DNA from: Pseudomonadales bacterium
Lineage (GTDB): Bacteria > Pseudomonadota > Gammaproteobacteria > Pseudomonadales > Azotimanducaceae
DNA length: 53,170 nt
Reading direction: 5' to 3'
NCBI GenBank assembly: GCA_022827905.1
Contig: JAJEIQ010000036.1
Coordinates: 1-53,170, forward strand
Shown: piece after piece, positions 1 to 53,170 of the stretch
Layout of the letters: each line of letters starts with the position of its first letter
Numbering within the stretch: the first letter of the stretch is position 1
Translations under genes and position numbers: made by a program
The notes under the pieces: model-generated
What the model saw: the letters and a program-made list of their open reading frames with translations, nothing else
Database searches by the model: none
What the model was told of the DNA's origin: nothing

Positions 1-126
1 ACTTTGCTACAGATCCTGTCCGTCACCCTGTTCGAGAAAATGCCGTTAAATCAATGCCTTCTCGAACCCGACCACACTTCCGGGCAGGACATGGACCCTA
101 ACCAATTGAATTTATTCGAGTATTAA
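1..126 (+). pseudogene. IS4-family transposase, C-terminal end (cut by window edge)
   Basis: The first frame is open from base 1 to a TAA at 124-126 and encodes about 41 residues. It contains LLQILSVTLFEKMPL and ends in NQLNLFEY, which closely resembles the C-terminus of IS4-family DDE transposases of the DUF4372-containing type. The stop codon overlaps the terminal inverted repeat at 123-139, as expected for a transposase that fills its element. Only the end is visible, so whether the full copy is intact cannot be judged. The same terminal repeat occurs in opposite orientation at 53030-53046. Confidence 0.8.
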
Positions 127-139
127 CCGGACACTAGTG
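123..139 (+). repeat. Right terminal inverted repeat of the IS4-family element
   Basis: The 17-bp sequence TTAACCGGACACTAGTG directly follows and overlaps the transposase stop codon. Its exact reverse complement is at 53030-53046. The flanking bases differ between the two ends, as expected for separate insertions, so a target-site duplication cannot be read. Bases 140-370, between this repeat and the next gene, show no convincing gene or structured element. Confidence 0.8.
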
Positions 140-370
140 ACAGCAGCATCAATTTTGTCCGGATTGGATGCGCAACTAGTGAGAAGTACGAGCGCTGCAA
201 GGACGCCTCCCTTTTTCATGGGCGATCTCCATTTTTTGTCAGTGTGATTCCAAGTGCCCTTTACAGGTTAGCAGAATTTTGATTGCAGCAGATTTTGACG
301 CTGGTGGAGTGGCATCGCAGACTTGGTTGGCTCAAATGCCGTTACTCGTTGCCTTAATCAAACCAATCCA

Positions 371-1768
371 TCACTGCCAGCCGTCCGGCAAGGACGACAG
401 GTTGGTGATGTGCCCTTCCGGACTTTCCATCAGGCTCATCACCTGAATGTCCCGGTCGGCTTCGATGTCGAGCCGCCATTTTCCTTGGCCGTCGCCGAGG
501 GCGCCTTGGAGGTCGGTGCCGCCGTCCTCCAGTTCCGGGGCGTTGATTGAGCGGGCGTGGCCGGCGGGCAGGGTAAGCCGGAGCGGGCCGCGCATGGCGC
601 CGGCATCGTCCAATCCGTGGATGGCGATCTCGGCATCTTGGTCTTCGGGGTTGATCAGCCGCAGCAGGCTGGCTTGTCGCCAGTTGCTGGCCGGGTTGAA
701 GGTGGACACCCGGTGCAGGCCGGCAATCTTCGGGGCGAGGTCATAGATGCTCGACAGAAAGCCATCGGGTGCGCGGACGTAGGCTAGGGCTTCGATGGGC
801 AGTGGGCTGGCCAGCCGCAGCCGCCAATCGCCCTGCCCTTGACCGATGCCCGTGCCTAGGCCCTTAGCCGAATTGCCTAGTTCCAAGTCGGATGAATTGA
901 AATGGATTACTTGGCGCGCGGCCAGCGCCAGGCTCACCGGGCCGAATTCGCGCCCGGTGTCGTCGATGGCGGTGAGCGAGACGTCGCCGGGCTGATCGGA
1001 GTGATTGATGAGGCGCAGGAATCCCTGTCGCAGCGATTCGGACGCCGATAGGAACAACGGCACATCAACGGTCGAATCGCCAGCGCCTTGTCGAACGAAG
1101 ATGAACCTCGCCATCGGTTCGTCCGTGAACGGTGCCATGCCCCTGATGCGGGTGATGGTTCCCTGTGGCACGGTGGCGGGATTGCTGAGCGAGAAGCCGT
1201 TTCCATTCTCGGTGCCGGCGTCGTAAGGAAACAGATCCACTTCGAGCCTTGAGAGCCAGCGTCCGCGCGCATCGAGCAGGGACAGTCCGGAGACGCCGAC
1301 GAACCAGTCCGGGCTGGGCGCGATCATGGTGATCAGCGTGACCAGCGGATGGTCCTGGGTGGTCTCGAATTCGACGCTCACCTCCGGTGTGCCGCCGGTG
1401 CCAAGGCTCCTTTCGATGATGGCGCCGACGTGGTCGCTGGCATTGATCTCCGACCTGAAGGCGCTGTTCTGGCCGAGTTCCGCCACGTCCTCGACCCCTG
1501 GGCTGGCCATGCCGCCGACCTCCCAAAAGGTCACCTGATCATTGTGCATGGTGCCGATCAGCGGTGAGAAGTGCGCGCTTGCCGGCAGGCCGCCGGGCGT
1601 TGCGGCGGTGGTCCAGGTGCCCTGAAAGGTGACTTGATAGGTGACTGGCGGTTCAGCGGTTTGGGCTTGCGCGGGCAAAGGCGTCCAGCCGGCGAGACAC
1701 GCTGAAAGCGCGATGGCGAGGCTAAGCCAGCGGAAAGCTGTCAATGACCGGTCGGATGCCACGCACAC
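371..1768 (-). CDS. Secreted spondin-N domain protein with two C-terminal repeat domains
   Basis: This is a 465-aa exported protein starting at GTG. A hydrophobic signal sequence spans about residues 10-24 and includes a possible lipobox LSAC (Cys24); a signal peptidase I site near AQAQ (33-36) is the alternative. Residues about 43-220 look like a spondin-N domain, a beta-rich extracellular adhesion module, with the typical DWFVGVSGLSLLD and DAGTENGNGF segments. Two related repeats of about 100 residues follow (about 245-345 and 355-465), each with an RLIN..D...DDxG motif and a GxGDW/GKWRL turn. The same repeats occur in the protein at 31131-32594. Function is unknown; a cell-surface or matrix role is inferred from the spondin domain. 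Confidence 0.75.
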   Translation of the reverse strand: MCVASDRSLTAFRWLSLAIALSACLAGWTPLPAQAQTAEPPVTYQVTFQGTWTTAATPGGLPASAHFSPLIGTMHNDQVTFWEVGGMASPGVEDVAELGQNSAFRSEINASDHVGAIIERSLGTGGTPEVSVEFETTQDHPLVTLITMIAPSPDWFVGVSGLSLLDARGRWLSRLEVDLFPYDAGTENGNGFSLSNPATVPQGTITRIRGMAPFTDEPMARFIFVRQGAGDSTVDVPLFLSASESLRQGFLRLINHSDQPGDVSLTAIDDTGREFGPVSLALAARQVIHFNSSDLELGNSAKGLGTGIGQGQGDWRLRLASPLPIEALAYVRAPDGFLSSIYDLAPKIAGLHRVSTFNPASNWRQASLLRLINPEDQDAEIAIHGLDDAGAMRGPLRLTLPAGHARSINAPELEDGGTDLQGALGDGQGKWRLDIEADRDIQVMSLMESPEGHITNLSSLPDGWQ

Positions 1769-1803
1769 CAGCGCCTATCCCCTTGATCTGTTACTCGTCT
1801 AGC

Positions 1804-2952
1804 TTACGGCAGCCCAAGCGCTTTGCAAAAGGTCTGGAAAGGCAGGATGCGGACGCCGTTCGTTAGTCGGTCGCTCTGGCCCAAGTGCACTTGATAGAAA
1901 TCAGGAATCGGCGTCCGGTCCCGAAAATAGGGGATTGCTGGGTTGAGTAACTTCTCCCCCACCTTGCATTCCACGGCGAACAGGGGCTGGCTATTGCGGA
2001 CCACCACGAAATCGACTTCGCGGCGGTCGGTGTCGCGGATGAACCGCAGTTCCATTCGATAGCCTTCGGTATCCTCCTGATGGTGGCAGTACTTCAACAG
2101 TTGGCAGGCCACTAGGTTTTCGAAGCGCGCCCCGCCGCTTGGTGCTTGGGACCAGTCCCAAAGGTAGAGCTTGTTCTCCTTCTTCACGGCGCGTATCCGA
2201 GGCGCGCCGAACGGCGGGATGCGGAAGCAAACATAGAGGTTTTCCAGGATCCCCAGCCAACGCTCCGCCGTGGCGTGCGCGACTTGCAAGTCCTCGCTCA
2301 GGCTGCGCACCGACAGGGGTGATCCGACCCGATCCGGCAACGCCTCCACCAGCAGTTCAACCAATGCCACCTCGCGGACGTTTTCGAGGTCGCGCAGATC
2401 TTCGTACACCACCCGCGAGAGCCGCTCCCGCTGCCAGCGCCGCCATGAGCGCTCATCGGCGGCCAGCAGTGGTTCCGGGAATCCGCCGAAGCGCAGCAGC
2501 GCTCCCAGATCGCCTGGTGATGGATCGGCGCCAAGTTCCGCCAGAGACAGCGGGTGCAGCCGGTAGCGGTGGTAGCGCCCTTGCAGCGAGTCACCGCCCT
2601 TGCGGTAGTGACTCAGCCGGGCGGAGCCCGTGACCAAGATCGAGACCCGATCGCCCTGGGTGTCGTAGAACCCCTTGACCAAATTGCGCCAGCGGGGGAA
2701 CTTGTGAACTTCGTCCAGAACCAGAAGCGGCTCGCCGCCCGGGAAATCCCCGCGCATTAGGCGCGGCCGCACCTGCGGATCATCCCAGTTTAGGTAAGCA
2801 GGGTGTCTAGCCCCCTCTGCCTGCAGCAAACCCAAAGCCAACGTCGTCTTGCCCACCTGGCGGGGACCACCGACAAACACCATCTTGCGCTCAAGGTCAT
2901 CCTTGATCGGGTCGGCCAGATAGCGCGGGAGGGTGCTGGGTGTGGTAGCCAT
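1804..2952 (-). CDS. AAA-family ATPase with C-terminal DUF4143 domain
   Basis: The 382-aa product has a Walker A motif GPRQVGKT at about residues 29-36 and a Walker B LLVLDEVHKF ending near Asp80-Glu81. The sensor-like VTGSARL at about 105 follows, then a DUF4143 C-terminal half. That half carries REVDFVVV...AVECK, which resembles the acidic and lysine residues of restriction-endonuclease-like folds. Such single-gene ATPases are widespread, patchily distributed and of unknown function. The start is ATG at 2952 with no strong ribosome site. It stands alone, upstream of and divergent from the thioredoxin gene, and tail to head behind the spondin gene. Confidence 0.85.
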   Translation of the reverse strand: MATTPSTLPRYLADPIKDDLERKMVFVGGPRQVGKTTLALGLLQAEGARHPAYLNWDDPQVRPRLMRGDFPGGEPLLVLDEVHKFPRWRNLVKGFYDTQGDRVSILVTGSARLSHYRKGGDSLQGRYHRYRLHPLSLAELGADPSPGDLGALLRFGGFPEPLLAADERSWRRWQRERLSRVVYEDLRDLENVREVALVELLVEALPDRVGSPLSVRSLSEDLQVAHATAERWLGILENLYVCFRIPPFGAPRIRAVKKENKLYLWDWSQAPSGGARFENLVACQLLKYCHHQEDTEGYRMELRFIRDTDRREVDFVVVRNSQPLFAVECKVGEKLLNPAIPYFRDRTPIPDFYQVHLGQSDRLTNGVRILPFQTFCKALGLP

Positions 2953-3107
2953 GAACGGAGGCTCGGCTGAAACTGACGGCGTGTTTGTAAAGTCAAGCCT
3001 ACTCTAAATCACTCATGACTAAAGTCAACTGTAGGTGAAAATGCTCTAATCCCGAGATGCTTTCACCTGCCAAAATCGGGGATACTCGGCGCGTGGGCCA
3101 CTGGCCG

Positions 3108-3602
3108 ATGTCAAATGAAATGATCATGCTGAAACTCTTGCGGATGCCAACCGTCTGGATGGTACTGCTTGTTCTGTTTGGGGGGCAGGCGCTTGCTGCT
3201 GCGCCGATGCCCTACGATGAGACGGCCGATGCGGCGGCCGCGGTGGCTGCTGCATTGGAAGAGGCCGAAGCGAACGGCAAGCTGTTGTTCATCGAATTCG
3301 GCGCCAACTGGTGCCCGGATTGCCGAGCGTTCGCTGCGGCGACCCAAGCGCCCGAGGCCCGGGCGGTCATCGAGGAGAAGTTCGTGGCCGTTAAGGTGGA
3401 TGTTGGTGATTGGGACAAGCATCCGGAGGTGGTGGCCGCTTGGGGCAACCCGATCGAGGGCGGCATCCCCGCCATCGTGGTCGCCAACACCCAAGGGGAA
3501 GTGTTGTTTTCCACCAAGGCCGGGCAGCTCGCCAAGGCGCGCAGCATGGGGCCGGAGGAATTTGCTGCCTTTTTTGAACACTTGTCGGCCTTGAAACCCT
3601 GA
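3108..3602 (+). CDS. Exported thioredoxin-fold protein
   Basis: A signal peptide or anchor (MLKLLRMPTVWMVLLVLFG..ALAAA) precedes a thioredoxin fold with the redox motif WCPDCR and a cis-Pro-like segment GGIPAIVV. It should act in the periplasm as a thiol reductase or oxidase, similar to the DUF255/thioredoxin_7 group. In-frame ATGs at 3108, 3120 and 3126 are all compatible with the signal peptide, and none has a clear ribosome site. The last nine codons (FEHLSALKP) and the sequence just after them are duplicated at 5108-5154, in front of the intact permease. The ancestral order was therefore probably thioredoxin then permease, about 20 bp apart. Confidence 0.8.
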   Translation: MSNEMIMLKLLRMPTVWMVLLVLFGGQALAAAPMPYDETADAAAAVAAALEEAEANGKLLFIEFGANWCPDCRAFAAATQAPEARAVIEEKFVAVKVDVGDWDKHPEVVAAWGNPIEGGIPAIVVANTQGEVLFSTKAGQLAKARSMGPEEFAAFFEHLSALKP

Positions 3603-3826
3603 CTATTCAGTAGAAGCCCTTGGTCCAAGCAAAGTTCAGCGCCGCCACCGCGCTGGCCGCCATTACCTTTGGCGCCTATCTCGGCTCGGCGGTGCCGATG
3701 CTGCCGCCGAAAGCGAGTGCCACCGTTCTCGCCATTGACCTGACCGCCGCCCACATGGGCACAAGGCGCTGCAGCGGCGGCGTGCAGCGCTGGTTCACGG
3801 GCTTGAAGATCGCGCTGGTCCTGAGC
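3573..3826 (+). repeat. Imperfect direct duplication of trx end and permease part (copy 1)
   Basis: This stretch matches 5108-5634 with scattered mismatches. It covers the final codons of the thioredoxin gene, the short spacer, and part of the amino-acid permease gene. Relative to copy 2 it lacks about 273 bp (5186-5459). The two edges of the deletion share CCACCGC, so a short-homology deletion is likely, and the reading frame is kept. The duplication brackets a segment (about 3827-5107) that carries an unrelated gene and a tRNA-like sequence. Confidence 0.85.
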
Positions 3827-3859
3827 TGCTTTGTCGTCGGGGAACGTCTCGCCCATTAG
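3620..3859 (+). pseudogene. Amino-acid permease fragment with internal deletion
   Basis: From a TTG at 3620 the frame reads VQAKFSAATALAAITFGAY and continues to GLKIALVL, about 70 residues matching the permease at 5155-6510. About 91 residues are missing in frame, and homology is lost after about 3826. Without most membrane helices it cannot be a transporter. Several amino-acid differences from the intact gene (for example PPKAS against PPEAS) show this is not a recent exact copy. The stretch 3603-4061 contains no other intact gene. Confidence 0.8.
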
Positions 3860-3892
3860 CTGCATCAAGTTGAAGTGCTGCGACTTGACCAT
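3827..3892 (-). pseudogene. N-terminal remnant of an unidentified gene, possibly an AMP-binding enzyme
   Basis: On the minus strand an ATG at 3892 is preceded by GAGGACG and opens a frame reading MVKSQHFNLMQLMGETFPDD. The reading then runs into the reversed permease fragment at about 3826. The pattern FNLMQLxxxxFPDD resembles the first residues of acyl-CoA synthetases and other AMP-forming enzymes, but 22 residues cannot establish this. It marks the inner edge of the left duplication. Confidence 0.3.
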
Positions 3893-4061
3893 TCTAACGT
3901 CCTCACGTTGATTTATCCGGTAGCGCAAAGACGAAACCAGGAGGCGCCTAGCTCCCCCTTGTCGACAAAGTATCTCACAGCAACTTCTTTCTGCTTATCT
4001 CTTGTCAATGACGTTTTTTTCGCTCAAAATGGTTGGGCACCCTCAACTACAGGAAGTGAAT

Positions 4062-4841
4062 ATGGAACTGAAGAAATCGCGTAGTCCTGCCTATCCTTCT
4101 TTGAGTCTAGATGCAGCTATCGCTAAGGCGCGGGAAATCTACAATTCCTACAACACAGCCTTTGTGCATCGAGAAGCAGCAGCAGTAGCAATAGGCTACG
4201 CACCTACCAGCGGATCTTCTTTTGGCGCTTTGGCCTCTTTATCTGCATACGGGCTTGTAGATGGGCGTAGGGGAGAAGTCGGTGTAAGCGATCTGGCTAT
4301 ACAGATATTTTTCGCCGAATCGGAGGAGGAGCGTGCCGAGGCTTTGCAAAAGGCCGTCTCTATGCCACCAGCCTTTGGCCTTATCTCTGACAGGTTTGGC
4401 GAACATATTCCTCCTGCTAAAGGCATCGAAGATTTTCTGTGCCGGAATAGATTTACGCCTCCCGCAGCCGCTAAAGCAGCTAAGTCGTATATCACCAGCG
4501 TCAAGTTCGTAACGTCAACAATAGACAATGATAGAAAGGAATCTGCTGCGAAAATGCCGGAGAATGCCGCCTCTAAGGTAGGCGCAAAGCCCGCCCAAAC
4601 GCAGGACGCAGACGAAACAAACACCGAACCTACAGGGGTTTTTCAGGAATGGGCCAGAGGAAGCGCGGGCATTAGCGACAACGACTTCCGTCTTTTAGCG
4701 AAAAATAAACCCAGTTCTGACGAATGGCATGATATTATTGCCTTGCTGGAAGTGCAGGCGAAAATTGCGGAGCGGCGAGAAGAAGCACAAGCGCAGAAGG
4801 GAGAACAGGAAACGAAGTTGATTGAACATATACCAGAGTAA
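4062..4841 (+). CDS. Hypothetical protein with winged-helix-like N-terminal region
   Basis: The 259-aa product is not a family I can name. The ATG at 4062 is preferred over the in-frame ATG at 4002 because AGGAAGTG precedes it. Residues about 10-135 are a compact helical region (AAIAKAREIYNSY..REAAAVAIGY) that reads like a winged-helix or structure-forming module. A polar, low-complexity linker follows (about 150-190), then a charged C-terminal helix rich in E, K and Q (AKIAERREEAQAQKG), probably a coiled coil. Base composition is clearly more A+T-rich than the core genes. Lying between duplicated core-gene ends and next to a tRNA-like sequence, it looks horizontally acquired. Confidence 0.7.
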   Translation: MELKKSRSPAYPSLSLDAAIAKAREIYNSYNTAFVHREAAAVAIGYAPTSGSSFGALASLSAYGLVDGRRGEVGVSDLAIQIFFAESEEERAEALQKAVSMPPAFGLISDRFGEHIPPAKGIEDFLCRNRFTPPAAAKAAKSYITSVKFVTSTIDNDRKESAAKMPENAASKVGAKPAQTQDADETNTEPTGVFQEWARGSAGISDNDFRLLAKNKPSSDEWHDIIALLEVQAKIAERREEAQAQKGEQETKLIEHIPE

Positions 4842-4850
4842 AAGGTTAAT

Positions 4851-4925
4851 GCGCCGGTAGCTCAATGGATAGAGCGTCCCTGTCGGAAAGGTCAGATGCG
4901 AGTTCGAATCTCGCCCGGCGCACCA
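4851..4925 (+). tRNA. tRNA (arginine-like body) with defective anticodon arm
   Basis: The acceptor stem GCGCCGG/CCGGCGC pairs perfectly, a D-arm GCTC..GAGC is present, the T-arm GCGAG TTCGAAT CTCGC is perfect and the gene ends in ACCA. The acceptor and D-arm are most like bacterial tRNA-Arg. The anticodon arm is abnormal: 4877-4897 is one base short and only about three pairs form. The loop can be read as GTCGGAA (anticodon CGG), but arginine identity would need a loss of several bases from the 3' stem strand. It may be a tRNA relic, possibly part of an old attachment site. Confidence 0.55.
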
Positions 4926-4931
4926 ACCTAA

Positions 4932-4966
4932 AGGCTTTCGCCTTCGCGCAAAGCCTACGCTTTTTT
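4932..4966 (+). terminator. Rho-independent terminator after the tRNA-like gene
   Basis: AGGCTTT (4932-4938) pairs with AAAGCCT (4950-4956). The stem can extend by CGC/GCG around a CTTC tetraloop with one bulged C. The hairpin is followed by ACGC and a run of six T. Its position a few bases after the CCA end suits termination of the tRNA transcript or of the unknown gene plus tRNA. The stretch from here to 5107 shows nothing else. Confidence 0.7.
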
Positions 4967-5107
4967 GCTGCCCGGAGCAAGGAGGAGGAGGTCACACCTC
5001 GTCCAAGATTTAGCCGGGTACGAGGGATAGGCTGGAAGAGTTATAAATTGTGATTCTAGCCCTCTATCCCACGCCCCCACCTAGCTAGCTGTATCATTCC
5101 CCCCTTC

Positions 5108-5634
5108 TTTGAACACTTGGCGGCCTTGGAACCCTAACCATTCAGTCGAAGCCCTTGGTTCAAGCAAAGTTCAGCGCCGCCACCGCCGCCGCCGTGGTGG
5201 TGGCCAACATGATCGGCACCGGGGTGTTCACCAGTCTCGGGTTCCAGCTGCTCGACATTCAATCCGGCTTCGTGCTGCTGATGCTCTGGGCCGTGGGCGG
5301 CCTTGCCGCCCTGTGCGGCGCCCTCTGCTACGCCGAACTCGGTGCCGCGCTGCCCCGCTCCGGGGGCGAGTACCACTTCTTGAGCGAGATCTACCATCCG
5401 GCGGTGGGGTTCGTTTCCGGTTGGATTTCGGCGACCATTGGCTTTGCCGCCCCCACCGCGCTGGCCGCCATTACCTTTGGCGCCTATCTCGGCTCGGTGG
5501 TGCCTATGCTGCCGCCGGAAGCGAGCGCCACCGTCCTCGTCATTGCCCTGACCGCGGCCCACATGGGTACGAGGCGCGGTAGCGGCGGTGTGCAGCGTTG
5601 GTTCACGGGCTTGAAGATCGCGCTGATCCTGGGC
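5108..5634 (+). repeat. Imperfect direct duplication of trx end and permease part (copy 2)
   Basis: This is the full-length counterpart of 3573-3826. It starts with the last nine codons of a thioredoxin gene ending in FEHLAALEP, then a short spacer and the intact start of the permease gene. The thioredoxin tail differs from the complete gene by S/A and K/E changes and a different stop codon (TAA against TGA), so the two tails have diverged. Confidence 0.85.
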
Positions 5635-6510
5635 TTTTGCGGTGCGGTCTGGTTGGCGGTCGATGCCGGACAGCCGATCGCCTTCAGGCCGGTGGCCGGC
5701 GACGGTGGCCTGCTGCTCGGCGGCGCCTTCGCGGTGGCCCTGATTTACGTCAACTACGCTTACACGGGCTGGAACGCGGCCACCTACCTCACCAGCGAAG
5801 TGGCGAATCCGCAACGCAGCTTGCCCCGGGCCCTAGCTTTGGGGACGGGCTTGGTCGCTGGCTTGTATTTGCTGCTCAACTTCACCTTTCTCTACGCTGC
5901 GCCCATCGACGCCATGACCGGCAAGCTGGAAATCGGCTACGTCGTCGCCGAGGAGGCCTTTGGCGGGGTAGGCGCGAAGCTCATGGGCGTGGTGCTGGCT
6001 ACGCTGTTGATCTCCACCGTCAGCGCCATGATTCTGGCCGGACCCCGGGTGATGCAGGTCATCGGCGAGGACTTTCCGGCGTTCCGGGTGTTGGCCCGCA
6101 CCAATCGCGACGGCCTGCCGACGGTGGCGATTGCCGCCCAGTCGCTGATGGCCTTGGCGTTCATTTGGACCGCTTCCTTCGAGTCCATCCTAGTGTTCGC
6201 CGGATTCAGCTTGGGGCTGTCCACGCTCATCACGGTGGCTGGCGTGTTCGTGTTGCGCTGGCGCCGTCCGGGCTTGGCGCGGCCGTACCGGGTCACCGGC
6301 TATCCGCTGCCGCCCTTGGCCTATCTCGCCATCACCGGCTGGACCCTGTTCTACATCTTGAGCGATCGCCCCCAGGAAGCGGGATTGAGCTTGGCGTTGA
6401 TCGTGGCTGGGTTCGCTTTCTATTGGCTGTCCAATCGTGTAAAACAGCCGTCCCCGCAGAATTCGCGGGACCGGCAGCGGCAAGGGAGAGAGCATGGCGG
6501 AGTTGGATGA
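5155..6510 (+). CDS. APC-superfamily amino-acid permease
   Basis: The 451-aa protein has about 12 hydrophobic segments. Near the start is the APC signature VVANMIGTGVFTSLG, where unwound helix 1 binds substrate; GGEYHFLSEIYHP follows at about residue 75. It should import amino acids across the inner membrane by proton or sodium symport or exchange. The start is a TTG at 5155 with no strong ribosome site. Because the start lies inside the duplicated sequence, the original upstream context (thioredoxin 3' end) is still present. The stop overlaps the next gene by 17 bp, which implies co-transcription with the acyl-CoA dehydrogenase. Confidence 0.85.
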   Translation: MVQAKFSAATAAAVVVANMIGTGVFTSLGFQLLDIQSGFVLLMLWAVGGLAALCGALCYAELGAALPRSGGEYHFLSEIYHPAVGFVSGWISATIGFAAPTALAAITFGAYLGSVVPMLPPEASATVLVIALTAAHMGTRRGSGGVQRWFTGLKIALILGFCGAVWLAVDAGQPIAFRPVAGDGGLLLGGAFAVALIYVNYAYTGWNAATYLTSEVANPQRSLPRALALGTGLVAGLYLLLNFTFLYAAPIDAMTGKLEIGYVVAEEAFGGVGAKLMGVVLATLLISTVSAMILAGPRVMQVIGEDFPAFRVLARTNRDGLPTVAIAAQSLMALAFIWTASFESILVFAGFSLGLSTLITVAGVFVLRWRRPGLARPYRVTGYPLPPLAYLAITGWTLFYILSDRPQEAGLSLALIVAGFAFYWLSNRVKQPSPQNSRDRQRQGREHGGVG

Positions 6511-7678
6511 ATTCAGGGCCGAGACGCGGGCGTGGCTGGCGGAAAACTGCCCAGCGGGCGCCCGTGGCCCTGGGCCGATACCCAACGGCAGCACCAAGAT
6601 CAAGATTCGCGACCGGGATACGCTGCTCTGGCTCGACCGCATGATCGAAAAGGGCTGGACGGTGCCCAATTGGCCCCGGGAATACGGCGGCGGTGGCCTC
6701 GACAAGGAGGCGTTCCTCATCCTGGTTGAGGAAATGAGCCGCATTCGAGCCCGTCCGGCCTTGTCCGGATTCGGCACCAGCATGATCGGCCCCACCCTCT
6801 TGGAGTTCGGCACCGAGCAGCAGAAGCAGACCCATCTGCCGCGCATCGCCCAGGCGCAAGTGGAATGGTGCCAAGGCTACAGCGAACCGGGTTCGGGCAG
6901 CGACTTGGCGAGCCTGCGCACAAGCGCCGAGGACGCTGGGGACCACTACGTCATCAACGGGCAGAAAATCTGGACCTCCGGGGCCCACTTGGCGGATTGG
7001 ATGTTCATCCTGGTGCGCACCGACCCGGATGTGCCAAAGCACGACGGCATCAGCTTCATGCTGCTGCCCATGGACCAGCCCGGCGTCACCGTCAAACCCA
7101 TCCGGTTGATTTCCGGGGAATCGCCCTTCAACGAAACCTTCTTCGACAACGCTATTGCCAGCAAGGACGATCTGGTGGGCGAGCTCAACAAGGGCTGGAC
7201 GGTAGGTAAGCGCTTACTTCAGCATGAGCGATCCGGCATGCAGGCGCTGGTGCGCGCCGCCACCGACGACGGTGGGCTGGAAACCAGCCTGACCGACGTC
7301 GCCAAGGCTTCGTTGGGGGAGGCGCAGGGGAAAATCGCCGATCCCACCTACCGTGCCCAGGTGACCGCCTACGAAATGAACGCCCATGCGCTTCGCTTGG
7401 CGCAGCGGCGGGCGGTGGAGGAGTCCGAGGGCGGCACGCCTGGGCCGGTGACGTCGATTTTTAAGATGTACGCCAGCGAGCTGCAGCAGGAACGCAACGA
7501 CTTGACGACCCGGCTCGGCGGCTACCGCGGCTTTGGCGCGGACCGCAACGCGTTCACCGCCGAAGAGCTGGAGAACACCCGCCAATGGCTGGCCTTCCGG
7601 GCCGCGTCCATCTACAGCGGTAGCAACGAGATTCAGCGCAACATCATCGCCAAGCGGGTGCTCGGCCTGCCGGATTGA
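6494..7678 (+). CDS. Acyl-CoA dehydrogenase family protein
   Basis: The product is 394 aa, the usual length. The central FAD/substrate region GYSEPGSGSDLASLRT (about 133-148) and the C-terminal NEIQRNIIAKRVLGLP motif are both clear. It should oxidise an acyl-CoA to the 2-enoyl-CoA and pass electrons to ETF; the chain-length class cannot be told. The ATG at 6494 is preceded by AAGGGAGAG, inside the end of the permease gene. A glutamate-ligase-like gene follows after 3 bp. Confidence 0.9.
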   Translation: MAELDEFRAETRAWLAENCPAGARGPGPIPNGSTKIKIRDRDTLLWLDRMIEKGWTVPNWPREYGGGGLDKEAFLILVEEMSRIRARPALSGFGTSMIGPTLLEFGTEQQKQTHLPRIAQAQVEWCQGYSEPGSGSDLASLRTSAEDAGDHYVINGQKIWTSGAHLADWMFILVRTDPDVPKHDGISFMLLPMDQPGVTVKPIRLISGESPFNETFFDNAIASKDDLVGELNKGWTVGKRLLQHERSGMQALVRAATDDGGLETSLTDVAKASLGEAQGKIADPTYRAQVTAYEMNAHALRLAQRRAVEESEGGTPGPVTSIFKMYASELQQERNDLTTRLGGYRGFGADRNAFTAEELENTRQWLAFRAASIYSGSNEIQRNIIAKRVLGLPD

Positions 7679-7681
7679 CTT

Positions 7682-9094
7682 GTGGGCGATGAAATCCCCC
7701 GCCGCCACTTCAACGCCGAGGACTTCAGCGTCTTCCGCTTTCGTCTCGATGACGAGACCCGCCTGCTCGCCGAGCAGTTCAGCCGCAACCGATTCAGCGA
7801 ACGGGGCGACATCGCCGGCTTCGAACTCGAAGCCTGGCTGGTGGACGGCAACGGCGACCCGCTGCCGGAGAACGAACGGTTCCTGAACCATCTCAACAAC
7901 CCTCTGGTGGTGCCGGAGCTGGCCAACTACAACGTGGAGTTGAACGGCAGCCCCACGGCGCTGTCGGGACGCGCCTTCTCGCGCCTGCACGATGAACTTT
8001 CCGCCACTTGGCAGGCTTGCCAAGCCGCCGCCGATGATCTCGGCTGCCAACTGGTGACCATCGGCATCCTGCCCACCATCAAGGACGCCATGCTCAACTC
8101 CGCGCACATGTCCCACATGGTGCGCTACCAAGCCCTCAACGACCGGGTGATGGCGCTGCGCGACGGCAAGCCGTTGGAGGTGCGCATCGAGGGTGAGGAT
8201 GAGCTGGCCATGCAGCACTCCGACGTGATGCTGGAGGCCGCCACCACCTCGTTTCAGATTCATCTGCAATGCAAGCCGGACAATGCCGTGCGCGATTTCA
8301 ACGCCGCCATGGCCGTCTCCGCGCCCATGGTGGCGGCCTGCGCCAATTCGCCGTCGCTGTTCGGGCACCGGTTGTGGGCGGAGACCCGCATTCCCCTGTT
8401 CGAGCAGGCGGTGGACATTGGCTCCCACTATCCGCAGCGGGTGGATTTTGGGGCCGGATTCGCCGAAGACTCCCTGTTTGAGATCTTCGAGGCCAACCAG
8501 CAGCAACACCCCATCCTGATACCCGCCGTGGCCGATGCCGCACCGGGCAAGTTTGCCCATGTGCGCTTTCACAACGGCACCATTTGGCGCTGGAACCGTC
8601 CCCTCATCGGCTTCGACCATGACGGCCAAGTGCATCTTCGAATCGAGCATCGCTCGGTTTCCGCGGGGCCGACCATCCGCGATTGCGTTGCCAACGCAGC
8701 GCTGTTCTTCGGCTTGGTGCGCGGCCTCGGCTTGGCGGATGAAGCCATTGAGAGCCAATTGAGCTTCGAGACCGTGCGGACCAACTTCTATACGGCTGCC
8801 CGTGATGGCATCGGCGCCGAACTGGTCTGGCGAAACGGGCCGCTCTGCGCTCGGGCGCTGCTGCTCGATGAGCTGCTGCCATTGGCCCGCCGGGGCCTTG
8901 CCCACTACGGCATACCGGAAGCGGAAATCGACGAGCATCTGGGATTAGTGGAGGCGCGCGTCGAATCCGGCCAAAACGGCGCGGAATGGCAGCAGCGCTG
9001 GGTGCGGGCCCACGGCATGGACGCCAACCAATTGGTCATGGCCTATCTGGAACGCCAAAACCAAGGCGAGCCGGTTCATACCTGGACCACATGA
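7682..9094 (+). CDS. GCS2-family carboxylate-amine ligase (glutamate-cysteine ligase-like)
   Basis: The 470-aa protein has the features of the glutamate-cysteine ligase type 2 group. GFELEAWLVD at about 41-50 carries the metal-binding acidic residues, then comes NYNVELNGSP and, near 180-200, HSDVMLEAATTSFQIHLQCK. Such enzymes make a gamma-glutamyl amide bond with ATP, but substrates vary. The GTG start at 7682 lies 3 bp after the previous stop with no separate ribosome site. It overlaps the AstE-like gene by ATGA, so the two are probably translated together. An ATP-dependent amide ligase beside a metal-dependent amide hydrolase suggests opposing or sequential steps on one substrate. Confidence 0.75.
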   Translation: MGDEIPRRHFNAEDFSVFRFRLDDETRLLAEQFSRNRFSERGDIAGFELEAWLVDGNGDPLPENERFLNHLNNPLVVPELANYNVELNGSPTALSGRAFSRLHDELSATWQACQAAADDLGCQLVTIGILPTIKDAMLNSAHMSHMVRYQALNDRVMALRDGKPLEVRIEGEDELAMQHSDVMLEAATTSFQIHLQCKPDNAVRDFNAAMAVSAPMVAACANSPSLFGHRLWAETRIPLFEQAVDIGSHYPQRVDFGAGFAEDSLFEIFEANQQQHPILIPAVADAAPGKFAHVRFHNGTIWRWNRPLIGFDHDGQVHLRIEHRSVSAGPTIRDCVANAALFFGLVRGLGLADEAIESQLSFETVRTNFYTAARDGIGAELVWRNGPLCARALLLDELLPLARRGLAHYGIPEAEIDEHLGLVEARVESGQNGAEWQQRWVRAHGMDANQLVMAYLERQNQGEPVHTWTT

Positions 9095-10080
9095 CCGCAG
9101 CTGCCGCTTTGCGACGCATCGAAGGCCTGCCGCCCGGCCTGCTCGATGTCGATGCGTCCACCCTGAACGACTGGCTGGGCGCCCCCACCCTGCTGCGGCT
9201 CAAGGGGCGCGAGCGCACACCCATTCTCATCAGCGTGCTGTTGCACGGCAACGAAACCAGCGGCTGGGATGGCCTGCGGCAGGTGCTTCGCCACCATGCC
9301 ACCGGCTTGCCCCGCGACCTGCTGATCCTGATCGGCAACGTCGAAGCCGCCGCTGCCGGGGTGCGCACCCTGCCGGACCAAGCGGACTTCAACCGCATCT
9401 GGCGGCCGGCCTCGGGCATCGGGGCCGAAGTGCTGGCTGGCGTCGCGGACGAGCCCTTGTTGGCGGTGGTCGACCTGCACAACAACACCGGCCAAAACCC
9501 GCCTTACGCGGTGTTGACCGACCTCTCCCCCGGCAGCCTTCGCTTGGCCTGCTTGTACGACAGCGGCGTGGGCGTCTTCATCGAGGAACCGGACACCGTG
9601 CTAACCCGGGCCTTTGCCGGGCGTGCGCCAAGCGTCGCCCTGGAACTCGGTCCGGTGGCGGATGCGCAGGCCATTCCCCGGGCCGCTCGCTACTTGAACA
9701 GGCTGTTTGCCCTTGGAGAATTGCCCACCGGGCGCATGGACGACCTGCGCCTGTTCCGCACCTTGGCGCGGGTGCATCCGCCCGCCGAAGCCACTTTTGG
9801 CTTTTCAGGGATCGGCGACGGTAGCCTGGACTTGGTTCTCGATGCCGGCATGGAGGCCAGCAACTTCCACGCCTTGCCGGCGGGCGTCGAATTCGGCGCG
9901 GCGCGCAACGGCTTCAATCTGCGAGTGCTCGACAACCAGCACCAGGACGTCACCGACCGCTTCCTCGAAGTCCGCGACGGGCGCATCCTCGCCACCGAAC
10001 CCCTCATCCCGGCCATGTACACCACCGATGAAAAGGTCATCCGCCAGGATTGCCTATGCTACCTAATGGCACCCATCTAG
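9091..10080 (+). CDS. Succinylglutamate desuccinylase/aspartoacylase-like zinc hydrolase
   Basis: The 329-aa protein belongs to the AstE/AspA branch of M14-type zinc carboxypeptidases. LLHGNETSG (about 50-58) supplies the HxxE metal ligands, NRIW is close to the family's NR motif, and VVDLHNNTGQNP gives the second histidine. Family members remove an acyl or aminoacyl group from an amino acid. The ATG at 9091 overlaps the upstream ligase stop; an upstream in-frame start at 8986 would overlap that gene by over 100 bp and is less likely. The true substrate is unknown. Confidence 0.75.
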   Translation: MTAAAALRRIEGLPPGLLDVDASTLNDWLGAPTLLRLKGRERTPILISVLLHGNETSGWDGLRQVLRHHATGLPRDLLILIGNVEAAAAGVRTLPDQADFNRIWRPASGIGAEVLAGVADEPLLAVVDLHNNTGQNPPYAVLTDLSPGSLRLACLYDSGVGVFIEEPDTVLTRAFAGRAPSVALELGPVADAQAIPRAARYLNRLFALGELPTGRMDDLRLFRTLARVHPPAEATFGFSGIGDGSLDLVLDAGMEASNFHALPAGVEFGAARNGFNLRVLDNQHQDVTDRFLEVRDGRILATEPLIPAMYTTDEKVIRQDCLCYLMAPI

Positions 10081-10117
10081 GGCAGACGCTATGATCATTG
10101 CCAAACAAGGTAAGTGA

Positions 10118-10516
10118 ATGACCGTACAGATCATCTGCCTGCTGATCGGTGCAGTGCTGCCCTATCTGTGGTTCGGCGTATCCTTGCGGTACACCAAGGT
10201 GGAACTGGGCTCGATCGACTTGGACGCCCCCCGGCAGCAGGCCGCCCGGCTGACCGGCGCAGGCGCCCGGGCTAGGGATGCGCAGTACAACGCTTGGGAA
10301 GCCCTCATCCTATTCGGGGCGGCCAATGTGGCGGCCTTGGTGGCGGGCGTCGAACCGACCGGGCACTGGGCGCTGGCGGCGGTGCTGTGGGTGACGGCGC
10401 GGCTTCTGCACGGGGCGTTTTACCTTGCGGGCATGTCTCTCGCGCGCGGGTTGTCGTTCGCCATTGGGCTGGCCATGAGCCTGTGGATTTTCGGTTTGGC
10501 CTTGACGGTGGATTGA
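10118..10516 (+). CDS. MAPEG-family membrane protein
   Basis: The 132-aa protein has four hydrophobic segments and the MAPEG-like central part AQYNAWEALILFGAANV. Eukaryotic relatives conjugate glutathione or make leukotrienes; bacterial members are mostly uncharacterised inner-membrane proteins, some with glutathione transferase activity. AAGGTAAGTGA precedes the ATG. It follows the AstE-like gene by 37 bp and precedes the SDR gene by 87 bp on the same strand. Confidence 0.8.
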   Translation: MTVQIICLLIGAVLPYLWFGVSLRYTKVELGSIDLDAPRQQAARLTGAGARARDAQYNAWEALILFGAANVAALVAGVEPTGHWALAAVLWVTARLLHGAFYLAGMSLARGLSFAIGLAMSLWIFGLALTVD

Positions 10517-10603
10517 ACCGGCTATCGGATTGGTGGCGCTGGGGCTGTTGAGCGTTCGCGGCGCAACGTAGAGCAAGCAACAAAAAGAGGATCCGCAAAA
10601 CCC

Positions 10604-11386
10604 ATGTCCATTGAAACCCAACTCTTCGACCTCACCGGCAAGGTGGCCTTGCTGACCGGCGCCTCCAAGGGCATGGGCCAAGCCATGGCCGAAGGGCTCG
10701 CAGAGCACGGCGCCAAGGTGGTCATCTCCAGCCGCAAGCTCGACCAGTGTGAGGCCGTGGCGGACGCGATCAACAGTCGCTGCGCGGCGGGCACCGCCAT
10801 CGCCGCCGCCTGCAACATTGGCTACAAGGAGCAGCTTGAAGCCTTGGTGGAGACCACCCGCGAGCGCTTGGGGCCGATCGACGTGCTGGTCTGCAACGCC
10901 GGCGTCAACCCGTTCTACGGCTCGATGTCGGAGATTCCCGATTGGGCCTTCGACAAGATCATGAACTCCAACGTCAAGTCCAACCACTGGCTCTGCCAGA
11001 TGGTGGCTCCGGACATGATCGCCAAAGGGTCCGGCTCGATCATGATCACCTCCAGCACCGGCGCCTTCGCTCCATCCGAAGTGCTCGGCGCCTACAACAT
11101 CTCCAAACTGGCGGACATCGCCTTGGTGCGCAACCTGGCGATGGAATGGGGCCCCAAGGGGGTGCGCGTCAACGCGATCTGCCCGGGCCTCATCAAGACC
11201 GACTTCGCCCGTGCCCTGTGGGACAACGAGGAGGCCGCCACTCGGGTCAACGAAATGACGCCCTTGCGCCGCTTGGGCGAATCCGAGGACCTCAAGGGCG
11301 TCGCCGTTTTCCTCGCCTCGGAGGCCAGCGCCTATGTGACCGGCCAGGCATTGACCGTCTGCGGCGGCACCCACATGTGGCGATGA
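10604..11386 (+). CDS. SDR-family oxidoreductase
   Basis: The 260-aa protein has the classical short-chain dehydrogenase motifs: TGASKGMGQAMAEG for NAD(P) binding at about 19-32, NAG at about 99-101, a serine in MITSSTGAFA and the YNISK catalytic pair at about 166-170. A C-terminal CGGTHMWR follows the usual end of the family. It probably acts on an alcohol or ketone, perhaps a 3-hydroxyacyl-CoA given the nearby acyl-CoA dehydrogenase. The stop overlaps the hldE start codon (ATGA), so the two are coupled. Confidence 0.9.
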   Translation: MSIETQLFDLTGKVALLTGASKGMGQAMAEGLAEHGAKVVISSRKLDQCEAVADAINSRCAAGTAIAAACNIGYKEQLEALVETTRERLGPIDVLVCNAGVNPFYGSMSEIPDWAFDKIMNSNVKSNHWLCQMVAPDMIAKGSGSIMITSSTGAFAPSEVLGAYNISKLADIALVRNLAMEWGPKGVRVNAICPGLIKTDFARALWDNEEAATRVNEMTPLRRLGESEDLKGVAVFLASEASAYVTGQALTVCGGTHMWR

Positions 11387-12816
11387 CCGCCGGGGAAGCC
11401 GCCGCCATGCCCGTCCTGCCGTCCTTGCGGGACGTGCATGCGGTCGTGGTCGGCGACCTCATGCTGGATCGCTACTGGCAGGGTGAAGCGCGGGGCATCT
11501 CCCCGGAGGCCCCGGTTCCGGTGGTGGCGGTCAGCGACGTGGAGGACCGCCCCGGCGGCGCCGCCAACGTCGCCCTCAACGTCGCTAGCCTCGGCGCACG
11601 CTGCACCTTGCTCGGCTGCATCGGCAAGGATGCCGAAGGGGCAGCGCTCAGGTCCATCCTCGAGGCGGCGGGCGTGTTGTGCGACTTCGTCGAAATCGAC
11701 GGTTGGGCCACGACGCTCAAGTTGCGCGTGGTCAGTCAGCAACAGCAGTTGCTGCGCAACGATTTCGAGTCCCCGGTGCCCGCCGAGGCAGCACGGGCGC
11801 TGGCGGCAAAGGCGAAGGCCCATCTAGCGGATGCCGCCGTGCTGGTAGTGGCCGACTACGACAAGGGCGCCGTGGCGGATCCCGCAGCGCTGATTCAAGC
11901 GGCCAACGCGACCGGCACGGCCAGCGTCGTCGATCCCAAGTTCAAGCCCCTGTCGAGCTATGCCGGCGCCAGCCTGCTGAAGCCGAACCGCCAGGAATTC
12001 ACCGCCGCGGCGGGTCAGTTCGGCGATGTTGATGCGCTGGCTGATTCCGCCCAAGCACTCTGCCGTGCCCACGGGTTTGGTGCCATGGTGGTCACCGCCG
12101 GCGCGGACGGCATGACCGTTGTGGACGGATCGCACACCCATCACCTGCCGGCCCGTCCCGTGGAGGTGTACGACGTCACCGGCGCCGGCGACACCGCCGC
12201 CGCCGTCCTCGGCGTGGCCTTGGGGGCCGGCCTGCCGGTGCTGGACTGCGCCCGTCTGGCCAACGTCGCCGCGTCGTTGGCCGTGGCGAAGTCCGGCACC
12301 GCCGCCGTAAGCGGGCCGGAACTCGCGCTCGCCGCGGCCCAGGATTCGACGGATGGCGGCGTGTTGACCGCCGATCGACTCGCCTTGGCCGTCGCCGCGT
12401 CCCGCGAGACCGGAGAGCGAATCGTCTTCACCAACGGTTGCTTCGACATCCTGCACGCCGGCCACGTCGCCTACCTGCAACAGGCCCGCCAGCTCGGCGA
12501 CCGCCTGATCGTCGCCGTCAACAGCGACGCCTCCGTGGCCCGAATCAAAGGCCCGGAGCGCCCCGTCAACACGCTGGCGCGCCGCATGCAGGTGCTAGCG
12601 GGCTTAAAATCCGTGGACTGGGTGGTCAGCTTCGACGAGGACACCCCGGAACCGCTGCTGGATCGCTTCCGCCCCGACGTGCTGGTCAAGGGCGGCGATT
12701 ACGAACGCCACCAGGTCGTAGGCGCGGATTTCGTAGCCAGCTACGGCGGCGAGGTGCAAGTGCTCGACCGAGTGGAGGACTGCTCAACCACGGCAATCAT
12801 AGACCGACTGGCTTAA
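11383..12816 (+). CDS. hldE: Bifunctional heptose-7-P kinase / heptose-1-P adenylyltransferase
   Basis: The 477-aa length matches HldE (RfaE). The N-terminal half is a PfkB/ribokinase-type kinase with GDLMLDRYWQGEARGISPEA, DRPGGAANVALN and the DVTGAGDTAAAV catalytic motif. The C-terminal half is a nucleotidyltransferase with FTNGCFDILHAGHVAYL and VNSDASVARIKG. It makes ADP-heptose precursors for the lipopolysaccharide inner core, in keeping with waaA 7 kb away. The start is the ATG overlapping the SDR stop; an ATG eight codons on is also possible. The last 15 codons are repeated at 16607-16651. Confidence 0.95.
   Translation: MTAGEAAAMPVLPSLRDVHAVVVGDLMLDRYWQGEARGISPEAPVPVVAVSDVEDRPGGAANVALNVASLGARCTLLGCIGKDAEGAALRSILEAAGVLCDFVEIDGWATTLKLRVVSQQQQLLRNDFESPVPAEAARALAAKAKAHLADAAVLVVADYDKGAVADPAALIQAANATGTASVVDPKFKPLSSYAGASLLKPNRQEFTAAAGQFGDVDALADSAQALCRAHGFGAMVVTAGADGMTVVDGSHTHHLPARPVEVYDVTGAGDTAAAVLGVALGAGLPVLDCARLANVAASLAVAKSGTAAVSGPELALAAAQDSTDGGVLTADRLALAVAASRETGERIVFTNGCFDILHAGHVAYLQQARQLGDRLIVAVNSDASVARIKGPERPVNTLARRMQVLAGLKSVDWVVSFDEDTPEPLLDRFRPDVLVKGGDYERHQVVGADFVASYGGEVQVLDRVEDCSTTAIIDRLA
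12771..12815 (+). repeat. hldE 3'-end direct repeat, left copy
   Basis: These 45 bp are the last codons of intact hldE. They match 16607-16651 at 40 of 45 positions. In codon frame, four of the five differences are synonymous and the fifth is Ile to Leu. The two copies flank the DUF429/CBS-HEPN/AbiE segment. Confidence 0.85.
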
Positions 12817-12867
12817 GAGCCTGCCCTGAAAACTCGGGCCGAACCTTTTCAATCGATCAAGGGCTGA

Positions 12868-13713
12868 ATGTCCCACATGGATGTCTACGGTATCGACTTC
12901 ACCAGCAGCCCGAGCACGGGAAAGCCGATCAAGGGCTGGCGGTGCGAGTTAGAAGGCGACGTGCTGCAGGTGTTGGAGCCGGTCGTTCTGTGGGAGTTCC
13001 GATGTTTCGAGAAATTCTTGGGCCGTTCGGGTCCTTGGATTGCGGGAATGGACTTCCCTTTCGGTCAGGCCCAACGGCTTGTGAAGGACCTATGCTGGCC
13101 ACCGGCTTGGAAGGACTACGTCTTGCACGTTCATAAGCTTGGGAAGGAGGGGTTCGAAGCCGAGCTCAACGACTATCGCGAGAATCAACCGAAGGGTGAA
13201 AAGGAGCGTCGGAGGCTAACGGACAAGCGCACGGGAGCGTTGGCCCCCAACAAGCTCCACTACCAACCGGTTGGGAAGATGTTCTTCCAAGGGGCACCGA
13301 GGTTGCGGCAGTCCGGTGTCACGATCCCCGGCCTTCAGGTCGGCGACCCTGAACGGCTGGTGGTGGAGGCGTATCCGGGCGTCCTCGCTCGTGGCGTGAC
13401 TAAAGAAAGCTACAAGAACGACCAACAGGAGAAGCAAACGGAAAACCAACGCATGGCTCGCAGGGAAATCGCTGATGCTCTGACGTCAGGAGCACTGCTG
13501 AACCAATACGGCGTGACTGTGTTGGCCGACGACCACTCCGAACTGATTGACGACCCGAAGGGTGACAGCTTGGACGGGCTGCTTTGCGCGGTGCAGGCCG
13601 CTTGGGCTTGGCGAAACCGAAGTTGGTTGTTTGAAGGCGAAGCCGATGGCATTGACCGCCGAGAAGGCTGGATCGCGGACCCGAAAGCTGTCAAACGCTC
13701 GGACACAAGGTAG
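12868..13713 (+). CDS. DUF429 family protein (RNase H-fold-like)
   Basis: The 281-aa protein shows the DUF429 pattern: an early acidic GIDFTSSP (Asp10), AGMDFPFG (about 59-66), a VVEAYPGVL segment and a late DSLDGLLCAVQAAWAW. Acidic residues in these spots resemble an RNase H-like active site, so a nuclease is possible, though none is shown here. AAGGG lies four bases before the ATG. It is the first gene after hldE, inside the segment bounded by the hldE end repeats, and converges on the CBS-HEPN gene. G+C is lower than in hldE. A defence role is inferred from its neighbours only. Confidence 0.75.
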   Translation: MSHMDVYGIDFTSSPSTGKPIKGWRCELEGDVLQVLEPVVLWEFRCFEKFLGRSGPWIAGMDFPFGQAQRLVKDLCWPPAWKDYVLHVHKLGKEGFEAELNDYRENQPKGEKERRRLTDKRTGALAPNKLHYQPVGKMFFQGAPRLRQSGVTIPGLQVGDPERLVVEAYPGVLARGVTKESYKNDQQEKQTENQRMARREIADALTSGALLNQYGVTVLADDHSELIDDPKGDSLDGLLCAVQAAWAWRNRSWLFEGEADGIDRREGWIADPKAVKRSDTR

Positions 13714-13818
13714 TTATTGGATTCTGCAAAGCTGCGCCTTGTTCATCCGTCGACACTGCCCGACCATCAGACTCCCGGCCACTTTGCTTGTAGTTGCCCG
13801 TCTGGGTTTTACCTGCGT

Positions 13819-14670
13819 TCATCCGCCATCGGAATTGCGAATCTCGCTCACGATCCGAAGGATCGCCTCAACCGTGTGCGGCACTTTCTCGGCCTTATCT
13901 TTGGTCCCAGCGAAATCGCTGGCGTGGGCGAGCGAGTCCCGAAGTTTCTTGATGTCCCTAAAGTCCTCGTTCAACTTGGTCTTGCTCCCGTCCAGCACAT
14001 TCAGCTTGACGATGACCCTTGCCTTGTCAGCAAACTCCGTAGCCAGTAACTCGCTAACAAACGTGTCAGCCTCTCGCAGGGAGTCAACTTGCTCCTTGAC
14101 CCTCTCTTGTCGCCCGGGACTTAACAACTTCAGCCATTCCTCTGGACTGTTGGGGCAGATGGCCTCAATCCTTTCCGCCATCATTATCTCAAGCGCCGTG
14201 ACCAATCCGAACAGCGCGGCGCGAACGGGTAGCTTTTGGAGATCCGCGAGGCACACCAAGCCCACGATCTCTCTGCCGGAGACAACCAGCCGGGCTGGTT
14301 GTTGGGCTGCCGAGCAGACGAATTCCAGTATGCTGGCCTCGCCGCCAATAAGCAGATCCTCTGAGAGCGCTTCGAATTCGTCCTCGATCCGCAGTTCCGC
14401 CGGTGGCGTCTTCTCGAACCAACGTTCGGCGTTGTAGAGCCCACAGATTCTTCCGTCCCTTACGACGGGGACAGAGCTGAACTGGTCAACGTTCTTGGCT
14501 ACAAGGGAAGCCACTGCGTCGTCTGGGCGACAGGTCATGAGACTGTCGCGCCCCGTCATGATCAGACGCACGGTCAAACCGGCCTGAACCGCTTCCACTG
14601 TTTTTTGTGCCGTAGCCGAATGGCTGGGCCAAACTGGCGCTTGATGCGAATTCGTTTCCGTTACAGCCAC
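13819..14670 (-). CDS. CBS-domain protein with C-terminal HEPN-like motif
   Basis: The 283-aa product has a CBS pair: residues about 33-85 (LIMTGRDSLMTCRPDDAVA, SVPVVRDGRICGLYN) and about 100-148 (ARLVVSGREIVGLVCLADL). CBS pairs usually sense adenosyl nucleotides. The helical C-terminal part (about 160-275) carries RDSLAH at 244-249, an R-x4-H spacing like the active site of HEPN ribonucleases, in the context DIKKLRDSLAHASDF. The HEPN call rests on that motif alone. It lies 40 bp behind abiEii on the same strand and is likely co-transcribed, which suggests a nucleotide-controlled RNase or a third component of the AbiE module. No other named family fits. Confidence 0.65.
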   Translation of the reverse strand: MAVTETNSHQAPVWPSHSATAQKTVEAVQAGLTVRLIMTGRDSLMTCRPDDAVASLVAKNVDQFSSVPVVRDGRICGLYNAERWFEKTPPAELRIEDEFEALSEDLLIGGEASILEFVCSAAQQPARLVVSGREIVGLVCLADLQKLPVRAALFGLVTALEIMMAERIEAICPNSPEEWLKLLSPGRQERVKEQVDSLREADTFVSELLATEFADKARVIVKLNVLDGSKTKLNEDFRDIKKLRDSLAHASDFAGTKDKAEKVPHTVEAILRIVSEIRNSDGG

Positions 14671-14710
14671 TCTGACTAACCCCCCTTAACGTCAACTGAG
14701 AGCGCACCTC

Positions 14711-15634
14711 TCAGTTCTTTGATTGAAACAGCCGTTTGAGCGCCTCGCGCTGCGCCCTGTGCTTCTGGGGGTCGGACTGCCTTAGCCTCTCCAGATTTAC
14801 CAGCTTCCAGCGGACTGGCGGCAAATCCACGGCTTGGGCCAACCCAATCAGGTCGAAATCGGGCTCGGCATCGTGAAGCGAGAGCAAAAAGGCAGCGACT
14901 TCGCCTGTCAATCGTGAGCGGATGTCTGCCTGCAGACGTTGACTGGTTTCCAGCAGTGCTTCTGGAGATACGCCATCCCGTGTCATGCCCGCGAATTCCG
15001 TATCGTACCCGTCGTGCTCAAGCGCCTTTGCCGGGGCCAGCAACTCGTGCATTGGACGGCGGGAGCCCGCCACATACACCAAGAACACGCGGAATAGGTC
15101 GTCGGTCAGCCCCTCGTTCTCATAAAGCAGTTTGACGTCGAACAGATCGCGCGGGTGCTGGCGGTCAAGCGCCGCAACGAGCTTGCCGGCATATAAGTCC
15201 TCGAAGCTCAGCACATTCATCTCAACAAATCCGAACTGTTCCGTCACGGCCTCGGATGCCACCATGGTACGTGGCGGCAGCACCGTGCCCCGCGCCACTG
15301 GAGACGTTTCAATCTTGATCCGCACCCGACCGCTCGTCACCAAGATTCGAGTGTCGCTGCTCCCTCCGCCGCTCACGCGTCTTGCGGCGACATTTGGGTG
15401 GCGACGGATGATCGAAGTGGCGATGCGGTCGAGCGCGCCATCGATTTCCCCGAGAGACGTAGAGCGGTCACCAATCGGTAGCCAAGTGAGGTCGATATCA
15501 ACCGACAGCCATGGCATGTCCCGGAGGAACAGGTTGATGGCCGTTCCGCCCTTGAGTGCAAAATCAGGCTCTGTTGCAACGTCCGGCAGCACGTCAACCA
15601 ACAGGCGAACCTGCGCGACATAACGATCAATCAT
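14711..15634 (-). CDS. abiEii: AbiEii/AbiGii-family nucleotidyltransferase toxin
   Basis: This is the type IV toxin of the AbiE system, 307 aa from the ATG at 15634. The nucleotidyltransferase core is visible as FALKGGTAINLFLRD (about 30-44) followed by LSVDIDLTWLP (the DxD pair), with SFEDLYAGKLVAALDRQHPRDLFD near 155-175. AbiEii proteins transfer nucleotides, some to tRNA, and block growth during phage infection. The start overlaps the abiEi stop by 8 bp, the normal arrangement for coupled antitoxin-toxin genes. A longer frame up to 15721 lies inside abiEi and is unlikely. Confidence 0.88.
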   Translation of the reverse strand: MIDRYVAQVRLLVDVLPDVATEPDFALKGGTAINLFLRDMPWLSVDIDLTWLPIGDRSTSLGEIDGALDRIATSIIRRHPNVAARRVSGGGSSDTRILVTSGRVRIKIETSPVARGTVLPPRTMVASEAVTEQFGFVEMNVLSFEDLYAGKLVAALDRQHPRDLFDVKLLYENEGLTDDLFRVFLVYVAGSRRPMHELLAPAKALEHDGYDTEFAGMTRDGVSPEALLETSQRLQADIRSRLTGEVAAFLLSLHDAEPDFDLIGLAQAVDLPPVRWKLVNLERLRQSDPQKHRAQREALKRLFQSKN

Positions 15635-16475
15635 CGACGCTTGCGACTGTCGGCTTGTTAGGCAAGAGAAACTTGGGCAAGGAGACGCGATAGGTTGGAT
15701 GGAACTTTCCGCCTGGAACAAGTGCCCGCGGCCCGCTGCCGAAGTTGATCCGCTCGGACTCCAAGTGGTTTCGCCAGCTGTGTTCGTGCCGATCCGCGAA
15801 AACGAAAAAAAGCCGCCGGACCTTGATGCTGCAGCACGCCTCCAAGAGCGTCATGAGCCGCTCAGGCCGCAGGCCCGCCAAGCCTTCGAATACTCGATCG
15901 AGTTCCTCGAAGCTCGCGTTGCCTGGCAGTTCATCGATCGCCTCGAGGATTGCCCGTTCGGGACACGACGCCCTTATCGGCCAGCGCCATACATTCGTGG
16001 TCCACCCACTTTCGTGTTCCAAGGGGTCTGTGTCGTCGACACCCGCTGGATCGCTGCCGAACAAGCCGAGTCGATGCGAAACGATCTGTTCCGTTGTCGG
16101 CAGGCGTTTGAGCCATGAAGGCGTGTCGCCGTAGAGATGAACGCGCCGCGTTCCTGCCAGACGTAGGTAGTGGACATGGCCGAATAGATCTAGAGCGCTT
16201 TCTCCACCTAGATGCACATTGCAGCCCTTAAGGTGTTGCAGCGACAGGAGAACCATTTGCCAAGGCAGTTTGTCCACCATCTGGGGGCCATTCGGCGGCG
16301 GACGGCGGTACACTCCGCGAACGACGCGCTCGATCCATCCCCGAGCCACGTAGTCGTGGATGGACTTCGGGTCGATGCCTCGTGCTTTGAGCCAAGCCGC
16401 ATCCACAACGAATCCTGGCGGTAGTGCATCAAGAAGCGGTTTTAGTCTAGGCGTTCTTAAATGGTTCATAACCAT
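15627..16475 (-). CDS. abiEi: AbiEi-family antitoxin and autorepressor
   Basis: The 282-aa product has an N-terminal helical region (FVVDAAWLKARGIDPKSIHDYVARG..ERVVRGVYRR), the winged helix-turn-helix of AbiEi antitoxins, followed by the AbiEi core (VHLGGESALDLFG; CPERAILEAIDELP). It should counter AbiEii and repress the operon. A 7-bp inverted repeat overlaps its own start codon. Two ATGs are possible (16475 and 16469); the second fits better with a -10 box 9 nt upstream. Its relatives in non-AbiE loci have the same domain, but the adjacent toxin settles the assignment. Confidence 0.85.
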   Translation of the reverse strand: MVMNHLRTPRLKPLLDALPPGFVVDAAWLKARGIDPKSIHDYVARGWIERVVRGVYRRPPPNGPQMVDKLPWQMVLLSLQHLKGCNVHLGGESALDLFGHVHYLRLAGTRRVHLYGDTPSWLKRLPTTEQIVSHRLGLFGSDPAGVDDTDPLEHESGWTTNVWRWPIRASCPERAILEAIDELPGNASFEELDRVFEGLAGLRPERLMTLLEACCSIKVRRLFFVFADRHEHSWRNHLESERINFGSGPRALVPGGKFHPTYRVSLPKFLLPNKPTVASVDD

Positions 16476-16492
16476 TAAATTATCACATTATC
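16460..16492 (-). promoter_or_regulatory. abiE promoter and inverted-repeat operator
   Basis: AATGGTT (16460-16466) and AACCATT (16470-16476) form a perfect inverted repeat with a 3-bp centre over the abiEi start codon. Reading leftward on the minus strand there are two GATAAT boxes (16492-16487 and 16484-16479); the second is preceded by TGT, making an extended -10. Transcription would start at or near the ATGs. AbiEi proteins are known to repress their promoter by binding inverted repeats, so this is the natural operator candidate. Confidence 0.5.
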
Positions 16493-16606
16493 GAAACATG
16501 CAGAAGAGAACCTCTTGAACTCACTGCCCTCGAAAGGCCATTAGCCATCTAATTCGGACAAATTCGAAGCAGTTCTAAAGTTCGTTTCCTTAGGGCCTTC
16601 ACATCC

Positions 16607-16655
16607 AGTGGAGGACTGCTCAACTACCGCCATCCTAGACCGTCTGGCTTACTGA
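16607..16655 (+). pseudogene. Orphan hldE 3' end (right copy)
   Basis: In the hldE frame this reads VEDCSTTAILDRLAY followed by TGA, against VEDCSTTAIIDRLA and TAA in the intact gene. Differences are nearly all at third codon positions, as if both ends had evolved under selection for HldE function. Nothing upstream in this copy resembles the rest of hldE. It overlaps the end of the convergent GFA gene by 7 bp, which reveals the original hldE/GFA junction before the islet arrived. Bases 16493-16606 hold nothing else recognisable. Confidence 0.8.
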
Positions 16656-17527
16656 GCAGGCTCAGGCGGCGGACTGTACCAGCTTGCAGCGCTAGGCCAG
16701 GTTTCAAGACTCGAATCGAGCTCCGTCCAAGGCGCGCGTGAATCGCCGAAGATGTTGTCGGTCGGTCCCTGACCGGGATCGCTGTCCAGGCAACCCGCGG
16801 GGACGACAAACTGCGTCGCTTCACGTGCCCAGGGCACTCGCGACCCGCAGGTACGGCAGAAGGCGCAGTGAAACATGGTTCCAGGATGCCGGTACTTTAC
16901 GGTCAGGTCTGCGCCGGCCAGCCAGCGAAAGCCGCTGCGGCGCACGCGGACCACGGTCTGATATGCGGCGCTCACGGCACGACGGCAGCGCGAGCAATGG
17001 CAGTTGTACATGCGTAGGGGCGGGTCGTCGAATTCGAACGCGACTGCACCGCACAGACAGCTTCCTGCCGTTGCGCCCGGCGTCTGTGGCTGCCGGGCGG
17101 GACGCTCAACGGAAATCGGGGCCGGCCCGAATTCCGGGGGATACTCGTCATGTCGGGGCAGGTCGTCGACGATGCTGTGCCAGGGCGCCATGGAGCCGGC
17201 GAAAAAGTGGAGTTGCGGGCGCGTTCCGGGATCCTCGGCCACGTTGCCCATGGGCACTAGGGCGAATGGAAGATCTTCCCCGTGCATTGGGACGGCGGAG
17301 CCGCAACGGGGACAGAACTGCCGGTAGCCCTGGGCCGATGACTGGTAAGACCGGATCCGTTGCTCGCCGCGCACCCACTTGAAGTGCTCCGGCGGGGTCG
17401 TTCCGAACGTGGCGAAAGCACTGCCGTGGAACTTGCGGCACATCGAGCAGTGGCAATTCGCCATGGTCTCGATCGGTCCGTCGATGGCAAAGGCGATGTC
17501 GCCGCAGAGGCAGCTTCCAGTCAGCAT
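16649..17527 (-). CDS. GFA-family zinc protein with two tandem domains
   Basis: The 292-aa protein contains two complete glutathione-dependent formaldehyde-activating (GFA/CENP-V) domains. Domain 1 (about 3-110) has GSCLCGDIAF, CHCSMCRKFHGS and FCPRCGSAVP. Domain 2 (about 150-270) has GSCLCGAVAF, CHCSRCRRA and FCRTCGSRVP. These cysteine sets bind zinc. Most family members have one domain, so this is a duplicated or fused form. GGAGG precedes the ATG. Activity on S-hydroxymethyl-glutathione is only a family label. Its stop codon overlaps the orphan hldE end. Confidence 0.85.
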   Translation of the reverse strand: MLTGSCLCGDIAFAIDGPIETMANCHCSMCRKFHGSAFATFGTTPPEHFKWVRGEQRIRSYQSSAQGYRQFCPRCGSAVPMHGEDLPFALVPMGNVAEDPGTRPQLHFFAGSMAPWHSIVDDLPRHDEYPPEFGPAPISVERPARQPQTPGATAGSCLCGAVAFEFDDPPLRMYNCHCSRCRRAVSAAYQTVVRVRRSGFRWLAGADLTVKYRHPGTMFHCAFCRTCGSRVPWAREATQFVVPAGCLDSDPGQGPTDNIFGDSRAPWTELDSSLETWPSAASWYSPPPEPAQ

Positions 17528-17551
17528 GGAGCCTCCGTGTGTCGATCCATT

Positions 17552-18307
17552 TCAGCCGCTGAGGGTACGGGCATTTTCGATGAGGTGGTCGGGATTCAGG
17601 GTGCCGACGACGATGCTGCTGACGCCGGGGTGATCCGCGACTCGACTCAAGCTGGCTGGTTGAGCTCGGCCGCTGTTGAGCGCTTTCTTGACCAATACGC
17701 CGCAACCCTGAGCGTGCGCCTCGGCAATCAGATCTGCTTCGTCCAAGTAGGCCGCGTTGAGGGTCGCCATGATGACGTCGGCGCCGGCGGCCAGCGCTGC
17801 TTGGCCCCCGGCGACGCTCTTGTGGGATAGGCCGATGGCGCGGATCAGGCCTTGGGCCTTGAGGTCCGCTAGGCAATCCAGTGCGCCCAAGTCTTTGATG
17901 ATCCGCTCGTCGTCGCCGTTGGAGTGAATGAGCGCCACGTCCAGCCGGTCGGTGCGCAACCGCCGCAATGAACGCCGCACGCTCATGGCGATGTGCTCCG
18001 GGGTGAAGTTGAAGTTCGAGCCCATGCCGTCGAACTCCTCCCCCACCTTGGTGGCGATCACCCATTCGTCGCGCTGTCCGGCCAGCAACTCCCCCAACCG
18101 CTCCTCGCTTGCGCCGTAGGCCGGCGCGGTGTCCACGAGGTTGACGCCGAGATCGCGGGCGGTGTCGAGCAGGCGGCGCGCCTCGGCGTCGGTGGGCAAG
18201 CTGAACGGCTCGGGATACTTGAGGCCCCGGGTGCGCCCGAATTTCACGGTGCCGAGGCCCAGCAGTGAGGTTTCGATGCCCGACCGGCCGAGGGGCCGGC
18301 GTTCCAT
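17552..18307 (-). CDS. Aldo/keto reductase family protein
   Basis: From the ATG at 18307 the product is 251 aa, slightly short for the family. It has RRPLGRSG at the N-terminus, the NLVDTAPAYGASEERLGE motif (catalytic Asp and Tyr), TKVGEEFDG for the lysine, and a late SSIVVGTLNPDHL cofactor segment. It should reduce an aldehyde or ketone with NADPH. The start overlaps the upstream FAD oxidoreductase stop (TGATG), so these two are coupled. Homology does not extend into the longer upstream frame. Confidence 0.85.
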   Translation of the reverse strand: MERRPLGRSGIETSLLGLGTVKFGRTRGLKYPEPFSLPTDAEARRLLDTARDLGVNLVDTAPAYGASEERLGELLAGQRDEWVIATKVGEEFDGMGSNFNFTPEHIAMSVRRSLRRLRTDRLDVALIHSNGDDERIIKDLGALDCLADLKAQGLIRAIGLSHKSVAGGQAALAAGADVIMATLNAAYLDEADLIAEAHAQGCGVLVKKALNSGRAQPASLSRVADHPGVSSIVVGTLNPDHLIENARTLSG

Positions 18308-19479
18308 CAGGTCGTCCAAGGGGGGTCGCCCACCGTGGCGGGGGGGAGGTCGAGAGCTGGGAACTCGGGGTGTTCGGGAGGCGGCATGAACGCCAGCACC
18401 TTCTGGCCGAGGTCCGGCGTCAGGGTGAGCTTGGTGGGCCAGCAAACGATGCAACTGCTTTGCACCTCGGCGAAGGCCTCATCCGGACGCTGGCCCCGGT
18501 CTTGTTGGGGCTCGGCCCGGTCCACGCGGAAACACTCGATCTCCGCTTCCCGCCAATCGATCCAAGGCACACAGGCGGAGAGTTCGCTGCGTGCGAATTC
18601 GCGCTGCTTCGCTACGCTGCGCTCAGTGCCGCCGGTCGCAAGCCGTCCGCCGACGCACCACAGCCAAGGCCCGCCGCGTTCGGATTGGTGGCTGGTGATG
18701 GTTAGGCGGGGCTCAGCGCCCTTGAGGTCCGTCAGGCAGTGGCCGAAAAAGGGGCCGAAGGCGGGGCCTGCGGTGGGGTGTCGCACCACGACCTGTTGCA
18801 GGGGACGGCGCTGCATGGCCACCGGCAGGCCGAGACGCTGCAACAGCGCTTCGTTGCCGGCCCCGGCAGCAAGGATCAGGCGGCGGCAAGCGATGCGCAG
18901 GTTGCCGATTTCGATGCGGGCGCTGTCCGCGCCGTCATGGATGCGATCGATCTGGGGCGCCCTGTAGAGGTGCGGCGCGCCGAGGTTGGCGAGGCGTTCG
19001 GTGAGGCGCACGGGGTCGAGTACAAAGTCGTTGAGCCGATAGACGACGCCCTTGAACGCTTCCGTACGCAGGAGCGCGGGAAACTCCTCCGCCTGCAAAC
19101 GCTGCGCCCCGCTCTGCAGCACCTTGCTGGCCAGCAGTGCCGAGAGCGGCCCCAAACCGCTGGCCTCGGCGAATAGATAGGTGTGTTCGCTCGCGGGCTT
19201 CAGGCTACTCAAGTCCAGTTCCCCGTCGCCGTCCAGACAAGCCCGCCAGCGCCCCGGCATGCTGGCGATGGTCTCGCTGGCCCGGCTCGGCAGGCCACCG
19301 AGCGCGTACTTCAGCCCGCCGTGAATCATGCCTTGGGAGGCCAAGGTCTGGCGGCTGCCAAGACGGTGGGATTCGAGCAGCACAGCACCGTAACCGGCAC
19401 CGCGCAACGCGTTCAACAGCCACAGGCCTGCAATGCCGCCGCCGATGATGGCGGCGTCGGTGTGGACCGTTCTTTTCAC
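18307..19479 (-). CDS. FAD-dependent oxidoreductase (DAO family)
   Basis: The 390-aa protein starts with the dinucleotide-binding motif AAIIGGGIAGLWLLNAL followed by LLESHRLGSRQTLASQGM, as in DAO/glycerol-3-phosphate-dehydrogenase-type flavoproteins. A second FAD-contact region ILAAGAGNEALL is at about 200. The substrate is probably an amino acid, amine or glycerol-like compound but cannot be set. The start is GTG at 19479 with GAGG eight bases upstream. It is divergent from waaA and followed, coupled, by the aldo/keto reductase. Confidence 0.8.
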   Translation of the reverse strand: MKRTVHTDAAIIGGGIAGLWLLNALRGAGYGAVLLESHRLGSRQTLASQGMIHGGLKYALGGLPSRASETIASMPGRWRACLDGDGELDLSSLKPASEHTYLFAEASGLGPLSALLASKVLQSGAQRLQAEEFPALLRTEAFKGVVYRLNDFVLDPVRLTERLANLGAPHLYRAPQIDRIHDGADSARIEIGNLRIACRRLILAAGAGNEALLQRLGLPVAMQRRPLQQVVVRHPTAGPAFGPFFGHCLTDLKGAEPRLTITSHQSERGGPWLWCVGGRLATGGTERSVAKQREFARSELSACVPWIDWREAEIECFRVDRAEPQQDRGQRPDEAFAEVQSSCIVCWPTKLTLTPDLGQKVLAFMPPPEHPEFPALDLPPATVGDPPWTT

Positions 19480-19513
19480 TACGACTGCCTCGCTGACGTT
19501 TTTGTTGGTGCGG

Positions 19514-19590
19514 GTAGTTTATCGGTTTGATTCGCGTTGAGCCGAGTTGAACAGCCTAGGCGTGAATCAAATCGATAGACTAACCTACCC
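19514..19590. repeat. Imperfect inverted repeat between FAD oxidoreductase and waaA
   Basis: The arm at 19514-19538 (containing TTTATCGGTTTGATTCGCG) is close to the reverse complement of 19561-19590 (containing CGTGAATCAAATCGATAGAC). Nineteen of the inner 22 positions match, and small gaps follow before a shared CCC end. It lies in the divergent intergenic region, so it may be a shared operator or a mirrored promoter pair. No clear -35 boxes are visible. Confidence 0.5.
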
Positions 19591-19624
19591 AACGAGAGGG
19601 CGGCCCGCACCCGCGATCAACACC

Positions 19625-20893
19625 ATGACTCATATGCTGTATCAGATTCTGCTCTGGCTGGCCCTGCCGGTTGTGCCGCTGCGCCTGCGGTGGCGCGCGC
19701 GGCGGGAGCCGGGTTACGGTGAACGCGTCGGTGAACGATTCGGGCGTCCACCAGCGGCCATCCCCAAGGACGGTGTTTGGTTTCATGCCGTCTCGGCTGG
19801 CGAGACCATCGCCGTCGCGCCGCTCATCGAGGCCTTGGCCGACGAGTTCCCGGCGCTGCCCTTTTTGGTGACGACCATGACGCCGACGGGTTCGGAGCAG
19901 GTCACCCGGCGGCTCGGCGACAAGGTGGCCCACTGCTACGCGCCTTACGACTTCCCTTTTGCCGTGCGGGCCTTTTTCGACGCCGCGCGGCCTCGGCTGT
20001 TGATCCTGGTCGAAACCGAGCTCTGGCCCAACCTGATTGGTGAGGCCCATCGGCGCGGTGTGCCGGTGTTGCTGGTCAACGCCCGGCTTTCCGAGCGCTC
20101 GGCGCGGGGCTACGGGCGCATAGCGAAGCTGGCCAAAGCGGTGTTGGGCCAATTGCGCCTGATCGGATGCCAGTACCCGGACCATGCGCGGCGCTTCCAG
20201 GCCTTGGGCGCGGAGCCGACCAAGGTGGTCACCACCGGCAGCGTCAAGTTCGATGTCGCCCTGCCCGCTGACCATGAGCAGGCGGTGGCGGCGTTGCGCA
20301 CGGCGTTGGGTCTGGCCGAACGGCCCGTCTGGATCGCCGCCAGCACCCATCCCGGAGAGGAGGCGATCGTTCTCGAGGCCCATCGACAGGTGCGCGAACG
20401 CCTGCCCGACGTCTGCCTATTGCTGGTGCCACGTCATCCCATCCGCAGTGGCGAGGTTCTCAAGATGGTGGCGGACAGCGGTTTTACGTCCGCCAGCCTG
20501 AGTCTGCCACCCAGCGAGGCAATCGACGTGGTGGTCGGCGACCAGATGGGCGTGCTGCAGACCCTTTACGGCCTATCGCAAGTGGCGTTCATCGGCGGCA
20601 GCCTCGTGCCGAGGGGCGGCCACAACTCCATTGAAGCGGCGATATGCGGCCAACCGCTGCTCATGGGGCCTTCGGACTTCAACTTCACGGAAGTAGCCGC
20701 CGCCTTTGCGGCAGCCGATTGCCTAGTGCGGGTAGGCAACGCTGGTGAACTCGCGGAGGCGGTCATCAAGCTGCTGGGCGATGCTTCTGGCCGCCGTCAG
20801 ATCGGTCAGCGGGCCTTGGGGGTGGTGCGGCGCAATGGCGGCGCGCTGGCCAGAACCAAGGCGCTGCTGCGCGAGCACATCCGCGTGCTCTAG
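19625..20893 (+). CDS. waaA: 3-deoxy-D-manno-octulosonic acid transferase
   Basis: The product is about 422 aa from ATG 19625; a longer in-frame start at 19547 has no support. An N-terminal membrane segment (LYQILLWLALPVVPL) precedes a GT-B glycosyltransferase with WFHAVSAGET, LILVETELWPNLIGEA and GGSLVPRGGHNSIEA, all typical of Kdo transferase. It adds Kdo to lipid A at the inner face of the inner membrane. Together with hldE it supports a lipopolysaccharide-making organism. Its TAG stop overlaps the tolC stop on the other strand (CTAG shared). Confidence 0.92.
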   Translation: MTHMLYQILLWLALPVVPLRLRWRARREPGYGERVGERFGRPPAAIPKDGVWFHAVSAGETIAVAPLIEALADEFPALPFLVTTMTPTGSEQVTRRLGDKVAHCYAPYDFPFAVRAFFDAARPRLLILVETELWPNLIGEAHRRGVPVLLVNARLSERSARGYGRIAKLAKAVLGQLRLIGCQYPDHARRFQALGAEPTKVVTTGSVKFDVALPADHEQAVAALRTALGLAERPVWIAASTHPGEEAIVLEAHRQVRERLPDVCLLLVPRHPIRSGEVLKMVADSGFTSASLSLPPSEAIDVVVGDQMGVLQTLYGLSQVAFIGGSLVPRGGHNSIEAAICGQPLLMGPSDFNFTEVAAAFAAADCLVRVGNAGELAEAVIKLLGDASGRRQIGQRALGVVRRNGGALARTKALLREHIRVL

Positions 20894-22311
20894 GGACTGC
20901 TCCTCAACACCGGATTGGAGGAGTCGGCGAAACGGTTCAATTCCGCAACGTCCTCCTCCACCAACGCGCCGGCTACCTGCTTGAGCGCCATGAGGTCGAT
21001 CACGTAGTTGTAGCGCGAATCGGCGTAGTCGAACTGGGAGGCGTACAGCCGCTGCTGGGCCTGCAGCACATCGACGATGTTGCGGGTGCCCACTTCGTAG
21101 CCGGTTTCGGTGGCTTCGAGTGCGGATTGGCTGGAGGCGATCGCCTTCAGTCGGGCGCCAACTCGAACCACGTCGGTGGCGACGGTCTGAAACAGGCTGC
21201 GCGCATCCCGGGTGACGGTGAGTTGCTGGTTCAGGAGTTCGTCGCGGGCTTGGTCGGCCAAGGCCCGCGCCTCCTTGCGCCGGGAGTGGGTGAACCCGCC
21301 TTGATAGATGGGCAGGCTCATGGTCAGTGCATAGGTTGTGGTCTCGGTCTTGTTGCCGAGAAAGGAGAGCCCGCCGGTGTAGAAGTAGCTGTGGGAGATG
21401 GAGCCGTCGAGGGTCGGCAGGTGGGCGGCGCGCCGGGCCGCCAGGTTGCGGTTGGCGGCTTCTGACTGGGCGCGGGCGGCGAGTACGTTGAAGTTGGAGT
21501 CAAGCGCCGCATCCACCCAGGCTTGTTCGTCGGCGGGTGCCGGATTGATGATGGGCAGGGCCTCGGCCAGCCGGTCCAGCGACTGGTAGTCCTCGCCGGT
21601 GAGCGTGGTCAGCGCGTTGAAGAACACGTGCAGATCGCCTTCCGCCTGAATGCGGGCCACGGCGGAGTTGTCAAAGGCGGCCTGGGCTTCGAGCACGTCG
21701 GTGATGGCCACCAAGCCCACTTCGAAGCGTTGCTGCACCTGCTCAAGCTGCCGTCCGACGGCGGTTTCCTGGGCTTGCGCCGCCTCCAGCCGGTCTTGGG
21801 CGCGCAACACGTTCAGATAGGCTTGCACCACCCGCAGGATCAGGTTTTGGGAGGTGGCGTTTAGCGCCGCCTCGGCAGCTTGCACGCGGGATGTGGCGCT
21901 TCTGAGATCAAACCAAGCGCTGACATTGACCACCGGCTGGTTCAACTGCGCCTGCCAAGCGCGGTCGGTGTAGGTTTGCGAAGGCAAATCCATCATTCGC
22001 CCAAAGGTCGGGCTGGTGGGGTCGGTATCCTGCAGCACGGCGCCCGGGAAGGATCGCTTGTTGCGGCTGAGCTGGCCGCCCAGGCTGAGCTTGGGCAGCA
22101 GCCCGGACCGGGCTTGGGGAACCAATTCCCGGTTTGCCCGGTAGCCGGCTTGGGCGGCGCTCAGAACGGGATCGTTCTCCTGGGCATGGGCGTAGGCGTC
22201 AGCGATATCGACCGCGAACGTCGGCGCTGGCAGCAGCGTGAGCGCAGCTGCGGCGAGTGCGCCAATGCGCGGCAGGATTCGCAAGCGGACTCGGCAAGAC
22301 GATTTGTCCAT
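20890..22311 (-). CDS. tolC: TolC-family outer membrane channel protein
   Basis: From ATG 22311 (a GTG at 22329 is possible) the product is about 473 aa with a signal peptide ending near PAPTFA. The mature part has the two TolC repeats: an early DIADAYAHAQENDPVLSAA and RSGLLPKLSLGGQLSRN, and in the second half NRNLAARRAAHLPTLDG and VGTRNIVDVLQAQQRLY. It forms the trimeric outer-membrane exit duct for type I secretion or efflux. No partner pump genes are next to it. It follows gpsA by about 70 bp on the same strand. Confidence 0.9.
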   Translation of the reverse strand: MDKSSCRVRLRILPRIGALAAAALTLLPAPTFAVDIADAYAHAQENDPVLSAAQAGYRANRELVPQARSGLLPKLSLGGQLSRNKRSFPGAVLQDTDPTSPTFGRMMDLPSQTYTDRAWQAQLNQPVVNVSAWFDLRSATSRVQAAEAALNATSQNLILRVVQAYLNVLRAQDRLEAAQAQETAVGRQLEQVQQRFEVGLVAITDVLEAQAAFDNSAVARIQAEGDLHVFFNALTTLTGEDYQSLDRLAEALPIINPAPADEQAWVDAALDSNFNVLAARAQSEAANRNLAARRAAHLPTLDGSISHSYFYTGGLSFLGNKTETTTYALTMSLPIYQGGFTHSRRKEARALADQARDELLNQQLTVTRDARSLFQTVATDVVRVGARLKAIASSQSALEATETGYEVGTRNIVDVLQAQQRLYASQFDYADSRYNYVIDLMALKQVAGALVEEDVAELNRFADSSNPVLRSSP

Positions 22312-22382
22312 GGGATGGCTGTACTTCACAAACAGGGGGCGGAAGTCTAGCAGAGTGCCGCTTGGGATTGTCCAAGGATGTT

Positions 22383-23378
22383 CTAGATTGACAGAATCCG
22401 CTGGACGCAGTCCTCGGCGCTGGTCTTCCCGTCGAGCAATTCGGCCACCCGGGTGACGAAGGGTGCTGAAATGCCCGCCGCGGCGGTGCGGGCGGCGAAC
22501 ATGCGGGTGGCCCGCACCCCTTCGGAGACCATGACCGTGCTGCCAAGGGCCTCGTCGAGGGCCTGCCCGCCGCCGAGCAGTTCGCCGGTGCGCCGATTGC
22601 GTCCGTGGGGCGAGGTGGCGGTGACGAACAGATCGCCGATGCCGGCGGCGCTGAAGGCCGTCTCCGGCTGGGCGCCGAGTGCCGTCAGAACCCGGTGTCC
22701 TTCGTTGAAGCCGGCGGTGAAGAGGGCCGCCTTGAGGTTGTCGCCGCCAAGGCCGCCGGTCAGCTTGAGGCCATCGGAGACGCCGCAGGCCAGCGCGATG
22801 ACGTTCTTGAACGCGCCCCAGAGCTCCACGCCCAAGGGGTCGGCTGCGGGGGCCACGTTGAAGGTGGGCGTTGACAGCTCGTGGGCCAAACGCTGGGCCA
22901 GCGCCGCATCCGCCGACGCCACTAGGGCAGTGGTCAGCACCCCGGACGCCAGTTCCGGGGCGATGGTCGGGCCGGTCATCACCGCCAGCGGATTGTTGAG
23001 CCCAGCAGCGGCCAGCTTGGCGGCGATGGCGTCGGACACCAGTTCCTCGGTGGGAGCGAGGCCCTTGGCCAAGTCAACCAGGACTTGGCCGTCCTGCAGC
23101 AGTTCAAGGAGCTGATCGACCACGCTGAGCACCACGTGGGAGGGCAGCGCCAAGGCCAGGATGCTGGCGCCCTGCACGGCCTCCCGCAAGTCCAAGGTCG
23201 CTTTGAGGCCCGGCAGGTCGATGCCGGGCAGGTACTTCTCGTTGACGCCGGCGCTCTCAATGCTGGCGAAGACTTCATCCTCCACCGTCCAGCCGCGCAC
23301 CGCCTTGCCGTGGACGGTCCAGTTGCGGGCCAGCGCCGTGCCGAAGTTGCCGAGGCCGATCACTGCGATGCCCGTCAA
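22383..23378 (-). CDS. gpsA: NAD(P)-dependent glycerol-3-phosphate dehydrogenase
   Basis: The product has GIAVIGLGNFGTALARNW at the start, AVMTGPTIAPELASG in the middle, then ELWGAFKNVIALACGVSDGL and GIGDLFVTATSPHGRNR. All are GpsA motifs for NAD binding and catalysis. The enzyme makes glycerol-3-phosphate for phospholipids. A TTG start at 23378 is chosen because GGGGAGAG precedes it and homology begins right there; in-frame ATGs further upstream (for example 23408) would add non-conserved residues. It is divergent from the ExbB-like gene. Confidence 0.88.
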   Translation of the reverse strand: MTGIAVIGLGNFGTALARNWTVHGKAVRGWTVEDEVFASIESAGVNEKYLPGIDLPGLKATLDLREAVQGASILALALPSHVVLSVVDQLLELLQDGQVLVDLAKGLAPTEELVSDAIAAKLAAAGLNNPLAVMTGPTIAPELASGVLTTALVASADAALAQRLAHELSTPTFNVAPAADPLGVELWGAFKNVIALACGVSDGLKLTGGLGGDNLKAALFTAGFNEGHRVLTALGAQPETAFSAAGIGDLFVTATSPHGRNRRTGELLGGGQALDEALGSTVMVSEGVRATRMFAARTAAAGISAPFVTRVAELLDGKTSAEDCVQRILSI

Positions 23379-23407
23379 TTCGCTCTCCCCATCTGTCCGC
23401 CTCGGCA

Positions 23408-23442
23408 TTGTGTCCGCAGCCAGTGTGCCATAATTCGCGGCC
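23408..23442 (+). promoter_or_regulatory. Putative promoter of the ExbB/MotB-like operon, near-leaderless
   Basis: An extended -10 box TGC-CATAAT (23426-23434) lies 8 nt before the ATG at 23443. A poor -35 candidate TTGTGT is at 23408-23413, with 15 nt spacing. Transcription would start within about two bases of the start codon, and no ribosome site is visible. Confidence 0.4.
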
Positions 23443-24114
23443 ATGCATCCGCTCGCCGACGCCAACCTCACCGCTCGGGCCGTCATCATCTTGGGGCTGG
23501 TCCTGTTCGGTTTCTACATCGCTGCCGACCGCGGCGCGCTGACCTTGGCGCTGACCTCGGACAAGAGCTACATCTCCTACCTGATTCTCGGTATCTACGT
23601 GCTGGCCAGCGGCCATTGGCTCATGTTGGCCCATGCCTTGAATCGGGAGCGCCGCGAGTTCGCCGCGCTCGAACGGCACCTGGACGGCACCGCGGCCAGC
23701 GACGGGACGGAAGTGGTTGCGGATGCCAGCCTGATTGGCCGCTTCGCCGCCAGCCGGAAGAACGCCGAGGGAGGGGACTTGACCGCCCTGCTCACGGCCT
23801 TTGCCGACGAACTCGCCAATCGGCACGCCTTGGGTCACTTCGTCAGCGATGCGCTGCTCAAGCTCGGCCTGCTCGGCACCGTGGTCGGCTTCATCCTGAT
23901 GCTGATGCCCATCGGCGAGATCACCGAGTTCGACCCCGGCCTGATGCAGCGGCTGCTCACTGAGATGAGCGGCGGCATGGCGGTGGCCCTCTACACCACC
24001 TTGGCGGGGCTGGTGACCAGCACCCTGCTCAAGCTGCAGTACCACATTCTCGACGCCTCGGCGGCTGAGCTGGCGACCCGCCTATCGGTGGTGACGGCGG
24101 ATCATGCGCCATAG
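23443..24114 (+). CDS. MotA/TolQ/ExbB-type proton channel protein
   Basis: The 223-aa protein has about four membrane segments: residues 10-30, 40-60, then a pair in the C-terminal third. That pair, LLKLGLLGTVVGFILMLMPI and GGMAVALYTTLAGLVTSTLL, carries the glycine- and threonine-rich channel-lining pattern of TolQ/ExbB/MotA. A cytoplasmic loop lies between. It should be the stator ring of a proton-driven machine. It overlaps the next gene by 11 bp. Loop size and partners do not match classical TolQR, ExbBD or MotAB. Confidence 0.8.
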   Translation: MHPLADANLTARAVIILGLVLFGFYIAADRGALTLALTSDKSYISYLILGIYVLASGHWLMLAHALNRERREFAALERHLDGTAASDGTEVVADASLIGRFAASRKNAEGGDLTALLTAFADELANRHALGHFVSDALLKLGLLGTVVGFILMLMPIGEITEFDPGLMQRLLTEMSGGMAVALYTTLAGLVTSTLLKLQYHILDASAAELATRLSVVTADHAP

Positions 24115-24721
24115 GATCTACCGGCAACGGGACTCCCAGGACGCCTTCACCGATTTGCTGTTCAACGCGCTGCTCGGCTTCGCCTTCATGTTCGTGGCCG
24201 CGTTCAGCCTCATGGCTGATCCCACCAAGGCGGGCGAAGTGGAATCCAAGGCCGAGATCCTGATCACCGTGCGCTGGGCGGACCGCCATCCCGACGACGT
24301 TGACGCGTTGGTGGAGGATCCCCAGGGCAACTTGGTCTGGTACCACAACCGGGACGCCGGCCTGATGCACCTTGACCGGGACGACCGGGGGCTGTTCCAG
24401 GACCGCATGGTGGTCAACAACGTCGAGACCGCCAATCCGATCAACCAGGAAACGGTGACCATCCGGGCGTTGCAGGCCGGGGAGTACGTCGTCAACCTGC
24501 TGCACTACCAAGCCAACTACAGCGTCCCGCTGCCGGTCTCCGTGAAGGTCGAGAAGCTCAATCCAAGCGCGGTGGTGGTGTTTTACGACACGCTCGAGCT
24601 TGAGGGCGCTGGCGATGAGCGGACCGCCGTGCGCTTTTCCATCAATGCCGATGGCCAGGTGGTGAACACCAACACGTTGGGCAAGCGGCTGCTGACCCGC
24701 GCCGTCGCCGCCAAGGCATGA
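24104..24721 (+). CDS. MotB/TolR-like partner with a single membrane helix
   Basis: The 205-aa protein has one N-terminal membrane helix, TDLLFNALLGFAFMFVAAF (about 16-34). Asp17 sits at its start, the position of the protonatable aspartate in MotB/TolR/ExbD proteins. The rest is a periplasmic region of mainly beta character (EILITVRWADRHPDDVD; TVTIRALQAGEYVVNLL) that is not an OmpA peptidoglycan-binding domain. Together with the ExbB-like gene it should form a proton-driven complex with an unusual outer domain. The stop overlaps the next start (ATGA). Confidence 0.65.
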   Translation: MRHRIYRQRDSQDAFTDLLFNALLGFAFMFVAAFSLMADPTKAGEVESKAEILITVRWADRHPDDVDALVEDPQGNLVWYHNRDAGLMHLDRDDRGLFQDRMVVNNVETANPINQETVTIRALQAGEYVVNLLHYQANYSVPLPVSVKVEKLNPSAVVVFYDTLELEGAGDERTAVRFSINADGQVVNTNTLGKRLLTRAVAAKA

Positions 24722-25278
24722 CCGTCGCGCTGTCCCTCGCCTACGCCCTCATCGTGGCGTTGCTGCTGAACTTGAGCCTAGCCAGCCGTTGGGGGCTGGC
24801 GGTGAAGCTCGGTGCAATCGTCATCGCCAGCGGCTTCTACATCGTGGCCTTTGAGGGCCACAAGCAACTCATGGGCTGGGCGACGTCCGCCGTCATGCCG
24901 GAGCAGTTTCGCCTGCACTGGATCACCATCGAGGAGCCGGACAAGGCCAGCCGCGCGCCGGGCAGCATCTTCTTCTGGGTCAGCGAACTCGACGCGGCGG
25001 GCTTGGTGGCCAGCGAGCCGCGCGCCCACCGCTTGCCGTGGGACGAAGCCACCGCCCAGGCCGCCGAGGACGCCTTGGCCGCGCTGACCGAGGGCGAACC
25101 CCTAGACGGCTTCATCTCCCGAGGCGCGGTGACCGCCGAGGAAGACCCGACCGGTCAAGGCGAGCGTGTCGGTGGTTCCGCAAACCCCTCGGACGACGGC
25201 GGGCCCCAACCCAGCTTCGAGTTCCGCCGCGTGCCGCCGCCCACCTTGCCGCCCAAACCGCACCCTACCGCAGGTTAA
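24718..25278 (+). CDS. Hypothetical membrane protein with proline-rich tail
   Basis: The 186-aa protein has two N-terminal membrane helices (about 3-22 and 28-46). A soluble region with IFFWVSELDAAGLV follows, then a disordered C-terminus rich in proline (RRVPPPTLPPKPHP). I do not recognise the family. It is the third gene of a tightly overlapped operon after the ExbB-like and MotB-like genes. A proline-rich tail next to a proton-driven stator is reminiscent of TonB/TolA linkers, but the polarity and domains are not the same. Its end overlaps the convergent aminotransferase gene by 14 bp. Confidence 0.65.
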   Translation: MTVALSLAYALIVALLLNLSLASRWGLAVKLGAIVIASGFYIVAFEGHKQLMGWATSAVMPEQFRLHWITIEEPDKASRAPGSIFFWVSELDAAGLVASEPRAHRLPWDEATAQAAEDALAALTEGEPLDGFISRGAVTAEEDPTGQGERVGGSANPSDDGGPQPSFEFRRVPPPTLPPKPHPTAG

Positions 25279-26635
25279 GCCCGTAGTGCCCGGCGGTGGC
25301 ATCCAAGGCGATGGTCAGACGCTCGACCAACACGTCGATCTCTTCGCGGCTGATGATCAGCGGCGGGGCGCTGATGATGGTGTCGCCCACCTGCCGCACC
25401 ATCAGGCCGTTGCCGATGGCGGCGTTGCGGCAGTGGATGGCGGCGCGGTGGTCGGCGTCGATGCGTTGGCGGCTGGCCTTGTTGCGCACCAGTTCCAAGG
25501 CGCCGAACAAGCCTTGGGTGCGGGCCTCGCCGACGATGGGGTGGTCGATGAGCGCACCCCAGCGCTTGCGCCAATGGTGGGCTGTGTCTTGGCGCACTTT
25601 TTCCACGATGGCGGTTTCCCGGTAGATGTCCAAGGTGGCGATGCCCGCGGCGCAGGCCACCGGATGCCCGGAATAGGTGAAGCCGTGGGCGAATTCGCCG
25701 CCCTGGGTGGTGAGCACTTCCGCCAACTTATCGGCAACCGCCACCCCGCCGAGGGGTTGGAACCCGTTGGTGACGGCTTTGGCGAAGCTGATCAGGTCCG
25801 GCTGCACACCGTAGGTCTGGCAGCCAAACCATTCGCCGGTGCGGCCGAAGCCGCAGATGACTTCGTCGCTGATCAGCAGCACCCCACGCTCGGAGCAGAT
25901 GCGGGCCACTTCCGTCCAGTAGTTTTGCGGGGGAATGATGACGCCGCCGGCGCCTTGGACCGGTTCAGCGATGAAGGCGGCGACGTTGGCCTCGCCGAGT
26001 TCGTCGATCTTCTCGGACAAAAGCCGCGCGGCCGCCCTGCCGTAGGCCGCCTCGTCCAGTTCGCCGGCATTCTCAAAGGCATAGGGCTGCTCGATGTGAT
26101 GGACGTAGGGCAGGCCGGTGAACTGCTTGTGCATGCTGCTCATGCCGCCGAGGCTGGCGGCGGCGATGGTGCTGCCGTGGTAGGCGTTCTTGCGGCTGAT
26201 GATGAGCTTCCGACGCGGTTGGTCGATGAGGTCGAAGTAACGGTGGACCAAGCGGATGTTGGTGTCGTTGGCCTCGGAACCCGAATTGGTGAAGAAGACG
26301 TGGTTGAACCCTTCCGGCAGCACTGCAATGAGGCGCTGCGCCATCTCGATGGTGATGTCGGTCGTGCAGTTGAAGAAGCTGTTGTAGTAGGGCAGCCGTT
26401 CGAGTTGCTCGGTGACGGCGCGCACGATCTTCGGTTGGCTGTAGCCTAGGTTCACGCACCACAGGCCGGACATGCCGTCCATGTACTGATTGGCCTCCGC
26501 GTCGGTCAGGTAGATGTGTTCGGCGGCCACGAAGGCGCGCCCACCGGACCGTTTGTAGGCAGCGAAGTCGGTGAAGGGGTGCAGCAGGACGGCGCGGTCG
26601 GAGTCATCGAGAACGTTGGCGATGGTCTGCTTCAT
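25265..26635 (-). CDS. Class III aminotransferase (PLP-dependent)
   Basis: From ATG 26635 the product is 456 aa. Motifs are NLGYSQPKIV, the phosphate-binding NSGSEANDTNIRLVH (about 114-128), LISDEVICGFGRTGEWFG with the PLP aspartate, and the Schiff-base lysine in DLISFAKAVTNGFQPLGG. It is closest to omega-aminotransferases using beta-alanine, putrescine or taurine-like donors with pyruvate. A longer frame to 26875 runs through a tandem repeat and is rejected. It could act with the glutamine-synthetase-like enzyme at 28581 in polyamine breakdown, which is a guess from proximity. Confidence 0.9.
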   Translation of the reverse strand: MKQTIANVLDDSDRAVLLHPFTDFAAYKRSGGRAFVAAEHIYLTDAEANQYMDGMSGLWCVNLGYSQPKIVRAVTEQLERLPYYNSFFNCTTDITIEMAQRLIAVLPEGFNHVFFTNSGSEANDTNIRLVHRYFDLIDQPRRKLIISRKNAYHGSTIAAASLGGMSSMHKQFTGLPYVHHIEQPYAFENAGELDEAAYGRAAARLLSEKIDELGEANVAAFIAEPVQGAGGVIIPPQNYWTEVARICSERGVLLISDEVICGFGRTGEWFGCQTYGVQPDLISFAKAVTNGFQPLGGVAVADKLAEVLTTQGGEFAHGFTYSGHPVACAAGIATLDIYRETAIVEKVRQDTAHHWRKRWGALIDHPIVGEARTQGLFGALELVRNKASRQRIDADHRAAIHCRNAAIGNGLMVRQVGDTIISAPPLIISREEIDVLVERLTIALDATAGHYGLNLR

Positions 26636-26732
26636 CTGTTGAATCCTGCGGTGTTCTGAACTCGGGGCCGAATTGCCACTATGCCAGCGGTGAGTGCGGC
26701 GCTCAATCAGCGCTCCGGTGATTTGGACCCTA

Positions 26733-26841
26733 CTTTCGAGGGCGGGACGCCCTCGCTCCGAAGAAGGCGGGACGCCCTCGCTCCGGGGAGGGCGAGAGGC
26801 CCTCGCTCCGAAGAAGGCGGGACGCCTTCGCTCCGGGGAGG
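26733..26841. repeat. Tandem repeat with GGGACGCCCTCGCTCCG core
   Basis: Four units of about 25 bp share (G)GCGGGACGCCCTCGCTCCG with slight variants (one unit has GCGAGAGGC, another GCCTTCGC). The linkers alternate AAGAAG and GGGAGG, so the array is also two copies of a 50-bp unit. Similar short G+C-rich repeats are dispersed between genes in many bacterial genomes. There are no unique spacers, so it is not a CRISPR array. It lies between the divergent aminotransferase and amidohydrolase genes. Confidence 0.85.
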
Positions 26842-26850
26842 GCACGGCGA

Positions 26851-26886
26851 TTGACATGCGGTGTCCGGCCTTCACAATGGCTCATC
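26851..26886 (+). promoter_or_regulatory. Putative promoter of the lipoprotein amidohydrolase, near-leaderless
   Basis: A consensus -35 box TTGACA (26851-26856) is followed after 16 bp by CACAAT (26873-26878), then 8 nt and the ATG at 26887. No ribosome site is present. Transcription would begin at or just before the start codon. Confidence 0.45.
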
Positions 26887-28572
26887 ATGCGCATTCCACT
26901 CGCATTGCTGGCCGTCGCGGCGTTGTTGTCCGGTTGCGGTCAAGCGCCGCAGCCCGCCGACCTGATTTTGAGCGCAGGCCGGGTGTACACCATGGATGAG
27001 GCCATGCCTTGGGCCGAGGCCGTGGCAATTCGCGGGGGTCGCATAGCCGCGGTTGGCAGTGACGCAGAAGTGCTCGACCGCTTTCGGGGCCAAGTCTTCG
27101 AACTCGGCGGGCGCATGGTCCTGCCCGGATTTCACGACGCCCACGTGCATCCGACTTTCGGTGGCATCCAGCTCATGCAATGCGACCTGTCCGGCTCGGC
27201 CGACGCGGCGACTCTGCTCGCCCAAGTGGCGCAATGCGATGCTGCGCTGCCGGAAGGAGAATGGCTGGTGGGCGGTGGCTGGGACCTGTCGCTGTTTGCG
27301 GATGCCAATCCGTCCAAGGACTTGCTCGATGCGGTCAATGCGGACCGCCCCATCTTCCTGCGCGGCTCGGACGGCCACTCCTCCTGGGCCAATTCCAAGG
27401 CGCTGGATTTAGCGGGCATTGAGGCGGAGACCCCCAATCCGCTCAATGGGATCATTGAGCGCGACGCCAATGGCGTGCCCTCCGGCACGCTGCGGGAATC
27501 CGCCCAAGGTTTGGTCGAGGCAGTTGTCCCGCCGCTTACCGATGCGGATCGCTTGGAAGCCACCCGTCAAGCGGTCGCCTTGGCCAACCAATTCGGCATC
27601 ACCTCCATGATCGACGCGGCCACCTCCGCGGACGAGTGGGCGGCTTGGCAAGGGCTTGAGGCGGCGGGTGGTCTCACCGCGCGGGTGGTGCTGTCCGTCC
27701 CGGTGTCCAGCCCGTTGACTTGGACGCCGTCCGAGGGGCTGATTCGCGCGGAGGACCGCAACCGCGGCAAGCGCCTGCGCCGGGATGCAGCCAAGCTCTT
27801 TGTTGACGGGGTGCTCGAAGGCGAGACCGCGGCGCTGCTGGAACCCTACCTGGGCGAGGGCGGCGGCAGCGGCATGTTGATCCTGCCGGCCGATGAACTG
27901 GCGGCGCGGGTTCTGGCGTTGGACGCCCAGGGCGTGCAGGCGCACTTTCACGCCATCGGCGACCGGGCCGTTCGGGTGGCTTTGGATGCGGTCGAGCAGG
28001 CGATTGAACACAACGGCCCTTCGGACAACCGTCATCACATCTCCCATCTGCAACTCATCGATCCCGCCGACTATCCCCGCTTTGCGGCATTAGGCGTCAC
28101 GGCCAACTTCCAGGCGCTGTGGGCTTACCCCGATGGCTACGTCACCGACATCAACCTGCCCGCGCTTGGCCCTGAGCGGGTCGAGGGGATGTACCCCATC
28201 GGCTCCTTGGAACGGGCGGGCGCCCGCATTGTGGCGGGCAGCGACTGGTCGGTGTCCTCCCTGAACCCGCTGCCTGCCATTGAGACCGCCCTGACCCGGC
28301 AGGATGCTTCCGGCGAGGTCGAAGGCGTGCTCAACGCTGACGAGGCGGTGAGCTTGGATACCATGCTGCGGGCCTACACGGCCAACGGCGCCTGGCTGAT
28401 GCATCAGGAGGACGAGACTGGCGTCATCAAGCCAGGCATGGCGGCAGATCTCGTGGTTCTGGAGAAGGATCTCTTCGACATGGCGGCTGAGGAGGTCGGC
28501 GAGGTGGCCGTGACCATGACCCTGTTCGAAGGCCAGATTGTCTATCAGCGTCCGTCGGAGTTGGGGCAGTAG
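26887..28572 (+). CDS. Lipoprotein amidohydrolase (YtcJ/amidohydrolase-3 type)
   Basis: The 561-aa product starts with a lipoprotein signal peptide MRIPLALLAVAALLSGCG (lipobox LSGC, Cys17). Metal ligands are visible in PGFHDAHVHPTFGG (HxH) and in later histidines FHAIGD and HISHLQLID; GSDWSVSSLNPL gives the catalytic aspartate. The C-terminal PGMAADLVVLEKDLF is typical of the family. It should hydrolyse amide or cyclic imide bonds at the membrane surface; substrate unknown. Starting at this ATG rather than at the upstream in-frame codon preserves the signal peptide. It lies 8 bp before the glutamine-synthetase-like gene. Confidence 0.88.
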   Translation: MRIPLALLAVAALLSGCGQAPQPADLILSAGRVYTMDEAMPWAEAVAIRGGRIAAVGSDAEVLDRFRGQVFELGGRMVLPGFHDAHVHPTFGGIQLMQCDLSGSADAATLLAQVAQCDAALPEGEWLVGGGWDLSLFADANPSKDLLDAVNADRPIFLRGSDGHSSWANSKALDLAGIEAETPNPLNGIIERDANGVPSGTLRESAQGLVEAVVPPLTDADRLEATRQAVALANQFGITSMIDAATSADEWAAWQGLEAAGGLTARVVLSVPVSSPLTWTPSEGLIRAEDRNRGKRLRRDAAKLFVDGVLEGETAALLEPYLGEGGGSGMLILPADELAARVLALDAQGVQAHFHAIGDRAVRVALDAVEQAIEHNGPSDNRHHISHLQLIDPADYPRFAALGVTANFQALWAYPDGYVTDINLPALGPERVEGMYPIGSLERAGARIVAGSDWSVSSLNPLPAIETALTRQDASGEVEGVLNADEAVSLDTMLRAYTANGAWLMHQEDETGVIKPGMAADLVVLEKDLFDMAAEEVGEVAVTMTLFEGQIVYQRPSELGQ

Positions 28573-28580
28573 GGGGAACC

Positions 28581-29903
28581 ATGACGGATCAACCCGCTGA
28601 GCTGGCGTCCACCCTGGATCTACTCGTCGCCGACCTTAACGGCGCTCCCCGGGGCAAAACGGTGCAGACCGGCGCCTTGGACGACGGCGACCCGCCGCAC
28701 TTCGTCGCTGCGGCGTTCTTTCAGACCATCACCGGCGATTACGCCGAAGGGTGCATGGAGCGCTACGACCCCAAGGACGAGGACTTGATCCTGCGTCCCG
28801 ACTGGTCGAGCTACAGCGCCTGCCCTTGGAAGCCAGGCGATCACGGGCAAGTAATCTGTGATTCGCTGGACAAGTCGGGCGCGTCCATCCCCTACGACAG
28901 CCGCAACGTATTGAAGCGCATACTCGGGATCTACGCCGATGCGGGCCTGCATCCCGTCGTTGCCCCGGAGCTGGAGTTCTACTTGCTTGAGCCGATTGGG
29001 CAGGATGCTTCGGCGCTTGCCCTGGCGCCCGGTCTCGATGGCCGTGCCGAGTTCGGCGGCGAAGCCTTCAGCGCCGACGCCTTGGATAAGTACGCGCCCT
29101 TCCTGGATGACGTGAAGGCGCAAGGCGAAGCGGCGGGCCTGCCGGTCAGCGCCTTCGTGCATGAAGTGGGTCCGTCGCAGATCGAGCTCAACCTGGCCCA
29201 CGGGGACCCGCTGCGCCGAGCCGACCAACTGTTTCTTCTCAAACGCCTAGTCAAGGCCTGCGCCATGCGCCACGGCTATCTGGCGAGCTTCATGGCCAAG
29301 CCCCTCGACGGGGTGCCGGGCAGCGGCGCCCATCTGCACTGCAGCGTCGTCGACGGCACCGGCGGCAACATCTTCGCCTTGAAGGATGGGCGGGCACCGG
29401 CCGCGTTGCGCCACTTCATCGGCGGGCTGCAAACCTGGCTGCCAGAAGCCTTTGCCCTGATCGCTCCCAACGTCAACAGCTTCAAGCGCTTCGTGCCGGA
29501 CCTTTCGGCCCCCATCAACCTGGAGTGGGGCTACGACAACCGCACTGCGGGACTGCGGGTGCCGTACGGCCCGTCCACCAGCGGGCGCGTGGAGAACCGG
29601 GTAGCGGGCGCCGATGTCAATCCGTACCTGCTCACCGCCACCACCTTGGCCTGTGGCTGGTTGGGCATGCAGGACCGCGTGGAGCCGACCCAACCCCATG
29701 AAGGTGACGCCTACGAAGCCCCCGCCACCCTGCCGAATGACCTAAGCCAAGCGCTCGCCACCTTGGCCGCCAACGGCCGCTTGGCGGACCTGCTCTCGGA
29801 AGCGTTCATCGAGGTGTACGTTGACGTGAAGCGGAGCGAACTGCAGGACTTCCAAAAGTGGATGACACCCTGGGAGGTGCGCTACCTCGGCAGCCAGCTG
29901 TGA
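28581..29903 (+). CDS. Glutamine-synthetase family protein (gamma-glutamyl-amine ligase-like)
   Basis: The 440-aa protein has VAPELEFYLLEP and HEVGPSQIELNLAHGDPL with the metal-binding glutamates. GVPGSGAHLHCSV, FKRFVPDLSAPINLEWG and STSGRVENRVAGADVNPY follow, all glutamine-synthetase motifs. The N-terminal start VADLNGAPRGK matches the PuuA-like group that ligates glutamate to amines such as putrescine, rather than true GlnA. An adjacent amidohydrolase and a class III aminotransferase fit an amine-catabolic setting. AGGGGGAACC precedes the ATG. The precise amine is unknown. Confidence 0.88.
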   Translation: MTDQPAELASTLDLLVADLNGAPRGKTVQTGALDDGDPPHFVAAAFFQTITGDYAEGCMERYDPKDEDLILRPDWSSYSACPWKPGDHGQVICDSLDKSGASIPYDSRNVLKRILGIYADAGLHPVVAPELEFYLLEPIGQDASALALAPGLDGRAEFGGEAFSADALDKYAPFLDDVKAQGEAAGLPVSAFVHEVGPSQIELNLAHGDPLRRADQLFLLKRLVKACAMRHGYLASFMAKPLDGVPGSGAHLHCSVVDGTGGNIFALKDGRAPAALRHFIGGLQTWLPEAFALIAPNVNSFKRFVPDLSAPINLEWGYDNRTAGLRVPYGPSTSGRVENRVAGADVNPYLLTATTLACGWLGMQDRVEPTQPHEGDAYEAPATLPNDLSQALATLAANGRLADLLSEAFIEVYVDVKRSELQDFQKWMTPWEVRYLGSQL

Positions 29904-29933
29904 GGCCGATTCCCGTGGCTCGATGGAGGCTTT

Positions 29934-30524
29934 TCAATTCGACCGGAATATGGTCGCCACATCCACCGCAAAACCCGTCAGCAAGGGTGAAGTGACCTCA
30001 GTGCCAAGGCCGAAGGTGCCGTACTCAGTGTAGGCGGAGCCTTCGAGCTCAAACACCGTGATGGTTTCCGTGCTCGGATCGACGATCCAGTACTCGGGGA
30101 TGCCAGCCTCCGCATAGTCGGTGCGCTTGGTGATCCAGTCGCGATTCGGGTCGTCAGGGCTGACAACTTCCACCACCAGATCGGCGCCCAGCCAAAAGCG
30201 ATTTTGGCGGCGGCCATCATGTCGGTCGCAAAGCAGGAGTAAGTCGGGTTCACGATACTTGCCTTCGCGAATGCGCAAGCGCACACCAGCGAAATGGACG
30301 ATGCCCGAGTCCCCGAGCCAAGCGAAGAAATGGCGGTAGAGGTCGCCGAGGATCTGGTGGTGGCGGTCAGTTGGCACGGGCAGCTTCTCAATGCAGCCGT
30401 CCGTGAATTCGATGGGCTGCCGTGCGTGGTCGGTGAAACCCAAATAGTCCTCGTCTCGCCATCGGCCTTGACGCGGCAGTTCCCGCTTGGTCAAGGGGTT
30501 CGTTGTGTGCGACCGATGCTCCAT
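29934..30524 (-). CDS. Uma2-family (DUF820) putative endonuclease-fold protein
   Basis: The 196-aa length from ATG 30524 (preceded by GAGGGCGGGC) is typical. Motifs are FTDGCIEKLPVPTDRHH, REPDLLLLCD, WLGADLVVEVVSPDD and DYAEAGIPEYWIVDPSTETI. These give the acidic and E-x-V pattern of the PD-(D/E)xK-like Uma2 fold. Such genes are numerous in cyanobacteria and some marine bacteria, and their biological role is unknown. It converges on the glutamine-synthetase-like gene with a 30-bp gap. Confidence 0.85.
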   Translation of the reverse strand: MEHRSHTTNPLTKRELPRQGRWRDEDYLGFTDHARQPIEFTDGCIEKLPVPTDRHHQILGDLYRHFFAWLGDSGIVHFAGVRLRIREGKYREPDLLLLCDRHDGRRQNRFWLGADLVVEVVSPDDPNRDWITKRTDYAEAGIPEYWIVDPSTETITVFELEGSAYTEYGTFGLGTEVTSPLLTGFAVDVATIFRSN

Positions 30525-30659
30525 GCCCGCCCTCAAGCCGATTTCCTCGACAGCCCTGTCTCGCTGGCATGGCAGTTTGGCACAGCGGATGCCCACCGCC
30601 AAATCGGGCACTGCCCAGAAGCACCTTTTGAAACCACACGCTCGCTCCTCCAACGCAGT

Positions 30660-31071
30660 TCAATGGGTCGTTTTCGGAACACTCTATCGGGGTGCGAGAC
30701 TGTTGTATGCGGTCAATCTCTCAACGAGTTGTAAGACATCGGCGTAACCGAACCGCTGATCGGGGAAGGGGGGCTGAGGGTCCTCGGGATGCTTGGATTT
30801 CCAGATTGACATCGGTGGAACATCGGTTGTGGGACGGAATCTGGGCGTGTCATTGTGCTTTCTCGAAATCACCTCGCGTGCGCCGATCTAACGCCACCTG
30901 AGACTAAGGAAACGGGGACTTTGGAAAGCGTTTGGGTTTTTGGGTACGGGTCGCTGATCTGGCGGCCCGGCATGGCGCTTCGTGAACGCCGGGTGGCGCG
31001 CGTTCGGGGTTGGACGCGGCGGTTCTGGCGGGGCTCCCGCGACCACCGGGGCGTTCCCGATGCGCCGGGGC
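30660..31071 (+). repeat. 412-bp direct repeat, left copy (chaC upstream region plus 5' end)
   Basis: This matches 38110-38523. The first 260 bp, which are upstream of chaC, differ at only a handful of positions including one 2-bp indel. The last 150 bp, which are coding, differ at roughly one base in ten. The repeat ends abruptly on both sides. The left copy carries only the first 50 codons of chaC and the right copy the whole gene. The cargo between the copies is two genes for surface proteins. Confidence 0.9.
30921..31071 (+). pseudogene. Truncated chaC (N-terminal 50 codons)
   Basis: From a TTG at 30921 the frame reads ESVWVFGYGSLIWRPG and on to RGVPDAPG, as in the intact gene at 38373. 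After about 31071 the sequence is unrelated. It lacks the catalytic glutamate region and cannot make an active enzyme. An open frame runs on to about 31553, but the continuation has no homology and lies antisense to the next gene. The stretch 30525-30920 upstream of it holds only the non-coding part of the repeat. Confidence 0.8.
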
Positions 31072-31130
31072 ACTCCGACGTTCATCAACTACCCTGTTGC
31101 AATGAGTCCGTGTCGCAAATGCGCTTTCTT

Positions 31131-32594
31131 TCAGCGGGTTGCCGTGGCGCCGATGGCGACAGCGTCGCCCCGGGCGATCACCAACGCTATCGCATGGTCA
31201 TTGCCGCCGGCGTTTGTTGCATCCCCGACGGCAAGAATCACTTTCAAGTCAAACAGCCCGCAATCGGCCTCCGCATTGCTTTCGTACAGGTTGAACGCCG
31301 GGTTGATGCCGTCGAGTGCGCCCGACAAGCTGCACCGCAGGGTGCCCAGATTCAGTTCTCCCTCGAATTCAGCAGCCGCATTGATGGAAAACATCAGGTC
31401 TTCGTCCGAAGTTTTCCAAGCTCCCGCCAATCCGGCGGCGTCGGCGCCGCGGTCGAAACCCGGAACCGCCCAGCCATTGAATGCACGGGCGGAGCCGTTC
31501 CCGACCGTGTAGCTGCCCCGCATCCAGTCGCCCTGCTGGTAGGTGGCCGCTAGTTCGAACGACTCGCTGCCGCCCCGCATGCCCGCCCCCTGACTTTGAA
31601 CTTCGCCGGACTCATAGACCTCGCCCAAGGCGTTCAAACGGCCCGCGTCCGATCCATAGGTGCCGTCAACGACCCAGGGATTCCCGGACATTTCGGGCAA
31701 CCAGCCATACAGGCGGCTGTCGGTGGTGGCGATCAGATAGCCGTCTTCACTCAGGCCATCGTCGAAGGTCAGCTTCCACACGCCGGCCGGGCCTCGATAA
31801 TCCACCTTGGCGGCTGACAGATTGGACAAGTGGCCGGTTGGGGTTTCCAACAGGCTCATAACCAAGATGGGTTGGTCCGAGATGACCGCGAGTTGCCACT
31901 TGCCGGTGCCGTCCCCAAAACCGTTGCCGACTTCGAGATCCTCCGCGGTCACAGCCATGGCCTCAAGCGCTCCCAGCCTGAACTCGCCTGCCCGAGCCCC
32001 GGCCATCCCGGCGTCATCAACACCGCTGATGGTGACATTGGCGCCGTTGCGCGACAGGTTCACCAAGCGCAGCCAACTGCGTTGGTTGAAGTTGCTGGCG
32101 GGATTGAAAATGGACACCCAATGCCGAAGGCCCCCAGCCGGCGCCACTGCGGACATGGCGGTGAGAAAGCCGTCCGGTCGGGTGCGAATGTAGGCCTGCG
32201 GCTCGATGTCGTACTCGCTGTGCAGATAGAGGCGCCAGTGGCCCATTGCCGGACCCAGCCCCTGCGGCAGGCCCTTGCCCGCGTTGCCGTTCTCCAGATC
32301 GCCCGAGTTGAGGTGAACGGTGCGCCCGCCGCCCAGTTCCAGCATCACCGGGCCACGCTCGTTGCCCGCGTCATCCACGCCAAAGATGAACACCATGGCG
32401 ATTTGTTCCGAGTGGTTGATGATGCGAACGAAGCCCTGCTGGGTGACCCCCGAGGCAGTGGGCATCGAGTTCGCCTCGGAAACGAACAGCGGCAGGATGT
32501 GCTCGCGCCCGATGGACAACTGCGCGAGCGCAGCGCCACAAAGTACAAGGCCCGACAGCGCAACAAGCGCCGCTTTCCAAAAACGAACGCCCAT
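31131..32594 (-). CDS. Secreted repeat protein sharing RLINHS-type domains with the 371-1768 product
   Basis: The 487-aa protein starts at ATG 32594, five bases after GGAGG, and has a signal peptide (FWKAALVALSGLVLCGAALA). Residues about 30-250 hold two repeats with QGFVRIINHSEQ, GVDDAGNERGPV, GDLENGNAGKGLPQGLG, then SWLRLVNLSRNG, SGVDDAGMAGARAG and NGFGDGTGKWQL. They are clearly related to the C-terminal half of the spondin protein. The remainder (about 260-487) is a beta-rich region (GVWKLTFDDGLSEDGYLI; LAGAWKTSDEDLMFSI), perhaps a lipocalin-like barrel. Function is unknown; it is part of the cargo between the chaC repeats. Confidence 0.75.
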   Translation of the reverse strand: MGVRFWKAALVALSGLVLCGAALAQLSIGREHILPLFVSEANSMPTASGVTQQGFVRIINHSEQIAMVFIFGVDDAGNERGPVMLELGGGRTVHLNSGDLENGNAGKGLPQGLGPAMGHWRLYLHSEYDIEPQAYIRTRPDGFLTAMSAVAPAGGLRHWVSIFNPASNFNQRSWLRLVNLSRNGANVTISGVDDAGMAGARAGEFRLGALEAMAVTAEDLEVGNGFGDGTGKWQLAVISDQPILVMSLLETPTGHLSNLSAAKVDYRGPAGVWKLTFDDGLSEDGYLIATTDSRLYGWLPEMSGNPWVVDGTYGSDAGRLNALGEVYESGEVQSQGAGMRGGSESFELAATYQQGDWMRGSYTVGNGSARAFNGWAVPGFDRGADAAGLAGAWKTSDEDLMFSINAAAEFEGELNLGTLRCSLSGALDGINPAFNLYESNAEADCGLFDLKVILAVGDATNAGGNDHAIALVIARGDAVAIGATATR

Positions 32595-32698
32595 AGCGCC
32601 CTCCATCATTTACAGGTACAGGTTTTCCAGATCGCGCGATTTCATCGCCACCTGGGCCAACTCCCAAACTCCACCCCGACGGGTTTCAGCGGCCCAGG

Positions 32699-35600
32699 TC
32701 ACCATGTCGCCCGAACCTCGATGCCCAAATGGTGGTCGGTCGGCGCCAAGGCGGCCTCACGCCGCGTGGCCTGAAGCGACAGGCTGAGGTTCGGGGCACC
32801 CGGCCTTGCCTCCGGAGTGAGCCGCCAGCCAAAGCCAACCTCGCGGGCGTCTTGGGAGACGCCATAGCCGACATGCGGCGTGGCCACAAACCGTCCGTCG
32901 AACGCCGGCAGGCCGTAGCCCAGCTCGGTTGTCCAGCGGCTTCCATCCTCACCGCCAAAGCGGCGGGTGAGCGGGTCGTTCGAGAAGAACGCGTCCAGCC
33001 CGCCGCCAAAGCGGCTGCCGACCTCCTGCCGCAGCGCCAAGGAAAGGCCCCGCGCCGACCCCGGGCTCGGATCGTAGGCCAACGAGGCCGAGAAACCGCG
33101 GTCCTGCATCGCCCCATCTTCGTGGGTAACGAGCGTGCGGCCCTCCACATCGAGCCGGATGCCGAGCCGCGGCTCTGTCCAAGCGAAGCCGCCGCCGACC
33201 TCCACGCCAAGGCCCGACTCGGCATCGCCACCGTCATGGCGCATCCCAACCTCCAGCTTAGGCGTCAGGCTTCCGCCGCCAGGCAGCGTGAACCGGCGGC
33301 TGCCCTCAAGGCCGACTCGCAGCCGGCTGACGGCGGCATCCGTGCCGACGAGCCCTTCCACAGCCTCCGATTCCGTGCGCGCCCACAAGGCGTCGGAGAC
33401 CAGCGCCAGCTTCGCGCCGCCAATGGCGGGCAGGTCGCTGCGCAGGCCAGCGGCCGCCATGGTCCAGTCGATGTCCGCCTTTAGGGTTTCAGCGTCGTTC
33501 GGCCTGAGCTGCATGCCGCCCGCGCCCCAGCCGGCCGCACCCCAAAGCGAGAGCCGCTCCGAAGCCTGCCAGGAGGCGTAGGGAATGGCCGCCGTCAGCG
33601 AGCTCTCGACATCACCCTCCGGCGCATCCCCGTCACCGCGATGGCCGCCATCGGCGAGGGTTTGGGTGAGCGCCACGCCCACCAGCCAGTTGTTGCGGGC
33701 GTAGTCCGCGCCCAGCAGGGCCGTCATGATCTCCCCGTCCAAGTCCAAATCGCCTTCGGCACCGTCGAAACGGGTGTGCGACCCTCGGCCCCAGAAGCCG
33801 AGCGCACCGCCTGCGGCGTCGTTGCCTCCGGCGTAGGTGAAGCGGCTGCCAGACAGAAGCTGCGCGAGGGTTGTGTCGGTTGCGCCGCCGCTGAGGTTGG
33901 GGCCGCGAATCCCGGCCATCGGCAGGCCGTCAACAAACCGGTTCCGCTCATCGCCGGTTAGGAGGCCGAAGCCGTGCGAAGCCGAATCCGGCCCGTCCCC
34001 GAAGCGAACTCCGGCGAGGGTGCCGCTGAAGCCTGCCGTCCGGGCCCGCTCGCCGTCGCCCCGGCGCGTTCCGATGCGCTCAGCGATGCCGTCCAGCGCC
34101 TGCTCCGCCACCGCACGCCCGAAGCGGCCGAGCCACGCCTTCGGCATCGCGTCCGAGTTTACGATGGTGCCCCGGCCCGTGGCGTCGGCAATGACGGCGC
34201 CGCCGGTGGGGCGGGAAATGTACAGGACGAACTGCTCCTCGCCCTCATCGTGGTCGTCGTCGATGATCTCAATCTCAACCTGCCGAAGCGAGTCGCCGGC
34301 GTAATAGGTCAAGGTGCCGTGCTTGGCCTTGAAATCGACGTCGGGCTTGGCGCCGCCGTCGGAGTCCCCCCAACTGTAGATCTGGTAGAACACCGTCATG
34401 GGACCACTGTTGTCCGGCACCGGCGGGTCCAGCGTCACGTCGAAGACGATCGAGCCATCGGACTCGTTCGCGGAGGCGTTGGACACCGAAAAGGCGGATG
34501 GAACCTCCGGCGGCGGCCCATCGTTGTCGCGGACATCAACCTCGGCGAAGTACGGCTGCGTACTGGCCTCGTAACGGCCGTCCGGAGGCACTTCAATCTG
34601 CACCCGAACCTTGCCGGACGCTTCCTCCACCGAGTCATTCACGGTGGACAGAGCAAGGGTCGCCACGCTGTCGCCGAAGGCCAGGTAACCCTGCTTGTTC
34701 AAGCCGGGAATGACCACTTGGCGGGCACCCTCGTCCTCTGCGGCCAAGTAGCCGCCGGCGGAGCCTCCTAGGCTGTCGTCGTAAACGGTGACATCGACCA
34801 CCAAGTCTTCTTCGGGCGCCGGCTTGGCGGTTAGCTTGAAGGTCGCCGGCTGGCCTTCGTTCACCGCCGCTCCGCCCCTGATGGTGACCACCGGCGTGCC
34901 GCGGGGTGCATCGGTCGGGTCCGGAAGAATGGTGCCCACGGCCACGCCGTCGCCTATCTCGGCGTTGTAAACGTTGCTGATCAACACCTCGAAGGTCTCG
35001 GGCAGCTCCTCGTATTCATCGTCGTCGTGAACCGCGATGTGCAGCACCCGCTTAGTTTCGCCCGGCTCGAAGTTGACCCACAACGCGAAACTGTCCCCCC
35101 GGTAGTCGCCCCCGGAGTGGAAGCCACCCGGCGTGGCGGCGGACGTCCTGCCGGGATCCTCGACGGGCCGGGTTTCAAACTCCGCCCTCACGCTGGTTGT
35201 GGCCGCCTTGCTGAGGGTCACGGGGAAGTGGAGCTCCGTTCTGCCGTACCGGCCGTTGCGGGCGTTTTCCTGCACCTGCGCGTCGGCTACGGATACGGTA
35301 ACGCTGCCGTCGTTGCTGTCGTTGTCGTTGACCCTCACCGAGGCGGCGGCGGGCGAGCCGATCCGGTAGTAGCCGCCTGCGCCGTCGGGAATCACCTTCA
35401 CGGCAATGTGGCCGTCGGGTTCGTTGGTTTCGTCATCGTCGGTGCGGACTTCAAGGGTTCCGCTGCCGTCCGGGAAAATCAGCACCGATTGTTGGCCGCT
35501 TTCCCCGCTGGCGGCGAAACTGCCGTGCTCACCCTCGGAAACCTCCACCAGCACGGTAAGCTGGCTCTCCGGCGCCGGGTTTGCGGTGAGGTTGAACGTG

Positions 35601-37399
35601 GCGGTGTCGCCTTCGATGACGGTTGGGCCCGCAGCGATGGTGACGGTGGGCGTCGTGTCGGAAACATTGGCGGTGGCTCGCGCGGGTGAGCCGGCGGCGT
35701 ACTCCGAGCCGCCGACAACGGTCGCAATGACGGCACCGTCATCTTCGGCCTTCAGGTCGTTGAACGTATCCACCGAGATCGTGCCGCGACCGTCCGTGCC
35801 GATGGTAACGATTTCCGCGTAGGCGCCGCTGGTGAGGAAATCGCCGCGTTGGCTGATGCTGACCTCCACACCTAGGTCGTAGGGCGGTGCTGGACTGGCG
35901 GTCAAGGTGAAGGTCGCCGTGCCGCCTTCGACGATGTCGCCATCCGAACGGATCGAGACCTTGACCGACTCGTCTTCAACCGTCACCGACGCACTGCCGG
36001 CAGCGGCGACCAGATAGCCGGCGCCGCCGAGCACTTGGGCGGTCAGGGTTCCGTCCGGCTCCGCAACCAAGTCGTTGACCGTGGCCACGCTGAAGCTGGC
36101 CGTACCACCCGTGCCGATGGTTAGGGTCCGGGTGCCGGCCTGGCCCTGCTCCGCAAAATCGCCGCTGTCCGTGACGTCCACCCGCACATCGAGCGGGCTC
36201 GCTGGCGGGGGATTCGCGGTCAGTTCGAAAGTGGCGGTATCGCCCTCGACCATGGTGGAAACATTGGCCCGAATGCCGATGCGGGGGGTCGGGATGCCGC
36301 CATCGGACACATCCACGCTTGCTGAAGCCTGGCTGCCGAGGATGTATCCGCTGCCGCTGTCGAGGCTTGCGGTGATGGATCCGTCGTCCTCATCCGTGGT
36401 GTCGCTGACGGTCTCCACGGATAGTGTTCCGCGGCCGTTAGTGGCGATGGTGACCGTTCTGGCGCCCAATTGACCTTCGCCCGCAAAGTCGCCCGCTTGG
36501 GCAACGTTCACGCTGACGTCGAAGGGCGCGGCTGGCGGCGGGTTCGCCGACAGGGTGAATCTCGCGGCGCTCCCCTCGTTGATGTTCGGGCCCGGCTGTA
36601 TGGTCACGACGGGCAGGTCGTTGTCCGTCACCGCCGTGGTGGCGGAGCGGTAGCTGTCGCGGGAGACCTCGTAGCCATTGCCGGGATTCACGGTCACAGT
36701 GATCGCCCCGGTGGCCTCGTTGCGGTTGTCATCCACCGTCGCCACGCTTATGTTGCCCCGGCCGCGGGAGTCAACCGTGACGATCTCGCGGCCGGTTTCG
36801 CCGAACGCGGCAAAAGCGCCGGTCTGGCTAACGGTCACGCTGACGCGCAAGGAGGATTCTGGCATTGGGCTGGCGGCCAACGTGAAGGTCGCCTGGCCGC
36901 CTTCCTCGATGCTTTCGTAGTGGGCCAGAACCGCAATCTCCGGCAGGCCCGAAGGTTCCTCAGGTTCGGTGATCGTGCCAATGGCTTCGGTGTTTGCGAG
37001 CTTCACTCCGTCAGGATTCGAAGCGATTAGCTTGAAGGTTTCGCTGCCTTCCTCAATGTCGTCCTGAAGAGCCACGAAGACTATCTCGGTCACGGTATCG
37101 CCCGGGCGGAATGATGCGGTTTGGCCATATCCCTCGTAGTCCACGTCCGGAGTCGCCGTAACGCCTTCGGTCCTGTAGGAAAAGCCGATCAAGCCATTGG
37201 TGGGGTTGGGCTTGTCGAGACGAGCCGTGAAGGACATCGAGCGCCCCTCCAGGGCCGTTGCGGATTCGATCGTGACCGTCGGCAGATCTTCCGCCTGCGT
37301 CCAGCCTAGCGGGGCGTGCAGCCCGAATAGGGCTGCAGCCGACAGCAGCAGAGGGGCTGGAATCACCTTGCGGCCTATGGCCTTGAAAGCGGTTTTCAT
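32699..37399 (-). CDS. Giant Calx-beta repeat autotransporter-like surface protein
   Basis: The 1566-aa product has a signal peptide (MKTAFKAIGRK...APLGWTQA). About nine Calx-beta-like repeats follow, each with an [I/V]EG..A.F.L.A.P.P core, a GxGTxSV turn and often an AxVxVxDN end. These modules bind calcium and are common in adhesins. From about residue 1080 (AWLGRFGRAVAEQALDG) a beta-barrel region follows and ends in GIEVRATW, with the terminal aromatic residue used by the BAM machinery. It is likely an outer-membrane-anchored adhesin. ATG 37399 is preceded by AAGGAC. A pentamer tract about 300 bp upstream may vary its expression. Confidence 0.82.
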   Translation of the reverse strand: MKTAFKAIGRKVIPAPLLLSAAALFGLHAPLGWTQAEDLPTVTIESATALEGRSMSFTARLDKPNPTNGLIGFSYRTEGVTATPDVDYEGYGQTASFRPGDTVTEIVFVALQDDIEEGSETFKLIASNPDGVKLANTEAIGTITEPEEPSGLPEIAVLAHYESIEEGGQATFTLAASPMPESSLRVSVTVSQTGAFAAFGETGREIVTVDSRGRGNISVATVDDNRNEATGAITVTVNPGNGYEVSRDSYRSATTAVTDNDLPVVTIQPGPNINEGSAARFTLSANPPPAAPFDVSVNVAQAGDFAGEGQLGARTVTIATNGRGTLSVETVSDTTDEDDGSITASLDSGSGYILGSQASASVDVSDGGIPTPRIGIRANVSTMVEGDTATFELTANPPPASPLDVRVDVTDSGDFAEQGQAGTRTLTIGTGGTASFSVATVNDLVAEPDGTLTAQVLGGAGYLVAAAGSASVTVEDESVKVSIRSDGDIVEGGTATFTLTASPAPPYDLGVEVSISQRGDFLTSGAYAEIVTIGTDGRGTISVDTFNDLKAEDDGAVIATVVGGSEYAAGSPARATANVSDTTPTVTIAAGPTVIEGDTATFNLTANPAPESQLTVLVEVSEGEHGSFAASGESGQQSVLIFPDGSGTLEVRTDDDETNEPDGHIAVKVIPDGAGGYYRIGSPAAASVRVNDNDSNDGSVTVSVADAQVQENARNGRYGRTELHFPVTLSKAATTSVRAEFETRPVEDPGRTSAATPGGFHSGGDYRGDSFALWVNFEPGETKRVLHIAVHDDDEYEELPETFEVLISNVYNAEIGDGVAVGTILPDPTDAPRGTPVVTIRGGAAVNEGQPATFKLTAKPAPEEDLVVDVTVYDDSLGGSAGGYLAAEDEGARQVVIPGLNKQGYLAFGDSVATLALSTVNDSVEEASGKVRVQIEVPPDGRYEASTQPYFAEVDVRDNDGPPPEVPSAFSVSNASANESDGSIVFDVTLDPPVPDNSGPMTVFYQIYSWGDSDGGAKPDVDFKAKHGTLTYYAGDSLRQVEIEIIDDDHDEGEEQFVLYISRPTGGAVIADATGRGTIVNSDAMPKAWLGRFGRAVAEQALDGIAERIGTRRGDGERARTAGFSGTLAGVRFGDGPDSASHGFGLLTGDERNRFVDGLPMAGIRGPNLSGGATDTTLAQLLSGSRFTYAGGNDAAGGALGFWGRGSHTRFDGAEGDLDLDGEIMTALLGADYARNNWLVGVALTQTLADGGHRGDGDAPEGDVESSLTAAIPYASWQASERLSLWGAAGWGAGGMQLRPNDAETLKADIDWTMAAAGLRSDLPAIGGAKLALVSDALWARTESEAVEGLVGTDAAVSRLRVGLEGSRRFTLPGGGSLTPKLEVGMRHDGGDAESGLGVEVGGGFAWTEPRLGIRLDVEGRTLVTHEDGAMQDRGFSASLAYDPSPGSARGLSLALRQEVGSRFGGGLDAFFSNDPLTRRFGGEDGSRWTTELGYGLPAFDGRFVATPHVGYGVSQDAREVGFGWRLTPEARPGAPNLSLSLQATRREAALAPTDHHLGIEVRATW

Positions 37400-37698
37400 C
37401 GCTTTTGTCCTTGATTCAGTTGGTGTCGGTGGTTTTGCATGCGAACGCGGCGGGCAACGGTGCGTTGCCCGCCACGGGGAAGGTGGGTGTGAAGAGCCAT
37501 GGACCGGGACTGCGGTCTCGGCCCCGGCCGTGGTCGGGGATCGAGGGGAGTGTGCCGGGGCGCGAGAGTGAAAACGCCCGCCTAGGAACGGTGCGCTGCC
37601 ATTCAGCGGCGGCGCAATCAAGCGGAATTCGATTGAGTGCCGGAGGCCTGCGTAAGCAGCGAGTACGCCGCAAGCAGAGGGCGTTACGCCAATATAGG

Positions 37699-37759
37699 CG
37701 GCTCGGCTCGGCTCGGCTCGGCTCGGCTCGGCTCGGCTCGGCTCGGCTCGGCTCGGCTC
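37699..37759. repeat. Pentanucleotide microsatellite (CGGCT)n, about 12 units
   Basis: The 5-bp unit CGGCT is repeated without interruption for 61 bp. On the minus strand it reads (AGCCG)n and begins directly after an ATG at 37764 (ATG-GTG-AGC-CGA). That frame stops at 37686 with the present unit number. Losing one unit or gaining two would place that ATG in frame with the autotransporter frame, which is open up to 37769. Tracts of this kind are typical contingency loci. Coding on either strand is otherwise unsupported. Confidence 0.9.
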
Positions 37760-38109
37760 ACCATGATACTAAGTTGCGTTTCGCGTTGCACACTGAATGC
37801 CCCGTGGCCTAGGCTTTAGTTTGAACTTGCCTGCTACTTCAAACTTGAAGGCAGACTCTCCAAATCGCACGTTGTCAGAACAGATAAATATATCAGTTAC
37901 TTAAAGGCCAAATTGAATTCATCTTCTTAATTTAGTGCGCACCCTGCCACGAAACAAGGGGAGTTGCAATACTCTGGTTGACCCCTACTCCGCCGCGGCG
38001 ATCACGTTGCGGGGCGGCTTGCTCGGGCTGAAGAACGCGCCCGCCAGTGTTGACGTTTCATGACTGGTCCTCAACACTAGCGAGGCTCCATCAAGGAGAT
38101 GATTGCCTA
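37760..38109. other. Gene-free A+T-richer region between microsatellite and chaC repeat
   Basis: No gene is convincing here. At 37818-37850 two mutually exclusive stems can form: AGTTTGAA with TTCAAACT (37818-37825/37838-37845), or CTTCAA-AC-TTGAAG (37837-37850). A promoter-like element lies at 38050-38080. The stretch 37850-37960 is notably A+T-rich compared with the rest of the island. Confidence 0.5.
38050..38080 (+). promoter_or_regulatory. Promoter-like element similar to the vapB promoter
   Basis: TTGACG (38050-38055), 17 bp, then AACACT (38073-38078). The whole 31 bp match 46301-46331 at 26 positions, including the spacer block TGACYGGTCCTCAA. No antitoxin gene follows; the right copy of the chaC repeat begins 30 bp downstream. 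It may be the remnant of a lost toxin-antitoxin operon. Confidence 0.45.
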
Positions 38110-38523
38110 TCAATGGGTCGTTTTCGGAACACTCTATCGGGGTGCGAGACCGTTGTATGCGGTCAATCTCTCAACGAGCTGTAAGACATCGGCGTAACCG
38201 AACCGCTGATCGGGGAAGGGGGGCTGAGGGGCCTCGGGATGCTTGGATTTCCAGATTGACATCGGTGGAACATCGGTTGCGGGACGGAATCTGGGCGTGT
38301 CATTGTGCTTTCTCGAAATCACCTCGCGCGTGCGCCGATCTAACGCCAGTTGAGACTAAGGAAACGGGGACTTTGGAAAGCGTTTGGGTTTTTGGTTACG
38401 GGTCGCTGATCTGGCGGCCGGGCATCGCGTTCCGTGAGCGCCGGGTGGCGCGCGTTGGGGGTTGGACGCGGCGATTCTGGCAGGGCTCGCACGATCACCG
38501 GGGCCTTCCCCATGCGCCGGGGC
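38110..38523 (+). repeat. 414-bp direct repeat, right copy (chaC upstream region plus 5' end)
   Basis: This is the counterpart of 30660-31071, continuing here into a complete chaC gene. The 263 bp ahead of the TTG start contain no gene I can support. A minus-strand frame of 62 codons is open in both copies, but its differences are mostly amino-acid-changing. Confidence 0.9.
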
Positions 38524-38930
38524 GTGTGGTGACGCTGGTGCCGGAGCCCGGGGCTTCGTGCGAAGGCGTCGCCTATCGCGTCGCTGCCGACTTGGCGGCG
38601 GCGACCTTTGAAGGGCTCGACCACCGCGAAAAGAACGGCTATCAGCGGCACGACGTCCGCTTGGAGTTTCGCCGAGGCGGCACCGATCAGGGGGTCGCAT
38701 ACGTCGCGCCCGTGAACAACCCTGCGTTTCTCGGGTCGGCGCCGGTCGATGAAATCGTGGCGCAGATCGGGCGGTCAGCCGGACCGAGCGGCACCAACTT
38801 GGACTACCTCTACCAGTTGGAGTCAGCACTGCGGCGTTTGCGGATCGAGGACGCCCATGTCTTCGAACTGGCGCGAAGGCTTCGCGAAAGCGAGGATCAG
38901 TCCCGAGCCAACCGCGCAAGGGCCGGCTAG
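38373..38930 (+). CDS. chaC: ChaC-like gamma-glutamylcyclotransferase
   Basis: The 185-aa protein from TTG 38373 (AAGGAAACGGGG upstream) has the substrate-binding VFGYGSLIWRPG at 6-17, then GWTRRFWQGSHDHRG. The catalytic glutamate is in LDHREKNGY (Glu86). ChaC enzymes cleave glutathione to 5-oxoproline and Cys-Gly in the cytosol. The last 4 bp overlap the convergent D-aminoacylase-like gene. A truncated copy of its 5' part lies 7.4 kb upstream. Other possibly glutathione-related genes here are the GCS2-like ligase, MAPEG and GFA proteins. Confidence 0.9.
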   Translation: MESVWVFGYGSLIWRPGIAFRERRVARVGGWTRRFWQGSHDHRGLPHAPGRVVTLVPEPGASCEGVAYRVAADLAAATFEGLDHREKNGYQRHDVRLEFRRGGTDQGVAYVAPVNNPAFLGSAPVDEIVAQIGRSAGPSGTNLDYLYQLESALRRLRIEDAHVFELARRLRESEDQSRANRARAG

Positions 38931-40423
38931 TCGCCCCGCAACACCCGCCTGCCCGGATGAACGCCTTCCAGGAACTCGCCGTCCCGGACCACGAAAGTGC
39001 CGTTCACCAGCACATGGGCGATGCCGGAGGAGGGCTGGTACGGATCCTGAAAGGTGGCGTTGTCGATGATCGTGTCGGCGTCGAAGATGGTGATGTCCGC
39101 ATCGGCACCGGCCTGGATGCGTCCTTTGCGCCGGAAGGAGGGGCTGTAGTCCTGGAGGATGGAAGCCGGCAGGATGGTCATCTTGGACAGGGCAGTCATC
39201 AGGCTTAGGCCGCCCTTCTCCCTCGCGTAGCGGCCGAGCACCCGGGCGTTGGTGCCGATGCCCCAGGGCGGAACCTTGGCCTCAAGGCTGACGATCGGCA
39301 TGCCGTCACTGGCCACGGCCACGTCCGGGGCGTTGGTGGCGATGGCGGTCCAGGCCTCCCGGTTGTAATGGTGGATGACGCCCATGCCGGGATGTTTTTC
39401 CCGGTATTCATGCCAAGTGGCTTCGGTGAACCGTTCGCCGGTGGCCGCCACTTCCACGTCCTCGTAGTCGATGGCGAAGACCTTGCGCCAGTCGCGGTTG
39501 AAAACCGCCGCCGTGTTGGCGGTGGAACCGGCGTTGTAGGGAAACGACTCGGTCGTGATGCGCGCGCCACGTGCCCGCGCGGCACGTATCGCCCGCAGGA
39601 ACTCCGCCATGCCCCCCATGGCGCTGGCCTGCAGGTGACAGACGTGTACGGCGGCGCCGGTTCGTTCGGCAAGCCCGATCACTTCATAAAGCCCGGTGGG
39701 GTCGCCGGCAATGCCGCGGCGAATGTGCACGACGATCGGCGCCCCCCGCTCGGCCGCAACCTCGAAAACGGCAAGCATCTCCGCGCCGTGGACGGCTTCG
39801 CTCATGTAATCGAGCAGCATGCCAATGCCGAGCCCGCCTTGATCGAGCCCATCGCGGAGGCGGGCCTTGAGCGCTGGCAATTCCTCGGGCGACATGGGTT
39901 CGCGAAATGCGGGGCGGTTCATGCCGACCGCTCCGGTGCCGGTGCCGCCGACGAGGGCATCCATGCCGGAAACGGCCGCCTCCCCATCCTTCATCGCTGA
40001 CCGAACCCAGGCATGGCCGAGCGAAGCGCCGAAGTTGACCACCGCGTTGCCAGCGATGGCGAACGGCCCCTTGGTGCCGAACTCGGCGACCGGATAGGCG
40101 CCGGACTCGAGTTCGAGTTCCGTGGTGACGCCGTCCTGGGCTTGGAATTTTTGCCCGAGAGGCGTCCAAGCATGGCTGTGCAGATTGATGAAGCCCGGAG
40201 CGACAACCAAGCCAGAGACATCCACCACCTCGACGCCGCTCGGGGCGGACTCGGAAACCGCGACGATCCGTCCATCGTCAATGGCGACGTGGCGCACCGC
40301 GTCGAGCCCGCTTTCCGGGTCGATCACGCGGCCGCCCTTGAGCACCAGTTCATGGGCGCCGGTGAGCGAAGCGGTGGTCAGCGAGAGAAGCGCCCACAAC
40401 AGCGGCGGCAGTCTTTGATGCAT
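38927..40423 (-). CDS. Secreted amidohydrolase, D-aminoacylase-like
   Basis: The 498-aa product has a signal peptide (PPLLWALLSLTTASLTGAH). The amidohydrolase fold starts at ELVLKGGRVIDPESGLDAV, with metal ligands in PGFINLHSHAWTP (HxH), VVHIRRG and VHVCHLQAS, and TESFPYNAGST in the middle. It ends with the usual GADADITIFDADTI. The closest group is N-acyl-D-amino-acid deacylases, here exported to the periplasm. It is divergent from the TonB-dependent receptor, which suggests that imported N-acyl amino acids or peptides are its substrates. The assignment of substrate is inference. Confidence 0.82.
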   Translation of the reverse strand: MHQRLPPLLWALLSLTTASLTGAHELVLKGGRVIDPESGLDAVRHVAIDDGRIVAVSESAPSGVEVVDVSGLVVAPGFINLHSHAWTPLGQKFQAQDGVTTELELESGAYPVAEFGTKGPFAIAGNAVVNFGASLGHAWVRSAMKDGEAAVSGMDALVGGTGTGAVGMNRPAFREPMSPEELPALKARLRDGLDQGGLGIGMLLDYMSEAVHGAEMLAVFEVAAERGAPIVVHIRRGIAGDPTGLYEVIGLAERTGAAVHVCHLQASAMGGMAEFLRAIRAARARGARITTESFPYNAGSTANTAAVFNRDWRKVFAIDYEDVEVAATGERFTEATWHEYREKHPGMGVIHHYNREAWTAIATNAPDVAVASDGMPIVSLEAKVPPWGIGTNARVLGRYAREKGGLSLMTALSKMTILPASILQDYSPSFRRKGRIQAGADADITIFDADTIIDNATFQDPYQPSSGIAHVLVNGTFVVRDGEFLEGVHPGRRVLRGD

Positions 40424-40665
40424 TGGCTTTACCAGAGGAACAATTGGCTAGCTTACGGCACCATGCCGCAAGCGCCAAGGTACTCCAAGCGCCAAGCACT
40501 GGCCAGAATCAGTCAACAGATTCAGTCGGACAACTTCCCGGAGCGAAGGATTACAATACGCTCGTGTTCGGATTGTTCGGTGACCTCGGCTGCGCTTGCC
40601 CGCAAAGTGAGCGAACTGGGTTGGCCACCGGACGCAGCGCTCACATGAAATCCAGGAGAATGAAC

Positions 40666-42981
40666 ATGAGATTGATCCATTCCGCCGCCCTCCTTGGCGC
40701 GGCGTACGCCTTGGCTGCCATCCCGGCGGCAGCGGCCCAAGAGAACTCCGGGGCGTCTGATCGGCCCATTGAGGAGATCATCGTGACCTCGCAGCGGCGT
40801 GCGGAGAACATGCAAAGCGTGCCCATTGCCGTCACCGCGTTCAGCGGCGATGACCTCGACGAGATGGGCATTGTCGACATCAAAGGGATCACCGAACGCA
40901 CCCCGGGCTTCACCATGGGCGTGTTCAACCCGGGCCAGCCGCAGTACTACATCCGCGGCATCGGCTCCAACGAGGACGGGGCGGGCGGCGACCAGTCGGT
41001 GATCATTTTCGTTGACGAGGTGTACATCGGCCGCTCCGCCGGTTCGGACTTGGACTTGTTCGACCTAGAGCGCGTGGAGGTGCTGCGCGGCCCGCAGGGC
41101 ACGCTGTTTGGTAAGAATGTAATCGGCGGCGCAGTGAGCCTGGTCACGAAAAAGCCAACCGAACAAACCGAGCTCAAGTTCGAGGGCACGGTGGGCAATT
41201 TGGAAGCGCTCACGATTCGCGGCCTCGCCAGTGGCCAGATCGCGGCCAACACCTACGGCAAGCTGTCCTTTTCCAGCCGGCGGCGGGACGGCTACCTGAA
41301 ATCTCAAATCGGCCAATTCCCTGAGTTTTTCCCCGGCCTCAGTCCGGACTCCCTCGGCAAGTTCGACCAGCTCGACGTCAACTCCGACAGCGTCCGCGGC
41401 GCGTTGCGGTTCGTGCCCACCGACCGGATGGAGATCAATCTAACCGCCAACTACTCGACCATGGACCGGGCGGGGCCGAGCTATCGATCCGTCGGCCCGG
41501 GCGGCATCCCGTTCCTGGCTGACGCTGCGCTGCTGCCGAACTACGAAGACCGGCACCATGAAAACCTGCTTGAGGATCCGGGCCGCTCAACGAACGACAT
41601 TTACGGCATAACCGCCCGCCTCGACTACGACATCGGCGACGCGACGACCTTTACGTCGCTTACCTCCTTCCGGGACGTGGAGGCGGAGCAGGTTTGGTAT
41701 CTTGGCACCAAGAACCTCGCAGCTCTCAGGCTTTCGACCAATGCGGTGCCACTCTACTTGGTGGGCTCCAACGACTACACGGACGACTCGGAGACCTTCA
41801 CCCACGAGTTCCGGCTCACCGGCGCATTCGACCGATTCAACTATGTCGCTGGCGCCTACTATCTGAAGGAAAAAACCCATCGCAATGAGCGTGCACCCAT
41901 TGGGCTGGACTTTTCCAACGGGATGGGCGGCGTGGGGGTTTCCATACCGGTCATCGATGGCGGCGACGACCAACGCAATGAAACGGACAGCTATTCCTTG
42001 TTCGGCCAGTTCGGCTTCGATCTGACCGACACCATCACCCTCTCGTTTGGCGGCCGCCAAACCTGGGAGGAGAAGGACATCAGCCGCTTGGGCACGCCTT
42101 CCGGCCTGAATCCGGGGCGGGTGTTCGACTTTGAGACGGGCGAGGACTGGAGCGCCTTCACGATGCGGGCCGGCATCGAATGGCAGGCAACCGAGGACAT
42201 CTTCGTTTACGCCACCCTGTCGGAAGGGTTCAAGTCAGGGGGCTATCAGGGGCTCGCCAACACGGAGCTCATCGCCATCACGCCTTTCGATCCCGAAGAG
42301 GCGGTCCTCTACGAAGTCGGCGTCAAGAGTGAGTGGCTGGACAATCGCGTGCGAGTCAACATGGCGTTGTTCACCACCGACTACTCCGACTTGCAGATTC
42401 TACAGTTGCTCGTCCCCGAAGACGCCGTTCCCGGCACGGCGGGCTCCCTAATCACGCAAAACGCGGCGGATGCGGACATCGAGGGGGTGGAGGTTGAGTT
42501 CACCTTCATTCCCGTGGAAAACCTGACCATTTCCGGCGCCTACACCCACCTCAATACGGAGTTCTCCAACTTTTTCATTCCCAGCGGCTTTCGTCCACCC
42601 GATCTGGGCGGCGGGACGCCGGTTGACCGGACCGGCAACGAACTGCGCAATGCGCCCAAACATGCCTTCAACATCCTGGCGCGCTACGACTGGCCGCTCG
42701 GCAACGGCGGAGCGCTCAGCCTTCAGGGCGATTGGCGATACAAAGGCAAGGCCTTCCAAGATCCCGATGTGCTGGAGTTCTCGGCTGTGCCGTCCTACGA
42801 CGTGGTTGACTTCAGAGCCACCTACGCATGGCCCAACGGCCACTTGGAGACGACCCTCTGGCTCCGAAACGCTTTTGATGAGGACTATTTCCTGCACAAT
42901 TGGCCGTTGCAGGGCAGTGGTCAGGCCACCCCGGCGCCCCCACGCACCTACGGCTTGACGCTGACTTGGCGCAACGAATAG
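40666..42981 (+). CDS. TonB-dependent outer membrane receptor
   Basis: The 771-aa product starts at ATG 40666, seven bases after AGGAG, with a signal peptide ending near AIPAAAAQ. IEEIIVTSQRRAENMQ is the TonB box/plug start. The plug continues with PQYYIRGIGSNEDG and LERVEVLRGPQGTLFGKN, and the 22-strand barrel ends in RTYGLTLTWRNE. Such FecA/CirA-type receptors import siderophores, sugars or other nutrients. The neighbouring amidohydrolases and AGCS symporter suggest an organic nitrogen compound rather than iron. In-frame ATGs at 40645 and 40660 are close alternatives. Confidence 0.92.
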   Translation: MRLIHSAALLGAAYALAAIPAAAAQENSGASDRPIEEIIVTSQRRAENMQSVPIAVTAFSGDDLDEMGIVDIKGITERTPGFTMGVFNPGQPQYYIRGIGSNEDGAGGDQSVIIFVDEVYIGRSAGSDLDLFDLERVEVLRGPQGTLFGKNVIGGAVSLVTKKPTEQTELKFEGTVGNLEALTIRGLASGQIAANTYGKLSFSSRRRDGYLKSQIGQFPEFFPGLSPDSLGKFDQLDVNSDSVRGALRFVPTDRMEINLTANYSTMDRAGPSYRSVGPGGIPFLADAALLPNYEDRHHENLLEDPGRSTNDIYGITARLDYDIGDATTFTSLTSFRDVEAEQVWYLGTKNLAALRLSTNAVPLYLVGSNDYTDDSETFTHEFRLTGAFDRFNYVAGAYYLKEKTHRNERAPIGLDFSNGMGGVGVSIPVIDGGDDQRNETDSYSLFGQFGFDLTDTITLSFGGRQTWEEKDISRLGTPSGLNPGRVFDFETGEDWSAFTMRAGIEWQATEDIFVYATLSEGFKSGGYQGLANTELIAITPFDPEEAVLYEVGVKSEWLDNRVRVNMALFTTDYSDLQILQLLVPEDAVPGTAGSLITQNAADADIEGVEVEFTFIPVENLTISGAYTHLNTEFSNFFIPSGFRPPDLGGGTPVDRTGNELRNAPKHAFNILARYDWPLGNGGALSLQGDWRYKGKAFQDPDVLEFSAVPSYDVVDFRATYAWPNGHLETTLWLRNAFDEDYFLHNWPLQGSGQATPAPPRTYGLTLTWRNE

Positions 42982-43011
42982 TTCCAAAACTGTTCTGAGC
43001 GAGCACTGCCC

Positions 43012-44736
43012 TTGCGAGCGCTGAAATTTCTCCTGCTCGCCATTTCGGGGCTGGCGACCCTCGCCGCCGCCGCTGAGCCGATGCGGGTCTACACCGCCCG
43101 CGCCATCATCACCATGGACGAGTCGCTGCCCCGGGCCGGGGCAGTGGCTGTGGCCGACGGGCGCATCGTTGCGGTGGGCAGCTTGGAGTCTATGGGCGCA
43201 TGGCTCAAGGCCCGGGAACATGTGATCGATGACCGGTTCGCGGACAAGGTGCTGCTGCCTGGATTCATCGACAACCACCTGCACCCGCTGATGGCGGCCA
43301 TCCTGCTGAACACGCGTTGGATCACTCCGCAGCGCTGGTCGCTGCCCGGCCGGTCCGTGGAGCCCACCCGCGGACGTGCAGCCTACCTCCAACGGGTCGC
43401 GGCCGAAGCCGCCACTGACGGCGTGCCAGACGACCCCTTCATCACTTGGGGCTATCACGAACTCTGGCACAGCGTGATTCGACGTGCGGACCTGGACCGG
43501 ATTGCGCCCGAACGACCGGTGATTCTCTGGCAGCGCTCATTTCACGAAATCGTCGTCAATTCCGCGGCACTGCAATGGCTGGGGTTCAACCCCGAAGTGG
43601 ACACGGAACCGGTTGATGTGCGCTTCGACCTTGGCCTGTTCTCCGAGCGGGGGCTCACCGCCGCGTTGAGTCGCATGGTCCCCTATCTGCTCACGCCGGA
43701 CCGCCTGAACGCGGGCTTGGAAGCAGTGCGCTCAATTGTCCACCAAGGCGGCATCACGACCATCGCGGACATGGGGATTGGGCTCTACTTGGGGCTGCGG
43801 GAGGAAGCGGCCATCCACCGATCGGCGTTCGAAAGCCCCGATGTGCCGATTCGAATCGTTCTGGTGCCGAGCGCATCGCGCCCGCCCCCGCGCGATGCAC
43901 AACGACAGGCTTGGCTTCAGGCCATCGACGGATTCAGCGGCGCCGCCTCACCCAAGGTCCGCGTTGGCCGGCACGTCAAGCTGATGGCGGATGGAGGCTT
44001 TTTCGCGCAGTACATGCGCATGAATCCGCCCGGCTACATCGACGGGCACGAGGGCAAGTGGCTGACGCCGCCCGCTGAGCTGGAAAAGCTCGCCAAGCTG
44101 TTCTGGGATCGGGGCCTGCAGCTGCACTTTCATGTCAACGGCGATGAGGGCATGGATGTGGTGCTCGACATTCTGGAAGAGAACCTGACGGAAAGCCCTC
44201 GGCCCGACCATCGCACCACCCTGCATCATGTGGGCTTTGCCACCAACGATCAGCTGCGGCGGGCGGCTCGGCTTGGCGCGGTGATCTCCGCCCAGCCTTA
44301 CTACATCTGGGCGCTGGGAGACCTCTACGCCGATCACGGCCTGGGTTACGACCGGGCTTCGCAGATGTCGCGTGTGGGTGCCATGGTGCGCAACGGCATC
44401 CCCACTTCGTTGCACTCGGATTTCACGATGGCGCCAGCGGCGCCCTTGACCCTCGCTTGGGTGGCGGTCAATCGGGTCACCTCCGAGGGCTCGCTGATGG
44501 CGCCCGAGGAGCGCATCTCCGTGGCCGAGGCGCTGCGGGCAGTCACCCTCGATGCGGCCTTCGCCCTCAGGATGGAGGATGAGATAGGCAGCATCGTCGC
44601 CGGCAAGCGGGCCGACTTCACCGTGCTGGAGCGGGACCCATTCACTGTTCCGCCGATGCAATTGAAGGACATCCCCATTTGGGGAACGGTCTTTGAGGGC
44701 AAGCCCTATCCCATCCTCAAGGCGGCTGCGCCTTGA
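43012..44736 (+). CDS. Exported amidohydrolase (YtcJ/amidohydrolase-3 type)
   Basis: The 574-aa protein begins at a TTG (43012) with a signal peptide (LKFLLLAISGLATLAAAAEP). It has LPGFIDNHLHPLMA (HxH ligands), HFHVNGDEGMD, LHHVGFATN and HSDFTMAPAAPL (catalytic Asp), and ends with AGKRADFTVLERDPF. It is a second relative of the lipoprotein at 26887, but in its own locus. It lies 30 bp after the TonB receptor and is likely co-transcribed. The 3' end overlaps the convergent AGCS gene by 20 bp. Confidence 0.88.
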   Translation: MRALKFLLLAISGLATLAAAAEPMRVYTARAIITMDESLPRAGAVAVADGRIVAVGSLESMGAWLKAREHVIDDRFADKVLLPGFIDNHLHPLMAAILLNTRWITPQRWSLPGRSVEPTRGRAAYLQRVAAEAATDGVPDDPFITWGYHELWHSVIRRADLDRIAPERPVILWQRSFHEIVVNSAALQWLGFNPEVDTEPVDVRFDLGLFSERGLTAALSRMVPYLLTPDRLNAGLEAVRSIVHQGGITTIADMGIGLYLGLREEAAIHRSAFESPDVPIRIVLVPSASRPPPRDAQRQAWLQAIDGFSGAASPKVRVGRHVKLMADGGFFAQYMRMNPPGYIDGHEGKWLTPPAELEKLAKLFWDRGLQLHFHVNGDEGMDVVLDILEENLTESPRPDHRTTLHHVGFATNDQLRRAARLGAVISAQPYYIWALGDLYADHGLGYDRASQMSRVGAMVRNGIPTSLHSDFTMAPAAPLTLAWVAVNRVTSEGSLMAPEERISVAEALRAVTLDAAFALRMEDEIGSIVAGKRADFTVLERDPFTVPPMQLKDIPIWGTVFEGKPYPILKAAAP

Positions 44737-46234
44737 TGCGCTGCCAGTAGATGTCCAAGTCGCGCTTGACCACAGGCGCCAACAGATAGAGCCCAAGCAC
44801 GTTGGCGAGCGCCATGGCGAAGATCATGGCATCGGAGAAGTCGAGCACCGCATCGAGTTGCGTGGTGCAGCCGATGATCGCAAAGACGCAGAACACCGTG
44901 TTGAATGCGCGCTTGGCGGCTCGCCCGTTGCCAAACAGGTAGATGCAGCCTTCCAGCCCGTAGTAGGACCAGGAGATCATGGTGGAGTAGGCGAACAGCA
45001 TGATCACCACCGCGAGCAGGTACGGGAACCAAGGAATCACGCTGGCGAACGCCGCTGAGGTCAGTTCCACGCCGCTCATGGCGCCATCGGACAGCAGCGC
45101 CGGATCGTACACCGTCACCGTGATGACCAAGGCCGTAATGGTGCAGATCACCACGGTGTCGATGAACGGTTCGAGCATGGCGACAAACCCTTGAGTTAGA
45201 GGCTCCCGGGTTTTTACGGCCGCATGGGCGATGGCGGAGGAGCCGATGCCCGCTTCGTTGGAGAAAGCGGCGCGGCGGAACCCGAGAATCAACACCGCGA
45301 AGAAACCGCCTGTGGCGCCTTCAGGCGTGAACGCTTGGGTGACGATGGCGCCGAGCGCACTTGGGATTTCGTCGGCGTTGGCGCCGATGACCACCAACGC
45401 TGCGCCAACGTACAGGAGCGCCATGAACGGCACCAGCCGCACTGTTACCCGGGCGATGCTCTTGATGCCGCCGACGATCACCAGCGCCACCAGAGCGGCC
45501 AGCAGCGTGCCGAACAGCCAGCCCCGGCCAGCGAAGAGGCTCTGTTCGCCGCCGGTCACGTTGACGAACTGCACGTAGGCCTGATTGGCCTGAAACATGC
45601 AGCCCGCCCCCAGGCAGCCGACGATGATGCATACGGCGTAGTACCAAGCCATCACCTTGCCGAGCCGGGGCAGGCGCCGCTCCCTTAGGCCCCGGTCCAG
45701 GTAGAACATCGGGCCGCCGGATACCGAGCCGTCGGCGTTCTCCTGACGGTACTTCACGCCGAGCGTGCACTCCACGAACTTTGACGCCATGCCGAGAAAT
45801 CCGGCCACAATCAGCCAAAAGGTGGCGCCTGGGCCGCCCACGGAAATCGCCACCGCGACATGGACGATATTGCCCACGCCCACAGTGCCCGAGACCGCTG
45901 TGGTGAGCGCCTGGAAGTGGGAGACCTCGCCGGGGCCCTTGGGCGCCTTGTCGAGCTTGCCGGAGACAATGCGGATGGCGTGGGCAAAGCCGCGAAGGTT
46001 GATGAATCGAAAGTAGAACGTGAAAAAGACAGCGCCGGCGATCAGCCACAGCACGATCAAGGGCAGTTGCGCATCGCCCACCGGCACCGCGAAGAACACA
46101 ACCTCTGACATGGCCCGGGCCACAGGCTTGAAGGCGGCATCGACCGCTTGGTCGACTTCCAGCGCTTGGCAGGGCGCCACCCAAAGCCCCGCCATGGCCG
46201 CTGTGGCACTCATACTCCCTTGTTTGGACTTCAT
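44717..46234 (-). CDS. Sodium:alanine symporter (AGCS) family protein
   Basis: The 505-aa product from ATG 46234 (GGAGTG upstream) has about 10-11 membrane segments and typical AGCS stretches: FYFRFINLRGFAHAIRIVSG, GTVGVGNIVHVAVAISVGGPG and FVECTLGVKYR. GIGSSAIAHAAVKTREPLTQG lies near the middle of the protein. An N-terminal extension before the first helix looks like a signal-like hydrophobic piece. It should import alanine or glycine with sodium. Facing the TonB receptor and amidohydrolases, it may take up the amino acids they release. Confidence 0.9.
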   Translation of the reverse strand: MKSKQGSMSATAAMAGLWVAPCQALEVDQAVDAAFKPVARAMSEVVFFAVPVGDAQLPLIVLWLIAGAVFFTFYFRFINLRGFAHAIRIVSGKLDKAPKGPGEVSHFQALTTAVSGTVGVGNIVHVAVAISVGGPGATFWLIVAGFLGMASKFVECTLGVKYRQENADGSVSGGPMFYLDRGLRERRLPRLGKVMAWYYAVCIIVGCLGAGCMFQANQAYVQFVNVTGGEQSLFAGRGWLFGTLLAALVALVIVGGIKSIARVTVRLVPFMALLYVGAALVVIGANADEIPSALGAIVTQAFTPEGATGGFFAVLILGFRRAAFSNEAGIGSSAIAHAAVKTREPLTQGFVAMLEPFIDTVVICTITALVITVTVYDPALLSDGAMSGVELTSAAFASVIPWFPYLLAVVIMLFAYSTMISWSYYGLEGCIYLFGNGRAAKRAFNTVFCVFAIIGCTTQLDAVLDFSDAMIFAMALANVLGLYLLAPVVKRDLDIYWQRIKAQPP

Positions 46235-46300
46235 TGAAGCACTCCATTCGTCATCCTTGTCAACACATCTGCACAAGCCCCACATGTTTCCTATCGTCCG

Positions 46301-46337
46301 TTGACCTTTTCTGACCGGTCCTCAATACTAGTCACTT
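46301..46337 (+). promoter_or_regulatory. Promoter of the phd/vapC operon, near-leaderless
   Basis: TTGACC (46301-46306), 17-bp spacer, AATACT (46324-46329), then 8 nt and the ATG at 46338. There is no ribosome site, so the antitoxin mRNA is probably leaderless or nearly so. The 31-bp core matches 38050-38080 at 26 positions. Confidence 0.5.
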
Positions 46338-46574
46338 ATGGAACACATCAACGCTTCCGATTTCAAGGCCCGCTGCCTCTCCATACTCGACCGCGTCAGG
46401 GCAACCGGCGAGCGCGTGGTCATATTGAAGCGCGGTCAGCCCGTGGCGGAACTTGGTCCCACGACCGGGTTGCATGGTCGCTATCCCCAGTTGGAGTTGA
46501 AGGGCACCGTCACCGTGGTGGACGACATCGTCAGCCCGGCGGTTCCAGAGGACCATTGGGAGAGCAACCGTTGA
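46338..46574 (+). CDS. Phd/YefM-family antitoxin
   Basis: The 78-aa protein begins with MEHINASDFKARCLSILDRV and continues to ERVVILKRGQPVAELGP, the DNA-binding N-terminal domain of prevent-host-death antitoxins. The short C-terminal tail should wrap the toxin. It should repress its own promoter and neutralise the PIN-domain protein encoded next. The stop overlaps the toxin start (TTGA). Confidence 0.85.
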   Translation: MEHINASDFKARCLSILDRVRATGERVVILKRGQPVAELGPTTGLHGRYPQLELKGTVTVVDDIVSPAVPEDHWESNR

Positions 46575-46972
46575 CCACAGCGTTGTTGGACACGCATGTG
46601 CTGATCTGGTGGCTGAATGACCTGACGCGGCTTTCGCCGCAGCAAAAGGAAGTTGTCGAGGCTGCGACTCCCGATGCCCCATTGCATGTGTCCGATATCT
46701 CCCTTTGGGAAGTGGCGATGCTACAAAGCTTGGGCCGCATTCGGCTGGCGTTGCCGCTGCGAGAGTGGCTGGACAGGGCAGTCGCTCCGCCGCTCGTGCG
46801 CAGGCACGGCATTTCCCCGGCGATTGCTGCCGAAGTGGCGGCCCTCCCGGATTCGTTTCACCGCGACCCGGCTGACAGAATATTAGTGGCGACCGCTCGA
46901 GTGTTGGGTGCGACCCTGCTCACGAGTGATCGTCGAATCGCGGATGCCTCGCTCACCCCAACGCTGGGGTGA
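46571..46972 (+). CDS. VapC-like PIN-domain toxin
   Basis: The 133-aa protein from TTG 46571 starts TALLDTHVLIWWLND with the first PIN aspartate. SDISLWEVAMLQSLGRIRL carries the second acidic residue, and DPADRILVATARVLGATLLT carries the third and fourth. Such toxins are Mg-dependent ribonucleases cutting tRNA or rRNA. Start and stop positions show tight coupling with the antitoxin gene. A TTG start and the absence of a ribosome site fit low toxin production. The frame runs upstream to 46301, but that part lies over the antitoxin gene. Confidence 0.85.
   Translation: MTTALLDTHVLIWWLNDLTRLSPQQKEVVEAATPDAPLHVSDISLWEVAMLQSLGRIRLALPLREWLDRAVAPPLVRRHGISPAIAAEVAALPDSFHRDPADRILVATARVLGATLLTSDRRIADASLTPTLG
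46953..46972 (+). terminator. Perfect hairpin over the vapC stop codon
   Basis: TCACCCCA-ACGC-TGGGGTGA forms an 8-bp perfect stem with a 4-nt loop, and its last three bases are the toxin stop codon. No T-run follows, so it may stabilise the mRNA end or act as a weak terminator rather than a classical one. Confidence 0.4.
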
Positions 46973-47038
46973 AACGCAGCGCGACGGAGTGCGCCGCATG
47001 GCATCCCGTGATCCGGCGCCGGACGGATAGCCCAAGCG

Positions 47039-48823
47039 TCAGCGCCTGCGGACTGCGTCGCGGGTTCGAACATACACCACGAAGGGGATCAACAGCAGCA
47101 CGGTGAGCAGCGCCACCAGTATCGCCGGCCCATATTGATCCCGAAGCATGTTGATGAGTAGCTGACCCGTCTGGCTGTATCCGGGCGGGATGGGCATAAC
47201 CTTGTTTTCCTGCTCGAACCGGGCATAGGCACTGAGCATCACCTGAAACAGATCCGGCATCTCCGCCTTCAAGTCCCGAACCTCGCCCGGGTCCTTGGCA
47301 ATGTTGTAGAGCCGCCAATCTCCATCGCCCAGTGGAGGCAGGTTTCGCACGATCTTAAACTCACCCTGAAACAACACCCCATGCCCGGTCAGTCCGTAGC
47401 CCACGGCATCGCTTTCTTCGTAAGCCCGCTCAACCTCTCCGCGCACAAGAGGCCCCAAGTCCTTCCCGGTAATCGGCAGCACAGGCTTGCCTGCAAACCG
47501 ACCATCGGGTTTGTCCACACCGGCGAAAGCCAGGATGGTTGCTGCAATGTCCGTGGCCCAGGCGAAGGCGTCAGTTTGCGCCGGTGACGCATCCAATGGT
47601 CTTCCAGAGATAATGAGCGGCACCCGCAATCCGCCCTCGCCCACATAGAACTTGTAGAAGGACAGGGGACTTACAGCGGCGCTGGTAAATCCCGGATTGA
47701 TTGAGTTGTAGCTGCCTTTCAGGCCCAGCGTCTCATAGTCTGTTGAGTAACCCAGGCTGGACGCCAGGCTGTTTGCGGAAAACGAAGCCGGATCCTGCGA
47801 CCCGCTCCCCTCAGCGCCATTGTCGGAAGTAAAGATGACGATTGTGTTTTCGAGCTGTCCCTGCCTCTCCAGATAGGTGAGAAGCCGACCAATGTTGGCG
47901 TCCATTGCCTCAATCATCCCGGCGTAAACCGCCATGCGTTTGGCCTCGTAGCGCCGCCGCTCCGGGCCCAGTGCGCCCCAGTCTGCCGTGGTCGGCATCC
48001 GCGCCATGGGCACCGCCTCGGGCAGGACTCCCAAGGCGACGGCACGGTCATGGCGTGCCTGCCGCAATTGATCCCAGCCTTCGTCATACAGGCCCATGTA
48101 ACGGTCGATGTATTCCTGAGGCGCCTGCACGGGAATGTGCACGGCCTGAAACGGCACGTAGGCGAAGAACGGTTTGCCGTCGCCGATGTTGCCGCCAATG
48201 AACTCGATGGTTTTGTCGATCAGGAAGCGGGAAGAGTAGAAGTCGTCCGGCAACTCGAAGCGCTTGCCATCCGCAAACCAATTGGCCCGATCGTAGATCG
48301 GCAGGTACGGGCGCTGCTCCCAATTGTCAGCACCGGAATCCATCAGCGCTACCGTTCGCTCGAATCCACGATGGCTTGGCAGCTTGCCCGGCGCCGCTCC
48401 CAGATGCCACTTGCCGGCCATGTAAGTGTGATAGCCCGAACTTTCCAGCAGCGTTGCGATGGTCACCACGTTGTCTCCGAGCACGCCTTGGTAGTTTTCA
48501 TGCGCCATCTGCTCGGGTGCCAACATCTCCGGAATGTTTGGCACGCCAGCAAGATGATTGTTGACGCCAGTCAGCAGCATCGCCCGTGCCGGGGCGCAGT
48601 TGGCGGCCGTGTGGTAGTTGGTGAATCGAACCCCCTCTTGCGCCAATTTTGACAGCGCAGGCGTATTGACCTCACTGCCGTAGGGGGCGATGTCGGTGTA
48701 GCCCAAATCATCCGCGAGCAGAAAGACGATGTTCGGTCTGTCGTTGGCGTTTAGCGGCGGGCCAAACGCAAGCATGGCAAGCGCGACGACGATTGCGCGT
48801 ACGGGGCCCTCGGGCATGTTCAT
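47039..48823 (-). CDS. Arylsulfatase-like sulfatase, membrane-anchored
   Basis: From ATG 48823 the product is 594 aa with a signal sequence (AIVVALAMLAFGPPL). It has NIVFLLADDLGYTD (metal-binding Asp pair 38-39) and the sulfatase signature CAPAR at 76-80. The cysteine there would be matured to formylglycine in the presence of a suitable enzyme, which is not in this window. YMAGKWHLG and IVIFTSDNGAEG follow. A C-terminal membrane helix (AILVALLTVLLLIPFVVYV) would anchor it. The start overlaps the upstream membrane-protein stop (ATGA). Confidence 0.88.
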   Translation of the reverse strand: MNMPEGPVRAIVVALAMLAFGPPLNANDRPNIVFLLADDLGYTDIAPYGSEVNTPALSKLAQEGVRFTNYHTAANCAPARAMLLTGVNNHLAGVPNIPEMLAPEQMAHENYQGVLGDNVVTIATLLESSGYHTYMAGKWHLGAAPGKLPSHRGFERTVALMDSGADNWEQRPYLPIYDRANWFADGKRFELPDDFYSSRFLIDKTIEFIGGNIGDGKPFFAYVPFQAVHIPVQAPQEYIDRYMGLYDEGWDQLRQARHDRAVALGVLPEAVPMARMPTTADWGALGPERRRYEAKRMAVYAGMIEAMDANIGRLLTYLERQGQLENTIVIFTSDNGAEGSGSQDPASFSANSLASSLGYSTDYETLGLKGSYNSINPGFTSAAVSPLSFYKFYVGEGGLRVPLIISGRPLDASPAQTDAFAWATDIAATILAFAGVDKPDGRFAGKPVLPITGKDLGPLVRGEVERAYEESDAVGYGLTGHGVLFQGEFKIVRNLPPLGDGDWRLYNIAKDPGEVRDLKAEMPDLFQVMLSAYARFEQENKVMPIPPGYSQTGQLLINMLRDQYGPAILVALLTVLLLIPFVVYVRTRDAVRRR

Positions 48824-49206
48824 TCGCGCTCGGGGAGATAGCGAGACGCAATCAACAGCAACGCCGCGACCACAACCTCCAGGACGATGGCTTGGGGCGC
48901 AAATGCAGCACCGTGCGCCAGCCAGGCCACCAATCTGCCAGCCGCGGCGATTAGCAGAAGCAGCATGGGCGGATAGAACCAAGTGCGGACGCTCGTCACA
49001 ACGGCGATCAGGATGCTGAGCCCAGTGACAAGAAAAAACGCGGACAGGTCAGCCACCTGGCTGCTGAGCCCATAACCCGTTTCCAGAGTAAGCCCCAGTG
49101 TGGGCGCAACGCCGGCAGGGTCCACCAGCCATCGCAACCCCAGGGCGATGAACAGCAGCCCTGGAAGCATGACAATCAATGCAAACAAGCGTCGGATCCA
49201 CGTCAT
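48820..49206 (-). CDS. Small four-helix membrane protein (DUF4345-like)
   Basis: From ATG 49206 the product is 128 aa with four hydrophobic segments. The first is ALIVMLPGLLFIALGLRWLV, and SQVADLSAFFLVTGLSILI comes later. The pattern of DP near the first loop and a helix-turn with FFLxTG resembles the DUF4345 family, whose role is unknown. GGGAG lies about 12 bp upstream of the ATG. It overlaps the sulfatase start and is thus part of the same transcript. Confidence 0.65.
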   Translation of the reverse strand: MTWIRRLFALIVMLPGLLFIALGLRWLVDPAGVAPTLGLTLETGYGLSSQVADLSAFFLVTGLSILIAVVTSVRTWFYPPMLLLLIAAAGRLVAWLAHGAAFAPQAIVLEVVVAALLLIASRYLPERE

Positions 49207-49255
49207 TATCCTGATCTCCCTCTGTGCGAAGCCACGCCGCCGCATGGAATCGGGA

Positions 49256-50038
49256 CTATTGGTTGAACACCGGCTTGCGTTTTTCCATGAAGGCGCGCAT
49301 CCCTTCCTTGGCGTCCGGCGTGCCCCGATTTGCCGCGACCGCAGCCGCCTCATCAGCCATCGACTGATCAAGGGTCTTCGTCTCATGCCCCACGATTGCA
49401 TCGAGCATGGACCTCACTGCCTGGCGCGGCTGGGAGGCAAGTTCCTCACCGAGCGCCTGTGCGCGGGCCTTGAGGTCTGGGAGTGGCAGCACTTCTGTCA
49501 CAAGACCAATCCGATACGCTTCGGGACCGTCCACATTGCGTCCTCGCAGAATCATGTCGAGCGCGTATGCGCGCCCTACCGTTCTCGGCAATCGCGCGGA
49601 GCCACCCCAGGCAGGGACGCTGCCAAGATCCATCTCCGGCAGTCCAATCCGCGCACCGGTGTCAGCGGCGATGCGAAAGTGACAAGCCAGCGGCAACTCG
49701 AGGCCGCCACCCAGGCAATAGCCGAAGAGCGTCGCAATGGCGGGCGTCCCGCCGTTTTCAATCCTGTCCAGCACACGGTGGCGCTGCCCGAAAAATGCCT
49801 CGGGGCTGCCAGCCCGCTTAATGCCTTCGGGAATCTGCTTTAAGTTCATGCCGGCGGAGAAATGGTCCAGCCCTTCTCCTGTAAAGACCATCGCACGGAT
49901 GTCGTCATTCGCAAGGACATCCGGAAGCTGCTCCTCCAGCCGATCGATGTACTCGAGACTCATCAGGTTCCAGGGAGCACCGTTGATGCTGAAGGTCGCC
50001 ACATGGTCGGTGACGGTGAAAAGGTACGGGTCAGGCAT
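49256..50038 (-). CDS. Enoyl-CoA hydratase/isomerase family protein
   Basis: The 260-aa crotonase-fold protein has the oxyanion-hole stretch HFSAGMNLKQ and FGYCLGGGLELPLACHFRIA. The acidic catalytic position is in IGLPEMDLGSVPAWGG. Family members hydrate or isomerise enoyl-CoA esters. GAGGAG lies six bases before the ATG. It is downstream of the isomerase-like gene at 50750 and upstream of the membrane protein/sulfatase pair, so one leftward transcript may cover all. Confidence 0.9.
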   Translation of the reverse strand: MPDPYLFTVTDHVATFSINGAPWNLMSLEYIDRLEEQLPDVLANDDIRAMVFTGEGLDHFSAGMNLKQIPEGIKRAGSPEAFFGQRHRVLDRIENGGTPAIATLFGYCLGGGLELPLACHFRIAADTGARIGLPEMDLGSVPAWGGSARLPRTVGRAYALDMILRGRNVDGPEAYRIGLVTEVLPLPDLKARAQALGEELASQPRQAVRSMLDAIVGHETKTLDQSMADEAAAVAANRGTPDAKEGMRAFMEKRKPVFNQ

Positions 50039-50105
50039 CAGAGTCTCCTCGGTCGACGTTTCAATCGATTGGCGCAGGTTCCGGCAGTTTCCGATTCATA
50101 CGGGA

Positions 50106-50750
50106 TCAGCCCCGCGCCAGTCCGTACTGATCAAGCCGCCAACGCAGCGTGTCGATGCGATCCTGGCCAAAGAACGGCTCATTTCGCAGGACCATGGTGG
50201 GCACACCCCAATGGCCTGCTGCCGTGAGCGCCTGCTGATTGCGCTCGACTTCCTCCAGCTGATCGCCATCCTCGATGGCGGCATCGAGCTCGCCGAGATC
50301 GAAGCCCGCTCGGGCCACTGCGTCCTTGAGGTGTTCACCTTGGTTCCAACCATCCGTACCGCTAAAGATGAGCGCGGATGCCTCGGTGACGAACTCGAGC
50401 CCGCGGCCACGGCGCTCTGCTTCGACGCCAAGTGCGCTGAGACGGTGAATGTAGGGCTGCTCCGTCGCGACGGCCATGGTTGCCGGATCCTGCACGATGG
50501 GGTCCGGGCGCGGCCACGCGAAAGGCAGACCCAAGAACTCCGCGCGTCGTTGGGAGTCGCGCGCAATGTAGACGGGCTTGCTGCGGTTGGCGGGATCGAA
50601 CACCAGCGATGGCTCGCGGATGGCGATCGGATAGACGATGCGCATGCGCACGTCCACGTCGTAGTCATCGCGCAGACGCGACAGATCGGGTGTCACCAGA
50701 TAGGAATAGGGGCTGCGGAACGACCAGTAAACATCGATGGCCTCAGTCAT
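50106..50750 (-). CDS. 2-hydroxychromene-2-carboxylate isomerase-like (DsbA-fold)
   Basis: From ATG 50750 (GGAGGAACC upstream) the product is 214 aa with a thioredoxin/GST-kappa fold. It has IDVYWSFRSPYSYLVTPDL at the start, where the serine replaces a CxxC cysteine. GHWGVPTMVLRNEPFFGQDR at the end holds the cis-Pro and FxGQDR motif. Known members isomerise a chromene carboxylate in naphthalene breakdown with glutathione as cofactor; many relatives act on other substrates. Its place with an enoyl-CoA hydratase fits aromatic or lipid degradation. Confidence 0.82.
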   Translation of the reverse strand: MTEAIDVYWSFRSPYSYLVTPDLSRLRDDYDVDVRMRIVYPIAIREPSLVFDPANRSKPVYIARDSQRRAEFLGLPFAWPRPDPIVQDPATMAVATEQPYIHRLSALGVEAERRGRGLEFVTEASALIFSGTDGWNQGEHLKDAVARAGFDLGELDAAIEDGDQLEEVERNQQALTAAGHWGVPTMVLRNEPFFGQDRIDTLRWRLDQYGLARG

Positions 50751-50831
50751 TGCAGGTTCCTCCCGAAACGCTCTCAACTGTCGTTTTGATAAAGTGATGG
50801 ACGGCATTGTATCGAACTAGGGAGAAGCGAC

Positions 50832-50917
50832 GTGGACCTGCAAATCGAAGGTAGGAAAGCCATCATGGCGGGAATTGGCGCGGGAACGCGGGGATTCAGT
50901 CAGTTGCTCCAGTAGGC
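50832..50917 (+). pseudogene. N-terminal remnant of an SDR dehydrogenase gene
   Basis: A GTG at 50832 preceded by GGGAGAAG opens a frame reading DLQIEGRKAIMAGIGAGTRG. This resembles the first 20 residues of many short-chain dehydrogenases (DLxLxGKxAIVTGxxxGIG). The frame ends at a TAG by 50917, at the end of the convergent sulfatase gene. No further SDR sequence follows. It is probably a gene start left behind by rearrangement. Confidence 0.4.
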
Positions 50918-52555
50918 AAACTCATCGCCCGGCTGATCCTCCTGCGACAGATCGCGGTCGACGTTGTAGGCCGTCGTGCTGGTCCAGGGCCAGCGCGGCT
51001 CGGCCTGCTTGCTGTTGTGGTTCTCAAGCACGCCGCGCAGCCGATCAGCGACTGCCGGGTGCTCTGCCAGGAGATCGGTCCATTCCCCATCGGCGGCGAG
51101 GTCAAAGAGCCATTCCTTGCGAGGCAGCCCTTGAGGCGCGCTCACCATCAGCTTCCAACGCTCATCCCGAACCGCTTGGGCGGCGCCGCTGCGGAAGAAG
51201 AGATAATCGTGTGGTGCCTCGGCCGGGTCGGCGCCGGTCACAAACGGCGTCAGGTCAACGCCGTCGATGATCCGGTCCGTCGGCAGTTCAGCGCCCGCTG
51301 CCGCCGCCGCTGTGGCATACATGTCAAAGTGGTGAACCGGCGCATCATAGGTCGCGCCGGCGGGCAGTTTCGCCGGCCAACGCGCTAGGAAGGGAACCCG
51401 GATGCCGCCCTCAAACAAGGTGATCTTCCAACCCCGGTAGGGGTCATTCACATCCGGCAGACCGATGTAGCCGGCGCCGCCGTTGTCGGAAGTGAACATC
51501 ACCAGCGTATTCTCGTCTAGGCCATTGGCTTTCAGAGCCTCCATCACCCGCCCCACGCCCCGGTCGAGGGACCGGATCATCGCGGCGTACACCCTCTCGC
51601 GGTACAGTTCGATACCTGACAGCGCGTCATAGTCTTCGCGGGTCGCCTGCAGCGGAGTGTGTGGCGCCCAGTGCGCCAAATACAGGAAGAACGGGCGATC
51701 CTTGTTGGCCTCAATGACTTTGACCGCCTCATCCGTGTAGTAATCCGTCAGGTACTTCGGTGGCTCGAACCAGGGGCCACCGTTGAAACTGGCGGCAAAG
51801 CTTAGGGCAGCCCAGAGAAATCGGTCAATCGGGTCAAAATCCTGCCTTGCTTGGATCACGTTCTCGTGGTCGCGCCGTCCGTACAGACCACTGGCCATCA
51901 GCAGGCTTTCAGCAAAACCCTGGTCGTGGGCGGCCATGCCGTTTGCGCGCCCCAAATGCCACTTGCCGATGTGCGCCGTGTGATAGCCCTGTTCGGCCAG
52001 CAGTTCAGCCAGCGTGATCTCCGAGGGCGGCATGCCCATCTCGTCATAGCCGAGGCTGGACGCCTCGGCGTTCGTCACCGAAGCCGGCTGCAGCGGCCGA
52101 TCCCTCGTGCCGCTGACAAGGCTGACTATGGGCATGAAGCCGGTGGGCGTCGGCGTGAACTCGAAGCCAAAGCGGGTGCCGTAGCGTCCCGACATCAGTG
52201 CCGCCCGTGAGGGTGCGCAGGTGCCGTTGGCGGCGTAACCCTGGGAGAAGTTCACCCCCTCCGCTGCCAGCGCATCGATGTTCGGAGTTTGGGTGGTCGG
52301 GTTGGGGCCGTTCATGGACACATCGTTCCATCCCAGGTCATCGGCCAGTATGAGCACGATGTTGGGCGGGCGACTGGCGGGGTCACGCCCCTCACTATCC
52401 GTGCCAATGGACCAGTTGATTTCCTGCGTCGGGCCAATATCGTTCTGCGAGGCCATCATGCGGCCGATGCCGAACAGGGCGATTTCCGCTCTGAAGGTCC
52501 AGCCGACCCCCAATAGCACGGCCAGGGCCAACGCAACTCCCGCAATCCACTTCAT
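50900..52555 (-). CDS. Arylsulfatase-like sulfatase, second copy
   Basis: From ATG 52555 the product is 551 aa. An N-terminal membrane anchor (WIAGVALALAVLLGVGWTF) precedes NIVLILADDLGWND (metal Asp pair 72-73). The signature CAPSR at 113-117 has the cysteine used for formylglycine. HIGKWHLGRANG, HWAPHTPLQA and LVMFTSDNGGAG follow. It is not a recent duplicate of the 47039 gene: the two are clearly diverged. It starts 2 bp after the DUF1330-like gene and is likely co-translated. The substrate sulfate ester is unknown. Confidence 0.9.
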   Translation of the reverse strand: MKWIAGVALALAVLLGVGWTFRAEIALFGIGRMMASQNDIGPTQEINWSIGTDSEGRDPASRPPNIVLILADDLGWNDVSMNGPNPTTQTPNIDALAAEGVNFSQGYAANGTCAPSRAALMSGRYGTRFGFEFTPTPTGFMPIVSLVSGTRDRPLQPASVTNAEASSLGYDEMGMPPSEITLAELLAEQGYHTAHIGKWHLGRANGMAAHDQGFAESLLMASGLYGRRDHENVIQARQDFDPIDRFLWAALSFAASFNGGPWFEPPKYLTDYYTDEAVKVIEANKDRPFFLYLAHWAPHTPLQATREDYDALSGIELYRERVYAAMIRSLDRGVGRVMEALKANGLDENTLVMFTSDNGGAGYIGLPDVNDPYRGWKITLFEGGIRVPFLARWPAKLPAGATYDAPVHHFDMYATAAAAAGAELPTDRIIDGVDLTPFVTGADPAEAPHDYLFFRSGAAQAVRDERWKLMVSAPQGLPRKEWLFDLAADGEWTDLLAEHPAVADRLRGVLENHNSKQAEPRWPWTSTTAYNVDRDLSQEDQPGDEFAYWSN

Positions 52556-52557
52556 TC

Positions 52558-52995
52558 TTATGCCCGCTGCTGCATCAGCCAAGCACCCATTGGCTCGACC
52601 AGTTCGATGTTGAGCTGACCCGCCAGTCCCGCGGCCCGGTGCACGGCGGAAGCCTGATAATCGGGTGAACTTATCATGTCCATCATGGCCTTGCGGGACG
52701 GGTACATGACAATGGCCGCCGTGTCCCAGAGTTCTTCCACCTCGCCCAGCATCAGGCGTTCAACCTTGGCCGAGAAAAATGGAACACCGCCCACTTTCGT
52801 CACGTGCTCGACCACCTCCGCGCCATAGATCGCATAGGCCTCGGCGCCAGTCAGGTCGGTTTCACGGCCATCCTTGTAACTGGCCTTCTCCTTGAACTTC
52901 AAGAGATTCAGCATGTAGATCGGGCCATCATGGCCGGGTTCCATGAAACCCTTGATCTGCTCCTCGTTGGGCACCACCTTGTTGATGACTTCCAT
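52558..52995 (-). CDS. DUF1330-like small protein
   Basis: The 145-aa protein has GPIYMLNLLKFKEKASYKDG and TGAEAYAIYGAEV in the first half. LWDTAAIVMYPSRKAMMDMI and SSPDYQASAVHRAAGL follow. This is the pattern of DUF1330/dimeric alpha-beta-barrel proteins, which are often small enzymes or monooxygenase-like folds. GAGGAGAG precedes the ATG. It is the first gene of a leftward pair with the sulfatase and is next to the insertion sequence at the right edge. Confidence 0.75.
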   Translation of the reverse strand: MEVINKVVPNEEQIKGFMEPGHDGPIYMLNLLKFKEKASYKDGRETDLTGAEAYAIYGAEVVEHVTKVGGVPFFSAKVERLMLGEVEELWDTAAIVMYPSRKAMMDMISSPDYQASAVHRAAGLAGQLNIELVEPMGAWLMQQRA

Positions 52996-53029
52996 ACTCT
53001 CCTCTGCGGCTGGATTTGTTGTATATGTA

Positions 53030-53170
53030 CACTAGTGTCCGGTTAACTGAGCCCGTAGTTTACATAACTGCATGAATAAGGGACGTTTTTCCGCGTATTT
53101 TGGTGGTGCTGACTTGAACGCGGCGGCGCCGTTTGGTGCCCTTTCGGGATTTCACTCCCGGAGGCCAAGG
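53030..53170 (+). mobile_element. Left end of an IS4-family element (second copy, cut by window edge)
   Basis: CACTAGTGTCCGGTTAA at 53030-53046 is the exact reverse complement of the terminal repeat at 123-139. An ATG at 53072 opens a frame to the window edge beginning MNKGRF, like the start of IS4-type transposases. The following residues do not resemble that family well, so the copy may be altered or this frame may not be the transposase. Confidence 0.65.

Follow-up and report, generated by a model that had tools for sequence, protein, structure and literature searches.

Results

Genes and boundaries of the islet

Within the window, by which we mean the whole stretch of 53,170 nucleotides analysed here (contig JAJEIQ010000036.1 of a Pseudomonadales bacterium), a gene for a protein with a predicted CBS pair and HEPN-type C-terminus stands in a small islet together with three other genes. 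The features are as follows.

12771..12815 (+), left copy of a 45-nt direct repeat, formed by the 3′ end of hldE (hldE stop codon 12814-12816)
12868..13713 (+), DUF429-like gene, convergent with the CBS-HEPN gene (PF04250, E 0.013; PADLOC PDC-S44, E 3.2e-4)
13819..14670 (-), CBS-HEPN gene, 283 aa, with a putative CBS pair at about residues 30-143, a putative HEPN-type helical domain at 147-282 and the motif R244-x4-H249
14711..15634 (-), abiEii, nucleotidyltransferase toxin of type IV toxin-antitoxin systems (PF08843, E 8.9e-38; PADLOC AbiEii, E 4.4e-113)
15627..16475 (-), abiEi, antitoxin (Pfam PF11459, E 5e-36; PF17194, E 1.4e-20)
16607..16651 (+), right copy of the 45-nt direct repeat, 89% identical to the left copy and att-like

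The CBS-HEPN ORF begins with a GTG codon, upstream of which lies the run AAGGGGGG, and is separated from abiEii, on the same strand, by 40 bp (14671-14710). The ATG of abiEii occupies 15632-15634, and abiEi and abiEii overlap by 8 bp. These coordinates bear out a preliminary description of this DNA, which had placed the ORF 40 bp behind abiEii in the same direction, and its naming of the neighbours as AbiEi and AbiEii agrees with the Pfam and PADLOC assignments. The PF04250 match of the DUF429-like protein lies below the profile cut-off and is weak.

The two repeat copies bracket all four genes (DUF429-like, CBS-HEPN, abiEii and abiEi). They differ at five positions, four of which fall, as read by eye, at third positions of hldE codons, as if the right or the left copy had been derived from another hldE allele. 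Repetition of the 3′ end of a gene is a usual mark of integration into that end; no integrase is encoded among the four islet genes. The gene carrying the left copy has PfkB and CTP_transf_like domains, and we take it to be hldE. GC content is 57-59% in the islet genes, 69% in hldE and 63% over the window. At some distance from the islet, the lowest-GC stretch of the window lies at 3500-4500 (about 49-55%), near a 279-aa ORF at 4002-4838.

To the right of the right repeat copy come a GFA gene and an aldo/keto reductase gene, and at islet-free sites in four of the nine genus genomes (G057, G076, G109 and G130) an aldo/keto reductase gene follows hldE after 15 to 290 bp. The same hldE site in a sister species (G033) holds abiEi, abiEii and the CBS-HEPN gene, with a PDDEXK_4 nuclease gene (L014 3087-4409, between hldE and the CBS-HEPN gene) replacing the DUF429-like gene. 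Taken together, these arrangements give the 3′ end of hldE the look of a minor hotspot for defence genes.

Distribution and architecture of the relatives

CBS-HEPN genes are present in nine of 206 family genomes (G000, G033, G039, G078, G093, G096, G124, G132 and G169); a raw tally of 20 had included CBS-only matches, which were left out. Further members without an HD domain occur in Maritalea mediterranea (L003), G762, G1142, G473, G1292, G1155 and G1302, giving 16 HD-less bacterial loci in total, with L002, the same gene as that of G033, counted once. Matches from the class, phylum and family searches that lie in the CBS half were not regarded as family members, and 82 such CBS-only loci (L012, L040-L051, L056-L082, L090-L100, L104-L121 and L126-L138) provided the neighbour controls.

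Fourteen matches of the class-level search (L026-L039) extend into the HEPN half. Thirteen of these are long ORFs of 439-683 aa, all with an HD_4 domain before the CBS-HEPN core, and L035 (from G473) is the only one of the fourteen that is HD-less. The HD_4 domain, which we assume to be SpoT/MESH1-like, may act on the nucleotide sensed by the CBS pair of the same protein. Proteins with HD_4, CBS and HEPN parts (L026-L034 and L036-L039, n = 13) are spread over several families of the class.

More distant CBS-HEPN forms are found on haloarchaeal plasmids, where most are annotated as 'CBS domain-containing protein'. In six of eight haloarchaeal records (L023, L024 and L145-L148) the CBS-HEPN gene is accompanied by a divergent 118-aa ORF that is alike from record to record; the divergent ORF of L204 is about as long, and L203 differs. 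ADP-ribosylglycohydrolase genes lie near the CBS-HEPN gene in two haloarchaeal records. Searches of phage records with the window and L035 proteins, and of IMG/VR viral contigs with the window protein and profile A2, found no relatives, and a blastn search of E. coli genomes with two related genes gave no match, which at the sensitivity of blastn says little.

A tree of 26 rows was built from 14 of the 16 HD-less members, eight of the 13 HD forms and four haloarchaeal forms. G096 and G169 count among the 16 loci but do not enter the tree or the alignments, the gene being broken by a frameshift in G096 and truncated at a contig end in G169; A2 does not include L038, the C-terminal part of which seems to be out of frame.

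The CBS half and its candidate pocket

Searched alone against Pfam and NCBIfam, the window protein gave no CBS or HEPN match. The CBS pair assigned to its N-terminus in the preliminary description is nevertheless supported through the profiles of its relatives, and appears to be a diverged one. Profile A2, of 23 rows, matched PDB CBS domains at E 4.9e-8, a score helped by those rows that have canonical Pfam CBS matches of their own; the window-clade profile A1 by itself gave a weak match (E 0.0051). Pfam CBS was found in five of ten relatives in set A5 (best E 4e-7). The full-length structural model is poor in the CBS half, and the weak matches of its fold search were CBS domains (best E 0.014). 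Within the CBS2 stretch GLVCLAD, residue D143 hardly varies in A2, which is compatible with the predicted binding of an adenosine nucleotide.

The position two residues after the invariant R150 separates branches of the family. It is Ala152 in the window protein and Ala in all nine window-clade rows, Trp in 8/8 HD forms, and Tyr both in 4/4 haloarchaeal forms and in all three members of the branch formed by G473, G1142 and G1292; G1155 has Ala and G1302 Ile.

The HEPN half

The arginine and histidine reported earlier at residues 244 and 249 are there, in the sequence R-D-S-L-A-H. One R-x4-H within some 130 residues might be a coincidence; the invariance of the motif across rows, judged from the alignments, is not. 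Conservation of the two residues among homologues, on which the preliminary description had made its HEPN reading depend, was found throughout: both are invariant in the eight rows of A1 (the window protein and seven near relatives) and in 23/23 rows of A2, and the motif takes the form R[ND]x3H, with a polar residue after the arginine, in all 26 rows of the tree set. The invariant residues of A2 are R150, F154, E161, W179, L243, R244, A248 and H249.

Profile comparisons support a HEPN-type helical C-terminus with this conserved motif, as had been proposed. Aligned by hhalign with nine HEPN_Swt1 members taken from a family search, the HEPN part of all rows gave a probability of 93.7% (E 1.9e-7), and the RN..AH motifs fell in register; reversed controls reached 3.1-6.4%. 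The HD-type branch scored 67.2% and the window clade alone 29.8% (E 5.6e-4) against the same members, and the HEPN part of the window clade matched the HD-type branch (eight HD rows and three HD-less) at 99.3%. Comparison with four PF05168 HEPN members gave no match (0.3-0.6%); Swt1 against the same four also scored 0.3%, so the PF05168 comparison cannot see across HEPN families. Pfam HEPN_Swt1 was found, below its cut-off, in 12 of the 13 HD-fused relatives (E 1.2e-4 to 0.032), the exception being L038. Weak matches to HEPN_RiboL-PSP (2/10 A5 members, best E 0.0088) and HEPN_Apea (1/10, best E 0.014) were also seen. PADLOC assigned PDC-M34B to ten of 23 family members and, weakly, Csx1/Csm6 to four (best E 9.5e-5), and another of its Csx1/Csm6 (CARF+HEPN) profiles matched residues 148-277 of the window protein at a weak E of 0.023.

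A model of residues 144-283, made from three sequences, is all helix (mean pLDDT 82.9), and the R-x4-H motif lies where a long helix ends. Foldseek against the PDB returned nothing significant for this model, the best match being a FAT domain (E 0.83). Among the best 50 rows were eight HEPN/HepT-type toxin chains (E 1.4 to 3.6, TM 0.24-0.41), including 7bxo, which we take to be HepT-MntA; the other rows were other helical bundles, FAT and talin among them. The putative HEPN identity of the C-terminus thus rests on motif and profile evidence and not on the fold search.

Association with AbiE

The protein had been proposed to be an extra component of AbiE, with co-occurrence across genomes as the expected sign. 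A survey of neighbourhoods did not find such co-occurrence beyond one genus. AbiE adjoins two of the 16 HD-less loci, those of the window and of the sister species G033, which belong to one genus. AbiEii relatives (E up to 1e-15) occur in 22 of the 206 family genomes, with CBS-HEPN beside them in two; in the other 20 no CBS-HEPN gene lies on the AbiEii contig, and two of these, G093 and G096, carry one on a different contig. Among 72,556 plasmid records, AbiEii had 193 matches and the window CBS-HEPN protein two, both haloarchaeal, so that at most two of the 193 AbiEii plasmid records could hold both. A general AbiE subunit is rejected on these counts.

What stands of the proposal is narrower. 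Two species, with CBS-HEPN proteins that are 71% identical, share the order abiEi-abiEii-CBS-HEPN; the gene that follows is DUF429-like in one and codes for a PDDEXK_4 nuclease in the other. An operon-level link with AbiE within the genus is therefore possible. One reading of this kind would make the protein a dedicated third component of this AbiE subtype, with AbiEii modifying the HEPN RNase or controlling it, in the manner of the adenylylation of HepT by MntA. The kept gene order would fit this, as would the fact that AbiEii and MntA are, as we understand them, both nucleotidyltransferases. We nevertheless consider it improbable, given the locus, genome and plasmid counts above and the sequence after the motif (RDSLAHASDF), which lacks the tyrosine two residues after the histidine that we assume to mark HepT-type motifs.

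Association with type I restriction genes

Type I restriction genes, identified by phmmer and Pfam, adjoin five of the 16 HD-less loci. L003, G124, G762 and G1155 have hsdM, hsdS and hsdR beside the CBS-HEPN gene, and G093 has a specificity gene and an N6_Mtase piece. The CBS-HEPN gene shares the strand of the adjoining restriction gene in four of the five and is divergent in G124. Its stop codon overlaps the hsdM start in G762, and its start codon the stop of an hsdS-like gene in G093, both as ATGA. G093 also has Abi_2 and GmrSD_N neighbours, and a phage integrase lies near the gene in G473. Inside the type I operon of Maritalea (L003), a putative 8-oxoguanine glycosylase-like gene (OGG, PF21790; 6992-7801) directly precedes the CBS-HEPN gene.

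In a uniform tblastn test over 1.5 kb, hsd matches were found at 4/16 HD-less loci, compared with 0/13 HD-CBS-HEPN and 0/82 CBS-only loci (Fisher p 5.0e-4 for HD-less against CBS-only, the loci being partly related); some of the positive loci were themselves the source of the Hsd seeds. In the tree L003 and G093 are sisters and the restriction label needs at least two changes, so the five restriction-linked loci are not five independent events. All neighbour counts are lower bounds, as the sequence to one side of the gene is shorter than 0.8 kb in G093, G096, G169, G1292 and G1302 and amounts to 2.0 kb in the sister species.

These data bear on the possibility that the protein is a guard of co-encoded defence machinery, silenced by the complex encoded next to it and set free once a phage inactivates that complex, in the way that PrrC is held silent by the EcoprrI type Ic enzyme. 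The type I neighbours, the ATGA overlaps and the contrast with both comparison groups speak for such a guard. However, the islet of the window contains no restriction genes, the seeds and the kinship of the loci qualify the counts, and co-location does not show contact, and we regard a guard as rather unlikely here.

A defence setting is also not universal. At nine of the 16 HD-less loci neither AbiE nor Hsd seeds found a match, and four of these (G039, G078, G132 and G1142) have at least 7.3 kb on both sides; among the 13 HD forms, none has an AbiE or Hsd match within 1.5 kb. Such loci would suit a nucleotide-responsive host regulator of RNA stability rather than a defence RNase, a role proposed for CBS-HEPN and HD-CBS-HEPN proteins in 2013 (PMC3710099). 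Against this, the HD-less branch is patchy, as its presence in so few genomes of the family illustrates, several members lie beside restriction, Abi_2, GmrSD or integrase genes, and DS-11, a protein of the same make-up, defends against phage according to PMC13092281. A host regulator is in our judgement unlikely.

Discussion

The preliminary description knew of no named system with this arrangement, which was wrong. CBS-HEPN and HD-CBS-HEPN fusions were described by Anantharaman et al. in 2013 (PMC3710099), and DS-11 (DefensePredictor) is a one-protein CBS-HEPN system that defends against phage (PMC13092281). Defence by DS-11 needs the CBS tyrosine Y157 as well as the HEPN catalytic residues, mutations in either half abolishing it; Y157 is predicted to touch adenine, and the CBS part is proposed to bind an adenine derivative (PMC13092281). 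The window protein resembles DS-11 in architecture, as a single CBS-HEPN protein, but DS-11 is a one-gene system and the gene in the window follows abiEi-abiEii. With the HEPN proteins of the Abi2/Swt1 group that are fused to CBS or HD domains (alr3009 and a Pelobacter example; PMC3710099) it shares the CBS-HEPN core and the conserved arginine and histidine, and differs from them in having no HD_4 domain and only 19-23% identity.

Other likenesses are of plan. Csm6/Csx1 (CARF-HEPN) also join a nucleotide sensor to a HEPN RNase; their sensor is CARF and that of the window protein CBS, and we assume that the latter acts independently of CRISPR. PrrC with EcoprrI (hsdMSR) offers a parallel to the five loci described, where a predicted HEPN RNase is encoded next to type I operons or within them, but the sensor of PrrC is an ABC ATPase and that of the window protein a CBS pair. 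AbiE itself is a two-gene system, and the CBS-HEPN gene, adjacent on the same strand in two species, is absent beside it in 20 of the 22 family genomes that have AbiEii.

The observed domain profiles, conserved motif, gene arrangement and islet boundaries are best explained, with a probability of roughly 0.6, if the protein is a ligand-gated ribonuclease from the Swt1/Abi2 group of HEPN proteins and serves as an autonomous abortive-infection effector behind abiEi-abiEii. The earlier suggestion of a nucleotide-gated RNase is supported as a prediction, since the protein combines a CBS pair with a HEPN-type C-terminus whose R-x4-H is conserved. By analogy with the HEPN family, the domain would dimerise and cut RNA through R244 and H249. 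The CBS pair would bind an adenine-type nucleotide, as proposed for DS-11, and either hold the RNase off or switch it on, the level of this nucleotide changing during phage infection. The effector lies behind abiEi-abiEii in this genus and is perhaps co-transcribed with them, as some of its relatives lie in type I operons, and one islet would thereby carry several lines of defence together.

The signal may not be the same in all branches. DS-11 depends on Tyr157, and we infer that position 152, Trp or Tyr in three other branches and Ala in the window protein, is the place of that tyrosine. If so, the pocket of the window clade would differ, and its Ala form may be new within the literature searched. 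That HD-less CBS-HEPN genes recur next to type I restriction operons or within them may likewise be new within that literature. Restriction systems have been linked to at least 16 HEPN clades in PMC3710099, and the CBS-HEPN clade could be among these; in the available portions of PMC3710099, PMC13092281, PMC6563490, PMC12988326 and PMC10435456 we found no mention of CBS-HEPN in type I operons, and a literature search that combined HEPN, type I restriction-modification and anticodon nuclease gave no papers.

The protein type is thus already in print, and its reading as a new AbiE subunit is corrected. If the effector reading is right, a published CBS-HEPN defence type would be tied to type I restriction and AbiE operons, and sets of loci would be gained in which to ask what nucleotide controls the CBS pair and whether the RNase, like PrrC, stands guard over its neighbours. 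We tentatively suggest, as a possibility that is more speculative than the effector reading itself, that the HD-less proteins of this clade are a metabolite-gated RNase that serves as a portable reserve and is added to other defence operons, to type I restriction operons in several lineages and to AbiE in this genus. Were this true, they would be a small-molecule-sensing counterpart of PrrC whose pocket, with Ala for Trp/Tyr, differs from that of the HD-fused forms, the haloarchaeal forms and perhaps DS-11, and would respond to a different signal.
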